Shown: piece after piece, positions 1-64,000 of the stretch
Position numbering within the stretch: the stretch's first letter is position 1
Layout of the letters: the number at the start of each line of letters is the position of its first letter
Position numbers and translations under genes: made by a program
Notes under the pieces: generated by a model
The model's database searches: none
What the model was told of the DNA's origin: nothing
The model's input: only the letters and a program-made list of their open reading frames with translations
Origin: Polytrichum commune
Lineage: Eukaryota; Streptophyta; Polytrichopsida; Polytrichales; Polytrichaceae
Reading direction: 5' to 3'
NCBI GenBank assembly: GCA_950295325.1
Contig: OX485803.1
Coordinates: forward strand, 38,517,554-38,581,553
Length of the DNA: 64,000 nucleotides

Positions 1-138
1 ACCAAAGACCAAATATTAAACCACTCTCCTAACAAACGGGAAAGACAACATTACACATTCAAACATACACAAGAACAACTCACATACCTTAATCTACACC
101 TTGGAAAACCCCCTATAATATGGCACACACAACACCAA

Positions 139-942
139 ATGGGCTCAGCCTATCGGCCTCGCCACAAAACCAAACAAAAGACTTTTCCACACTATCACAC
201 CTTTCAACAAACTTTTAATACAATCACACGGACTATACACAAACAAACCAAATTCACACACTACCTCCCTATACAAATTCAGAAAAGAATGCCTGCCCTA
301 CCTAATATATTCACTACAAGTAAATATACATTAATAAAATACTATAAAATGAATAAACAAAAACCAAAAGTAAAACAATACCTAGGATATCACTTTATTA
401 ATCAATTAGCATTATTGTGTTGTGGAGACATTGAACCTCACCCCGGCCCAATGCCTAATATAATACAAAATCACCCAACCGCTCATAAAAGACGATATTC
501 AACCTACTTTATACCTAGCACTATAAAGCTACAACCAGAATACCAACACCTAGCCACCAACTTCAAACCATTATTCCAAAATACACATCCCCTCCACGAA
601 CAAGTTGCATCCTCACTCCCACACTTATACAACAAAATACAACAAAATACCAACCACCCACCCCCTAGACTAATATACGCCCTAATTGTAACAATGAGCC
701 CCTCCACAAAAGATTGTAATGCATACCTACAACAACAACCAACGCCTAATTGGGCCGCACAAATATTAGAAAAAATGGCAAATTTACCTAATCCCCCAGA
801 AAGACACATTGAAACCCCGCACCCATATACACAACTCATGTCTACACATCAAGACAAAATATCTCCCCCAAACACAATACACCATCAGCTATATGCCTAT
901 ATACACCGACACGTCATACCACCCAATCTACAGGACCTATAG
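139..942 (+). pseudogene. LINE-A N-terminal leader with 2A-like motif
   Basis: A 267-residue open stretch beginning the LINE-A polyprotein. Residues 96-104 read GDIEPHPGP, preceded by the hydrophobic stretch INQLALLCC, as in 2A-like sequences. After the motif comes a basic segment and then a region conserved with LINE-B (for example LPNPPERHI near residue 215). No RNA-binding motif of the usual LINE ORF1 type is visible. The frame stops at 940-942, but the same frame continues downstream into the endonuclease, so this looks like an interrupted part of a single polyprotein rather than a separate ORF1. The true start codon is uncertain because the 5' end lies outside the window. Confidence 0.65.
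424..450 (+). other. 2A-like ribosome-skipping motif (His variant)
   Basis: The sequence encodes GDIEPHPGP, against the 2A consensus D-(V/I)-E-x-N-P-G-P. Asn is replaced by His in this copy. The sister element at 35522-35548 has the canonical Asn. In known 2A peptides, the bond between the last Gly and Pro is not formed and translation resumes at Pro. This would release a leader of about 103 residues from the endonuclease/RT polyprotein. Activity of this His variant is unknown to me. Confidence 0.75.
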
Positions 943-2778
943 GACACGTTCCCATACCTACCCCAACAATTACTCATAGAAGTACTAAGATGCACAGAAC
1001 CTATCACAGAATACACATACCCTACCCCCCCGACAGTACACAACCAAATACTATCACCTAGACCAATAACACCCACAAGCCAAGAAACATACATCATAAC
1101 GTGGAATGCCGCATCACTCAACACGGCAATGCCATGCCTCCACGAGCTACTAACCCACTACCGATACCCCCCAACAGCCATAACTATACAAGAAACCAAA
1201 CTCACTGCCACAAAATCCACCAAATACATTCAAAACATCTTCCCACAATACAAATTCTTCTTCAACAATACGCACAACATTACACGTACTATACGACAAA
1301 GAATGACACATCGGAGTCACAGAGGAGGCCTACTCACTCTCATCCACAATAACCATGCGTTCCCTGGTAACCTATCTAAAATACCCACTCCCGTAGACAT
1401 ATCACCTTTTCTTCAGATAATACGTATAGCAAACCAACCCCTCCAACCATGGCTATTAATAAACATATATATGTCATCCCACGATGAAGATCTACCCCTC
1501 ATCCCCACCATACAAACCACCATAGTTGAACAAATTAATGCACATCCCAATCACGCCTATGTATTATGTGGCGACTTTAACCGAGACATAGCACTCATAG
1601 GAAGACAAAATGACCAACAAACTACACCACCCCAAGCATAAGACTATCAATGTAGGGCATTTATAGACAACCTAGATCTAACATACGTCACAACAAATTC
1701 TACATTCTCAAGACAAGGAGGAAACAACTACACGCACAATAGCCTAATAGACGGTTTCTTTATAAACACCCTAAACAATAACCAATATAGATCAACCACA
1801 AACCAAGATATAAACCTCAACTCCGACCACATACCCGTACAATTACATATCCCACCCAATATACTAATAGCCAGAACACCATTACCCAAACCGGAACCAC
1901 CCCCAAGAATATTCAACCCCATACCAAAGTCAAATCTAAAAAACTTCCACATGCAGTTCTTCGAGACCAATTCAACCCAAATAAAGGAACTTACACAATT
2001 GCTTAAAACTAATACGACCTTGACAACAACACAATGGCAAATGGTATGTGAATCATTTGAAACCCTCGTCAATAGCATTTCTAATATAGTATTAAAAACA
2101 TGCAGTGCACCACCAATTCCGAATTTACCAAACAACATTGCTAAACAAGGAGGCTATCTTCCAAAGAAACTCCAAAAACAATGGAAAAAACACTTAGCCA
2201 CATACCACCTTACTCGGAAAATAATATACATTACAAAAAATAACCCGAATTGGCGAGACCACCCCATCATTCAACAAATGAATAGCCAAACGTATAGCAC
2301 CCTCCCAACACCCCCAATACACCCACTACCACACAATACTTGGATAGAAGATCTAGCCAACAAGGCAAAAACAGCCAAAAAAGAAGCCCGGAAAATCACA
2401 ACGGAATATTCATTAAAACAAATAAAAAAAACCATATCCAAATACCAACAACTATATGACAAAAGCCCCAAAAAAATCAACAAAAAGGTCTTCAAAGAAA
2501 ACGATTCACCCCCACTAGACTGCATTATAGATAGATATAATAATATCCTCACCAACCCAGAAGACATCGCCAAAGAAATTCACACCCAACAATCTATCAT
2601 TAACAAACCTACAGTCCCCACATGCCACTACCAACCTGATCACCCACAATACTGCACATGTGGGGTTAGGCAATACCCATGGCATGACCTAGACGGATAT
2701 ACTATCGAAAAAAGAGGTGAACCAAATGTTCCATTACACACATACCTAGACCAAGAAACGTACGACATGTGTCTTTGA
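943..2778 (+). pseudogene. LINE-A endonuclease (APE/EEP type) segment
   Basis: This continues the frame of the leader. The AP-endonuclease-like domain starts at YIITWNAASLNT (about 1089), has the catalytic-type AITIQETKL (about 1180), LLINIYMSS (about 1453), the GDFNRD motif (about 1570) and SDHIPVQL near its end (about 1825). It is followed by a basic linker leading to the RT. The order matches endonuclease domains of APE-type LINEs, which nick the target DNA for target-primed reverse transcription. A TAA at 1639-1641 interrupts it, and a one-base loss near 2800, relative to LINE-B, puts the RT in another frame. Confidence 0.75.
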
Positions 2779-5700
2779 AATCTAGCAAACGGGAAACCCC
2801 CGGGCCAGACAAAATCCCTAATGCCATATTAAAGTCCATGCCTCCACGCTTCCATACACTTCTATTTCTTCTTTTTACCCATTGTTATAAACAAAAACGC
2901 ATCCCGACATCCTGGAAAACAAGTACTACCATACTATTGTATAAGAAAAGCAACCCATACTGCCTCAACAACCACAGACCAATTGCTCTTGCCAACACAA
3001 TATACAAATTCTTTACTAGCACACTTACTAGCATCCTCGCCACGTATGGAGAAAGACATCAAATCCTACATGACAGCCAAGAAGCATTTCGAGCCGAGAG
3101 ATGCACGTCAAGGCACCTACAAACTCTAATATCAGCACTTGAAGATATCAGATTCACAAATCAAGATATCTACATCCTATATATAGACTTCAAAAATGCC
3201 TTTGGCTCAATTGATCACGCTAGATTACTAGCCATCATGAAAGATCTAGGTTATCCACAAGACGCCGTAGCATTGATAAGAAATATCTACGCACAATCTA
3301 CCACCACATACATAGGAGAATACTTTGGTAAAACACAACCAATCCCCATACAACGAGGAACCATACAAGGAGATACATTAAGCCCATACTTGTTTATTAT
3401 TTTTCTAGAACCCCTCTTGCGGTGGTTACAAAGGGGAAACAATGGATATACCTTCAAAACCTCTACCACTAAATTGAACTCCGCAGCATATGCCGATGAC
3501 TTAGCCATCCTAGCCAACAAAGTAACATCATTACAATTACAACTAGACAAACTAGACAAGTTCTGCGAATGGGCAGGAATGGACCTAGGTATATCCAAAT
3601 GCGCGATCACGGGATGCCCCAACAAGTCAAAACTAAATCCACAAGCCTTCAAAATACACTTACAAGAAGCAAATATAAATTTCAGACAACAACAAATACC
3701 CATACTTAGCCAACACGAACCATATGTATATCTTGGAATTAACCTAGTTCCTTCATTACAGTGGAAAACACAAATGCACATCACCACGGCTAAATTAACC
3801 AAACAAAGTAAATTTTTAATAACATGCCCAGCAACCATGAAACAAAAAATAAAAATGGTCGATACAGTCATAAGAGCTGGTATTGCCTACAACTTCTATG
3901 CCGTACCGTACTCTCTTCCGGCCATTAAAAAACTAGACAAGAAAATCATCGCCCTACACAAAACCATATGTGGATTACCAAAATGTATGTCAAACGCCGT
4001 CACACAACTACCACATGACATGTTCGGGACAGAAGCCTTTTCATTAAAAAACGCATACATAACATGTATAGAAGAACAACTCATAAATGCCCTAAACGAC
4101 AAAGGAAGGCTCGGTAGAATATACAAAGGCTTAATACAACACATACTTGCTAAACACGGAGGAGCCCAAAACCTACCACGCCTCTCACCGCATGACTGTA
4201 TGCAATCACCAATTACAAGATCCCTATTCCTATTGAAAAAGACAAGTGGAATCCACCTCAAAAGTACACAAGGAAACTTCCCTCTCACCCCTACACCACT
4301 AGAAACACAATGGATGTTACAAGCACGAAACATCCCAACACTTACCCCCGAACTATCACTAAAATACCTTCACAAGCTAATATTACATAACGTATATGAA
4401 ATAAAACACATCACATGCCCCAATGGAACACACCTAATGAATAACGAAGAATTTAAAAATCATTACAATAAACCCACTAAATTAGAGAAAACTGCACTAG
4501 AATATGCCATAAAACTATTTTGTAAGCCAACATGCCTTACCCCATGCACACGACAATGCTCAACACATATGACACCAAACACCCTAAAAGATGAATATAA
4601 AATAATAAACCATAATATACCTCTGAACCCCCAAAGACACCACACTTATGTAGCACCACCAATAATGGAAGAATACCCAAAACCACCCCCTTACATACTC
4701 AAAGACCCAAAACACTTCCCGATATATAAAATAAAAAACGACTGCCCATGTGCATATACGGACAAGTACAAAATCAAGAAAAAATACATATCTTACCTAT
4801 GCCAATGGACACTCCCAAACGATATAATCTATGATAAATGGCTACCCCAAAAAGAATTGTTCCCTTGGAACAACCAAGACGCCATAAACCACAACATTCT
4901 GCTATTAACACAATACTATACCCAAAAACAACACCAACACTTTACTAACATCCTTAATACAAACTTCAACCACGAACAAATGAGAGACACCAGATATATC
5001 CCCCCACCACAAACCATACCCTTATGCCACATACACATCAACGATTGCAACCCAGAGGATGATATTGAAAGCACAGAGTATACTATCCAAACCCAACATG
5101 ACACTGCACACATCTACGATAACACCGGCCGCCACTTAATTAACATCCCGAAAACAAGATTAAACTGGTTATGGGACCAATACCACTCAGCACTAAACAC
5201 ATCACACAACCTAGAACCACCCACTCAATCATTCGAAACAGAAGTAACATGGCTATATCAAAGGTATAAATACAAAACCCCCAAAAATGACCCCCTTAAA
5301 CTCTCTCAATATACACTCCCAAATGCCATCCTTGAAAACCTCATAAACACATTCGAAATAACACACTCATATTTCTCGTCACAAGTAACATGCCCCACTA
5401 CACTCATACAATTCCACTCCCCATTTCCTAGGGATGCAATATTTGGATCAACTGGAAAGGCATTTCAACATAAATGGCATGGAAATGGATATGCACACCC
5501 ACACACGAACACCGAAACTCAACAAGCCCTCCATTGGGCCCGCCTCGCAGCCAAAAATGACTCCAACTCCGTCACAATACTAGTAATGCCAGACGAAAAT
5601 TGGTATCACAATCCTAACCCACATAATGGACCCTTTCCAGACTCACATATTATAACTCACTTCAAAGCCGACACCATCACATACGAAGAACCAACAATTC

Positions 5701-6056
5701 CCCCAGAACTACGTACAGAACCTAGAACAGAAACTCACGCTATACAAATAATATGCATACATCACAAAAACACACCCATAGGAACAAATTCCTTTATCCA
5801 ACAAATGAACGATACTGCAAACACACTACAAATCCCTGAAATGGTCTGTCAAATTGCTCCACCAACACCACCAGACACACCAGTGAACTGCAATAAAAAT
5901 GGGCCAAACTCACCTACCCACCTCCACCTACCCCGCCAACCACACAAATGCCAACCAACCTATGGAACATCAACCCGATACAATGCCTACCGCTTAAATA
6001 CCCGCCCCAATTCTGCTATTACACGGACGGGTCATTCAAACCACCAAAGCAGCTAA
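2769..6056 (+). pseudogene. LINE-A reverse transcriptase and linker, 1095-aa open frame
   Basis: The longest open frame in the window. RT motifs occur in order: TPGPDKIPNAIL (residues 10-21), the NHRPIAL region (about 68-74), QEAFRAERC (about 104), YIDFKNAF with Asp140, QRGTIQGDTLSPYLF (about 197-211), and AAYADD with Asp243/Asp244. The catalytic Asp triad is therefore present. Downstream lies a linker of some 650 residues containing an evenly spaced Cys cluster (CKPTCLTPCTRQC, about residue 590) that LINE-B also keeps. The frame ends in a frameshifted tail overlapping the RNase H frame that starts at 5948. The RT would copy the element RNA at the nicked target. Confidence 0.85.
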
Positions 6057-7483
6057 ACAATGGGCAATGGAGACGGGAAAAAGCTGGTTACGGCATTTAC
6101 AACCCTTTCAAAAATCTAAAAATCACAGAAAGGCTACCAGGACTACAAAATATTCTCCGAGCAGAAATGATGGCTATACATCACACTCTACAACTCCTCA
6201 CCACAACATACCGAAATGAGCCAGCATACATATTCACAGATTGCCTAAACATACTATATCTCTTAAACACACAAATCAAACACCCCACCAGCCATAACAG
6301 TCACCCAGACAAAACAATCCTAGAAAACATGCTTAGAATGCTAACATCCCGAACACAAATAACCATAATACATAAAATCAAGGCTCACACAAACATAGGA
6401 GGAAATGACCAAGCAGATATACTAGCCAAACAAGGATGTGAACTAGACTACAGAGATGCTACACTCCCACATGAACACGCACACCCCACACCATACTACC
6501 TACAAAAAGACTGGTGGCACTCCATGCAAGAAACACCTGACAAAGGCCCCATTAGACACCTCAGCAAACATATCCTCAAACATGACAATGAACATAACTT
6601 AGCTACAATAGCAAATCAAACGCATCAATTACACAAATGGCTGGACAATGATGACATAGATAAAACATTATCAAATGACTTTTGGACGAATCCTAACGTC
6701 ACGGATAAACAAAAAACATGTTTAGTAAAATTCCGAACCGGTCAATATATGGGCCATGCTCGAAAACAACTCTTCTTTGGAAGAGAAGCCTTCCCATCAA
6801 GAACATGCCCCATATGCAATTCAACAGATGCCGATACATGGCTACATGTACTACTTAAATGCAAACAACAACACATCCATGCACTAATCACTAAAAGGCA
6901 TAATAAAGCGGTATGGGAAATACGTAAACTCATTGTTTCAAACCGTACATCAAGGCACTACACATTAATGAATGCATGAATACATAATGACCAACCACAA
7001 GAAAATATAGTCCCATCATGGCTACTCTCATGTACATGTAACTCCCAAAGATGTCACTGCAACGCTCGGCTCAAACCCGACATACTATGCATCATAGGCC
7101 ACCCATATAACCACCCACCCCCAGAAACCCCCACACCTAATATTACCATACAGTTCATAGAATTCACATACTGCAACGACAGATTCGCCACTGAAACCTT
7201 AGACAAAAAAATTATGAAATACCAACCACTCATAGACAACATCTCCACAAAAGGTTGGAAGGTGGCCCCACTCATGGTACTAGTTGCAGGAGCAAGAGGC
7301 ACAACATATATCCCCTCAATGAAAAACTTGGAATCAACATTTACGCTCCCTATCACGAAAATCAAAAACACATTTAAACAAATTAATATAATTGCTACAC
7401 AATACGCGCACTCCATACTTATACATAAACGAAGGTTAGAAAACCGACAAACTATTAATGATCTCCAAGACCCCCATAATTAA
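5948..7483 (+). pseudogene. LINE-A RNase H, CCHC-like motif and C-terminal domain
   Basis: The first 343 residues (5948-6979) carry a type-I RNase H fold: YTDGS (Asp27), AEMMAIHH (Glu73), FTDCLN (Asp98), KAHTN (His147) and NDQAD (Asp157), so the catalytic set is complete. Further on is CPICNSTDADTWLHVLLKC, a Cys-x2-Cys-x9-His-x4-Cys arrangement typical of post-RT zinc motifs in LINEs. A TGA at 6977-6979 interrupts the frame. After it the same frame runs to 7483 and encodes a conserved C-terminal domain (LKPDILCIIGHPY, FIEFTYC, GWKVAPLMVLVAGARG, AHSILIHKRRLENRQ). The same blocks recur in LINE-B and LINE-C. Confidence 0.85.
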
Positions 7484-7594
7484 ACTTCATCACCTAAAGC
7501 AAATCCCTCACTCCTCCCACCAAAAACCCCAAACAAAAAGCCACATACAACTCACCAGCTACCGAAAGTTAACACTGATTACTAAATATAGTGT

Positions 7595-7722
7595 CTACGT
7601 CCTGAAAGGGGCGAAGTAGTTTTACATCTAAAGCCAATGCCGTAAGGCTTGGCCTAGGATGTTCTACGAACAGACACTTTATTCACTCCAGCCTCCTTCA
7701 GGAGGCCAGAGTTCTTCTTCTT
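7595..7722 (+). other. LINE-A 3'-terminal hairpin module and TTC tail
   Basis: The element ends with a CTAC...GTAG hairpin (about 7595-7618), a middle hairpin around GCC-GTAA-GGC (about 7640-7660), the block ACGAACAGACACTTTATTCAC (about 7667-7686), a 6-bp stem GCCTCC/GGAGGC with a TTCA loop (7691-7706), and a tail of TTC repeats to 7722. The same layout recurs at 42669-42800, on the minus strand at 59677-59777, and in the 96-bp insertion at 57200-57295. It is the likely RT recognition structure. Confidence 0.7.
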
Positions 7723-8547
7723 AAGATCTCAGCTCCCTCCTCAGTGTTTTCATGGTCGTTCGTCACTTTTATTTTCATTTTGATTCCTTCTCTTTTCATT
7801 TCTTTGTTTCTCGCTCGCTTTCTAACTTGTAGTGTGCTCTTCTTTCTAGGCGGCGGCGTTTGTGTATGTTTGATGTCAAGCATATCATTTTTTATTTTTT
7901 ATTTTTATTTTTCTAAAATAATTCTATGCTTTAGGTTGTAATTGTTGTTGACCATGTTTTCAGGGCCTTAAGGTTGTATTTTATGTGGGATACCACATGT
8001 GTATAGGCAGTAGCTACACTTGCATGCATTCTTGCACTTGCCTACTTTTGTAGTTGGTTTCTTGTTATATCTTGAATTTTCTTCATGTTTGTGTGCTTTT
8101 AGGCTCTTATTAAGGACTTAACTACCCATAACCTTGGTTGGTGTGTTTTATTATTTGTCCAAACTCTTGTTTGTGTGATGTTCAGGTTGTGGGAACCCTT
8201 GCCGATGTGATCCAACCATAGTTGTAGACCTTGCTAGTGTGTGCCTTGTGAGCTCCAAACCATTGTTTGTCTTTTCTTATGTTGTTATTATCTTTCAAAC
8301 CTCTAACTTTTATTTTTGTATACACTTGGTATTTTTTTTCTTTATTATCAAGTTGGCTTGGCCATAGTTGTAGCCATACTCATGGCTCTACCTTTGGTCC
8401 CTCCCAAAGGTTTTAAATTTTGTGGATTTTTCTTTAGACCATACCCAAATGCTACTAGCTCAAGCCAAATATCCTCTGATGTTTTCCCCTCCACTGTGGA
8501 GTGGGAATGTCCAACCTTGAACTCCTATTATTAAAGGTAGTGCAAAA
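7723..8547. other. Intergenic, AT-rich, no gene seen
   Basis: T-rich sequence 3' of LINE-A with short meaningless open frames. I see no domain, repeat boundary or RNA gene in it. The right end leads into the BED/hAT-like relic. Confidence 0.5.
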
Positions 8548-9710
8548 AGAAGTCTCATGAGAAGAATCGTTGATTCCAACTCCTTTGGTTGCCTCTTTTT
8601 TCTTGAGCATAACCTATCTACCAAGATGACAATGTAACCAAAGTGATTTGCAAACAATATTTGTAAGATTTGTGGAAAGTCATTCATGTTAGTGGCTAGG
8701 ATTGATAATGCGTGAAACACCAAGGGAAGAAGACAACAAAAATCCTAGGACATGGGGTAGCGATTGGGAAGAAATATATGAATCATAACTCTTCCCATAA
8801 TCAAAATAAGATATTGTTTGTTGCCATTCCCATAAATAGCATTCAAGCCCAAGTTGGTGAGTCCATGGTTAGAGATCGGAAGAAGAAATGGGTACAATTT
8901 TCCACTCTTCTTCACTTGCTCATACAAGGGAAACTTAGTACATATTATGAGCAAATATATCTTGTTTGAAACCCTCAAGCTAAAAAGCAACCCCCATCAT
9001 CATTAGAGTGACACTAGTGGGTGGGAGATGGCGGAGGTTATAGAGCGTGTGGTGACGAATAAAACAAAGGAAGTCATGCAAAGTGCCAACTTCTTAAGCT
9101 TGTCTTGTGATGAGGTAACTTTGGTGGATTATCAATCCTAGATTACTGTCCATGCTTATGTAATGAGAGATTGGACCCCTCTCCTCCTTACCCTAAAAAG
9201 AGTTGTTGAAGGAGGTTCAATAGATAACCTTATTATTGTCATTGTGAATGTTGCTCGGGCATGTGTTGGTTTATCTAACCAAAATAATAGGGATAAGTTA
9301 ATCACATGTGGAGCAGATGGGGTGTCTACATTTCAAGGTGCAAAATCGGGTAGTACTTGCAACTAATCAACAAACACACACCTTTCATGGTGGGGGTCCA
9401 TTGCATGCCACATCGCACCAACCTTGCAGTGCAAACCCTCTCCATAGTCGAGGTGGTGAGAAATGTGGAAGATATTTTGGTAGGGTTGTAATCATACTTT
9501 AGGTCCTCCCCCAAGCGGATTCTAGAGTTTTAGAAACTCACTACTTGCTTAGAATTTAAAGGCAACAAAATCCTTAGGAATCTGTAGACATGCTGGATAT
9601 CTATGCTTGGGCCAATGAATAGAACCATTTCTTTTCTTTTTAAAAAAAATTTGATGTGAATGTGAAGGTCAATGAGACTATGTGGGTATCACGGGTTCTA
9701 AGTTGCACTT
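8548..9710 (+). pseudogene. BED-finger / hAT-like transposase relic
   Basis: Translated fragments in shifting frames resemble a transposase family of the hAT kind. Near 8548-8830 there is a BED-finger-like N-terminus (KKKSHEKNR, then FQLLWLPLF, and HQGKKTTKILG). From 9028 the core reads LSLSCDEVTLVDYQSWITVH, then RVVEGGSIDNL and CGADGVSTFQGAKSG. After a frame change it reads VGVHCMPHRTNLAVQ at about 9395, and near 9560 a fragment like FKGNKILRNL-TCWISML. These resemble the hAT catalytic core around its conserved His-Arg-x-Asn-Leu block. Stops and frameshifts are frequent, and no terminal inverted repeats were found. Family assignment rests on recognised motifs only. Confidence 0.55.
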
Positions 9711-10966
9711 CAATGTTGGGTTCGTTGGAGATTTCGATAAGATTCTCTTAGTTTCGAATGTAATGATGGACTTTAAATGATGCATTTGAATCACGGGTTG
9801 TGCCTTGAGTGCTTGAACTCAACCCAAATGCACTTTGCAAGTTGTACATGTGAATCGAACAAGCATTGATTCCAAGTACATTGGTAGGTATTAATTGTTG
9901 GAATATGCACATGGGCTTCAAAGATTGCACAATTGGCTCATATGATTGGATTGTTGTGATTGGACGTCCATAGGTGGACCTTGGAAATCATTTATGTCCA
10001 TCATAGCCTAAATTTGTTGATGACTTGTTGTTCTATTGTTGGGTAGAGTTGCCTACCTTAAACTTTGTTTTGGTGAAGCATCATGACCACCTTAGAAGAG
10101 GAGCTGAAATGGAAGGCAACTAATCATGGCAATGTGTCAATGGCTACAAGGGATGGTGTCAAATATGAACTCACTCCAAACTATTTCTAAAAATTGCACA
10201 TGATTTTGTTATAAAATGGCCGCTATGGAGTACTTTGAATTTAGGTATCCAAAGTTATTAGACTTTCATGCAACGGTGGAAGGATGACTTGAGATGAGGC
10301 TGACTATTGAGGGAGGGGTATTACGTGGTCAAGGTTTCATTTTAGGACTTGAGTGGTCTCAATGGCATTTTCTTATGCAATTAAATTAGGCTATCAAATT
10401 TCTTCTTGATGTAATTATATTTGTTCCTATGTGGTGTGTTTGTTAAGTGGTTTCCAAGCTTATTATTTGGTTTTAATTTGATCTTTGAATATTTGCTCTC
10501 ACTATATGCTAGACCTTAGTATTGATTAATAAGAAAGAAAAAAGTCTTCAGACACCACAGAATTTCCTTTGAACTGACCTATACACACAGTTGACCCTGG
10601 CGTTGTTCTCGACAACAATAGGGTGTGGGACTGCTACAGTTTTTGTAGATCGCACAAAGCTTGGAAAGTGAGTACAGTCCCTACCATGGAAGTCCTGATT
10701 CTTCCGCCAGAATATACACAAACATGGCTCCCTAAAAGTCACATTGAGGCCTTCACCCAGATAGCATGTGAAAACACATTAAGTGTTAAACTGCCTGAAT
10801 TTGAGAGCAACACAGGGATCCTCAACAAACCTGGAATGATTGCACAGCCAAAGTGCTTGGACTTTCAACAATAAGCACACGTTGCTCTGAACTAAGCGGA
10901 TGGCATGTCACGAAGATGTGAGAGCAAGTCCACATGTTGACCAGTAGCACGAATGCTTCTTCTGTA
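9711..10966. other. Intergenic / probable VPS41 3' UTR
   Basis: Nothing codes convincingly here. The right part, roughly 10540-10966, lies directly downstream of the VPS41 stop codon (10967-10969, minus strand) and probably holds its 3' UTR. I could not locate a certain polyadenylation signal. The left part may contain further decayed sequence of the hAT-like relic. Confidence 0.4.
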
Positions 10967-13900
10967 TTATCTGACTTCGATAGCACCCCAAGTAGGACCT
11001 GTTTGCTCCACCGAAGCAGCAGTCCTTCCATACCCATTAGCATCCGGCTTTTGTTTTGCAGATGATGCAGTCGTGCAGAGGATGCAACACAAGGGAGCAT
11101 GATCAGCCGCCTTTCCAATTTCCATCCCATGAGTATTGTCATTCATATTGGATGTCGTCCGCATCAAACCTCCTGACTCCTCTGAGCTTTGAATCCCCGA
11201 CGTATCATTCAGGCAGGTTTCATGGTAAGCATGAGAGCAGAAGAAAGCTACCACGTCAACATTTTGTAAAGAAATGGGGTCAAAGCATATGCAGCACCGG
11301 CCACTGCCACCAATGTTGGTAAGGGCTCTTCCACCCTTACTTCCAGCTTTATTTACTCGAAATGATCCTCTTGCACTCCATCTTACACTGTCTTCTCCAT
11401 TTCCAGTGGATTGAAGGGGCTCGTCAAAGTCATTTTCTGAGCCGCCCACTCGAATTGCATGACGAGCCTCATCATAGTAGCGCACAAGCAAGTCTACACA
11501 ATCTGCCTGCTCCCATCATTCATCCATTAGATACTCGTTTAAGGTCATAGTTCCCTGGATGCTTATCAGCAATGTAAGGACACGACAGAAGGAGAAGAGG
11601 ACAAATAAAACAATGGGTAGAAGTCTCACTTTGAGAATATTATTACAGCCTGCACGAAGGGAAGTCTCAGTTCTGTAATCAGTGATGATTTTCACAAGTC
11701 TATCACGCAAGCTGCAAACACAAGACCTTGATTAAGCTCCAAGTGCCAGTAAAGACTGCACTACAGTATTTTCACAAGACCATCTCGCAAACAATTGTCC
11801 AGCCTCAGAAGCTTGCATAGGTCAAGGTTTGAAGAGCATCAACCTAGAAATCTTCAAGCAAGGAAACAAGAAAATTTAAACTGTGACTAGTAAGTGTAGT
11901 GTGTCGATCTTTAGTAGTCAAAAGCCCAGATAGTAACCGTGCTATATGCATTCCGGCAGGGACCTTATGGACAAGGTATAGAGGATCAATATGCCCCACC
12001 ATGTGCTCCAGCAGTGCGCCAACCTACCAAGACAAGTTCATCAACATTCAGAATACCGCATTTACAAATGTAAGGTCTTAAGTTTAGTTTGTTGCAAAAG
12101 GACTTCTGTGACCATGGTTAACACATCACACAGCCCACTCAAACAAGTGACACCCCACATAGATGAAAATAATAATGCAAAGTTCCAATAAGCATGACAA
12201 ATCCTAAGGGCACATCATTAAAACTACCATGTCAGGGATGTGCATGCTCTGGTTGATGAGTTCCTCCCACAAATCTTCATCTCCTTGTGACTGAACAAAA
12301 CTCATAGCCTGGAAAAATCCTCTTCAAAGTTAGCTGATAAATGATAAAATTGACCGCCACATTAATATGCATCAACACTGAAACTAGAACTCATGCACGC
12401 AGAAAATTTGCCAATGAAAGTCATAAACCAATGGAACTGTTCATGTATTTGTCAAGCAGTGTTAAGCTGCACCAAATACCTGTTCAATGTCTTTCAATTC
12501 ATTGATAATCAGGGCCAATGCCTCTCGTGTGTTGCCCATCCATCCCAATATAAATACTCTTTCCCTAGTCAGGCCCCTCTTTGTACAAACATCATATGCC
12601 TGCAGATACAACAAAGGTGTTGAGGGCATTTACAAAACTGCTTACAGATGAACACATTGAAAGAACGTGTAGAAGAACAAATGGACCTACAAATTTTCTG
12701 TAGCATTCAGTGGCAAAGGAGTGATTTAAGTTAACATTTGTTCTCAATAAAGAGACTCAATACTGGAGGGCCTGATGTACGTTGATTTAGCATAAGCTTC
12801 AAAATAGTTCTAAACTCTTGCAAAGAGGATCTATAGCTATGAATCACCTTGTCAAGACTGTAGTGGTGGCTGCTTCTTAAGAAAGGTAGTAATAATCGTG
12901 GCTCGTAGTCTGCATATAATTCCACCTGAGAAAGTGCTGTAAACTGTTAGAATTACAAAAACATTCCAGAGCACATCAACAATAATCAAAACTTGGACAC
13001 CCTGATCTGCTGCAGAATGACGTCATGAAGTCAAAATTCTAGCATCAAGAACTAATCAATCATTCCTTTTTGCCTCAGGAAATGTAGGCAAATGAAGACA
13101 GTAACTAAATTTATTCTGCTTCATTATTATTAAGAGAAACAGGGTTACATAGACTGCAACGATTTGATTTGGGAGACATCTATGAAAATATAAGATCATT
13201 TCTTTGTGCATGATAACAATTTTGTGTAATCTCTTGTAGAGCATTCTCAAAACAACATTATGTACACCCCTGTAAACACCTGTAACTTCTATCATTGGCA
13301 ACATAAAATGTTAGAAGAAAACCTGTAAACCATGGTAGGCTTTGCCAGCTGTTGGGTCCTTCTCAAACAAGCCATGAAGATACAAATGTAAATATTCTCT
13401 CAAATTGCCATCTACATCCTCTTTCTGCAACTGTGACACAACCTCGCTTGCTTCGATACTCTCACTCTGATTTACAAACGTCTGAACTGTTCGCTTCCCA
13501 TCCAGTTTCATCAACGGCACAACCTGTGATGATCCAGTTTAGTTAGAAAATATAGTAGGCAATAAGATGGCATCCTTTCCTCAGCACATCCAAATAGTAA
13601 AATACAATGCCACACAGACCAAAAGAATTGCAACAAAAAAAAAAGTTGAATCTCACAAGCTCTTCAACTTCCAATAATGCTGAAAGAAACACTCCCTAAC
13701 ATCCACTGCCAGGTGGGTCGACATTAGTAGTAAGTTGGAAACAATATCTAGAATCTGATGAAGTTGCCAACAAGGAACCTAAGGTCATCACATCAACTAT
13801 GATGATTGTCATGGAAGTAAAATGAGAAGAAAAGGTTCTTGAACAATGTACTTTATCATGTATAGAACCATATAAGTTATGCAGCTCCATGAACTCAAAA

Positions 13901-16900
13901 ACATATGGCTTTTGTAGCTGAAATGCCCACATCAAGTACAAAGTAAGTGGTCAGAATTATACTGTGAGGCACCTTATTCTCTTTACAATTAGAAATAATA
14001 AGAAAGAAATATGATGCTATAATCAAAGTATGTATGTTTACCTCCACATAAATGGTAAAGGCTGTCTCATAGTGCTTCTCAATTACATAGAGCTCAGCAA
14101 GAGCCTGCAGCGTTGCAACAAGATTTAGCATGAAAGTGAAAAGATGAACTTTTACATGATGTAGACTGGAGCTATGAGATAAGCATAAGCAAGTTGGCCA
14201 TAAATGTAAGTACCGATTAAAGAGCATCAGTACAGCACCCCATGTACTTCAGAAATGGTTTAAACAAGTTACAGCATAAGTATTTTGTTTTAAAAAAATA
14301 CTGTGAAGAAGTTGTGACCTCCCAGAGGTCGCAAGGCTTAGCTCAAAACATTATATATATATATATATATATATATAATTACAGAAAAGGATAAAACCTT
14401 GCAGGTGAATATGGTCAATCAGTGTAAGAAAGGTCATAATTAGAGGATGTACTTTGGGTGTGAAACAGAGATGCAATTTCGTTTGTAAATAACCCCAACA
14501 TCTCACATTCAAAATCCAAGTAGCTGACCTCCTTCAAAGCAGGTGATTTGGAGCCAGTGCCAATCTGAAGCTGAATAGGTGCAATTATAGTTTGAATAGA
14601 GTATATCGTACATGGCCAAGTCTTGATTGTGGTGAGCAACTGCTCATGATATGCTGGATTTGTGACCAAAGCATTGAGTACCAACTGCACAAGCATCCTC
14701 AAAACAAAACTTTGAGAATAGATGAGGCTATACTATCAGTCAGAGAAAGCCATGTAAATCTTCAGCCTAAAAATTGAACACTAAATGAATGTGGTGAGGG
14801 GATAAAATACAGTTGGCTGAATTGCACAAGCAGAATAAAATACCTAGTATCCAAGAATCATTTTCAGTTGATCATGGTAAAGAGTGCGGACCTCATATAC
14901 AGTGTCACGAAGTTGGGGATTTGATGTAGGTATGTAAGGAGCCAGACTTGGCAACTGACGCAAATGTGCAAATTGGAACACCCACCTGTCCACCCAAGCT
15001 CCATGAACAATCCTATTCGTTTCCTTGAAGTTGATGTTTGGGATAACCATTGTGATGATATCTTGACCAGTCCCATTACAAATTTTGACCAGTTTCGTGA
15101 TAGGACGTTCCAGTCAATCTAACTGCTTCAAGGAGCATGTCCAACAACCAGAACTCAATTGAGAAAGCAGGAAAATTAAACACCAAGCTGAGAGTCTTAG
15201 TTTCAAAGATTTACACCACATTACCTTTCCCAGGCAGATGCAGAGCCTCGCAGTAGTTTAGGACAAAGTGCTGCAGCAGTATCATATTGGCGCTCCAGAA
15301 GCAAATGATCCAAATATCTAATGCCCACCTGAAATATTTTTGACCTGTTATACATGTGTTGTTTGCATACATACACTTGATATGTCCAAGATTATGAAAT
15401 CAGATCTTGAGATCCAACAAATTTCAGACATAAGGGAGTACTGAATAGGCAATAGTAAAACAGCTAATATCATAACACATCATATTGTGTTGTGTGTGTG
15501 TGTGCAATGTAAAGAAAATTTAGAGATTGAAAGGAACATTCATTAGTTACAGATCCAAGGAGAAAAGACAGAAGTAAGAGAAAATTTAATTGATTGAAGA
15601 GCCAAACGTTAAAGTATGTGCAGTCCCATATTTATTTTAACATTTAAATGCAAAAGCCACGTCTGAATATAGGCAGAAATAAACTACTAGCAGAATCAAG
15701 AGAAGGGCATCTCCATACCTCCTCCAAAAGCTCTGATTTGGCATTCCCTTCTTCCGCTGCAGCTAAGGCTTTTTCAAAATATCCATGTTCAAGAAGCCAC
15801 TTCACATGATCATCTGCATCCCTGGATGCCACGATAATTATCATATCAGCATAAATAAGTTTATCAACACACTCCCATTGTGATTTGAATATTTGAGAAT
15901 GATGACGAATCTCTGGCTATTCTGCCCCATTTTGCAAGATCATCTTGATTATAAATAGTCTATTGAAAAATTTAGCCTAAGAAGTGTATTCCAAACATAT
16001 AGGCGATTGATTCAATGTCCCTGCCTTAAACTACATCAAACTCCTTAACCTTAAAACGCTTCAACATGCATTATTCAAAACAAAAGAGAAAAACAGCAAA
16101 ACCAACCTGGGCTTAGCGACTACAACATCTTTAGGTGATACAATGTAATACAAAGGTTCGTCTCCAGCAAGCCACAAACCTCCAGCTGATGCATTTCCTG
16201 ACAGTAAAAGGAGCCATAATCGGTGTCAGGTAAATGAGAGTATCTGTAAGGATGTGTAATGCTTTGCACTAACAACAGATGACATATTTTATGGGAAATT
16301 AGAATTGTGTAAGCTTCATAGAATTAGTCTTCTTCATTCCTTTTTGTACTTTACGTCTCTTTCAGATTTATTTCCTTTTTTAATTACAAAATGCCAATAT
16401 GCACAATTGACCCCTTCCACATCTACTCCCATTTCCAAGCTGATCCCTCACATCCATTGGAAACTCTGTTATCGTCTTCTATCTCAACTGTTCACATAAA
16501 TGACAATTAATATTCTCTTGAAATTGTTGAGGACGAAATAGCTCTGGCATTCCTTTCCCATTAAAGCCTTTCAAGTTTACCTAAACCATCTACAATTACA
16601 ACAATGATCAACAACCAAAAATTCCAAGATACTTGCATAACGTGAATAGAAGGAGAAACTGTGAGAATGCTAAAACCAGAGTTGAACAAACTAGTGCTAA
16701 GACTTAACCAGCATGAAATTACACCTACTCCGAAGCTTCCTGTGTTCACCAGTTTGCATTCGTAAATAAATAATTACACTCACCAGAATGAGGGGCATGA
16801 GCAAGAACATAATCTTTGGCTTTGTAGTGCTCATAGCCATGAATAGAAAGTAAGTCAGTTGCTATGTCCTCATTTTTCCAAGTCACAATCCGCACTTCAG

Positions 16901-19620
16901 GCCGTTGTGCTTGCCCCTGAAGCACACATCAAAGTCCTTCAAGATGGTCAGTCACTCCCAGTACATAATCAAAATGTAAATAAATCAGAAAGATAATTGA
17001 AACCAGTTGAGTGTTGTCTGGTAGCTGATGGAACTTAGTAACATTAACATACTTGGCCGTTCAACAAAAGCAATGTTCAAATACTACAAACAGAAACCAG
17101 GCTAACCCTCGTCAAAACTTGATGTAATCAAAGAACAGAGAACAAGTGCAGCAACTTGCATACCTGCCTTGGAAATGCTGAAACCACAGATTCTGCCTTA
17201 GAATCATCTTTGTTAGGTAAGTGTGCTAAGACAACAAGCTGATCCCCTAATGGTGCAAGACCAGATACATGGTATTCAGTTCGAATGGTTGCCATTATTT
17301 CCACATACTTTGTAGCTGGTCCCAAAGTGCCTTTTAAACTATCCCAAGCTCGAGTTCGAACAACTGCAATCTTAATGCAATCAGCCCATCCAATAAGCAA
17401 AACTGCATCATTCTGCCAAACAAATTGATCCGTCAGAAGTAGCAGAGAGAAACACCCATCATCCAACTTTGTGAGTGGAAACTACTACAACTCATACCTT
17501 CCAGGTAGTGAGACATATAGACAAACATACAAGATACAACATGGTGTGTATTGCCAGTGTGAGCAGAACAAACCTGCCAAACTAATGTCGGACGAAGAAG
17601 ATTGGCACGTGGGACTTGTTCAATAAAAGTGATGCGTTGATGTGAAGCTGTGTCATACACTTTCACTCCTGCATCATTGGCCCAAGCAATAAGACTCGTC
17701 CACCATTTGACAGCATGGACAGTCCCCTCACCTGAGTGCAAGACCTGGCAGATGCAATTCCCAAATCAGCCTGTTTGGCCCTCTCACCTTCTCCAGCAAT
17801 GCCTTTAAGACATGAAATGTCCATAACAAAATTTGTGTCTTTTGGTTTCCATTTCAGACAAAGCCAAAGATATCAGGTGTGCCTACATTAATGTACAGAA
17901 TGCATGTTCATCTCAGGTTCAACAACTTAGGAAAGAGAATCTAAGCCTCCTCTTTGTTAAACAGAGTTGATAATAACAATTTTGGCTCTCAGCACTAGCA
18001 TCAAGGTCCAGTTTCTTGCAAGAAAAATTACCAATGTGAACACTACAGTCACGCATTGGGTCAAATGAAGGAGACAAGTTACCTGCTCTCTGTAACCTAA
18101 CCAACCCTTCCTGTGAAAAAGAAGTTGTCCTGCAAGTCCACCACTAGCAAACTGTCTGGTGCTTTTGCGCGAAAACTCTGGATCTAGAGCAACAGCTTTC
18201 ACTGGTCGACGATACTCAAACTTTTCTTTCTCGTCAGTATACAAGTTGCTGATGACTACTGTACCATCATCAGAGCAGCTCGCAAGATAATCCCCATCTG
18301 CATCAAAGCTCACCTCATTGACTGTGGCTGTGTGTGCTCGAAACTCTTTCACCTGCTTGTTGAGAATAACAAAAGTCAAGTTTGATGGAGCAATATTTTA
18401 GAGAAGAAGTAAAAAGTATGGTTGGATTTCAAGAATATATTGCTTTAGATGTTTATCAATAACCATGAAAGTTGTGACCATGATGAAGAGGACCGAGGCC
18501 TGTCAGCACATCTCTGACATGACACCACCACATGGAAAAGGTAAGCGGTCCAAATAATTGCAAGGGAAAATCAACCATCATAATCACATAGCTCCTTCTC
18601 TATAACAGAAGCTCTTAAAATGACGAACACAAGGGACCCAGTTTGACTACTTCTGTTGCCGGCTCTCTGGGCTTTGCTTGAACACCCCACTCAACCATAC
18701 ATTAGGTGGCTTTCTGAGCAGGATTTATGTAGCAAAAGCAATCAGTAAGGACTTGGAGCAGAGCAAACTGAAGGTGTCCTAAGCTATTGTCTCAAATATA
18801 TAGTGCCTGCCATTCATGACAAATCATTAGGTGTATTGCTGCCTAATGATAGACCATCAGCTCACGCACATGTTCAGGGTCGTCTCATTCATGATACTGC
18901 GGTACAGGAAATCCCAGGTTCTTGACTCAAAACATCGTCAAAATAGAGAGAAAGGAGAGATAGGAGAATGTGGAAATCAGACTACTCCTTTAGCTGATTC
19001 TATAGATGAGCTGTCTGTTATAGCACGATTGTCAGGCATTGTTTGCAACATGAGAACCCACATGCTTCCCAAACTCTCAGCAGCTCTAATTCTATGCGCC
19101 AACCAGCACCAATTCATCCTCCTAGAATATAATCGAACAAATGTTAGATGAATTTAAGCTTTAGACGGGAATACCTCATTCATAGTTAAAATAACAAATT
19201 TCTGCGCTGCAAAACCCCTGGTGAGGAGACGGACAAGAGAGAGAGAAGCGACACCTGGTTGCCCTGGAAATCCAATAAGTGGACAGTTCCATCGTGCGTG
19301 CCGAGAGCAATAATCCGCTCCCCAACTGTAAGGCACGCAGCTGCATCCGACGACAGCAGGGAAGGGACACTCCCTCCCAGCCTCTGGTACTTGAGGCGGG
19401 GCTCCCCCTCTTCGCCTTCATCCTCGTCGTCGTCGTCCCTTGAGTCATCGTCTCCGAGCTCATCATCGCCCTCGCCTCCATCCTGCACTGCGGCTCCGCG
19501 GGGCACCGACGAAGCTGGAGCTACCGCCGCAGCCGGATCTGCCAAGGCCGCAGCAGTAGTAGTAGTACTACTACTAGCGTTCCCCGGTCCCGGCCCATTA
19601 ATGGCGGCCGGAATCGCCAT
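10967..19620 (-). CDS. VPS41: VPS41, HOPS complex subunit (vacuolar protein sorting 41)
   Basis: Nineteen coding exons on the minus strand give 1017 aa: 19620-19255, 18352-18083, 17744-17574, 17412-17164, 16916-16784, 16197-16107, 15821-15719, 15328-15225, 14985-14892, 14684-14529, 14104-14042, 13917-13852, 13523-13323, 12925-12848, 12599-12480, 12308-12228, 12023-11938, 11711-11630 and 11506-10967. All introns read GT-AG and the frame closes. The N-terminus is Ala/Gly-rich then acidic, followed by EPRLKYQRLGGS and WD40-like repeats (about residues 80-350), then PLYYIVSPKDVVVAKPRDADDH and the clathrin-heavy-chain-repeat region (about 460-830). A C-terminal RING-H2 follows (CCICFD at about 909, CSHAYHETC at about 928-936, CCILC at about 978-982). 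Identity is judged against remembered Arabidopsis VPS41 (about 980 aa), matched across nearly every exon. The protein tethers late endosomes and vacuoles before SNARE-driven fusion. I see no break. Confidence 0.95.
14352..14377. repeat. (TA)n microsatellite in a VPS41 intron
   Basis: Thirteen or so TA units in the 424-bp intron 14105-14528. It is probably polymorphic in length. Confidence 0.9.
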
Positions 19621-20450
19621 AGCTCGGTTCCCAATTGCTAAATCACCAGCACACTAAGTATTTCGTCGCATAACATAGACGCATGCTTGCACCAATTCCG
19701 ATCCAATCGCCAAAAACCCGATCCAGCGCCTCTTGACTGACATAAAACCTCCCCAGCAACCAGACCAAAACACCTCACCTTCGATTAGGTACCTGAGTTA
19801 AGTTACTCATCAAATTCCACAAATCCGAATAGCAATTTCACCCAAACCTCGGATTGACAACACCACGAAGAAATGGCATCTCAATTCCTAATTTCCAAAC
19901 CGAATTCACGCCAATCCGAATCACAGCGAAATTTTCGACGTGATGACAATGAGAAGCGAATGTGTTCCGGAACGTCCGCTGTAACCTTTAAGTTGGAGTG
20001 ACGTGACCATCAAGAAATGACACTCAAAACCCTAACTCGCAAACCCAATTCGCACCAAGTTGAATAACAAAAAATCGTGTGAACCGAAGGACATGAATCG
20101 TGAATGCGATTTAGTAGAGTGGAGTGAAGTCTAGCAAGTCAAGGTGTGGTCCGAAGATGTGAAACTCGAATTGCGAATTCGTAAGCGAGGGAGATGGCGA
20201 GAACAGGGGAGGGGTGATCTGCCATCTCCACAGTTGGACCACGTGGCGCTCTTCTCTTTCTCCTGGGCCCACCCTTACTCTTCCAGAGCATTGCCACCGT
20301 AGGCCCTCTATCTTCCCCTCTAAATTGGCGGTAGTGTAGAGGGGTTTGTAGAGGGCCAGGGGGACCAAAGTACTGGGGACACCGGCAGCAACTTGTGGCA
20401 ACACTAAACCGCTCTGGTGGAAATTAGTGTGGTAACAATTAATGTGGGCC
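19621..20450 (-). promoter_or_regulatory. VPS41 5' UTR and promoter region (inferred)
   Basis: This sequence lies immediately upstream of the VPS41 start codon on the minus strand. It has no coding content I trust and is inferred to hold the 5' UTR and core promoter from position alone. A 17-bp motif at 20416-20432 (GGTGGAAATTAGTGTGG) recurs with one change at 20864-20880, and its 12-bp core has an inverted partner at 20490-20501. No TATA box or transcription start can be assigned with confidence. Confidence 0.4.
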
Positions 20451-23400
20451 AATTTGATTGTCTACATCAATATGTGCAATTACGTTGCTCCACACTAATT
20501 TATCGACATTCCATACTATTTTGAGTATTTTATACCATGGTAATAAAATACATTGACTGTGTTGTTTACATGTAGTTTTCCATAGGGACGAAGAGTCATG
20601 AGTTTTTGTATTCTGCTTTTGATTCAAGGTAGTTTGATGGGTAAAGAGGGAAACCTCTTCATAAGGTAACCCGATTGCACATATCAATGTATTCAAGACA
20701 GAAACAATGTGGGCAGAGACCCTGGGTCGTCCCCTACGACATCCTTGAGGCTTTTCTTAGTTCATGGGCAAAAGTAGCATAAAATAAAACAAACACCCAC
20801 ATCAATCTCGTGTGTAAATAGTCATTTTGTCCCATATTAATTCTAAACTATAGATTTGGCATGGGTGGAAATTAATGTGGGTTTCATAGAAATATTGTGG
20901 CCCACACTGATAGGATGGTTTTTAGTGTAGCGCCACATGGACCAGTTTAACATTTTCTTATTTTCCAATCTAAAATCAAAAATTCAAGACATTCATTGTA
21001 TTGACGGATGTTGAAGGTTGGATGTCTTTTTGTATTCCCAATCAAACAAAGTATAAAATATATGTTACATCGTTGATGTTTGTTGTTCTTCTTGTAACCT
21101 GTAGGGTTTCATTATGCTATATATATCACTCTTAAACATTGATTATTAAGGTTGATCCATCATAAATCATAGTTTTAAGAACTACATTGCTTGGAGTTTG
21201 GAGGTTCTTCCATCTCCACACAATCTTATGTCCTAGCTTCAAACTAAACACTCCTCGTCTAGCTAGCAAGTTCAACCAATGCTTGTCTCAACACACTACT
21301 TATGAAGAGAATAATTATGTGAATAGAATAATTATGTAATCGTTTGTTGGCCTTGATTGACAATGAAATATGAAGGAATGCTCAAACTTTGACAAAAAAT
21401 AATAAAACCACATCATCATAATATGATATCATGCGAATAACCCACACTATGAATACTACTATAATTAATTAATCTCAAAATAAGGTTTGGGTGGTCCATA
21501 AAGATAGTTATGAAAAATTAGGCAACTAAGGTGTGTACAAGTACTTTTCTATATTTTATTTTCTATATTTTATTTATTTATTTGTGCACATAACATATCC
21601 TACATACAAATCCACGTAATGTAACTTATATTTCCATTCATTCATGGCAACTAAGTACACAATGTTAACCTTTTGAATTTAGGTTAAAGCCTTCTTGGTG
21701 TGCTAATCAGTGTTGTGAGTAGTTGTTTCATCCTTCACTAAGCTTCCCCGTGGGTAGTGTATTTGGTTTGATTCTTGCAATTGAATTTTTAAGCTTAAAT
21801 AAATAAATACTTTTTTAAAAAACCATAACAACGAACACTCGTGAAGGAACTCAACCCACTTCAAAAGTGTAAGACAAAGTCAACAAAACAATCTTTCGTT
21901 CACATAGGGTCAACCAAGACACACATTAACCGTTCATATAATTATTCTAATCAATCCCGTTTCAAAATTCTTTATATTTGTTATCTCGGAATAAATTGTC
22001 TTCTTTAATTGAGTCCCTTTTAGACTAATACGTGACCGGTGTGCAGAGAGGTGCAATGAGATGTAATGAGGGCCACTTCACGCTATGGCTGTCCAAGTCA
22101 AGAGAACGTGGGATTGAATGGCCAAATTTTGTTGAGAGTCCGAAGAAATGGGCTGAAAACAATCAATAAAATATAGGAATTGGAGCCTTTAGCCAGGCAT
22201 AGCGTGAAACCTTCAAAGGTCAAGCCCAAAGTTCAAACCTTTGGCCATGAACTCCCACAACCCTCTCGACTTGGACAACAATAGTGTGAAGCATTCAAAG
22301 TCCAAGCCCAAAGGCCAAGAGAGAAAGAGAGAGGAAGAAGGAGCATCCCACTTTGTTCCATGTCTAAAACAACTCCTCCAATCTTAAGCCCAAGATCTTG
22401 TTAATCTTTTTATTTTTTCATGAAAAAAAGTCGACAACCTCTCGACCAATAGTTTAGGTTTCCATTCTTGTTCGACCCAAACTTCCTTCGAGAGTCTATC
22501 GTCTTGGTCAAAAAGTATTGCCCTGTAGGCATTTTGGAGAACGATGGCCTTTGGACTTTGGCCTCTAGTGTGAAGGGTCGAGGGGCTGAATTCTTAGTTT
22601 CTTGCAATCTAATTAGTGGAAAGCGACGGCCTCTCGACCTTCGGCCATAGTGTAAAGCGACCTTAATAGTCATGGTGGAGTGAAGGAAGATACTTAGATA
22701 GTAGTGGGAAACATAAGGTGGGGTACTCTAGCCATCGTGTCTATTACTCATAGCAATTGTTTTGGCGGATTGAGTCCCGTAGCTAGGATTTCACATTTGT
22801 TCAAGGTGTGCCATAAAAGTTACTTTGATTTTCAATACGTAGTTTCAAATTATACTAGAGACCCGAATGTATCATCATCAACTCTTTTTTTTTTTGTAAA
22901 TTGTTACGGAGCTTTATTTGACCGACGATATATCAACAACGTAGCCAACTTGATATGGCCAAACATAAATTCATCATTGCCACATTTCCGGTGATGTGCC
23001 TTGAGTTGCAACTATGCTAACAAAATTTTGGAAAAAATCCCATAAAAACATGTTGCAAAGATTGGCGCAAAACATCATGAATGACTCTAGTGTACACTTT
23101 GTAACAATAATTTACAAGTACGATAAGAAGAACTACTACATGTGGATCTCATGGGAGTCTTGTGGTCCATCTTGATTTGTATATGCTCGATAGTTTATCC
23201 CATCCACCCAAGCTCACCGATTATATAGTGTTGATTTCCTTCATTTGAGCGAACAAGCATGTACTCATGGGATACCCCAACACCTACATACATGCAAATT
23301 TGAACACAACCTACTTGAACATTCTCATATGGTCTAGTTGAAAACCCCTCCAAGTTTTGATTTGGCCACTCCGAGGCCTACAAAATAAACAACGCCCATA

Positions 23401-26400
23401 TTTTGAATTTTGTTCATGGTTTATGTAGAGTTCAATGCATAATCACATCATAGTTATATATTGTAATGAATATAACTGAAAAAGACTTAGAAGAATGTAC
23501 ATGCATTGGTTGCATGTTGGATAGTGGCAACAATGGAGCCTTCTTAAGTGTGATTCTTGACGTCATGTACGTCCCTGAATGTCAATCAAACATTAAGGAG
23601 TTGTTGGTTTGTTTTATGATGTGTGTGAGAACCTTTTGACCACTAAATGCTTAGCATGTTATTGTATATGCACTCTAAGCTTTGTAAAATCATGTGTTGT
23701 AGCAGTCAAAGTGCATGTGATATCAAGGAGCCATGTAGTCTTAACATGAATGCATGATAAAAGAGAATTAGTGCAGCATGTGACAAAATAGAACAACATA
23801 GTCAACAATGCAATAATTACAATGATGACATTATGATGCGTGCAAGCATGTGGTTTGAAGTCTTTGACAATGACGAATCATTTTAATGTCAAACTCCATG
23901 ATAAATGGTAGGGAAACGTGACAATGAGGAGTGAAATTTAAACTAAGAACATCGATTCCCCACGGTTTTAGGATATAAGAGAAGAAGTCACATTAAGAGG
24001 GTCGATATTATGGAGCTTAGAGTGTTACTTGCAAACCTAATGGATATAGTTATTATTTTGTAGAGGTTTTAACTTCACCTCGGGTTTGTTGATTCCAATA
24101 TATGTGTTATGTTTGCGTTCTCATGTTGGCAAACAATTGTCCATCGGGGTGTTCAACTTGACCTCAAAGCCTTTGTCCTATTTTCAAAATGATGCAAAAT
24201 CAAGCAAAGTGTTATCAAGCCAATGAAAATAAATGGAGTATAAAATATCAACATACAAATCATAGTTCATTATTATTATTATTATTGTTATTATATAAAA
24301 CACTCTTTATTTATTTATTCCTTGCAAATCAACACTCAACTTGTTGGGGTTTGTTTTGGCCATTAGGAGTTTGGCATGTCGATGCATTGCTCTGATGCCT
24401 TGAACCACTCCGTGTCTAGCCTCAATCACAACGAAACAAGTGTTTGAATCATAAGGAACTAAGACTCGCTTTGAAGAAGCTAAATAATGATATTCAAAAA
24501 TTGCTTCCATGGATTTTATAATATACACTACAATATTTGAATTTTGATCGTTCGACCACCTCGGCATCGATGCACAATAAAAGTTAGATTAGGCGAAGTG
24601 TGTGGAGACATTCTACGCGAGTGTGAATAGGAGCATACAATTGAGGGGCTTGCAAAAATACACCGTTGATATTAGGGGTTTGAAATTACTTGACTCAAGC
24701 TCGCGGACAAGCAACTTGATAACCGCAAGTTCATTACTTCGAGGTGGTGGTTCTTTGCCATTAGTCGGGCAACAATACGATTCTCATGGCCGACTCGACT
24801 ATTTACCAACTTCAATTTCTTGACCATTTGTTGGAGTCGTCGAACTTCGGCCGCATACACGTTCCTCTCCACCTCCATTTCCTACACATCACCAAAATGG
24901 ATTTCCTCATTGTGTTGGTGATTTCATGTTACGATGGTGAACACAACAATACGTCATCGGTTAACTTAGCCCCGAATTCTCTAAGAGACCCAAAATGACC
25001 AAATTTTGATGGTTTTTGTTTCAAATGAGATCTTTAACTTTTTGAGATGGAGGTGAAATTTCTATCACAATCAATGCAATATTTTGTGTCCAATGCCCTC
25101 AAATTTTGTTGGGTTTGGACTAAACCTCAACCTCGTGGAAATTTTCAAAGTCATCCAGCGTCCCAAATTCCATTAGATTTGGACTAAACCTCGTTATACA
25201 CTAGGAAGTGTGTCAGGTAGGAAAACAACACTCATGCGTACTTGGAGAGTTATGAAAATTTGCAAGGATTTAGTTTATTTGATGTTTCATATATGTACCG
25301 TTGAGATTGGCCATTGGAGTTTTTTAAGTTACTTAAGAATTATCATGTAAGATTGGATGTAAAACAGAGTGCTACACATTACAAGGGCTCTCAAAAAATC
25401 ACATTTGGTGTAAACATAAAAATCTCAAGACTCGAAGGTTCACAATTTAGTTGGAAAACACATGCAAAAACTTTCATCCCAAGTGGGTCTCATCCCGTCA
25501 TCCATTTGATGATGTCAGCAAGGTTAAAGTTTGTTTTCAATCATCTACCGAGCCCGTTATACCATCGCATATGTATTAGTTTCTCATTCACATTGCCATG
25601 TGGACAGTTGATCTTTTTTAAGTAGCTCATACAAAGGTTGATATCATATTTGTACAGTTGAATGCTCAAGAACACCTACAAATTGAATCCTAAATTATCT
25701 CTCTTACAAACAATGATTTGAGACCAATGTTGAGGATAGTAGTGCTTAGAGAATTAGGGGTGATCTTTCATTGTTGTGACAAAAAAATTGCATTCGCATT
25801 CATACCATTAACATGTCTTTCATTCCATAACCCCAACATTGACCCTTGGAATCATTGTTTCATTATAGCCTTATGCTTAGTGTCCTTGACCCCTTCGATC
25901 TAGCAAACATGGGGGGTCATCTATTCTAGAATTAAGTATGGATGTTAGTATAAAAGTGAACATTGTTAATCTAGTATCATATTTGTTAAATGTCACAATA
26001 AATCCAAAAATATGGGTTGAATTTCATATGAGATTACACGGGTTCGAGTGAAGCGAAGATCTCTTCGAAGCTCAAAAAGCTCAATCGCTTGGGCTTCACA
26101 CAAGTTGTGGGATTCCTCCAACATGGCCTTCAATGCTACACAACATTGGCCCGCACATCCCTAATGGTAGATTCAACTACTATATGATGTGTATTTCACT
26201 ATACAAATGTAGCATAATAATAATACAACACATACTACTACTATTACTACTACTATTAATATTATGCATTACCCCGATGTATTACACATTGCCAAATCAT
26301 TTTATATAGGTCACGCAAAGTTCTTTTTAATAAAACTTAAATTTCACTTAATTATGGAAAAAAAATTCACCTGCAATCTTAGAGCGCAACCGTCGGGGAC

Positions 26401-26666
26401 TACCTGTGCGAGGGCCTTCTAAATTCAAACTTACTTCCAACGCACCAATGTCTTGAGCCAATTTCCTGAATATTAATGATTTTGAGGCTTATTACTTGGA
26501 CAAATATATATTGATCATACTATAATCCTATATTTAACGTGAGTTACAAAGAGTATTATGCAAATTTTAAATTAGTTGATAATATGATAAGATTTCTTAA
26601 CCTAGTTTAAAAAGGTTTGTAAAAAACTTATTCCATGACTTGGTCTCCTTGATCCCAAATGATTGT
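20451..26666. other. Gene-poor intergenic DNA
   Basis: AT-rich sequence with short open frames only. A minus-strand frame at 24672-24878 (68 aa) has coiled-coil-like heptads (VRRLQQMVKKLKL, HENRIVARLMAKN) but no recognisable family. I see no bounded repeat, RNA gene or transposase motif in the rest. Confidence 0.4.
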
Positions 26667-27176
26667 TTAAAAAAATGCAATATATGTCCAATCATGGTAC
26701 CTATTCTCGGATTCAACATTTGTTGTGTGTACTTTTCGACGTCGAAGCTCGGCATCTTTCTCAAGCAAAGCCTTCTTAAGTTGCGCGATCTCCTCGATCA
26801 TGGACTCCTTGTCCCGAGTTGTCAAGTTTCGAAGCACATCACATGTCTTTGTTGGATTCATAGGCACCACCCTTGGTTTTTGCACGAGGATATTGCACGA
26901 TGAGCGACTCCTCGGTGTTATGCTTCGCATGGAATCTTGATTGCTCCATAACTTTGGCTTAATAGAAAGAAAGGAAGAATCCAAGGTAATTGTAGACCTT
27001 GGTGTACAAGAGATTGAACTATTAGGTGTCAATCTCCCGACCGATCGCGATGTTATGTTCATTGAAAGGCTTGGTGTCGTTGATGTGCACCTCGAATCCG
27101 GTGCCATGAAAGTTGACTCTTTGGACCGATATTGTATAACCTTTGTGGTATTGCAATTCAAGTTTTCATTTTCCAA
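26667..27176 (-). CDS. Hypothetical Ser/Thr-rich, coiled-coil open frame (169 aa)
   Basis: A 169-residue open frame on the minus strand, not recognised. The first 90 residues are rich in Ser, Thr and Arg (for example SCTPRSTITLDSS and RSITPRSRSS). Residues 117-150 form a likely amphipathic helix or coiled coil (KESMIEEIAQLKKALLEKDAEL). Another short minus-strand frame with heptads lies 1.8 kb further along the same strand (24672-24878), so these could be remains of one multi-exon or decayed gene. No splice model, start context or homologue supports expression. It may be chance or a fragment of an uncharacterised element. Confidence 0.22.
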   Translation of the reverse strand: MENENLNCNTTKVIQYRSKESTFMAPDSRCTSTTPSLSMNITSRSVGRLTPNSSISCTPRSTITLDSSFLSIKPKLWSNQDSMRSITPRSRSSCNILVQKPRVVPMNPTKTCDVLRNLTTRDKESMIEEIAQLKKALLEKDAELRRRKVHTTNVESENRYHDWTYIAFF

Positions 27177-29850
27177 GAACTTTCATGCACAATTCAATGA
27201 CACCTCCTCTTCCATTTGCAGATGAAAAATGATAGTCTATGACAATATATTTGTGATTTCCATGCTTTGAGGGTGAAAAATATGGCCATCTTCCACCTTT
27301 GAAACATATACCAAAATCCTTCTTATATTTGAATGGAAGGTGCATATCAATTGCAATTTAGTTCACTTTCGTTCAATTTCGTTCAATTTAGTTCACTCTT
27401 GTTGCATCACTTTTGAAATGAAGCCTTCCATGATGCCCATATATTGTTGTGCAACACAACCTCATGCATGTAGCACAAAAACAACTCAAATACCAAACCT
27501 AATATGCTCATAAAGATGAGCTTGTGGACTTGCATGTAGATTGACTTGAGACACGACCACGAAAGTTTGGGAAGTACTTGCATCTCGACACCTAATGTAT
27601 GTGAAGGTAGATTGCACTTCACCTCACCAAAACACACAATCCTAATTTGTGACGTGGTGCCAATGATCAACTCCACACTTGTTTTGCAAATTTTTAAAGG
27701 GAATTTCAAAGCATGTTTTATGCAAGGTATGGTTAAAGTGAAGGGAAAGAAGGATCAAGTGTGTGTGGATTTGTTTTTTCACATGAAGTAGTCCAGAGGA
27801 TGGCGGTTGGTCATCTTCTTCACGTGAAACCGAAGTGAAACCACCATCTCACCCCTCATTCCCACACAACCTATTTTATTTCAAATTTATATATGCAATG
27901 AATGTAGCATTATCATACTCAACTTGAGTTTCACGTATGCCAATGCTAGATTTGGAGATAGCCATTAATTTTGGGCTTATTTATCTATTTTAAGTGACAC
28001 GTATTGAATTAACCTCAAATCATAAGAGGTGCATTATTATTCCATATCTCACAAGTTCTTGCAATTAAAATAGACTTAGTTTGACATTGTCATGTTATCT
28101 TATGTTTAAAATTCATATATATATGGAAATTTTCATCCTTAAGCAGCTATTTACTTTGACATATTGCTATTTGACACTATGTATTTAAATAAGAAACCAA
28201 GAGTTAAAATGTCTTTAAGAAGGTTTGGAAAACTTTGATAAAAACATGGATACATGCAAGCATGTTTCACTTTTAGAAGCGTACCCATCTTTTCTAATAG
28301 TATTTTGATATCTTTATAAATGTCTACAAATGAGCAATTCAATTTAATTTGCTTGCATATACTAACAAATACATATTTATCGCATCCAAATTTCACACCT
28401 TAGTTTGAACACGACTTGTGGATTATCAATGGCATTTGTTACGTGTGTGTCAATAGGTTTGTAACATTACCAACCTTGGACAATTCAATGCCACACAAGG
28501 AGTAACACTCAATAAATCCCAAGGGACCAAAGGAAACAAACATGCCATACACCCCCTATATAAACACCTAGCCCTTTTGCAAATGGAGTCAAGGGTCGGG
28601 AGGTGCATGCTAACTCCACTTGACAAATGTTCCTAGAAACATGCCCCAAACTCCTCTGCAAACTATTGTGACATATTGGGGCACCTGTCAACACTAAGTT
28701 GGGAGACCTTAAACTCCATGTCCAAGCTTATGGCCATATGATATGAACTAATTAAGTTCATGACCAACCTATCCCTCACATTTCACTTGCGTCAACCATT
28801 TGCGGTGATCCAATTGTTGGTGGCATGCTCTGACCATCAATATGTGATTGCCAACAATGCATTCAAACTTGTGAAACTTAGGTGATGGCAATATAGTCCC
28901 ATTGTTTGCAATGCCCGTTTCTCGTGTTTGTTGTATCAACAAAATGGGTTTTACCCACATGGAACGACTCTTGAACAAAATGTTTAATCATTGAATTTAT
29001 TTTTCCTCAAATATGAATGTTCCAATTGTATGAAGACTAGGTTTGAACATTTCTACAGTGTGTTATCCCAATGCCGACATGTACGACATCATGTCATTCC
29101 CACTCTTTGGGACATTTCTCCTCCATTTGTAAAGTTTGAAGTTCGAGCCTAGATCTATGGTGAGGGGAAATTGCTTGTCAAATTAAACAATTTGTGATCT
29201 TTGCATGTTGTGGCACAATCATGTCTATCGCTATCAACAATCTTCAAGAACATGATATAATGTAAAACACTTTGCAATCATTATTAATTTGTAGCATCAT
29301 TGCAAACATTGTCCAAACAATTTCTTTGTATGTGCGTAGATATGTCAGAGGTGAAAAGATGCATGGTACATTCCTTGCTCAAGATTACATGTTTTGTTCC
29401 CTTGAGGTTATAGGTAACTAATCAATATCGAGATGGAGGAGAGCAGTTGAAGCTCCGTATAATGCGGTGAGGGATGTGAAACGGGGTGGCCCAGCAGCTA
29501 GCCGTATCTACGATGGAGCTATGGGAGAAGACGGTGTTTGTGTGTGGATCTTTGGTTAAAGTGTAGAAAGATTCAAACTTGAGCGCAGGCAAATGCCAAT
29601 GTGTGATTTTCGGTAAACATGTGAAAGTATGTGTTGATTGCACGCGACACCCTGCAGGCTGGGCTACAATGTCACCAACACAACTTTCTCCTAGATCTGA
29701 AGAAGTTGGCTCAGACCTAGACTTGTGAAGGGATTGTGAGTTGGCACAGAGATAATTCCTTACAAAAGAGCAGGCTGGGCTGCTGGATACGTTAAGCATA
29801 CTTAGAAAATAGAGAGAATCACACATTCAAGATGGATTACACATACACAC
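27177..29850. other. Intergenic, nothing recognised
   Basis: AT-rich DNA. The minus-strand open frame at 29422-29826 (134 aa) has no recognisable domain. Short repeats such as the TTCGTTCAATTT iterations near 27360-27400 are present. No bounded element was found. Confidence 0.4.
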
Positions 29851-31760
29851 CAAGATATGCACACATAGACTGCCTTCACCAACCCCGTCAAACCCCCAAA
29901 CCTCATAGCTACAACAATGTCACAACACCACCAAGTACACAAGCTTCCACTCCTTCTCAAAATCATTTCTTTCATTTACTTGCATGCTTACCTACAACTT
30001 GTTGAATCTTAAAGTTCAGATCCACTTACATATATCTCTAACTTGCATGACTACTGTCTACAGAAACACTATGGCTACACCACAAGCCAACACGGTAATC
30101 ACACCAACAAAAGCAACCTACGAAGCGACACCAACTCACATCTAGCAACCAATGTTCAAGATCCACACCCACTATTCCAACAACCAATACAAGCGTCGAA
30201 AAAAATAGGAGACCAACGACAAGTCCCAAACCCCGCCAAGAAGCCCCAACCACTGCAGATACGCACAAACGAGCAGCAAAGAGAGCAACAAGGCCGAATC
30301 AACCCAATGCAAAACACCTCGCACACCGGAGGAGCAACCCTAACTTGCGGAAAGAGAAACCGCCCAACAATAGCAAGAGCACCGACAACTCCAACCGCAG
30401 CTGAACAGCAAGCAAAGCACAATGGCCACACTCTGCACAACGGAAGAGCAATAACAGGCCGCAACAGAGAAACAAAAAATAACCCAACAACACCACGAAC
30501 AATGGCAGCCCCAACTGCAGCCGCACCTCGCACGATGGCAACCCCAATTGCAGCAGCACGCCGAACATGCAGTCGACACCTGTGAAAAGGGCCCATAACG
30601 AAAACTGTCAGACACCGCCCAAGACACGACCGCACCATCAACAAAGAACCAGCATGCTGCCGAAACCCACGTAGCCAGACAAAGACAGGAGTGACCATAC
30701 GACACTCACAACACGAATGCAACAAAGAACTCCACCACCAAAAAAGAAACCCTGCGAGAGGGGAAGACTGGGCAGCCTTGATGACGCCACAATTGCAACG
30801 GCAACAAAAGCAGCCGAAGCAGATTTGAATGAAGCCACACCAAAAACGGCAATGCCACGAGCAACGCCAACAACAACAACAAAGCAAAGCCACCCCTACA
30901 CTACAAAAGGTGGCTTCAGCCACCAAAATTAACCAGGTCTCTTACAGCAAGCCCCCAAATCCGCACGCAAGACAACTCAACCCCCGAGAAGAAACATGTG
31001 GCAAGGCGTGCCCATTTTAACAAAACTCTAGTACACAAGGGCCATCAATGGAAAATCTACCCTGGAAAAACCCAAAAACAGGAGCAAGCCCCACACCCCC
31101 TAATCATGCCCACGACTCAACAAGACAACAATATCACTGTGACAAAAACATCCACTGATAGAAATGGCGTTGTAAACGCCCACGATGCACTCCACCTCAA
31201 CCATAAAGAAGTTCGGCTCTATCACTCCAACCACCATTCTTACCCACAGCAACCTCCCGCCCTCTCTCCCTCACAAGAGCCATACTACCATTCTATCTCA
31301 CCTTCAGTCTCATACCCCCTCCCAATATCCTCTGCCTCCGAAATAGACACTAGGAAGGAAACGCACACAGACTCACGGCGCCCAGACACACCAACCCTGG
31401 TAGACCCAAGCAGTCCTCAACTTGGGAGCTCCCACGGAGGAAGAGCGGCGACACACAGAGGCGAGTGGAGCAGGAACCCGACCGAAAGGCGAGCGACGAC
31501 CCACAGCGTTGCGAAGAGTTGGAGACTGGGCGGAGGGAGAGAAACGACACACAAAGCTGCGGAGAACAGAAGCTCGGACGGAGGGAACGCAACACCAAAC
31601 TGTGGCAGCGAGCTCAACCTCAGGAGCTCCGACGAAGGCCCAACAACGACACAACACCACTGAACTGCAACACCTGGGAAAATACCGAACAACTCAAGGC
31701 ACCGAAGGCAGTCTAGCGGTGGAGGAATTGTGGAGGCACCAAACATACTCTACTGCCTAA
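29851..31760 (+). repeat. A/C-rich low-complexity region with degenerate internal repeats
   Basis: Composition changes sharply here: the plus strand becomes A/C-rich and more GC-rich than its flanks. Near 30495-30570 a roughly 33-bp unit around ATGGCAGCCCCAACTGCAGC is repeated imperfectly. Between about 31430 and 31665 roughly 48-bp units around CGGAGGGAGAGAAACGACAC recur with many changes. Open frames at 30043-30585 and 30998-31663 encode only Pro/Thr/Gln/Arg-rich sequence, and the long antisense frames are Cys/Trp-rich. I read this as a 5' non-coding or low-complexity part of a mobile element upstream of the broken frame at 31999-33923, which is inference. Confidence 0.4.
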
Positions 31761-31998
31761 CGGCAACAACCTGGTCGCATCATTTAGAAGATCTGCAAGA
31801 GTACATCAAAACTCAAGCATGTTTCTACCCACTCTCTCTATCTACCTTACACTGTACTTTACATGCCTCACACCAACAACCCATGGATGGTTGCAGGGAG
31901 GCTCTTTATAATGAAATTTCCAAATGTTGTACCTCTGCTATAAGCCACATGCTACAACAACATTGTATACATCTATTAGACATTAGGACCTACTCAAA

Positions 31999-33923
31999 GT
32001 GCATGATACAAAAAAAAAATCATATGCTAAGCCTCAAAAGATTACTACCTCACTTAATGCTTGCTTAGATAGGAGTGTATGCCTTAGACTTATAGGAAAA
32101 AACAAAATAATTGTTTGTTACAAGTTACATAGGTGTAAATTGTATGCCAACCAACTAAAACACTTCTTCCCAAAAACCAATATCCAAGTTGGTCCACAAC
32201 TTAATTTGTGGAATGGATTGGAAATAGGGATGATAAGAAGTATGGACCTTAATACTTCCTCACAAAAAATATGTCACTCATACGAACATTGTACTTGCCA
32301 CAGAATGTCTACATCCTCCAATGTTGTTGCCACTACTAGGAAACTATTTGAACAAAATGTTGATACCATAGACACACTAGCGAATGGTCAGAAACGGCAG
32401 GTTAGTGCTATGATTGAGTCCAGCCAAAAGAAGGCAAAGGGCAAGGGAATTATATTCCAACGCCCTCCCTTTTGGCTGGTATATCATGCGATGAATGCAA
32501 TTGCATGTGAAAATGGCAAACCACTAGAACCAACACTCTCTGTCAGTGAGCTTGTCAAATTTGGGATGGCACATGATGAGGCATTAGAGCACCTAGAGGC
32601 AGTCCCGTCCTTCCCATACATCCCCCAAGAAGCCTGGCCTTCTAAAAGGGTAGATGGGAAAGAGGGTGGGCATTTCAACCTCATCCAAATCCCCTTCGAT
32701 AATGAAAATGGATGAAGGAGGATTTGCCCTTGACTACCAAGTAGGCATAACCTTCGAACTTTGTAAAAAAAACTTGTTAAGAAATGAAATATATGCAAAA
32801 ACGGAAGATAGGTTGAAAGCCATGGACATCCACTCAGGAGAAATCCTAGGAGAGCCTATAGCTATCATTTGCTTCCATGGGTCTAAGAGATGGAGTGGAA
32901 CAATCAAACTCCATCTCAAAAACCCGATGAAAACACTAATAATCTTCTACAAGGCAATAGGTCATTTATCCTCAAGTTAGACAACTGTAGAAGAAAGGTC
33001 TTCAAATCATTTGACTCAATAGCCATTGCAAGCTTGCTCTCAGTCAAAATCTCCAGTCCAACACTCAAAGGGAAAAAATGGTTTCAACTACATGAAGAGA
33101 TTGTAAAAAATAGCTTCAAACGAGGATATGAGTTTGAGATTACCAATGTGCAAAAGAATGACAATGTGGAATTTGCATGGATAAAAACTCCATCCCCAAA
33201 TAAAAGAAAATCAAAACTTACAAAATCTCATTCTTAAATGAAATTATGAAAGTGAACTTTGCTAATACTGAAAAACTCTTTGAGGATGATAAGGCTAGGA
33301 AAAACGTGGTGGTTTTTATTGCAAAAAATCTAAACAAAACCAAAACCACCGCAGCCTTAGAAGAGGGTATAAAGAAACTCTTTAGAGAAGAAAATGTGGT
33401 AGGCATATTCTTCTGATTAGAAAAGGGGAAACACGTGGGATCATGCAATGTGCAATGCCTAAATGCAATAGTCTATAAAAAGTATGTGAAGCAAAACCAC
33501 CCCATTCTTGGCAAATATGTAGAATTTTCACCCCATCCTAAAAGCTTGGATGGAATTGACGCCCATACTACAATAGAACTTACTAGGCTAGGCTTCTCGG
33601 ATTTTAACACCGCACTAGCCAATACAATTCAAGCCTTGGAGAACGCGCCATCAAAAGGTTACACGAAGGCAGACTTGGGCAAGATGGTAAAAGAAACATT
33701 CAACAAAGGAGCAATGAAAATTCATAAAGAAATGAGTTTTCTCAAAGAAGAGATTGTAGGAGAAGCAAAAACATATGCGGACAAAGTCCAAGCAGAGTCA
33801 AACCGGAACTCAAGAATACAAATTGCACTCCTCCAAAAGCAAATGCGCATCACCTTAGAAACTCTTCAAGCCGACCATCCCGACACCCCCGAAATAGAAG
33901 GGAATATGGACCTATCAAACTAA
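31999..33923 (+). pseudogene. Broken gag/ORF1-like gene with RRM-like C-terminal part
   Basis: Overlapping open stretches in several frames read as one decayed protein. An N-terminal part contains FQRPPFWLVYHAMNAIACEN. A middle part has DRLKAMDIHSGEILGEPIA and KRWSGTIKLHLKNP, then KVFKSFDSIAIASLLSVKI and WFQLHEEIVKNSFKRGYEF. A C-terminal part (from about 33246) has NVVVFIAKNLNKT and GKHVGSCNVQCLNAIVYKKY, spaced like RNP2 and RNP1 of an RNA-recognition motif, then LGKYVEFSPHPKSLDG and a helical tail ending in LETLQADHPDTPEIEG. An A-rich stretch follows at 33963-34000. No polymerase lies next to it. It is best read as the RNA-binding first protein of an unidentified retroelement, with several breaks. 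Confidence 0.4.
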
Positions 33924-34029
33924 GGTGGTCAAACATAGCGACGGGACGACATAATTTTATAACAAAAATAAAAAAATAAAAAAATAAAAAATATATATAT
34001 ACACAAAAAATAATAAGAAACAACTGGGC

Positions 34030-34774
34030 CCATTCACGGTTGGGGTACTACTTTTGGGACAAAGGACTTAAAGACTTTGTCGCATTAATCTTGGTTTTTA
34101 TCATAATTTACTATTATTTGATCAATAAAATTTCTATAAATAAGTAGATAGTTTATAAGTTTTATCAAGAAAGATTTTTATTATTATTTAATAATCACCC
34201 TAAACCCTAAACCCTAGGCCACATCAATGGCATTTTTTTGCTATTTAGGTGTGCATTGGTGGTCAATTATTTCATGTTATGTATCTTGGTAACTTGGTAA
34301 AAGTGTCATGTGCCCATTCATATAATTTTTTTTGTCCAATTCTAATACTAGACGTTCATTTTACGTGTGGCCGTGAGTATATGTATATTTGGACATGTTT
34401 GGTGCCACATGTAAAGTTGGGCAATTGCTATTCAATACATATTTGGTTCTATTGGTACACACTTGAACTATGAGTGTGAGGAAAAAATTTGGGATCGTTT
34501 CGATTGATTTTTGTTGTCCTTTTCATTCCTTGATCCTAAGGTGAACAATTAAGACAACACTCCTGAATGTCCTTTAAGGAATCAAAAGGATATCTTAGAT
34601 GACCCTATTCCTTCTAAATTAATTTTGTCAGTGTACTCGATATGGAGTATGAAATGTAGGTATGATCCAAAATATGCTTCACAATACAAATCTAAGCATA
34701 CCAATCATGTGAAGTTATCCAAAAAAATCCGTTTTCCGTTAGACGGCCAAAAGTAGTACCCCAACCGTGAATGG
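34030..34774. mobile_element. TIR-bounded element, 745 bp, class unknown
   Basis: Positions 34030-34057 and 34747-34774 are perfect 28-bp inverted repeats beginning CCATTCACGGTTGGGG. The 690-bp interior encodes nothing recognisable and includes telomere-like CCCTAAACCCTAAACCC at about 34198-34216. A 5-bp CAACT occurs just outside both ends (34021-34025 and 34778-34782) and may be a target duplication, but then the outermost bases of the two ends match poorly. It is probably a non-autonomous DNA transposon. It lies directly next to the 5' side of LINE-B. Confidence 0.5.
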
Positions 34775-35521
34775 TTTCAACTATACAAATGTTGTATATT
34801 ATTATTAAATACTATACAAAGCATATACCAAATACGCATACACCATATAAACATAGTATTTATCAATATCACAAAGAACATACAACATAACAACACACAA
34901 ACTAGAACCAAAGCAAAACCACTTATAAAATACATCCAAAGCAATACCCAAGCAAACAAAGGACGCTCAAAACAACATACAACGTATAGGGTCTTAATAC
35001 ACAAAAAAAAATGCACACATATGGGAACAAACAGACAATACATAATAAAAAACAAAACATCATACACCGAATGCAAACTAGCACCTAAAACAAAAACAAA
35101 TAAACAAATAACAACAAATCAACCCCTCAACATGTGTTGCAAACAAAGAAACATAACAAACTATATACAACATCAACTTGCATATTACAACCCACATCCC
35201 ACATAAAACCCCATAGAGTACCACACAAAACATCATTCGGACTCGGCCTACCGGCCTCGGCACAAAATAAAACAAACAAGATATACACAAAACCGCACTT
35301 TCAGCCACACCTTCAACACAATTACAAAGCCTATATACAAAAACATCAAACTTACACATTACCTCCCCAAATATACTCAAAACATAATACCTGCCTTACC
35401 TAACATCTTCACCACAAGCAAATACACACTCACAATATATCATAAAATAAACAAGAAAAACCCAACAATAGAACAATATTATGGATATCACTTCATAAAC
35501 AAACTAATGTTATTACAACGT

Positions 35522-35548
35522 GGAGACATTGAACCTAACCCAGGTCCG
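35522..35548 (+). other. Canonical 2A-like motif in LINE-B
   Basis: The sequence encodes GDIEPNPGP, an exact D-I-E-x-N-P-G-P match, preceded by INKLMLLQR. This resembles the trypanosomatid L1Tc-type 2A context (a leucine-rich stretch then GDIE-NPGP, from memory). It sits at the same place as the motif in LINE-A, upstream of the endonuclease. Confidence 0.85.
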
Positions 35549-38500
35549 ATGCCTAACCTAATACAAAAACACCCCACTGCCTACAAAAAACGACAAACAA
35601 CATAATTTCTACCCAACACGATCAAATTCCACCCAGAGTATCAACACTTGGCCAAAACATTCAAACCCCTTTTCCAAACCACGCACAACCTATACACGCA
35701 AACAACACTTTCACTCCCACACTTATATACCTATATACAATTATATAATAACCATCTCCCCCCTAGGATCATCTATGCATTGGTCGTAATGATTAGTCCC
35801 TCCATTGTAACATGCAACACGTATCTACAACAACAACCAACCCAAGACTGGACATCAAAACTATTAGAAGAAATGACAAAACTGCCTAACCCCCCAGAAC
35901 GGCACATAAATACCCCGCACCCATATACACAATTTCAAAATACATACAATAACATAATCACCCCCCTAATACAATACATACAAAACTATACGACTACATA
36001 CACCTAAATTTTGACTCACTTAGCATCCACAACCTACAAGAAACATTCCCATATCTACCGAGATAACTCCTAATGGAGGCATTAAGATATAATGAACCCA
36101 TAAATGAATATACACACCCTAACCCCCTAACCCACAATCAACCAACATCACACGGATCAGTCCCACTAACAAGTCAAGAATCATATGCCATAACTTGGAA
36201 TGCCTCCTCACTTAACACCGCCATGCCGTGCCTACAAGATCTAATCATAAGCCCCCAAAAAACCCCATCAATTATCATTGTATAAGAAACCAAATTATTA
36301 GCCATTAAATCCACAAAATACATACAAAGCCTATTACCCCAATAGAAAATTTTCTTCAACAATACGCATAACATCACACGAATTACAAGACAAATAATGA
36401 CCTACAGAGGCTATAGAGGAGGCCTCCTATTACTAATTCACAATCAACATGCATTCCTTGGTAATCTCTCTAAAATTCCCACGCCTGCAGACATATCCCC
36501 GTTTTTCCAAATAACACGCATAGCAAACCAACCCCTACAACTTTGGCTCATAATTAACTTATATATGTCCTCACACGAGGAGGATATACCCCTTATCCCC
36601 ACCATACAAACTACCACAACTAACCAAATGAACGCGCACTCTAACCACACATATATCTTATGCGGAGACTTCAATAGAGATATCGCTCTAATAGGACGAC
36701 AAAATGACCAACAAACTACGCCACCACAAACGGAGGATTACCTTTGGCGATCCTTAACAACCAACCTCGAACTATCATACGTCCCAACAAATACAACATT
36801 TTCCAAACATGGAAGACACAACTATACATAAACAACCTAATAGACGGTTTCTTTTTCAAAACCCCCAATAATAACCAATACACCTCAACTATACATCAAA
36901 ATACCCACTTAAACTCTGATCATTTTCCCATACAACTACAAATCCCCCCAAACACGTTAATTGCCAAAACACCACTTATAAACCCCGAGCCACCACCCAA
37001 AATACTTAACCCCATACCGAAAGCGAAACTCGACGACTTCCACATGAAATTCTTCGAAGCAACTCAAATTAGATAGACGAGCTTACACAACTATTAAAAA
37101 ATGACCATCTGACATGCGATCAGTGGCAACTAGCCTGCAACTCATTAAACTCCCTCACCGACAACATCACCACCATCGTCCTAGACACATGTTGTGCCCC
37201 ACCCATCCCCACACTACCCAACCGAATTGCTAAACAATGAGGCTACATTCCCCAAAAATCTTAGAAACTATACCTATCTACCTACCACCTCATCCGAAAA
37301 ACAATATATACCATAAAAAACAACCTGAACTGGCGCACACACCCCATTATTACCCAAGAAATAATCAACCACACCCACATCACTATACTCCCACTACCAG
37401 ACCCACCGCTAGCATATGATGCATGGATAGAAAACTTAGCCAAAATAGCAAAAAAAACTAAAAACAAAGCCTGCAAAATCACAACAGACTACACTACCAG
37501 ACAAATTAAAAAAATCATATCCAAATATCAACAACTCTATGACCAAAGTCCCAAGAAAATAAACAGAAAAGTCTTTAAAAGTACCGACACCCTCACACTT
37601 GATTGCCTCATAAATAGAGCCAATAACATCCTTACTAGCCCAAAAGACATCGCACAAGAAATACATGCTCAACAATCAATCAACAATAGACCAACTGTTC
37701 CAACATGTTACCGCCAACCAGACCACATACAACGTTGCATATGCGGAGTGGGACAATACCCATGACACGATTTAAATGGATACACTCTTGAAAAAAGAGG
37801 TGAAGCACTAACTTCCTTGCACACGTATCTCGACCAAGAAACATATGATATATGCCTTAAAAACCTAGCCAATGGAAAAACCCCTAGACCTGATAAAATC
37901 TCCAACGCTATACTAAAAAACATGCCACCAAGATTCCACGTGCTTCTTATATTATTCTTCACCCATTGCTATAAACAAAAACAAATTTCGAATCCTGAAA
38001 AATAAGCCTCACAATACTCTTATACAAAAAGGGAAACCTCCACCACCTTATCAAGCACAGACCAATCGCACTCGCCAACATAATCTACATGCTATTTACC
38101 AGCACACTTACAAATATATTATCCACATACGGAAAAAAATACCAAATCCTACATGATAACCAAGAAGGTTTCCGAGCTGAAAGATGCACCGCCCGACAAT
38201 TACAAACTCTCATAGCAGCACTATAGGATGCAAGATTTACCAACCAACACATCTATATACTATACATTGACTTCAAGAATGCCTTCAGCTCTATTGATCA
38301 CGCCAGACTACTTGTCATTATGAAAGACCTCGGATATCCACATGATGTTATAGCCCTAGTAGGCAATATCTATTCATAGTCCACTACCATATTTATTGGC
38401 GAACATTTTGATAAAACACAATCAATACCTATACAACGAGGAACTATACAAGGAGACACACTAAGTCCATATCTCTTTATCATTTTCCTTTAACCACTCC

Positions 38501-41261
38501 TCAGATGGCTATAACGCGGAAACAATGGATACACCTTTAACACCTCTAATACAAAACTAAGTGTTGCAGCCTATACAGATGACCTAGCAATAATATCCAA
38601 CAACTTACCATTCCTTCAACACGAACTGAACAAACTCGGCAAATATTGTGAATGAGCGGGAATGAACCTCGGCATCCCGAAATGTGCAGTCACGGGCTGC
38701 CTCAATAAATCTAAACAAAACCCCCAAGCCTTCAAAACACAACTAAACAACATCAATATCAACTTCAAAAATCAACCCATACATGTCCTAAGCCAACATG
38801 AGCCCTATGTCTACCTTGGAATTAATCTAGTCATATCACTACAATGGAAAATACAAACACACATAACAACAACCAAACTAATCAAACAATGCAAACTCCT
38901 AACAGCATGTCCAGTCACTATGAAACAAAAAATACAAATGATCGACACAGTCATACGAGTTGGCATCGCCTACAGCTTCTACGCCGCCCCATATTCACTC
39001 CCCGCCATTAAAAAACTTGATTAAAAAAAAAATTCCCTGCATAAAACTATATGTGGCTTCCCGAAATGCATGTCAAACGCAGTTACACAACTACCACAAG
39101 CTATGTTCGGCACAGAAGCTTTCTCACTAAAAATGCATACATTACATGTATTGGCGAATAATTCATCAACACCCTAAATGATAAAGGAAGACTTGGAAGA
39201 ATATTCAATGGACTAACAAACCATATACTTGTCAAACACGGTGGATCACTAAACATACCACGCATATCACGACATGACTGTGTAAGATCACCAATCACAC
39301 GAACACTATTCCTACTCAAAATAACTAGTGACATACATTTTAGGAGTACACTAGAGAAATTCCCCCTTCTCCCCACGCCACTAGAAACACAGTGGATGCG
39401 TCAAGCACAAAATATACCAACACTAACCCCCACAACATCCCTAAAATACCTGCATAAATTAATATTACAAAACATAACCGAACTTAAGCACATAACACAC
39501 CCCAATGGTACACAACTAATGACTAACGATGAATTCAAACATTACTATGACACTCCCACCAAAATAATTAAAACCGCCCTAGACCAAGCAAGAGTACTTT
39601 TCTGCGAACCACCATGTCACGACCAATGCCTAAATAACTGTCCCACACATGTCATACCAAACACCCTTAAAAATGTATATAAAATACAAAACCACCACAT
39701 ACACACAAGAACAAGAAGGTACAACGTACAACCACCACCACCCCCACGACCGGAATACCCAAAACCACCCTCATACATCCAAAATAACCAAAGGCAATTT
39801 CCAATGCACTCTATAATAAAATATCGGTCCCACACCTACAAAGATAAAAAAAAACAAAATCACAAAAAAATACACATCCTATCTATGCCAATGGATACTC
39901 CCAAACGAAACAACATATGACAAATGACTTCCCCAAAAAGACATGTTCCCATGGAACAACCAAAATACCATAAATCATAACATCCTACTACTAAGGCAAT
40001 ATTATACCAACAAACAAAACCAACACTTCACTCATATTTTACAATTAAACTTTAATGAAGAACAATTGCGAGACACCAGACACATTCCTCCGCCACAAAT
40101 CATACCCCTATGCCACATCCATATTAACGAATGTAACCCAGATAATAACATCGCCCACACACAAAATACCATCAAACGCCAACATGATGTAGCACACATC
40201 ACGACAACGATGGCCGCCACTTAATTACCATCCCTGAACAGAGACTATAATGGTTATGGGAACAATACCAAGACGCACTAAACAAAACACACAACCTAGA
40301 ACCTCCCATACAACCATTCGAAAAGGAAGTTGCATGGCTATACCAACGATACAAATACAAAATACCCAAAAACGACCCCCTCAAACTCTCACAATACACA
40401 CTCCTAAATGCCATTCTTGAACACATTATTGTCTCCTTTCACATCACACATTCCTACTTCTCATCACTAGTAACATGCCCTGCCACGCTAAGACAATTAT
40501 CCTCCCCATTCTCCCGAGACAAAGTATTCGGGTCAATAGGAATGGCATTCTAACATAAATGGACAGGAAACAGATATGCACATCCACATACCGAAAAGGA
40601 CACCCAACAAGTCCTCCATTGGGCAAGACTTGCAGCCAAAAACAACCCAAACCCAAACACAATACTTATAACAACTGATCCGAATTGGTACCATAACCTC
40701 AACCCCCATGTAGGGCCTTTCCCATACTCACACGTCATCACACACTTCAAGGTGGATACCATTGTATACGACAAACCTACAATACCGCCGGAATTACGAA
40801 TTGAACCCCGAATAGAAAACTGTGACATCCAGGTATTATGTATACACCACAAAACCACGCCCTTTGGCCCGAGAGGATATGCATGACGCATGACTGTTAT
40901 TGGAAACACCCTACAAATATCCCAATATATTTAACACAATTGCGCCACCAACACCAATAAATACATCAGTAAACTGTAACAAAAATTGGTCTCAACTCAC
41001 ATACCCACCTCCAGCACCTCCAGCACCTACAACCCAAACAACCAATATCCCAATAATCACCAACCAAAACATATGCCTACCCCTCAAATACCAGCCACAA
41101 TTCTGCTATTACACAGATGGGTCTTTCATACCACCTAAAGAAACAACCCAAAGGCAATGGATACGAGAAAAAAAATAGGATATGGCATATATAACCCTTT
41201 TAAAAACCTTGAAATCATAGAAAGACTACCAGGACTCCAAAATATACTACGAGCATAATTA

Positions 41262-42221
41262 ATGGCTATACATCACACCCTCCGCCTCCTTATTACCACA
41301 TACAGAAATGAACCAACACACATCTTCACCGGCTGTCTCAATGTTCTATACCTCCTAAATACACAAACAAGACACCCAACTCTACACAACAGCCACCCAG
41401 ACAAGAAGATACTTGAATCTATAATTAAGATGTTACAATCCCGTACACAAACCACCACACTCCATAAAGTCAAAGCCCATGCGAACATAAGTGGAAACGA
41501 ACAAGCAGATCAACTAGCCAAAATAGGATGCGAATTAGACCATAGAGATGCCGTAGCAACATATGAACATGCATACCCCACGCCATACTACCTCCAAAAA
41601 GATTGGTGGCACTCAATGCAAGAAACACCAGACAAAGGCCCCATCAGACACCTAGGTAAATACATCTTCAAATATGACAAGCAACATAATCTAACCATCA
41701 TAGCAACCCAAACACACCAATTACATAAATGGCTAGACAACAAAGATTTTGATAAAGTAATGTCAAACGACTTCTGGAACAATCCGGTCATTACTGACAA
41801 ACAAAAAACATGCCTAATAAAATTCCGAACCGGACAGTATATGGGACATGCTAGGAAACAACTCTTTTTTGGCATAAACGCATATCCCTCCAATACATGC
41901 CCTATTTGCAACTCATTAGAAGCAGACACATGGCTACATGTACTCCTTAAATGCAAACAACAACACATCCATGCACTAATAACAAATAAACACAACAAAG
42001 CAGTATGGGAAATACGTAAACTTCTCGTTTCAAACACAGTAACAAGACACTACATACTTATGAATGCAGGCACATATAAGGATGTACCCCAAGAAAACAC
42101 AGTACCAACATGGTTGCTACCATGTACATGCGGTACCCAAAGACGCCACTGTAATGCTAGGCTCAAACCCGACATACTATGCATCTTAGGCCACCCATAC
42201 AACTCCCCCCCCACTAGATGA
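41262..42221 (+). pseudogene. LINE-B RNase H and CCHC-like region, 319-aa open stretch
   Basis: The largest surviving open stretch of LINE-B. It starts just after the RNase H Glu motif, where a TAA at 41257-41259 replaces the expected Glu codon region. It contains TGCLNVLYLL (the third motif, with Gly in place of the Asp of LINE-A), KVKAHANISGNEQADQLAK, and DKQKTCLIKFRTGQYMGHAR. Next come CPICNSLEADTWLHVLLKC and the first part of the C-terminal domain (LKPDILCILGHPY). It is very close to LINE-A residues and LINE-C in the CCHC block, the best conserved part of the family. Confidence 0.8.
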
Positions 42222-42668
42222 ACCTACGCCATAAATCACCATACAATTCATAGAATTCACATACTGTAACGATAGGATCTCTTTTGAAACAAGTGAAAGG
42301 ATCGGAAAAATGCAAAATATCAACCACTCATCAATCATATCATAGCCAGAGGATGGAACGTAGCCCCGCTCATAGTACTAGCATCAAGTGCCAGAGCCAC
42401 AACTCACATCCCCTCAATGAAAGAACTAGAAATAAAACTTAAACTTCCTACATCACAAATCAGAAACACGTTCAAACAAATCGACATAATCGCCATACAA
42501 TACGCACACTCAATTTTAATACATAAAAGACGGATAGAAAATAGACAATCTATCATAGGCCTACAAAATCACATTTAGAATCCTACGAGCCCAACACACT
42601 CTCTAACCCCTCCCCCCCCCCCCCCATTTTACCGGTTAACGGGTAAAACCACTAGCTACCAACATAGT

Positions 42669-42800
42669 GTCTACTCCCTACAAAGGATGAAGTAGTATTA
42701 CATCCAACGCCATCACCCTGGGGTATGGCCAAGGATGTTCTACGAACATACACTCTATTCACTCCGACCCCCCCCAAAGGGACCGGAGTTCTTCTTCTTT
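42669..42800 (+). other. LINE-B 3'-terminal hairpin module and TTC tail
   Basis: Same layout as 7595-7722: a CTAC...GTAG hairpin, a middle GCCAT...ATGGC hairpin (about 42708-42730), the block ACGAACATACACTCTATTCAC, a CTCCG...CGGAG stem (about 42762-42788) and TTC repeats to 42800. Stem sequences differ from LINE-A while pairing is kept. Confidence 0.7.
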
Positions 42801-44368
42801 TGTTCCCCTTAGATTTGTGTATGCTTTAAAGTTATGCCTCACATGTAGCAATTGAAGGTTTTTGTTTAAGCAACATCTAAATGTATTATATATTGCAATA
42901 TGATGAATTTTTTATCACTAGGGTTCAAAGAGACTTATCTACAACAACGAGTGCATTTTTGGTGATCATGAGAAAGAAAAGAAAGACAACTTGGATGTTG
43001 CCATCATTGTGAATTATGGTGTGGCTTCGTTTTCTTAGTTGGTCTAAATTGAAAAGTAGACCCCATTATCACATAGTCACCTTGATTTTTTTAGGAAAAT
43101 ATCAACCCTAAAAACAATGGCAATGAAATTATGCAAAACCAATCAATGACTTCATTCATTGCACAGTGACTTTGAGCACCACTAAGCTTGTCCCCACCTT
43201 GAGTTATATCTCCAATGTCCATATCACCATTGTATGACATGCACTTGATGCATATTTCATAAGGTCAATACATAACATCACACATCCTATCCCCAATGCA
43301 CCCTTTCTAGAGGGGTGGGGGTGGGGGTGGGTGGTTAAGGCCAAGGCTGACAACCCTCAATAATTCCCAACTTATATTCAACCCCGAATGTTTTGGTAGA
43401 CATGGCTAATAAGTTGGTAGAAGTGGCATGCAAATTGACATGGGCTCCTGGAATGTGTAGAGCCTGCAATTCCATTGATGTTCATTATTTGCTTGATTAA
43501 TTGCAATTTGATAAGGGAGAACCGGAATTAGCTACGTCTTGGTCCATTAGCATAATGTGAACAATAATCATGCTAAGTATTGTTCATTTTTGTAAGACAA
43601 TCGCATAATAAAAAAGGACACAAATGTCCAACAAATTTCGGCCCCAATGTGCATCGACCTACAGATGTGTAATTTGTTATGTAAGGTAGACGTGCCCAAT
43701 TTAGTTGCTTGTCTTAATTGGACACCTATATTATGAGTGGTATTTGGTTTGGTGCACCTCCAATAATGGATACCACAAATCCACATGTTTAAAAGAGATT
43801 AGACTAAGTACTCAAAACATGTTAGCCATGCTATGTTCAAGAGTCAACATAATTTGGGGGGGGGGGGGTCCTATACGATCGTTTAATGAGCACAAGAATC
43901 TTCACTTTGATAATGAATAAGATGTTCATATAAGCTTCAAAATTTTATGAGAAAAGTGACTATGATCTCGATTTGGATTTGCCAACCATCTCATACTAAT
44001 CACGTGTTTCATATCCTAGGAGAAGTGGGCTAGTTGGAAAAAAGTAACCATTTAAGATCCATACGTATGTACCTTAACACTTATTAGATGTGAGAAAGAT
44101 GTGTTGCATTGGAATTGAAAAACATGCATTAACTTAAGTAAATTGAATGGACTCAAGCGAGGAGGCCCGCCTCTAGGGCTCCATGAGAACATTTTCCTCC
44201 GTAAAACCTTATTGAGTTAGGACACATAATAAGCTAATAAGTCAGATCTAGGTAAAGGTGTTCTCGAACTCCACAAGAGCCTTTGCGGGGGCGGGCCAGT
44301 TTGCGAACTCGAAGGTGTTGCTCACTGTCGCCGCGGCTGCTTCATGAATCCTTACGGTTAGCCTCACC
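42801..44368. other. Intergenic and inferred RRP9/YAO promoter
   Basis: No gene is seen up to about 44200. G-runs occur at 43318-43332 and 43857-43868. The last 130 bp before the start codon at 44369 are GC-rich, with GGGGGCGGGCC near 44287, and are inferred to be the 5' UTR and core promoter of the following gene. Confidence 0.4.
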
Positions 44369-47300
44369 ATGGCGGCGCCCTTGCGCAAAAGAGCGGTGGG
44401 CGGAGGAGGAGGCAGGGGGGATGCAACCAACAAGAGGAAGACTAAGAAGCTTAAGGAGACCAAGGATGCCAAGAAGCCATCTCGCAGTGTCAGGGATGAA
44501 GAGATTTTGAGCGAGGATGATGAGTGGACAGGGGACGGAAGGAATGCTTCTTTTGTGGAGGAGGAAGAGGGGGTAGAAGCTCAAAATGTAGAGACGGCGG
44601 ATGAGAAGAGGTTGAGATTGGCCCAAGCCTTTTTAGAGCGGACTCGACAATCTGCGGCGGCAGAGGTATGTATGCTTCGCTATCTTCCGCCTGTCTGTTG
44701 CACTTGATGCATTGGTCTCTCTGGATGGGCATGGGCGGCGGGGGTTTTCTAGGGGTTTAAGAGAAATATCACCAGCTGCAGCTGAGGGAAAGGGCTTTTG
44801 GGTTTAGCCGTTGTCCACATTTTGATGATGCTGGTTCGGAATCCTAGCGGCGCATGTGGTGTGTTGGACTCTGTTGGAAGTGGTGTGCATGGAGCTCTGG
44901 AGTTTTTTTTTTTTTTTGGATGCTTGGAGGAGAATGCAGGAGCTTAGTGGGATTAGGGTTTAGGGTTTAGGTGTTGCATTGTTCTCTCTGGATGCAATGG
45001 CGGTTAGGGTTCTGTAGGGTTTCTAAAGAATTGTCACCAGCCGCAGCTGCTTTGTGTAATGAGGAGAAGGGGCTCTTTTTGGGTTTTAGCCGTCTGTGCA
45101 CATTTTGATTGATGGCTCGGAATCCTAGTGGCGCATTCGGCGTGTTGGACTCTGGTGGAAGTGTGCGTATAGGGCTTTGGCGATTTTCCGATTCTCGGAG
45201 GAGAATTCAGGAGCTTAGCGGGATCAGGGTTTAGGGTTTAGGTCAGAATGGTGTCTCTGGGAGGTGTATGGGTGGCAGGGGCTTTGTAGGGGTTTCAGAG
45301 AAATGTAAGGAGCCACAGCTGCTTTGCGCAATGAGGAGAAGAGGCTCTTTTGGGTTTTAGCCATTCGTTCACATTTGATGATGGTTTGGAATTTTAGTGG
45401 TGTGAGTTTGTTGGACTCTGTTGGAAGTGCTCTGTGTATGGAGCTATGGCCATTTTTTTAAATTCTCGGAGGAGAATTCAGGAGCTTAGTGGGATTAGGG
45501 TTTAGGTGGTCGTCTGTTGCACTTGATTGGTCTCTCTTGGGTGGTCCATAACTTGAAGTGAAAGGATGAAAATATGTGGAGTGATTGAAGAGTTGTGTGT
45601 GTTTTGTGTTTGTGTTGTTGAAGGAGCTTTGAGGTTGCACCTCACATTATGGGCACCTTGCTTAGTACTATGTATATTTTTTTTGTGCCCTTGGGTGCAA
45701 GTTGTATGAATGAAGCCTAAAAAGTCATCACATAAGGTTTGTAGGAGTTGTGGCAAAATATGATTTGCTGCAGCTGCTTTGCGGAATGAGAAGAAGAGGC
45801 TCTTTGTTTAAGCCGTTGTACACATTTTGATGATGCTGAGTTGGAATCCTAGTGGCGGGAAGTCTGTTGGACGCTGTTGGAACTGGTGTGTGTGGAGCTA
45901 TATTTTGATTCTCAGAGGAGAATTCAGGAGCTTAGTGGGCTATATGATTATGTTTAGGGGTCAAGGTGATTATGAAATTCTGCAATATCAAGTACATTTG
46001 GCAAGCTTCCTTCCCTGTGGTATCTTGGCTCGGTTTAGTAATGTCTTGATTAATTCAGTGGTGTTTTGATCCATGTAGGAGGATGAAGATGATGAAGATG
46101 AAGGTACAAAAGAGCAACGTAGGGGAGCTCGTGATAGCATGGTGGCAGATTTGCTGCAACAGGAGCAGCTTGAGGAGAGTGGACGAGTGCAGCGAAAGCT
46201 GGCTGCTAGGTATGGTCACCTGAAAACCCAGTCCCTTTAACAACCCTCAGCTTTCAGAAGTGCCTATCATGCTTTGTGAAGTGTAGTGAGGCTTTAGAAT
46301 TGTGTTCCTTTTCCAGGTTTGCATGATGCTGGAGTAGCTTTGAAGTTTGTGCAAAAGTCATCCTGTATATTTGTGCCGAGGAGGTTAGAAATTAGGAGAC
46401 CTTTGAAAGGGATGCCACTTGAATCCCTAACTTTAGTAGAGAATCCTGAGTTCAAACCCCCTAATTGCTAAACCTCAAACCTCGGTTCCTTAATGAGATA
46501 TGGTAGGTCATTGAGAAGTACTTGCAGTGAAAGAATATCTCATCTTTAGGATACTCTACTGAAGGTATCAGCTAAATTGTTCATCTTTTACTTAGCCCTT
46601 AGACAGAAGGGTGCAAGAGTTTCATTGTACAGTGGGTAACAAGTTTTGTAACACTTTTGATTGCATATTTGACATTGCAGAGTTGAACAACCAACCTCTG
46701 CAACAAATGGTAAATCTATAGGCCGGAGACACCGGCAATCAGTAACCGCTATCTGCCTCACAGACGATGACTCTACTGGGTTTGCTGGGTCAAAAGATGG
46801 AATGCTAGTGCAGTGGAATATTGAAACTGGGCAAAGTGATAAGTACGAAATTCCATCAGTTCCATCTCCTACAAATGGCGGACATGCACATGGAAAGAAA
46901 GGGGGCCCTAAAAAGGGAAGTAAACACATACTAACAGTGGCAGTGAGTTCTGATGGAAGATACCTGGCTTCAGGGGGCCTGGACAGGGCGGTACATCTTT
47001 GGGATACACGAACTCGTCAACATCTTCAGGTAGTGCCATTACCCTTATTCTCTAGGTCTTCTATGCTCTGGGAGAGAATTTCTCCCAGCACTTGCCCTAT
47101 ATTTTTGTTGTGCAAGACTGGTTTAAAGTGGGGGATAGTTGAGCAGGCTCCATGCACAATGCCCATAATCTGAGGCTGTACTCTGGTAGTTTCTTTTTAT
47201 TGTTCACAACATTGAAACAGCACATATGGCTTTCAGTGTATGTGAAGACCGTCAGTGCATTAATTTGCGTGAGATATATGGTTTCCTTATGCAGTATGAT

Positions 47301-49097
47301 TGCACAATTGCTCATTGCCTTCTGGACCTTTACATTTGTACAATGAACAACTGGTGTCTTCTGCACTGGATATCCTTGCCTGACGGGAAGTGATTGAAAT
47401 TAGTAAGCAATCTGCCAAAAGCAACCTAAACAATGTTTGGTGAATTGGTCAAAAACTTATTAGTCGGATAGTAGGCATGGCTTCTCTATGTGGCTCAACA
47501 ATGAGGCTATTTCTATTTAACTACACTATTTTAATGTGTATGTGGTTTTTCTTCCTGGACTGGTATACAGGCTTTTGATGGGCACCGAGGAGCTGTCACA
47601 AGCCTTGTGTTCAGGCAAGGCACACAGCAGCTTATGTCTGCCTCACTGGACCGCACAATTAAGTTGTGGAGTGTGGATGAACGAACTTACCTGGACACTT
47701 TATTTGGACACCAAAGTGAGATACTTGCACTTGACTGTCTTCGGCAGGAACGCATTCTGTCTGCTGGGCGAGATCGAACTCTACGTCTTTGGAAGGTGCA
47801 CAACACTACTTTGCATACTTTATATTGCAGATAGGCCCCAGCTGGGGGCAATGATGTTTTTCCTGGAACTATTCTGAATGATCAGCTTTTAGGGACTTGA
47901 AGGATCCATTGGTTGTTCCATGTCCATAACCAGTTTCCCTAGGTGGTTTTGCACATCAGAGTGTCTATGTCATATATATATATATATAAACAGGAACAGG
48001 AGCATGGTCAAAGCTCTAGAAATTGTGATTCAAACGAAAATTGAGGGTGGGATGGATTACATTTGGAACTAAATTCTGTGCAGCTGCACCCTTTTATAGC
48101 TATATTGCAATACCTGTCAGTATTAAATAATACCTCTGTATATGGCAGATTCCAGAAGAGTCGCAACTTGTGTTTAGGGGGCACCAAGCACACATGGAGA
48201 GTTGTTGTTTCATATCCAATGGAGAGTTTCTGTCAGGCTCAGATGATGGTTGCGTTGCCCTTTGGAACACAGTTCGGAAGAAGCCTGTCTTCATAGCTCA
48301 TAGTGTGCATGGGAGTAAAACAGAACAGCATGTATCAGCAGATATGGATAGTGCAGAAAGGCCTGTAACAGCAGCAGTAGAGGCATGGGTTGGAGCAGTA
48401 GCTGTCTGCAGAAATAGTGATCTAGCTGCTTCTGGAGCTGGTGATGGAACTGTACAGCTATGGGAACTTGAGAACTCAAATTCGAGTCTTCGAGCTCTAC
48501 ACAAATTGCCAGTGGTGAGTTTCCTTTTAAACACACTTCCTTGGGTTTTCCGGTGGCTTATCCTTGTTATGTGATTTCTTTTCCTTACAAATTTCTCTTC
48601 AGTTGTCTTTCTGCCCTGTGTGGTCTCTCCATCCAGTAGAGTGCAACAGAATGTTTTAAGAGCCTTTGTGCCAATTCCAAGTTTCACTTTATTTGAAGTG
48701 AACTTATCAATCGATTTGTGTTTTGTTCCAAATTTGCAGGAGGGGTTTGTAAATTCCTTGGCCTTTGCACATAGTGGCCGTTTTGTACTGGCGGGTACCG
48801 GCCAGGTATGCAATTTTCTTGCAGTTGAGCCTTTTGTTATATGGGTGCTATCATTAGGATTTTGGCTGTCCTGAGGTTTCTTTAAACCCTTTTTTTAATT
48901 GAAAGGAAATTTTGGTGAAGATAAAGAAACAAGTGCCACATTGTTTGCTCCTGTGCAAGAGAACCTTCAGAAGTCAGCAGTTCAGATGGCTTGAAATGTT
49001 TTCTTGTTGATTGTCTCAGGAGCCTCGAATGGGCAGATGGGGAAGGAAACCTGCAGCAAGAAATGGAGTTGTTATGCATTCAATTGACTTGCTATGA
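44369..49097 (+). CDS. RRP9: RRP9 / U3-55K / YAOZHE, U3 snoRNP WD40 protein
   Basis: Seven exons give 503 aa: 44369-44665, 46079-46209, 46681-47029, 47571-47795, 48149-48514, 48740-48805 and 49020-49097. All introns read GT-AG and the frame closes. The N-terminus is basic (KRKTKKLKETKDAKK, nuclear/nucleolar-like), then acidic, then ETADEKRLRLAQAFLE, a block shared with YAO/U3-55K. WD repeats follow from RRHRQSVTAICL (about residue 125), including SSDGRYLASGGLDRAVHLWD, LMSASLDRTIKLWSVDE, LSAGRDRTLRLWK and LAASGAGDGTVQLWE. The C-terminus EPRMGRWGRKPAARNGV is typical of the family. Length matches remembered Arabidopsis YAO (504 aa). The protein binds U3 snoRNA and acts in early pre-rRNA cleavage in the nucleolus. 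It is intact; only the repeat-built first intron is unusual. Confidence 0.95.
44688..45958 (+). repeat. Tandem repeat of 260-285 bp units in RRP9 intron 1
   Basis: Four head-to-tail units fill most of the 1413-bp first intron: about 44688-44971, 44972-45242, 45243-45506 and 45507-45958. Each has a TTGGTCTCTCT-like start, CAGCTGCTTTG, TGGGTTTTAGCC, TTGGACTCTGTTGGAAG and GGAGAATTCAGGAGCTTAG, and the first three end in telo-box sequence. The fourth is split by about 200 bp of unrelated DNA. Units differ by many substitutions, so the duplication is not very recent. Confidence 0.85.
44953..45506 (+). promoter_or_regulatory. Telo-box cluster in RRP9 intron 1
   Basis: TTTAGGG-type telo-boxes occur at 44953-44971 (two and a half units), 45226-45242 and 45494-45506, one at the end of each of the first three tandem intron units. 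Telo-boxes near plant transcription starts are known in genes for ribosomal proteins and ribosome biogenesis, which fits this gene. A regulatory role here is inference. Confidence 0.5.
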
Positions 49098-50930
49098 GTT
49101 GAGGCTAAGATCTTCAGCAACCAATGCGTTGGCACTATTCCAGGGAAGCCAGTGAAATTGACCATGGAGTCATACTTCCCAATTTTTATTTGTGAATTAA
49201 CTGACAATTTTGATCCCTATGCCTTGTGCAATTGACCTTTCACATTTCTAAGAGATAGGTGGTTGTCTCAAAATATGACATGAATCTATGTAGAGATTTT
49301 GCTATGTCATAATATGGAAGCAAAGGCTTCTATCCAAGCTTGGAACCAAGAAGCTATGAGTTGCAATCCTTGGTCGTTGACATGCATGACAAGGTGATGG
49401 TCTGACATAATTCATTCAGTTCCTCAGATTCAGTTTTGCACTTCTCATCTGCTGTCAGTCTGTCAACAATAGAAATAGTAGCTCTAAAATGTAAACTCCT
49501 AGATATTGCTTGAATTGGACAGTTTGGCTTGCTGGAAAGTCAAAGTTTGTCTGAAGCAAAATTATAGTCTTTCATTTATAGATTAGTACATGTGCTCATT
49601 GTATTTGAACTTAATGGTAACTATTGAAATTTGCCTGACATCATATCCAAGTGAAAATTGTTGAGGGGTCCATGGGAATCTGCTTATACTTGAAGATGTT
49701 CACAAGTCTGTCTTCCTAACCTCTAATAGTGAAAATTTATCATTGTATGAAAGTCAAATGTGGGATTACAAGTGTCCAATTGAGTGCATTAGACACTTCA
49801 CATCAAACTTTATTCTTGGCCTCGACTCTTCTAGCTTGTTATGACAACTTTGAGGTGACTAATACAAACCCGAACCATGTGGGAATAAGTTATGTACACA
49901 TAAGGCAGACAGTACAAAAACAAACACCCTAGAATTTTGCACAATAAGTCATGATTTTGAGAATGTCCACAACCATAACACGAGGCTCCTGCCTTAGTTT
50001 TGGACCATCTACCAATTAAACTTTTAAACTCTTATGACTTTCAGCTATGGAATTCAAATGAAACATACTATGGGCCCTGGTGCATTGGAATCCCCTTTGC
50101 ATCACTGATAATTTTTTTTTAAATTGACTATAGTTTTATAAAATAGCATCCATATCAATTAGCACGTAAAAGTTAAGGTACTAGCACCATGTACCTTAGT
50201 ATGTGGAAGTCCATCCATTTGCAATCACCACCCCATTTTTGTTATGTAGGCCAACCTATTTCCACGCAGCACAAATGTCAACCTTTGATCAGCATGACAT
50301 GTCATGATTGAAATCCAACTTAGCCAAATATCAGTTGCTTAGTTGACAACTGGGTTAAAATTACAAGCACATTTAGGTGCCACAATTATTGATGATGAGA
50401 ATTAATGTTCTCGGTTTTGTAATTTATTGGTGATTGGAAAGAGGGAGCCTATATTGTGACTATACGTCGAAGAGAGAATCCACTTGAAACAAATCATAGT
50501 ACGTTGGTTATTGCCAAAAATATTATGAAAAAAATCATAAATTGATTTTAATTTGTATTTATCTTACATGGACAATTTTTTTCTCTTATCACACCTAAAC
50601 TGTATATATATATATGCTTAATTGGTTGGGAGTGGGTTGGCTACCTTATGTCCAATGATTGTCAATATCTCACCAATCAACGATTATCTTGAGGTGCACG
50701 ATTGTCAACAACAATTTTAATATGATATAATAATTTTAACAAAACAATAAAACAATAAAATAATATGCAGAATATAAAATATGAAGCCGAATATCATATA
50801 ATATGAAAAATATAATATAATATACATACGAGTGACGAAGAACTGGATATGTGTATAAATGTATACAATAAGTGTCCAAGAATTGTACAGGGAACTATAA
50901 ACAAAGATCTAATATGTAGATCTAACGTGT
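49098..50930. other. RRP9 3' flank and intergenic DNA
   Basis: AT-rich sequence with no recognisable gene or bounded repeat. The first few hundred bases presumably include the RRP9 3' UTR. Confidence 0.4.
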
Positions 50931-50935
50931 CGCCT

Positions 50936-52759
50936 CTAGTCAGCTTCGTACAGGCCAACAAAATGGTGCACTATGCCTACGTGATCGGTATAGATGCCTA
51001 CACGTGGCATATACCGAGCGTTGTAGGCGCTCCTAAGCGCTAGCCCGAGCTCTGTCTGATCCATAACTCTACCTCTGACACCCCATTCCGTATGATCCAG
51101 GAAATCCTGGATCAGAGGTCGGATGTCGGGGGCATCCAACTCCATCCCATTGTATCTAAACTCTAAGTCGTTGCCGACCTCCACCATCATCGTATCCGCC
51201 GCTACCGCCACCACCGCTCAGTCGCGAGCTTGTACTAGCTGCCTATCCATGTACCTCCCGTTCCAGTGAAACACTTGACGGGCGAGCGCCAAGGCGTTGA
51301 CAATCTCCACTGGAGGACGTTATTCGTACCTCCCATACAACATCTGGGCCAGTCCTGCCACCAATTCTGAGCAAGATTCGAGCATGCTGTCGAAAGATAA
51401 TTCGCGCATTACGAACAACCCCTAACACCGACTTTACTCTACCAAGCCTAAACAGATCGTGCTCACTACAGAGTTGTCATCCATCGACGATGTACTCCGT
51501 ATGTACCGTAAGCTCGATCCTATCCCCTCCTATCCAACCAACGCGCACCTCGTGTGGCATGTCGGTCCGGCGCTGCACCATATTTTGCAGTTGTCTGGCC
51601 CTATTGCGCATTGTGTGTGTCGTCAACGGCACATCATCGAGTGCGTGCTGAGGGATACACAACAAGATGTTGTGTATCAACTCCTGGAAAACCTTGATCT
51701 TCGACAAGCGAAAGTTGTGCAAAGGTCTACACTCTACGGACCCAAACCCCTCCTCGTTGCACATCTCGTGCACCGAGGCCTGTCTGAACCGACGCGCATT
51801 GTGCTGCTCGTCGCTGAAAGAGCAGCACTGCGTCGATCGGGTACCGCATCTCATAATCAAATAGGTTGCGACTGGTCAGAACCGTCGCACCCATCTGATC
51901 GCGGTACCTACGGATGAAGGAGTCTATCACCGGCTCGACGTTCGGGATAAATATCCTCATCCCAAAAAATGAGACCCTACACATTCGGGCCCCCAATGTG
52001 TACAAGACCTTCGACATCGCTGGGACGGGACGTTGATCCGACTCGTCGACAATGTGAAGTTGTCCGACAAGCATGTCAGCGTTAGCCCAAATTCGATGCG
52101 CAGCGTGTCGACTAGGATGTGACTCCGCAGTCAGGATTGTTCTCATCGCTGCGACTCGCGTGTGACTATAGTGTCTGAGATGACGTGGACCCAGTCACAA
52201 AACTTTGGAAGATCCCGGACGAGGATCTTCCGGCACGCCGAACGTGCCATGATGCCGAACATCGTTGGAAGGTCCAGCGTCAACATCGTGACGCAGGCGG
52301 TGACAAGATTGAGGCTCAATGGGTCGTTCGCCCCCGAATCCTCTGTGTTGGGCCCACAGAGCGGGAGAAAACGCATCCATTTCGCAAACTTGTCCCCGTC
52401 AACAATGTACGGGGATACAGACGTCGTACCGCTGCCCCCGGGATAGGGCGGGCAGACGGCATGGACTCCGGACTGGGAGCAACTCGCGTCGGACGAGCAC
52501 CTGTGACCTCGTCCAACGAACTGCTCGCACCTAAGACAAGTATGTTGCGCTTATAAGGTGCGCAAGGACGTTCCAGATTGACTCTGATTCCCTCCCTGAT
52601 TGCAGAGGGCTGCGAGAAGGGAGCCTGAGACTCTCTGTGATAAGGTGGCCGAGCCCCGTCGTCATCCGAGCCTAAAAGCTCGATAATAGGGTTTAACGGC
52701 CTAACGGGACGGGGCTGGACCTCGTCATCCGAGTTGTTAAGCTCGATGACGTGACTCAT
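50936..52759 (-). pseudogene. Broken gene of unknown family in a GC/CpG-richer island
   Basis: About 1.8 kb on the minus strand is markedly richer in GC and CpG than its flanks. It shows protein-like sequence that moves between frames several times, so it is broken. The likely start is Met at 52759 (MSHVIELNNSDDE). The N-terminal part has two short hydrophobic-acidic motifs, HVIELNNSDDE and PIIELLGSDDD, that look like SUMO-interacting motifs, then a Pro/Arg-rich stretch. Later parts include MRFLPLCGPNTEDSGANDPL, KILVRDLPKFCDWVHVI, RVSFFGMRIFIPNVEPVIDS, RNLFDYEMRYPIDAVLLF and FQELIHNILLCIPQHALDDV, which look like a folded protein. I do not recognise the family. It could be a captured viral or other foreign gene, or a host family. 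Confidence 0.45.
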
Positions 52760-53707
52760 CTCGCGCACTCCTAGCCTCCAGTCTATCCCACTAGACAAAT
52801 CTATCCGAAACACCCCGAATCGACTCAAAAAGTACGAAAAACGGACAAAATATGACCTGGAAAACATACACAACACATTCAACAAAAATTTCAAAATTCA
52901 AAATTACATTATGTTACGCTCGTTGCGAGCGTGCGACTACTTGTTGCTTTCATTACAACTGCTTACTACATATTACAACTTGCTTATCTTAAACTGACAT
53001 CCTATATGTATGAATTTTTTTTTATTGAAAACTGTAAAAAAAAAATTGACCTTAAATTTTGACCATTTAAAGCTTTGATTGAAGGTCCACATTTTCCATA
53101 CCTCCTACATACAACTTCCACGAAATACATTTCATGTCATCTTATGGTGTACTTATGAGATTAGGGTCCACTTTATTGGGTATAAACCATAGTTGGTGTG
53201 GTATGTATGTGAATGCATGTTATTAATAATCAACATGAGTAACTGGTATCAAAGAACCTACCGAGGGATATGAAAATTGTAGTACTAGTCAAATATTGAT
53301 ATTGGTTGGTATGTCAAAGTGAGAGTATCTTTGTATACCCGTTATGCCCCTCCCCACCTAACTTTAATAAAGCCTAAAAGTTAATTTTTAAAACACGGCC
53401 TCCACACCATCGACATTATCTAGTTGAGCCTAGTTGGCAAATGATATGGCGTGGCTGGTTTTAGCCCCAAGCACCGACCCTCTCATTGGTACCTAGACAT
53501 GAGGCAAGAATATAGGACTTTTAAAAATGTCGCCTCCTGCTCTTGTGATTGGTTGTTTTTTAGTCTTAGCTATAAGAACACGAGGAACTCCATTAATAAA
53601 AACCGATGGTAAGATAGATGAGTAGTAAGGTATTTGGGGATGGGACAAAAACTATCCAACATTTATTGTTTGGTAGATAAACCATGAATATGTGTGAAAG
53701 CTATTTG
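52760..53707. other. Intergenic between unknown gene and copia element
   Basis: No gene is seen. A short perfect stem (CGCTCG/CGAGCG) lies at about 52916-52930, just upstream of the broken gene on its strand. Beyond about 52990 the sequence is AT-rich. Confidence 0.4.
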
Positions 53708-53712
53708 ACTAA

Positions 53713-54110
53713 TATTAGTGCATTGTAATTAATTGTGATTAGTCAATAGAATGCCACATTAGCAGTATTATTTAGCTACGCAGATACCCTTACAAGATGC
53801 CACGTCATCACGGTGTTCATGAGGTAACTAATTTACAAAGAGTTCTTTTGGAACCTTCCGACATCTTTCATGAATCTTTGAAGCATCTTCGACATGCCTC
53901 CGAGGTCTTACGCACCAAGAGCACCAAGAGTAGTAGCTGTAGCAAGTCGTTTTATCAGTTAGTCGTACACAATAGAGTTACAAAGTTCACAAGCAGATAG
54001 ACAATCTTCTTGTATGTTTACCTAGACGATGCAATAAAGAACTATTGCTCCACCATTACTATGTGTACACTCGAAATAGATTGTGCTTGCTTAAACCTAT
54101 GGAGTCTACA
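53713..54110 (+). repeat. 5' LTR of the copia element
   Basis: 398 bp, beginning TATTAGTGCATTG and ending GGAGTCTACA. The start follows the ACTAA target duplication and the end abuts the primer-binding site. Confidence 0.9.
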
Positions 54111-54123
54111 GGTTATGGGCCCA
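54111..54123 (+). other. Primer-binding site, initiator tRNA-Met anticodon arm type
   Basis: GGTTATGGGCCCA directly after the 5' LTR is complementary to TGGGCCCATAACC, the anticodon arm of eukaryotic initiator tRNA-Met. This is the internal (half-tRNA) priming known from copia-group elements, not the 3'-end priming of most plant elements. Confidence 0.65.
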
Positions 54124-57100
54124 CCTCGCCGTAGAGGTTAAAGATTCAAGGGTTTTGTAACAACAAGAGAAAAAAGATGAAGGAGGGAGGCATAGGATCA
54201 GTTTACAAGTTCACGGGGAAGAACTTCAACTTATGAAAACACGAACTTCGAATTGCGCCTGATGGACGAGACATTTTCACAATAGTTGACGGAATTGAGG
54301 CGCTCGCTAACGCTGCAGATAAAGATGCATGGAAGAAGAAATACAATATTGCCAAATGGATCATCTCCACATTAGTAGATATGGAGCACCTCATGATGAT
54401 TATCAACTGCAAAATATTAGCTTAAATGTGGAAGAGGTTAATATGCATTCATGAACAAGTGTCAGCCGAGAGCATTTTCATGTTGATTCAACAGTTCGTT
54501 GACTACAAATTCTGCAAGGGAGATAGTATTGCTACACATGTAGCTAAGATTGAGATGATGGCTTAGAGTCTTGAGGACATTGGACAGAAGATGTCAGAGG
54601 AATAAATTATCAATAAATTGATCATCAACTTGCGAGTGAGTATAGACATGTCCTTACCGCCTGGAAAAGCATGCTAGCAAATCAAAAGACTAGAAAGATT
54701 GTGATAATGAGAGTATTTGAAGAGGAAGTCATGAACAAGATGGTAAGAACCAGAGAGAGCGAAGAAATCGACAGTGCATTGTTAGTACAAAATAAAAGAG
54801 GAGATGAGCACACATGAGTAGACACAAAACACAAATACAACAATGAGCGCATCAAAGACATGAAGAAGAAGTCTAGATGTCATGGTTGTGGAGAAGTTGG
54901 ACATTGGTGGCAAGATGACATATGTTCAAGAAAAGACATCAAAATGTATGGTCACAAAGGACCTGAGACAAACAAGAGTGCAACAAAAGTAACATAGTCA
55001 AAGTATATTGTCGCTCTAGTCACACAGTTGATGCTACGAACTTCATTGTCGGAAGCATTAATTACAAAAGATGATAGTGAAGAAATATGGTACGCCAATG
55101 CTAGAGCCATAGAGCACATGTCCGATAACCGCGATGCTTTCATAAATTTCAAGGAGATACCCAAAGGCACATGGCTAGTGGCCATTGCAAATGAGCAGAA
55201 TCTATGGGTATTAGGCAGGGGAGACATCAAAATCAACAGAAGAGTGCATGACCAATGGCTAGATGGAACTCTACATAATGTATTGTACATTCTTGATCTC
55301 ATAACTAATCTATTTTCCATTGGAAGAGCTGCAGACAAAGGAATAATTATTATCTATAGGAAGAACACTTGTCAAATGATTGGTGACAATGGAAATGGAG
55401 ACATAATTTTGACAGGAATACGCACATGGAGTAGTTTATACAAATTGCAAATGAAGGCAATAGTTATGAATGAGGAAGCATCATGCGCCTACCAGGTCTC
55501 CTAAGTCAAATAAGCATGAAGAGACTGCCAAATCTAGCAAATAGGGAGAGAAACACTTCACCAAACGGCCAAAGATCGATAATATTGAGTTATGGCATCA
55601 TCGGTTTTGCCACATCAACTCACACACACTACGACAAACTGAGAAGTTTTAACCCGTATGAAGCAACTATGGTCATTGATGAAGCAATAGCTTAATGTTA
55701 ATATCCAAAGGATTAAGACAAATCAAGGGGGGAATTTAAGAACCATCAATTTGAAAGTTACACCTAGGAGAAAGGTATTATACATGAGTTTTTTGCCGCA
55801 TATGCATAAGAGCATAATTATTTTTTAGAGCGCAACAATAACACCATTGTGGAAGCCACAAGGAGTATGCTCCACTCCTGAGACTTACATTTGACGCTTT
55901 GGGCCGAGGCCGCTAGCACAACAATGTTTGTATGGAATCGCACAGTCAACATGCAGCTAGAAAACACTACCCCATTTGAACAAATGTTCAAACAAACACC
56001 AGACGTGTTTTATTTTAGAGCATTCGGTAGTGATGCCTATCTTCACATCCTAGAATATAGAACCAAGTTAGACGCTAAGAGTCAAAAACTTATCCTAGTA
56101 GGGTATGATCAAAAGGGGAGAGCCTTTGGAATCCCAGTACCAAGAGGATTTCAGTTGGAGTAGATATTGTCATACATGAAACTCTGGGTATTCAAACCGG
56201 GGAATTCATGTCCACATCCACAGAACCCCATCCCAAAAGTATTACAGTTTTCATCTCCAACCCTCGGCTTACACCAGCAGACTCAAGCTCTAATGCAAAC
56301 TTATCTACATTGAGTGACAAACCTAGTGTAGGCATGCCATCTTTAAGTGAAGGCTCAAAAGAAACACAAGGAGACAATATATACCTCAAGAATCAACTCA
56401 AGAATTAGATGCAAGCTCCAAGACCAACTGAGTACTATTTGCTTCACCTAGTCAAATCTTGGAAATATTAGTAGCACCATTACAGGGAGAGATCGTGGTT
56501 CCACCTCACTTTGATTCAGATTCACCATCATCCAACACCCCAGCGACTCCATCTAACATGAGTGAATCCGATGAACGAGCACATGAAGTCAACAACTCAG
56601 ATGAAGAAGACATAGGATTTAGACTCAAACCTCGAAGCAGAAATTTCTCCACTCCGATATGGCGATTGGGTTAAGTATGATGACAACAAAAGCAAAGTTG
56701 GATATGCTACATATATTGTTGTGAAATCAAAAAGGATCCATGAGCCCAAAACATACAAGAAAGCAATGAATTCACCACAAGCCCAACAATGGCAAAATGC
56801 AATGGCAAAAAAATTTGCATCTTTATTAGCAAATAAAACCTGAATCCTGAAGCCTATACTTGAAGGAAGAAAAGCAATCAAGTGCAAGTGGTTTTATAAG
56901 GTCAAATACAAACCATCAGGAGAAGTCGAACGATTTAAAGCCCGACTTGTAGCAAAAGGGTTTTCACATGTAGCAGGGGTAGATTTCTTTGAGACTTATG
57001 CACCCGTTATCAAGTATGACGTTGTTCGAGCTGTGTTTGTTATAAGCAAAAAACATGGAATGTTCAAAGCATAGTTCGACGTATGCACTGCATACCTAAA

Positions 57101-57199
57101 TGTTGACCTTATGGATATTATCTTCATGGAACAACCTAAAGGATTTGAAGACTCTCAGTGGCCTTTCTACATGTGCCTCCTACTCAAAAGTCTATATGG

Positions 57200-57295
57200 T
57201 ATCCTATTGCCCAGAGGGCAATAGTTCTTTGCCAAGACGAACAGACACTCTATTCACGCCGGTCCTATAAAAGGATTGGAGTTTTTATCTATCTA
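57200..57295 (+). mobile_element. 96-bp LINE-tail mini-element inside the copia RT region
   Basis: The insertion is flanked by the 9-bp duplication TCTATATGG (57191-57199 and 57296-57304). It comprises a perfect 9-bp stem CTATTGCCC/GGGCAATAG (57204-57212 with 57216-57224), the block ACGAACAGACACTCTATTCAC without its first or last base (about 57238-57257), a second stem CCGGTCCT/AGGATTGG with two G-U pairs (57259-57266 with 57272-57279), and a TCTA-repeat tail. These match in order the 3' ends of LINE-A, -B and -C. It is either an extreme 5' truncation of such a LINE or a SINE-like parasite of it. Confidence 0.8.
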
Positions 57296-57698
57296 TCTAT
57301 ATGGTCTGAAACAGAGTGCAAGACGTTGGAACAAAACTTTTGACAAGTTTGCACAACAATTTGACCTACTACCGAGTATTGCCGATCCTTGTGTATACTA
57401 CAATAAGGATATCACCCATCTTGACAAAGTGGAAACGATCCTTGGGATACTTGTGGATGATGATATTGTTTGTTCCACAAATGCAGAGAAGCTTGAGGAT
57501 ATTCTGCAATGTCTGGACAAAGTCTTCAAGATTACAAGGGGCAACATGGGATACTACATAGGCATGGAAGTCTATCAATCTCAACACATAGGGATTACTT
57601 TTCTACATCAGCACATGTATATACAACATACCTTTGAGCGCTTCGGTATGGCTGATTCCTACAACATTGAGTACTCCAGCAGATCCAAATGTTACCCT

Positions 57699-58105
57699 CA
57701 TGGGGGGATCACTCCATTGTCAAGTTGAACACCACATGCGACCAAACAAAATCTTCTTTTGGTAAGTTGCACCACCAAAATGGGTCAAATTTTTATCAAT
57801 TTTTTTTCATAAGTAGATATACACAGTACCTATGACATAGTTAAAAGTAGTAACTAAATTTGATGATTTGTTTTTTCATAAAACATACCGTTTCTAACTA
57901 GAATGACACAAAATTGAACTAAAACAATTACTAAAAAAATAAAGATGACTAAAAATTTCAAAAAAATATACAATAGATACTATCAATGGTTATGTATATG
58001 TAGAAAAATATCATAAATTTTAAAATTATGTATGGCATGTAATATAGGGGTAGCAAACTTTGTCCGCACTTGGTGTCAACTTGACAATGAAGTGACCTCC
58101 CCGTG
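57699..58105. mobile_element. hAT-type MITE inside the copia element
   Basis: 407 bp with inverted ends CATGGGGGGATCACTCCATT and, on the other strand, CACGGGGAGGTCACTTCATT, extending to about 30-35 bp. It is flanked by an 8-bp duplication GTTACCCT (57691-57698 and 58106-58113). An 8-bp duplication with CA-plus-G-rich termini is typical of hAT elements. The AT-rich interior encodes nothing. Confidence 0.7.
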
Positions 58106-58188
58106 GTTACCCTCTCAATTGTGGCTGATGACTCAGAGGAAACATAGATGTTTGATGTTCCTTACAAGGAAGCCAGTGGATGCCTAAT

Positions 58189-58413
58189 CACTAGAAGAAA
58201 TCTTGTCCATTTCAACCGGCCTTGCGACTAGGCCATCACAACTCGCACCCAAAAAATGCATAAACAAATCAATTTGGTTGGCAACCGGGGGGGCACCCTC
58301 CATGGGTACACCACGGGTACCTTCCGGGTGCCAACAAATTGATTTGTTTATGCATTTTTTGGGTGCACGAGTCGCGATGGCCTCGGTTGAAATGGACAAG
58401 ATTTCTTCTAGTG
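58189..58413. mobile_element. CACTA-type fold-back MITE inside the copia element
   Basis: 225 bp beginning CACTAGAAGAAATCTTG and ending with its inverse complement, flanked by a 3-bp duplication AAT (58186-58188 and 58414-58416). Both are CACTA-family traits. The two arms, each about 100 bp, pair almost end to end, leaving only a short centre near 58300, so the RNA would be a long hairpin. It encodes no protein. Confidence 0.85.
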
Positions 58414-59676
58414 AATGTTCATTTCGCTACTCACTTGACCGGATATTACCTATGCGGTAAATCATGCTGCCAAATTTTGTGAGAAACCCCAACAAATTCA
58501 CTGGACAACAGTCAAGAGGATTCTACGCTACCTACATGGTACATTAGATTTCGGCATTGTCTATCAACGACAATCATCACCCACACAACTCAAAGGGTTT
58601 TGTGATGCTGACTATGGAGGGGATATTGACACTCGCAGATCGCGATCTGGATACATTTTCAAGCCCGGTTCCGGACTCATCGCTTGGAGCTATCAGGGAC
58701 AGAAATGCACTGCCCAATCCACCACTAAGGCAAATTATATTGCTGCATGCATGGCTACCCAAAAAGCCATTTGGTTACAACGATTGCTAAACAATATTGG
58801 TTGCACTCAGATGGAGCCAACACCATTGCTCGGAGACAATCAAAGTGCCATCCGCTTAGTCAAAAACCCATAATACCACAAACGCACCAAACACATCGAT
58901 ATTCAGTATCATTTCATTCGAGAGAAGTTTGAGAATGGGGAGATTGACATTTCCTACATCTCCACCAATCACCAGCTAGCAGATATTGTGACCAAAGCAT
59001 TACCTTGTGACAAGTTTGAAAGATTTTGCAACAACCTCCCAATGGCATCACTCAAGGATATACAAGCTCTACCAGACATCAACACAAGAGAGGTTTCGAA
59101 GACTTAGCTCTAAGGAACACATGCAATTTTGGGAGCTTCTATAGCCAACACCAACATGAAGCAGTGGGAGTTCCTACATTTCACTCTGACAAATCACATA
59201 CAGACTTACTCCAGACATCGCCACTGACTTCACTCACACTCGCACTTCAGCTTCATATAAGCTAGCAGTTACATTTTTTTTTCAAACTTTCTTTTCAACT
59301 TGCCTGTCTTTTAGGTTTTGTCACAGTATTTACATCACTTTCTTATCATTACTTGTGATTATGTTACCATCATTACATCTAGATCATGTTTTGTCATCAT
59401 TAATTATGATTGACAAGGGAGAGTATTACGGCAATGCAACCACTTAATTAATTAGCAAGTGGGGGTATTAGTGCATTGTAATTAATTGTGATTAGTCAAT
59501 AAGATGCCACATTAGCAATATTATCTAGCTAGGCAGTTACCCTTACAAGATGCCACGTCATCACGGTGTTCACGAGGTAACTAACTAATGAAGAGTTCTT
59601 TTGGAACCTTCCAACCTCTTTCATGAATCTTCGAAGCATCTTCGACCGGCCTCCGAGTACTCATGCACCAAGAGCA

Positions 59677-59777
59677 GAGAAAGAGAGAAGAGAAGAAACG
59701 TTGGTCCTTATGGGATCAATGTGATTGAAATGCCCGTTTGACCCACCCTTGTTATTATGCCCACTGGGCATAATAAC
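59677..59777 (-). other. LINE-C 3'-terminal hairpin module and tail
   Basis: Read on the minus strand: a 13-bp perfect palindromic stem GTTATTATGCCCA/TGGGCATAATAAC (59777-59765 with 59763-59751), a spacer resembling the family block (CAAACGGGCATTTCAATCAC), a second stem TTGATCC/GGACCAA (59719-59713 with 59707-59701), and a TTTCTTCTCTTC tail to 59677. This is the short, two-hairpin form also seen in the 96-bp element. Confidence 0.7.
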
Positions 59778-62364
59778 AGTGGTGTAGGACTACTAATCCC
59801 TCTCGGGGTGGGCACTATAGTAACCAGGGTAACCAAGGTGACCATGGAAACTTAATGATTGGATGATTTTTGTATTGGTGATGTTAATGTGGTTGTGATG
59901 TTTATAAGGGTATGTGTTTTGTGTTCTTCATGTGGTGGTCTCCGAGTGGGCTACTTAGTGGTTCTTTAAATGTGGGGGTTATTAGCACCGGTTTAGTGGT
60001 CCGGGTTCAATTCTTGATGGCCTCTTACGAGCATTGTATTGTGATGTAAGTGACTTGGCGTATGCTATGTGAGTTTACTTGGTGGAACATATGGCCATCA
60101 ACCCTTGCCGTGGGTTGTAACAATTCTTTGGCTCTTGTTGGCATTTTATTATTTTCTTTTAATCTTGATTATTTATTTTTTGGTGGGTACATGGGGTTGT
60201 TATATATGTAGGTTGTGTGTCTGTTGGTAGTGGTTCGTTGTTTTTTATTCTCCTTTTGTGTAGGATTATGGACATGGCATGTTGTATGGCAATGACGTTG
60301 ATTTCCTCAAATGTGTGTTTGATGCTTATTTTGGGGATTTTAAATATTATTTGAATATTTTTCATAGAAGGGGTGTGTGTGGCTGCCCTAGCACCAACCG
60401 TGATGACTATTAGTGGGTCTACCTTCCATCCTTTATTGATAATATTGTTTATTAATGGTTTATATTTTTATTTTTTTTTTCTTCTGATTATAGTATCATT
60501 TGGTGTTCTATCATTACAATATGTGAATTCCATGAATTGTATTGTTAGGTTCTCATTCGGTTCTGTTGGTGGTGGGGATTGGTATATATGGTAGTCCTTT
60601 CACACATAAGATGTATAGTTTGAATCTGGCATTGCAATGACATCTTTGTTGACCACACGTGCAAGGTAGTAGCCATGGGGGGACTGTGTTTTTTTATGGG
60701 TTATTATTGAATGTGTATGCATTCATGAGGATATAACATCTTGACTTTTTTGATGCCACTATAAGTTTTCTTAATTCCCATATTGCCTTATTATGCCTTT
60801 TGGTTCGGAGGGCATGCATGTGGTGTTGTTTGCACTTTAGAAGTACGTGTAGCCATGTGTCGGGGTCTGGAGAGTTACATAAAGGGCATGTGATTGACAT
60901 GAAGGCTTCCCTACCAAAGAACAGTTGTTTCCTGGCATTCCCCATATATTGGCCATGTCTTAGTTTTAGAAAGCATGTTTTTAGAGAGTCCATTATGTTT
61001 TTGTTTGTTCATAATTTATTTGATAATTCATTATCTATTTTCTCATTCCCTATCCACTTATCTATGTTGGGATATAGTATGGGGATTAATTATAGATTTA
61101 TATTCTTATTGTGTTTCGTAAGATGTTTTTCAAGGAATCTAATAGGTCCTTTGTCCGGGGTTGTTTTCATTGACGGCCAATCGTCTCTTTGGTAGTAGTA
61201 TGGAGTTGAGTGGGCAAATTCATGTGGTTGTGAGGCATTGAGGTGTTCTTTAGACATGCCTTCTTTAGCAAGTGTGTCAGCTTCCTCGTTCCCCATGATG
61301 TTTGCATGTGCTCTTACTTTATACATGTAGTATTGTGGGTTGGGTTCTTTGTATAAGGAAGTTAACTATGTTTTCTAAAACAATTTTATCTGGGTGGTTG
61401 TTATGTAGTGTGGGGTGTTTTATTTGGTTTTGTATCACATATAGGCCATTGAGGCAGTCTATGAAGATATGTACGGGTTCATTTGGGAAGTCTTTATTTA
61501 TTATTGTAAGGGCATGGTGTATGATCATTAATTTTGCTCTAAAAATGTTTTGTAGGCCTAGTAGTCATATTGCAAGTTTGATATTTTTTTCTTGATTATA
61601 TATGTCGTAACCAACTTCTTCCCGTAGCCAAGTATCTCCTAATTTTTTTTGAGGGTTGAAGGATCCGTCGTGTAGAAGCAATATTGGGGAGAGAATTTGA
61701 GGGATGTTTTGTTCTCGTAGTTTGGGATTGGTGGGATTGTGTTATGATTGTGTGTGTTTGGACTTGAGTAAGTGAGTGCATTCCATGTTTTGTTTTTGTT
61801 AACTTCTATATTTTGCGGGCTAGGAGGAGCAATTTGTGTGGTTGTACAGTTTGCGTTAAGGTTATCACATATATATTTGATTGTGTCCATTTGTTCTATA
61901 GTACCGATGTTGTTATTTTGGTGGTGTATGCAAAGGATTCTCATAGCAAGTGGTTCTATACATGGCTTGCTGAGTTATGGAGGTTTAGTTGGTTCCTCGT
62001 ATTTAGTGGTTTCCGCCAGTATATGAGTGATTACATGTGTGTCTAGGAAGGGGCCTATATATGGGGTGAGATTTTGATACCATTTTATATCTGGGATGGT
62101 GAGTATTGTGATGGAGTTTGGGTTGTGTTTAGTTGCTAACCTAGCCCACTGAATGGTTGTTTGGGCTTCGTTTTCATTGTGGTGGTGAGCATAACCTATT
62201 CCTTGCCATCTGTGTGAGAATGCAGTACCAAGAGATCCGAAATTTTTATCTCTGGGAAATGGCAAATGAATTTTGTTAGTTGAGTGGAGAATGTAACTGG
62301 TGAGGAGAAGTAGGAATGGGTAATATTAAAGGATGTTGTGATGTAGTCTAATAGTAGTAGTTGT
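59677..62364 (-). mobile_element. LINE-C: 5'-truncated copy of the LINE family inside the 3' LTR
   Basis: A 2.7-kb minus-strand copy flanked by ACCAAGAGCA (59667-59676 and 62365-62374). The boundary is ambiguous by a few bases because the LTR itself repeats ACCAAGAGC. Its 5' end (high coordinate) falls in the linker after the RT: ITHSYFSSPVTF at about 62320. Next come the RNase H region (FIDCLNGLYV at about 61450; KVRAHANIMGNEEADTLAK at about 61290), the CCHC-like block (KTCFLKLRHGQYMGNARKQ and CPLCNSPDPDTWLHVLLKC at about 60850-60980) and the C-terminal domain (IQHAMSIILHKRRIKN at about 60230). Several stops and frameshifts interrupt it. It inserted after the copia element did. Confidence 0.9.
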
Positions 62365-62566
62365 ACCAAGAGCACCAAGAGCAGTAGTTGTAGCAAGTCG
62401 TTTCATCAGTTAGTTGTACACAATAGAGTTACAAAGTTCTCAAGCAGATAGACAGTCTTCTTGTATGTTTACTTGGACAATGCAATAAAGAACTATTGTT
62501 CCACCATTATTGTGTGTACACTCGAAATAGATTGTGCTTGCTCACACCTATTGAGTCTACAACTAA

Positions 62567-64000
62567 AACCTACTCAAAAATCTCCGGAGCAAGTTCTTGT
62601 AGGTGCATTGGGATAGCCGGATACCTCCCCTATAACCGAGGGAGCTTTACCCGGGGTTTAGGAAAAACTTTGGTTATTTGGTAAAGTCAGGTGGGGAGGG
62701 GGCATTATTATTCTAATCAATACCATCCTAAATTGTATTGATACTATGGTGATTTTATCTAGGCATGAAAATTCTCGCATGGTATATAGACCCGAATGGT
62801 ATAAAAAACAAACATGCCGTCAAATGCCCATAATCATACATGTCAAAAAGTATGTGATCCTCAATATAGATACCCAAATGATATCAAGAAAAGATTATAG
62901 CAATCTAACATAGGTATATGCACCCAATTGGTATTGTGAACAAAATTCCATCAAACACCCATACCCTTCAATATCAAAAGATGTGAAATCCTCATTAAAG
63001 ACAACCAGATGGGTATAACAAAATGACAATACTCAACCAAGACATTCCTCATCCTTGGGTTCACCCTCCCTTTCATAGGTGTCATGAAAATTTAATCTTG
63101 ATGGACCGCTTAGTCAAACCCATATCATGTTTTGCTACATCACTTGGCATGTTTTACACTCCCCCATCAAAATTTGAACTTATGTTGACTAAATATAAGA
63201 CCCCCCCCCCCCCGCCCCCCGCTCAATCAATGTTTTTTATCCTCCCCCTCTCTTGGTTCACCTCCCCTCTCAATACTTGTCACGAAACATGAGTACTTGT
63301 GGGGTGAGGTCAACCCTAAACGATACTTGTTTTGCCACATCACCTAGCATGTTTGCACTCCACCATTAAATTCCAAATGTTGGGCATTGCTTGAAACTCC
63401 ACACAAAATTCCCAAGTCTTCGAGCTTGGTGACTCTACATTAGTGAATGAGGAGAGATTTGAGCTAACTCGGTCACTATCTTCACTTCTTTATTATCAAG
63501 TGGTTATTCATTGATTATTCCTTGTATTTTTAAAAACTTAAAATGGGACTTCCCCCTCTCCATAACATGGGTGGGTTTATTTCCTAGAGGGTTTGATTTT
63601 GAACATGTAATTTGGAGTAACAAAATGGTTCATCCGTAACTACATCAAATAATCCTAGTATTGTGAGGCCACATATATTGTTTTCCTAAAAAATCAATTT
63701 GGGTGACGATTTTATTATGTGATACCTCCCCCTTAAAATAGACTACATTTGATATTTGATGTCACGAATTCCAATTCTCTTGCTCAATACTAATTTTAAT
63801 AGTGTCACCAACACTAAATATTATCCCAATATTATTTCTTATTCCTTATAAGATTTACATTGTTGCAATTACTATCACTTACCAAATGATTTTCATCCAA
63901 ATTTCATGAGTGGTGGGTTCAATATGCGCGATTGAATGATCTAGGGATCATGCAACACTAGTACCTTCAAGACATGTTTGTGAAAAATAAAGATTATCGT
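62567..64000. other. Intergenic, nothing recognised
   Basis: AT-rich DNA with a poly-C run at about 63201-63220 and loosely repeated motifs around GGTAT...AACAAA...TCAAA...CCCATA (about 62790-63020). No gene or bounded element is seen. Confidence 0.4.

Follow-up and report, generated by a model that had tools for sequence, protein, structure and literature searches.

A 2A-like motif in a LINE family of Polytrichum commune: anatomy, reading frame and selection

The locus considered here raises the question of whether a plant LINE carries a 2A peptide and, if so, whether that peptide divides the product of a single long frame. Within the window, meaning the whole stretch of 64,000 nucleotides that was analysed, the sequence INKLMLLQRGDIEPNPGP occupies positions 35495-35548 of the forward strand, with its core, p12 to p19, at 35525-35548. 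The earlier note, which gave the motif as 35507-35548, had claimed that a plant LINE carries a 2A, placed before the endonuclease in a long polyprotein frame, and the copies that were read bear this out. The sequence and anatomy of the element, its copy number, the continuity of its frame, and the selection acting on the 2A core are matters of observation. They are the basis for a model, to which a probability of about 0.8 is assigned, in which a large APE-type LINE family would encode one polyprotein, with an ORF1-like part before the 2A and an N-domain, APE endonuclease, reverse transcriptase (RT), PCIF1-like domain and RNase H after it, the two parts being separated by StopGo.

According to this model, the ribosome would synthesize ...LLxCGDIExNPG, and the nascent chain would then prevent the Gly-Pro bond from being made. 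The ORF1-like protein would be let go with a 2A tail, and translation would restart at the proline, giving an enzyme part that begins with Pro. Two proteins would be obtained from one frame, with neither a stop codon nor a second start.

The window copies and the anatomy of the element

Around the motif, the frame of the window element designated copy B reads INKLMLLQRG-DIEPNPGP-MPNLIQKHP. All features of this copy lie on the forward strand. An open stretch in the same frame lies 5' of the 2A (35207-35494) and, from its translation and the open frame found throughout the family, appears to be the basic, low-complexity tail of an ORF1-like part. It is followed by the lead-in INKLMLLQRG (35495-35524), the counterpart of the L-rich lead-ins of other copies, and by the core octapeptide DIEPNPGP (35525-35548), recognised by reading and by pattern searches, in which the break is predicted between G and the last P. 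The remains of the N-domain (MPNLIQKHP..., 35549-35965, a tblastn match to query residues 1-139) contain an in-frame stop at 35603-35605, the 19th codon past the core, where the frame ends, and the later domains are found in pieces: apparent endonuclease remains in broken frames, recognised by reading the DNA against copy A (36181-36960), an open piece 3' of the RT that resembles copy A by eye and gave no Pfam match (39162-39920), and an RNase H piece (41259-42221; PF00075, E 1.2e-6). Copy B is a dead, inactive fossil of a large LINE family.

A degenerate pattern allowing N or H at p16 matched the window twice, at 35525 in copy B and at 427 in the second LINE, copy A, and was found 0 times in 100 dinucleotide-preserving shuffles of the window. 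A search of the window against Rfam gave nothing at the gathering threshold. Elsewhere in the window, long open frames overlap on both strands (30833-31663 and 30156-30941) in a GC-rich stretch (50% GC).

Copy A, also on the forward strand, is less broken than copy B, and Pfam recognises in it the APE endonuclease, the RT, the PCIF1-like domain and the RNase H. Its upstream frame is open, without a stop, from the window edge to the 2A (1-426); the core, at 427-450, is the variant DIEPHPGP (p16 = H), common to L070 and L071. The N-domain, for which there is no confident family, extends over 451-939 to a stop at 940-942, and is followed by a piece of the APE-type endonuclease (943-1641; PF03372, E 5.9e-6). 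The RT occupies 2946-3743 (PF00078, E 1.8e-28; residues 76-341 of the 2721-6056 frame), the PCIF1-like domain 5184-5591 (PF12237, E 3.5e-8), between RT and RNase H, and the RNase H 6011-6439 (PF00075, E 4.9e-14; residues 39-181 of the 5897-6979 frame).

Outside the window, copy L025 is open for 2451 codons in the stretch examined, a frame that takes in the upstream part and the 2A and extends to the RNase H. A Pfam scan of this whole frame listed RT, PCIF1-like domain and RNase H and did not list the endonuclease; when scanned alone, the endonuclease piece stayed under the cut-off (PF03372, E 0.0055). The divergent copy L013 has an endonuclease that passes it (PF03372, 1.6e-7, plus PF14529). 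L013 represents a divergent subfamily, with 34% identity in the N-domain; it keeps LSGDIETNPGP, and SPPIL replaces MPNIL after the 2A. With its APE endonuclease, its RT and its dispersed copies, the family has the sequence features of an APE-type non-LTR retrotransposon. In comparisons with the PDB, the RT of copy A scored better with R2 (6.3e-29) than with human L1 (5.1e-16), a difference that does not in itself assign the RT to a lineage. Structure models of the N-domain and of the PCIF1-like region were poor (mean pLDDT 40 and 37, respectively) and were set aside.

The PCIF1-like domain (PF12237), present in copy A, corresponds in L025 to residues 1871-1966 of the 2451-codon frame, and no report on such a domain in a LINE was found in the literature searched. 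The catalytic motif of the PCIF1 methyltransferase is NPPF. Comparison of the copy A domain with the PCIF1 structure 6irx gave a weak match (E 0.0057), in which the N-P-P-F of 6irx is aligned to A-H-P-H; because of this replacement, the domain in the LINE is probably not an active cap methyltransferase.

Conservation, variation and selection at the 2A core

The exact DNA pattern of the core has 268 (141 + 127) matches in the genome assembly (408 Mb, 64 contigs, seven of them large), and the reversed pattern has 0. A looser pattern, in which G-D-I and P-G-P are fixed and p14-p16 are free, gave 445 matches genome-wide, compared with 5 for its control. A search with the 142 residues that follow the 2A gave 706 candidates, 150 of which were scored. 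Among these 150, the frame is open for at least 1000 codons in 33 (two with a stop inside the match) and for at least 2000 codons in 8.

A domain-first sample was formed from the 65 matches whose alignment begins at residue 1 and which lie on C1 or within the first 64.47 Mb of C2; it omits two partial domain matches (C1:71412952 and C1:73780382). The motif might have been absent or random in most other copies, as the earlier note allowed, and it is neither: D-I-E-x-N-P-G-P stands directly 5' of the domain in 46/65. Nor does a stop or a frame change appear as the ancestral state, the core adjoining the downstream domain in frame in the copies read. The remaining 19 consist of 6 with DIHPNPGP, 5 with DIK-x-NPGP, 3 with DIEPHPGP, 1 with NIEPNPGP, and 4 with broken cores (NLGP twice, NPRP and NPDP). 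To call the motif canonical is subject to a qualification: in groups of copies, the E is replaced by H, Q or K, or the N by H. The rare viral 2A variants p14=H, p16=H and p12=N are, according to the available part of a recent survey, about 90% or more active (PMC12846837); because of this, 56/65 copies can be counted as having a canonical core or a change of the viral-active type. Among the 30 best-matching loci, the core is exact in 23, the exceptions (L034, L035, L042, L046, L047, L052 and L057) having single or double changes or a stop.

Further variation is seen in the 93 strings listed of the 445 loose-pattern sites, all 93 from C1. In these, p14 is E in 53, Q in 20, H in 14, K in 4, and R and Y in 1 each; p15 is P in 37, T in 25, S in 16, L in 12, and other residues in 3; p16 is N in 88, H in 4 and K in 1. 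The lead-ins of other copies, compared by eye, are L-rich and end in S/C-G (LLLLLSG, LLLLLCG). By sequence, the motif belongs among the 2As, given that its core fits (D/G/C/N)(V/I)ExNPGP and that its upstream context, again by eye, is suitable. Q14 and K14 are missing from the over-represented variants listed in PMC12846837 and consequently count against full activity everywhere. Copies with K14 include some with long frames (L062, 2924 codons; L067, 2663; L069, 1076), and for this reason 2A activity may be dispensable in these copies, or K may be tolerated. The function of the 2A is perhaps not universal, given this long-frame subfamily with K at p14.

Selection was assessed by pairwise Nei-Gojobori counts (dN/dS), with codons containing stops or out of frame skipped, in a set of 33 sequences: 30 domain-first copies, window copies A and B, and L062. 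It should be noted that the 30 copies, being those that matched the single query L021 best, lean to its subfamily, that copy B was the given finding, and that L062 was chosen for its long frame. Divergent pairs involve 32 of the 33 sequences and close pairs 28; a larger set of 48 includes 15 motif-first copies in addition. For p11-p19, dN/dS is 0.03 in 371 divergent pairs (pS 0.65, pN 0.04) and 0.05 in 118 close pairs. In divergent and close pairs, respectively, the ratio is 0.18-0.22 and 0.15-0.18 for the N-domain, 0.33 and 0.38 for the 11 codons before the core, and 0.77-1.08 and 0.59-0.72 further upstream (0.56-1.08 over all sets). No p-values are given, since the sequence pairs are not independent. 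The 2A core, D-I-E-x-N-P-G-P, is under strong purifying selection at the protein level, stronger than that on the adjoining N-domain; this was the test that the earlier note had suggested.

A rival reading is that the octapeptide is a protein motif conserved for some other reason, as a domain boundary or as a binding or proteinase site, with no action on the ribosome. In its favor, StopGo in this LINE is predicted from sequence, and K and Q at p14 occur in groups of copies. It is nevertheless unlikely: viral StopGo is reported to show the same changes (p14=H, p16=H, p12=N) and p15 preferences; the lead, L-rich and with S/C-G just before p12=D, is like viral motifs 2 and 6; and constraint on the core exceeds that on the domain that it adjoins.

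The upstream frame and the arrays

If the 2A separates two proteins, the character of the first depends on what lies 5' of the core. There, the open stretch in frame 0 has a median length of 178 codons, compared with 5 and 8 in the other frames; it exceeds both of these in 33/33 copies, and in 46/48 when the 15 motif-first copies are included. The open frame reaches 575 codons at most, and six copies selected because their frames are long had open lengths (276 to 575 codons) that were reached in 0/2000 first-order Markov simulations each. Four copies (L054, L056, L062 and L008) have 0 stops in 500 upstream codons, where 21-22 are expected. K, N, T, P and H are abundant in the upstream part, which in L062 and L025 matched no Pfam family at E up to 1. 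In 20/47 copies, the stretch from the nearest stop to the 2A contains no in-frame ATG. From these sequence features it is concluded that the upstream part would be translated under weak constraint, in the manner of a disordered, basic protein of ORF1 type.

These results divide an earlier proposal, that a leader peptide is made separately from one long polyprotein: the long polyprotein frame is there, and the short leader was rejected on the upstream frame test, the frame in the same phase being up to 575 codons in length. In the arrangement known from sea-urchin NLR proteins, the 2A follows a short N-terminal leader, perhaps a signal sequence, and for the present LINE this might be suggested by the hydrophobic, leucine-rich lead-in and by the weak constraint and lack of a fixed start codon upstream. 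Given the median of 178 open codons, the maximum of 575, and the simulations of the six long-frame copies, it is quite improbable here. A start of translation at the Met just past NPGP was also rejected as not general, because L013 has Ser at that position together with an intact 2A and because the core is selected as a peptide.

Also in the upstream region is CTCGGCCTACCGGCCTCG, a unit that contains a GGCC/GGCC inverted repeat and lies at 35242-35259 in the window and upstream of the 2A in 37/48 copies. Its 50 occurrences are read in all three frames, and it is consequently thought to be kept as DNA or RNA rather than as protein. An interpretation of the whole upstream region as a 5' UTR, made because CTCGGCCTACCGGCCTCG is read in different frames, was overturned by the frame test. 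The behavior of this unit lends some color to the idea that the 2A sequence, too, is conserved at the level of DNA or RNA, as a promoter or for packaging or structure, and not as a peptide. For the core, this idea was rejected on codon use and is very improbable: in the 93 strings listed (of 445), each of the four Pro codons occurs at p17 and each of the four Gly codons at p18, and synonymous sites are near saturation in divergent pairs (pS 0.65) while the peptide is retained (pN 0.04), which speaks against a signal at the DNA level.

That the motif is a product of chance, assembly artefact or contamination is scarcely credible, given the absence of reversed-pattern matches and the presence of the family on all seven large contigs (and on C36, among the 150 candidates scored) of an assembly that has both a plastid contig and LFY genes. 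The plastid contig, C8 (146,561 bases), carries rbcL, tRNA-Arg(CCG) and accD, the last recognised by eye, and LFY SAM-domain matches occur at four places in the assembly, the best resembling Ginkgo LFY. These markers point to a land plant or a close relative as host, and the plastid order rbcL-trnR(CCG)-accD, LFY and the seven large contigs would suit a bryophyte, perhaps a moss. Because it is found on all seven large contigs, the LINE is taken to be resident.

Some copies have more than one 2A-like site. When same-strand loose-pattern neighbours on C1 less than 1500 bases apart were compared, the spacing was a multiple of 3 in 13/14 (binomial p 6e-6, a value to be read with the non-independence of relatives in mind). 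These neighbours form 12 arrays, in which the first site is DIQ in 9/12 and the last site DIHP in 9/12. Arrays hold two to four 2A-like sites, mostly with in-frame spacing (L079, L078, G000 C1 762073-762887 and others). In L079, three sites, DIELNPGP, DIYTNPGP and DIHPNPGP, lie in one open frame, and a further site just 5' of this stretch is at an in-frame distance, the bases between being unread; L078 has two. Such additional in-frame sites may cut the upstream part further.

In five copies (L041, L045, L048, L036 and L010), a distal duplicate of the 2A and the start of the N-domain has decayed while the proximal 2A is kept. Examples of decayed distal 2As are SKNIKSKPGP and SKDTETNLGP, and in L045 the frame is open through the decayed duplicate. 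This difference serves as an internal control, in that the 2A has been retained where it precedes the enzyme part. A more tentative hypothesis, doubtful at present, is that a plant LINE lineage outside L1 and RTE might run a StopGo polycistron, in which one frame with one to four 2As of differing strength (E, Q, H or K at p14) would set the ratio of ORF1-like products to enzyme, and in which the upstream protein would grow by in-frame duplication of 2A and N-domain.

Significance and relation to known systems

StopGo is known from animal and fungal viruses, from trypanosome and animal LINEs, and from sea-urchin genes. We know of no plant LINEs with a 2A, and no report of one in a plant LINE or other plant mobile element was found in the open-licence literature searched, although a search of this scope may have missed one. 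Natural use of 2A would be extended to the plant kingdom by a plant family in which the motif stands at hundreds of diverged sites. Furthermore, a single element family would provide a large natural mutation series (E, Q, H and K at p14; N and H at p16), a source of plant-derived 2As for gene stacking, and an explanation, open to testing, of how ORF1- and ORF2-like proteins might both be obtained from a single LINE frame.

The closest likeness in viruses is to the L-rich class of StopGo sequences (motifs 2 and 6). As described in the available part of the 2026 survey, this class has p12=D preceded by (A/S/C)G and an LLLLSG-like lead, and it shares with the present motif the G at p11, D-I-E-x-N-P-G-P, and the rare variants p14=H, p16=H and p12=N (PMC12846837). 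The differences are that the present element is a LINE and not a virus and that Q and K at p14 are off the survey's list; in the same part, the survey finds no evidence for natural StopGo use by plant viruses (PMC12846837). A search for relatives in viral contigs gave 56 pattern matches, none of them confirmed.

Among LINEs, the 2A of L1Tc sits near the N-terminus. The present LINE differs from the L1Tc/ingi elements in its plant host, the long ORF1-like part before the 2A, the PCIF1-like domain and the in-frame arrays. APE-type LINEs of animals reportedly also have virus-like 2As (Odon et al. 2013 is said to have described them); they are similar in combining a LINE with such a 2A and differ in belonging to animal clades. 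The L1Tc/ingi LINEs of trypanosomatids, as far as the available text of the source goes, likewise combine AP endonuclease, RT, RNase H and a 2A, and the L1Tc 2A is active both in vitro and in vivo (PMC4748587). Plant LINEs are placed in L1 and RTE by a 2022 review; like the present family, these are non-LTR elements with endonuclease and RT, often with RNase H, but in the part of the review available neither a 2A nor a PCIF1-like domain is mentioned for them (PMC9033089). The available portion of another source indicates that 2As function in plant cells (PMC11512398); together with the activity of the L1Tc 2A, this suggests that the host ribosome should respond to the motif. Finally, the N-terminal 2A of sea-urchin NLR proteins was active in plant cells when tested, according to the part of the report available; there, the 2A is associated with a short signal sequence, whereas in the present LINE it is preceded by a long upstream frame (PMC4981915).
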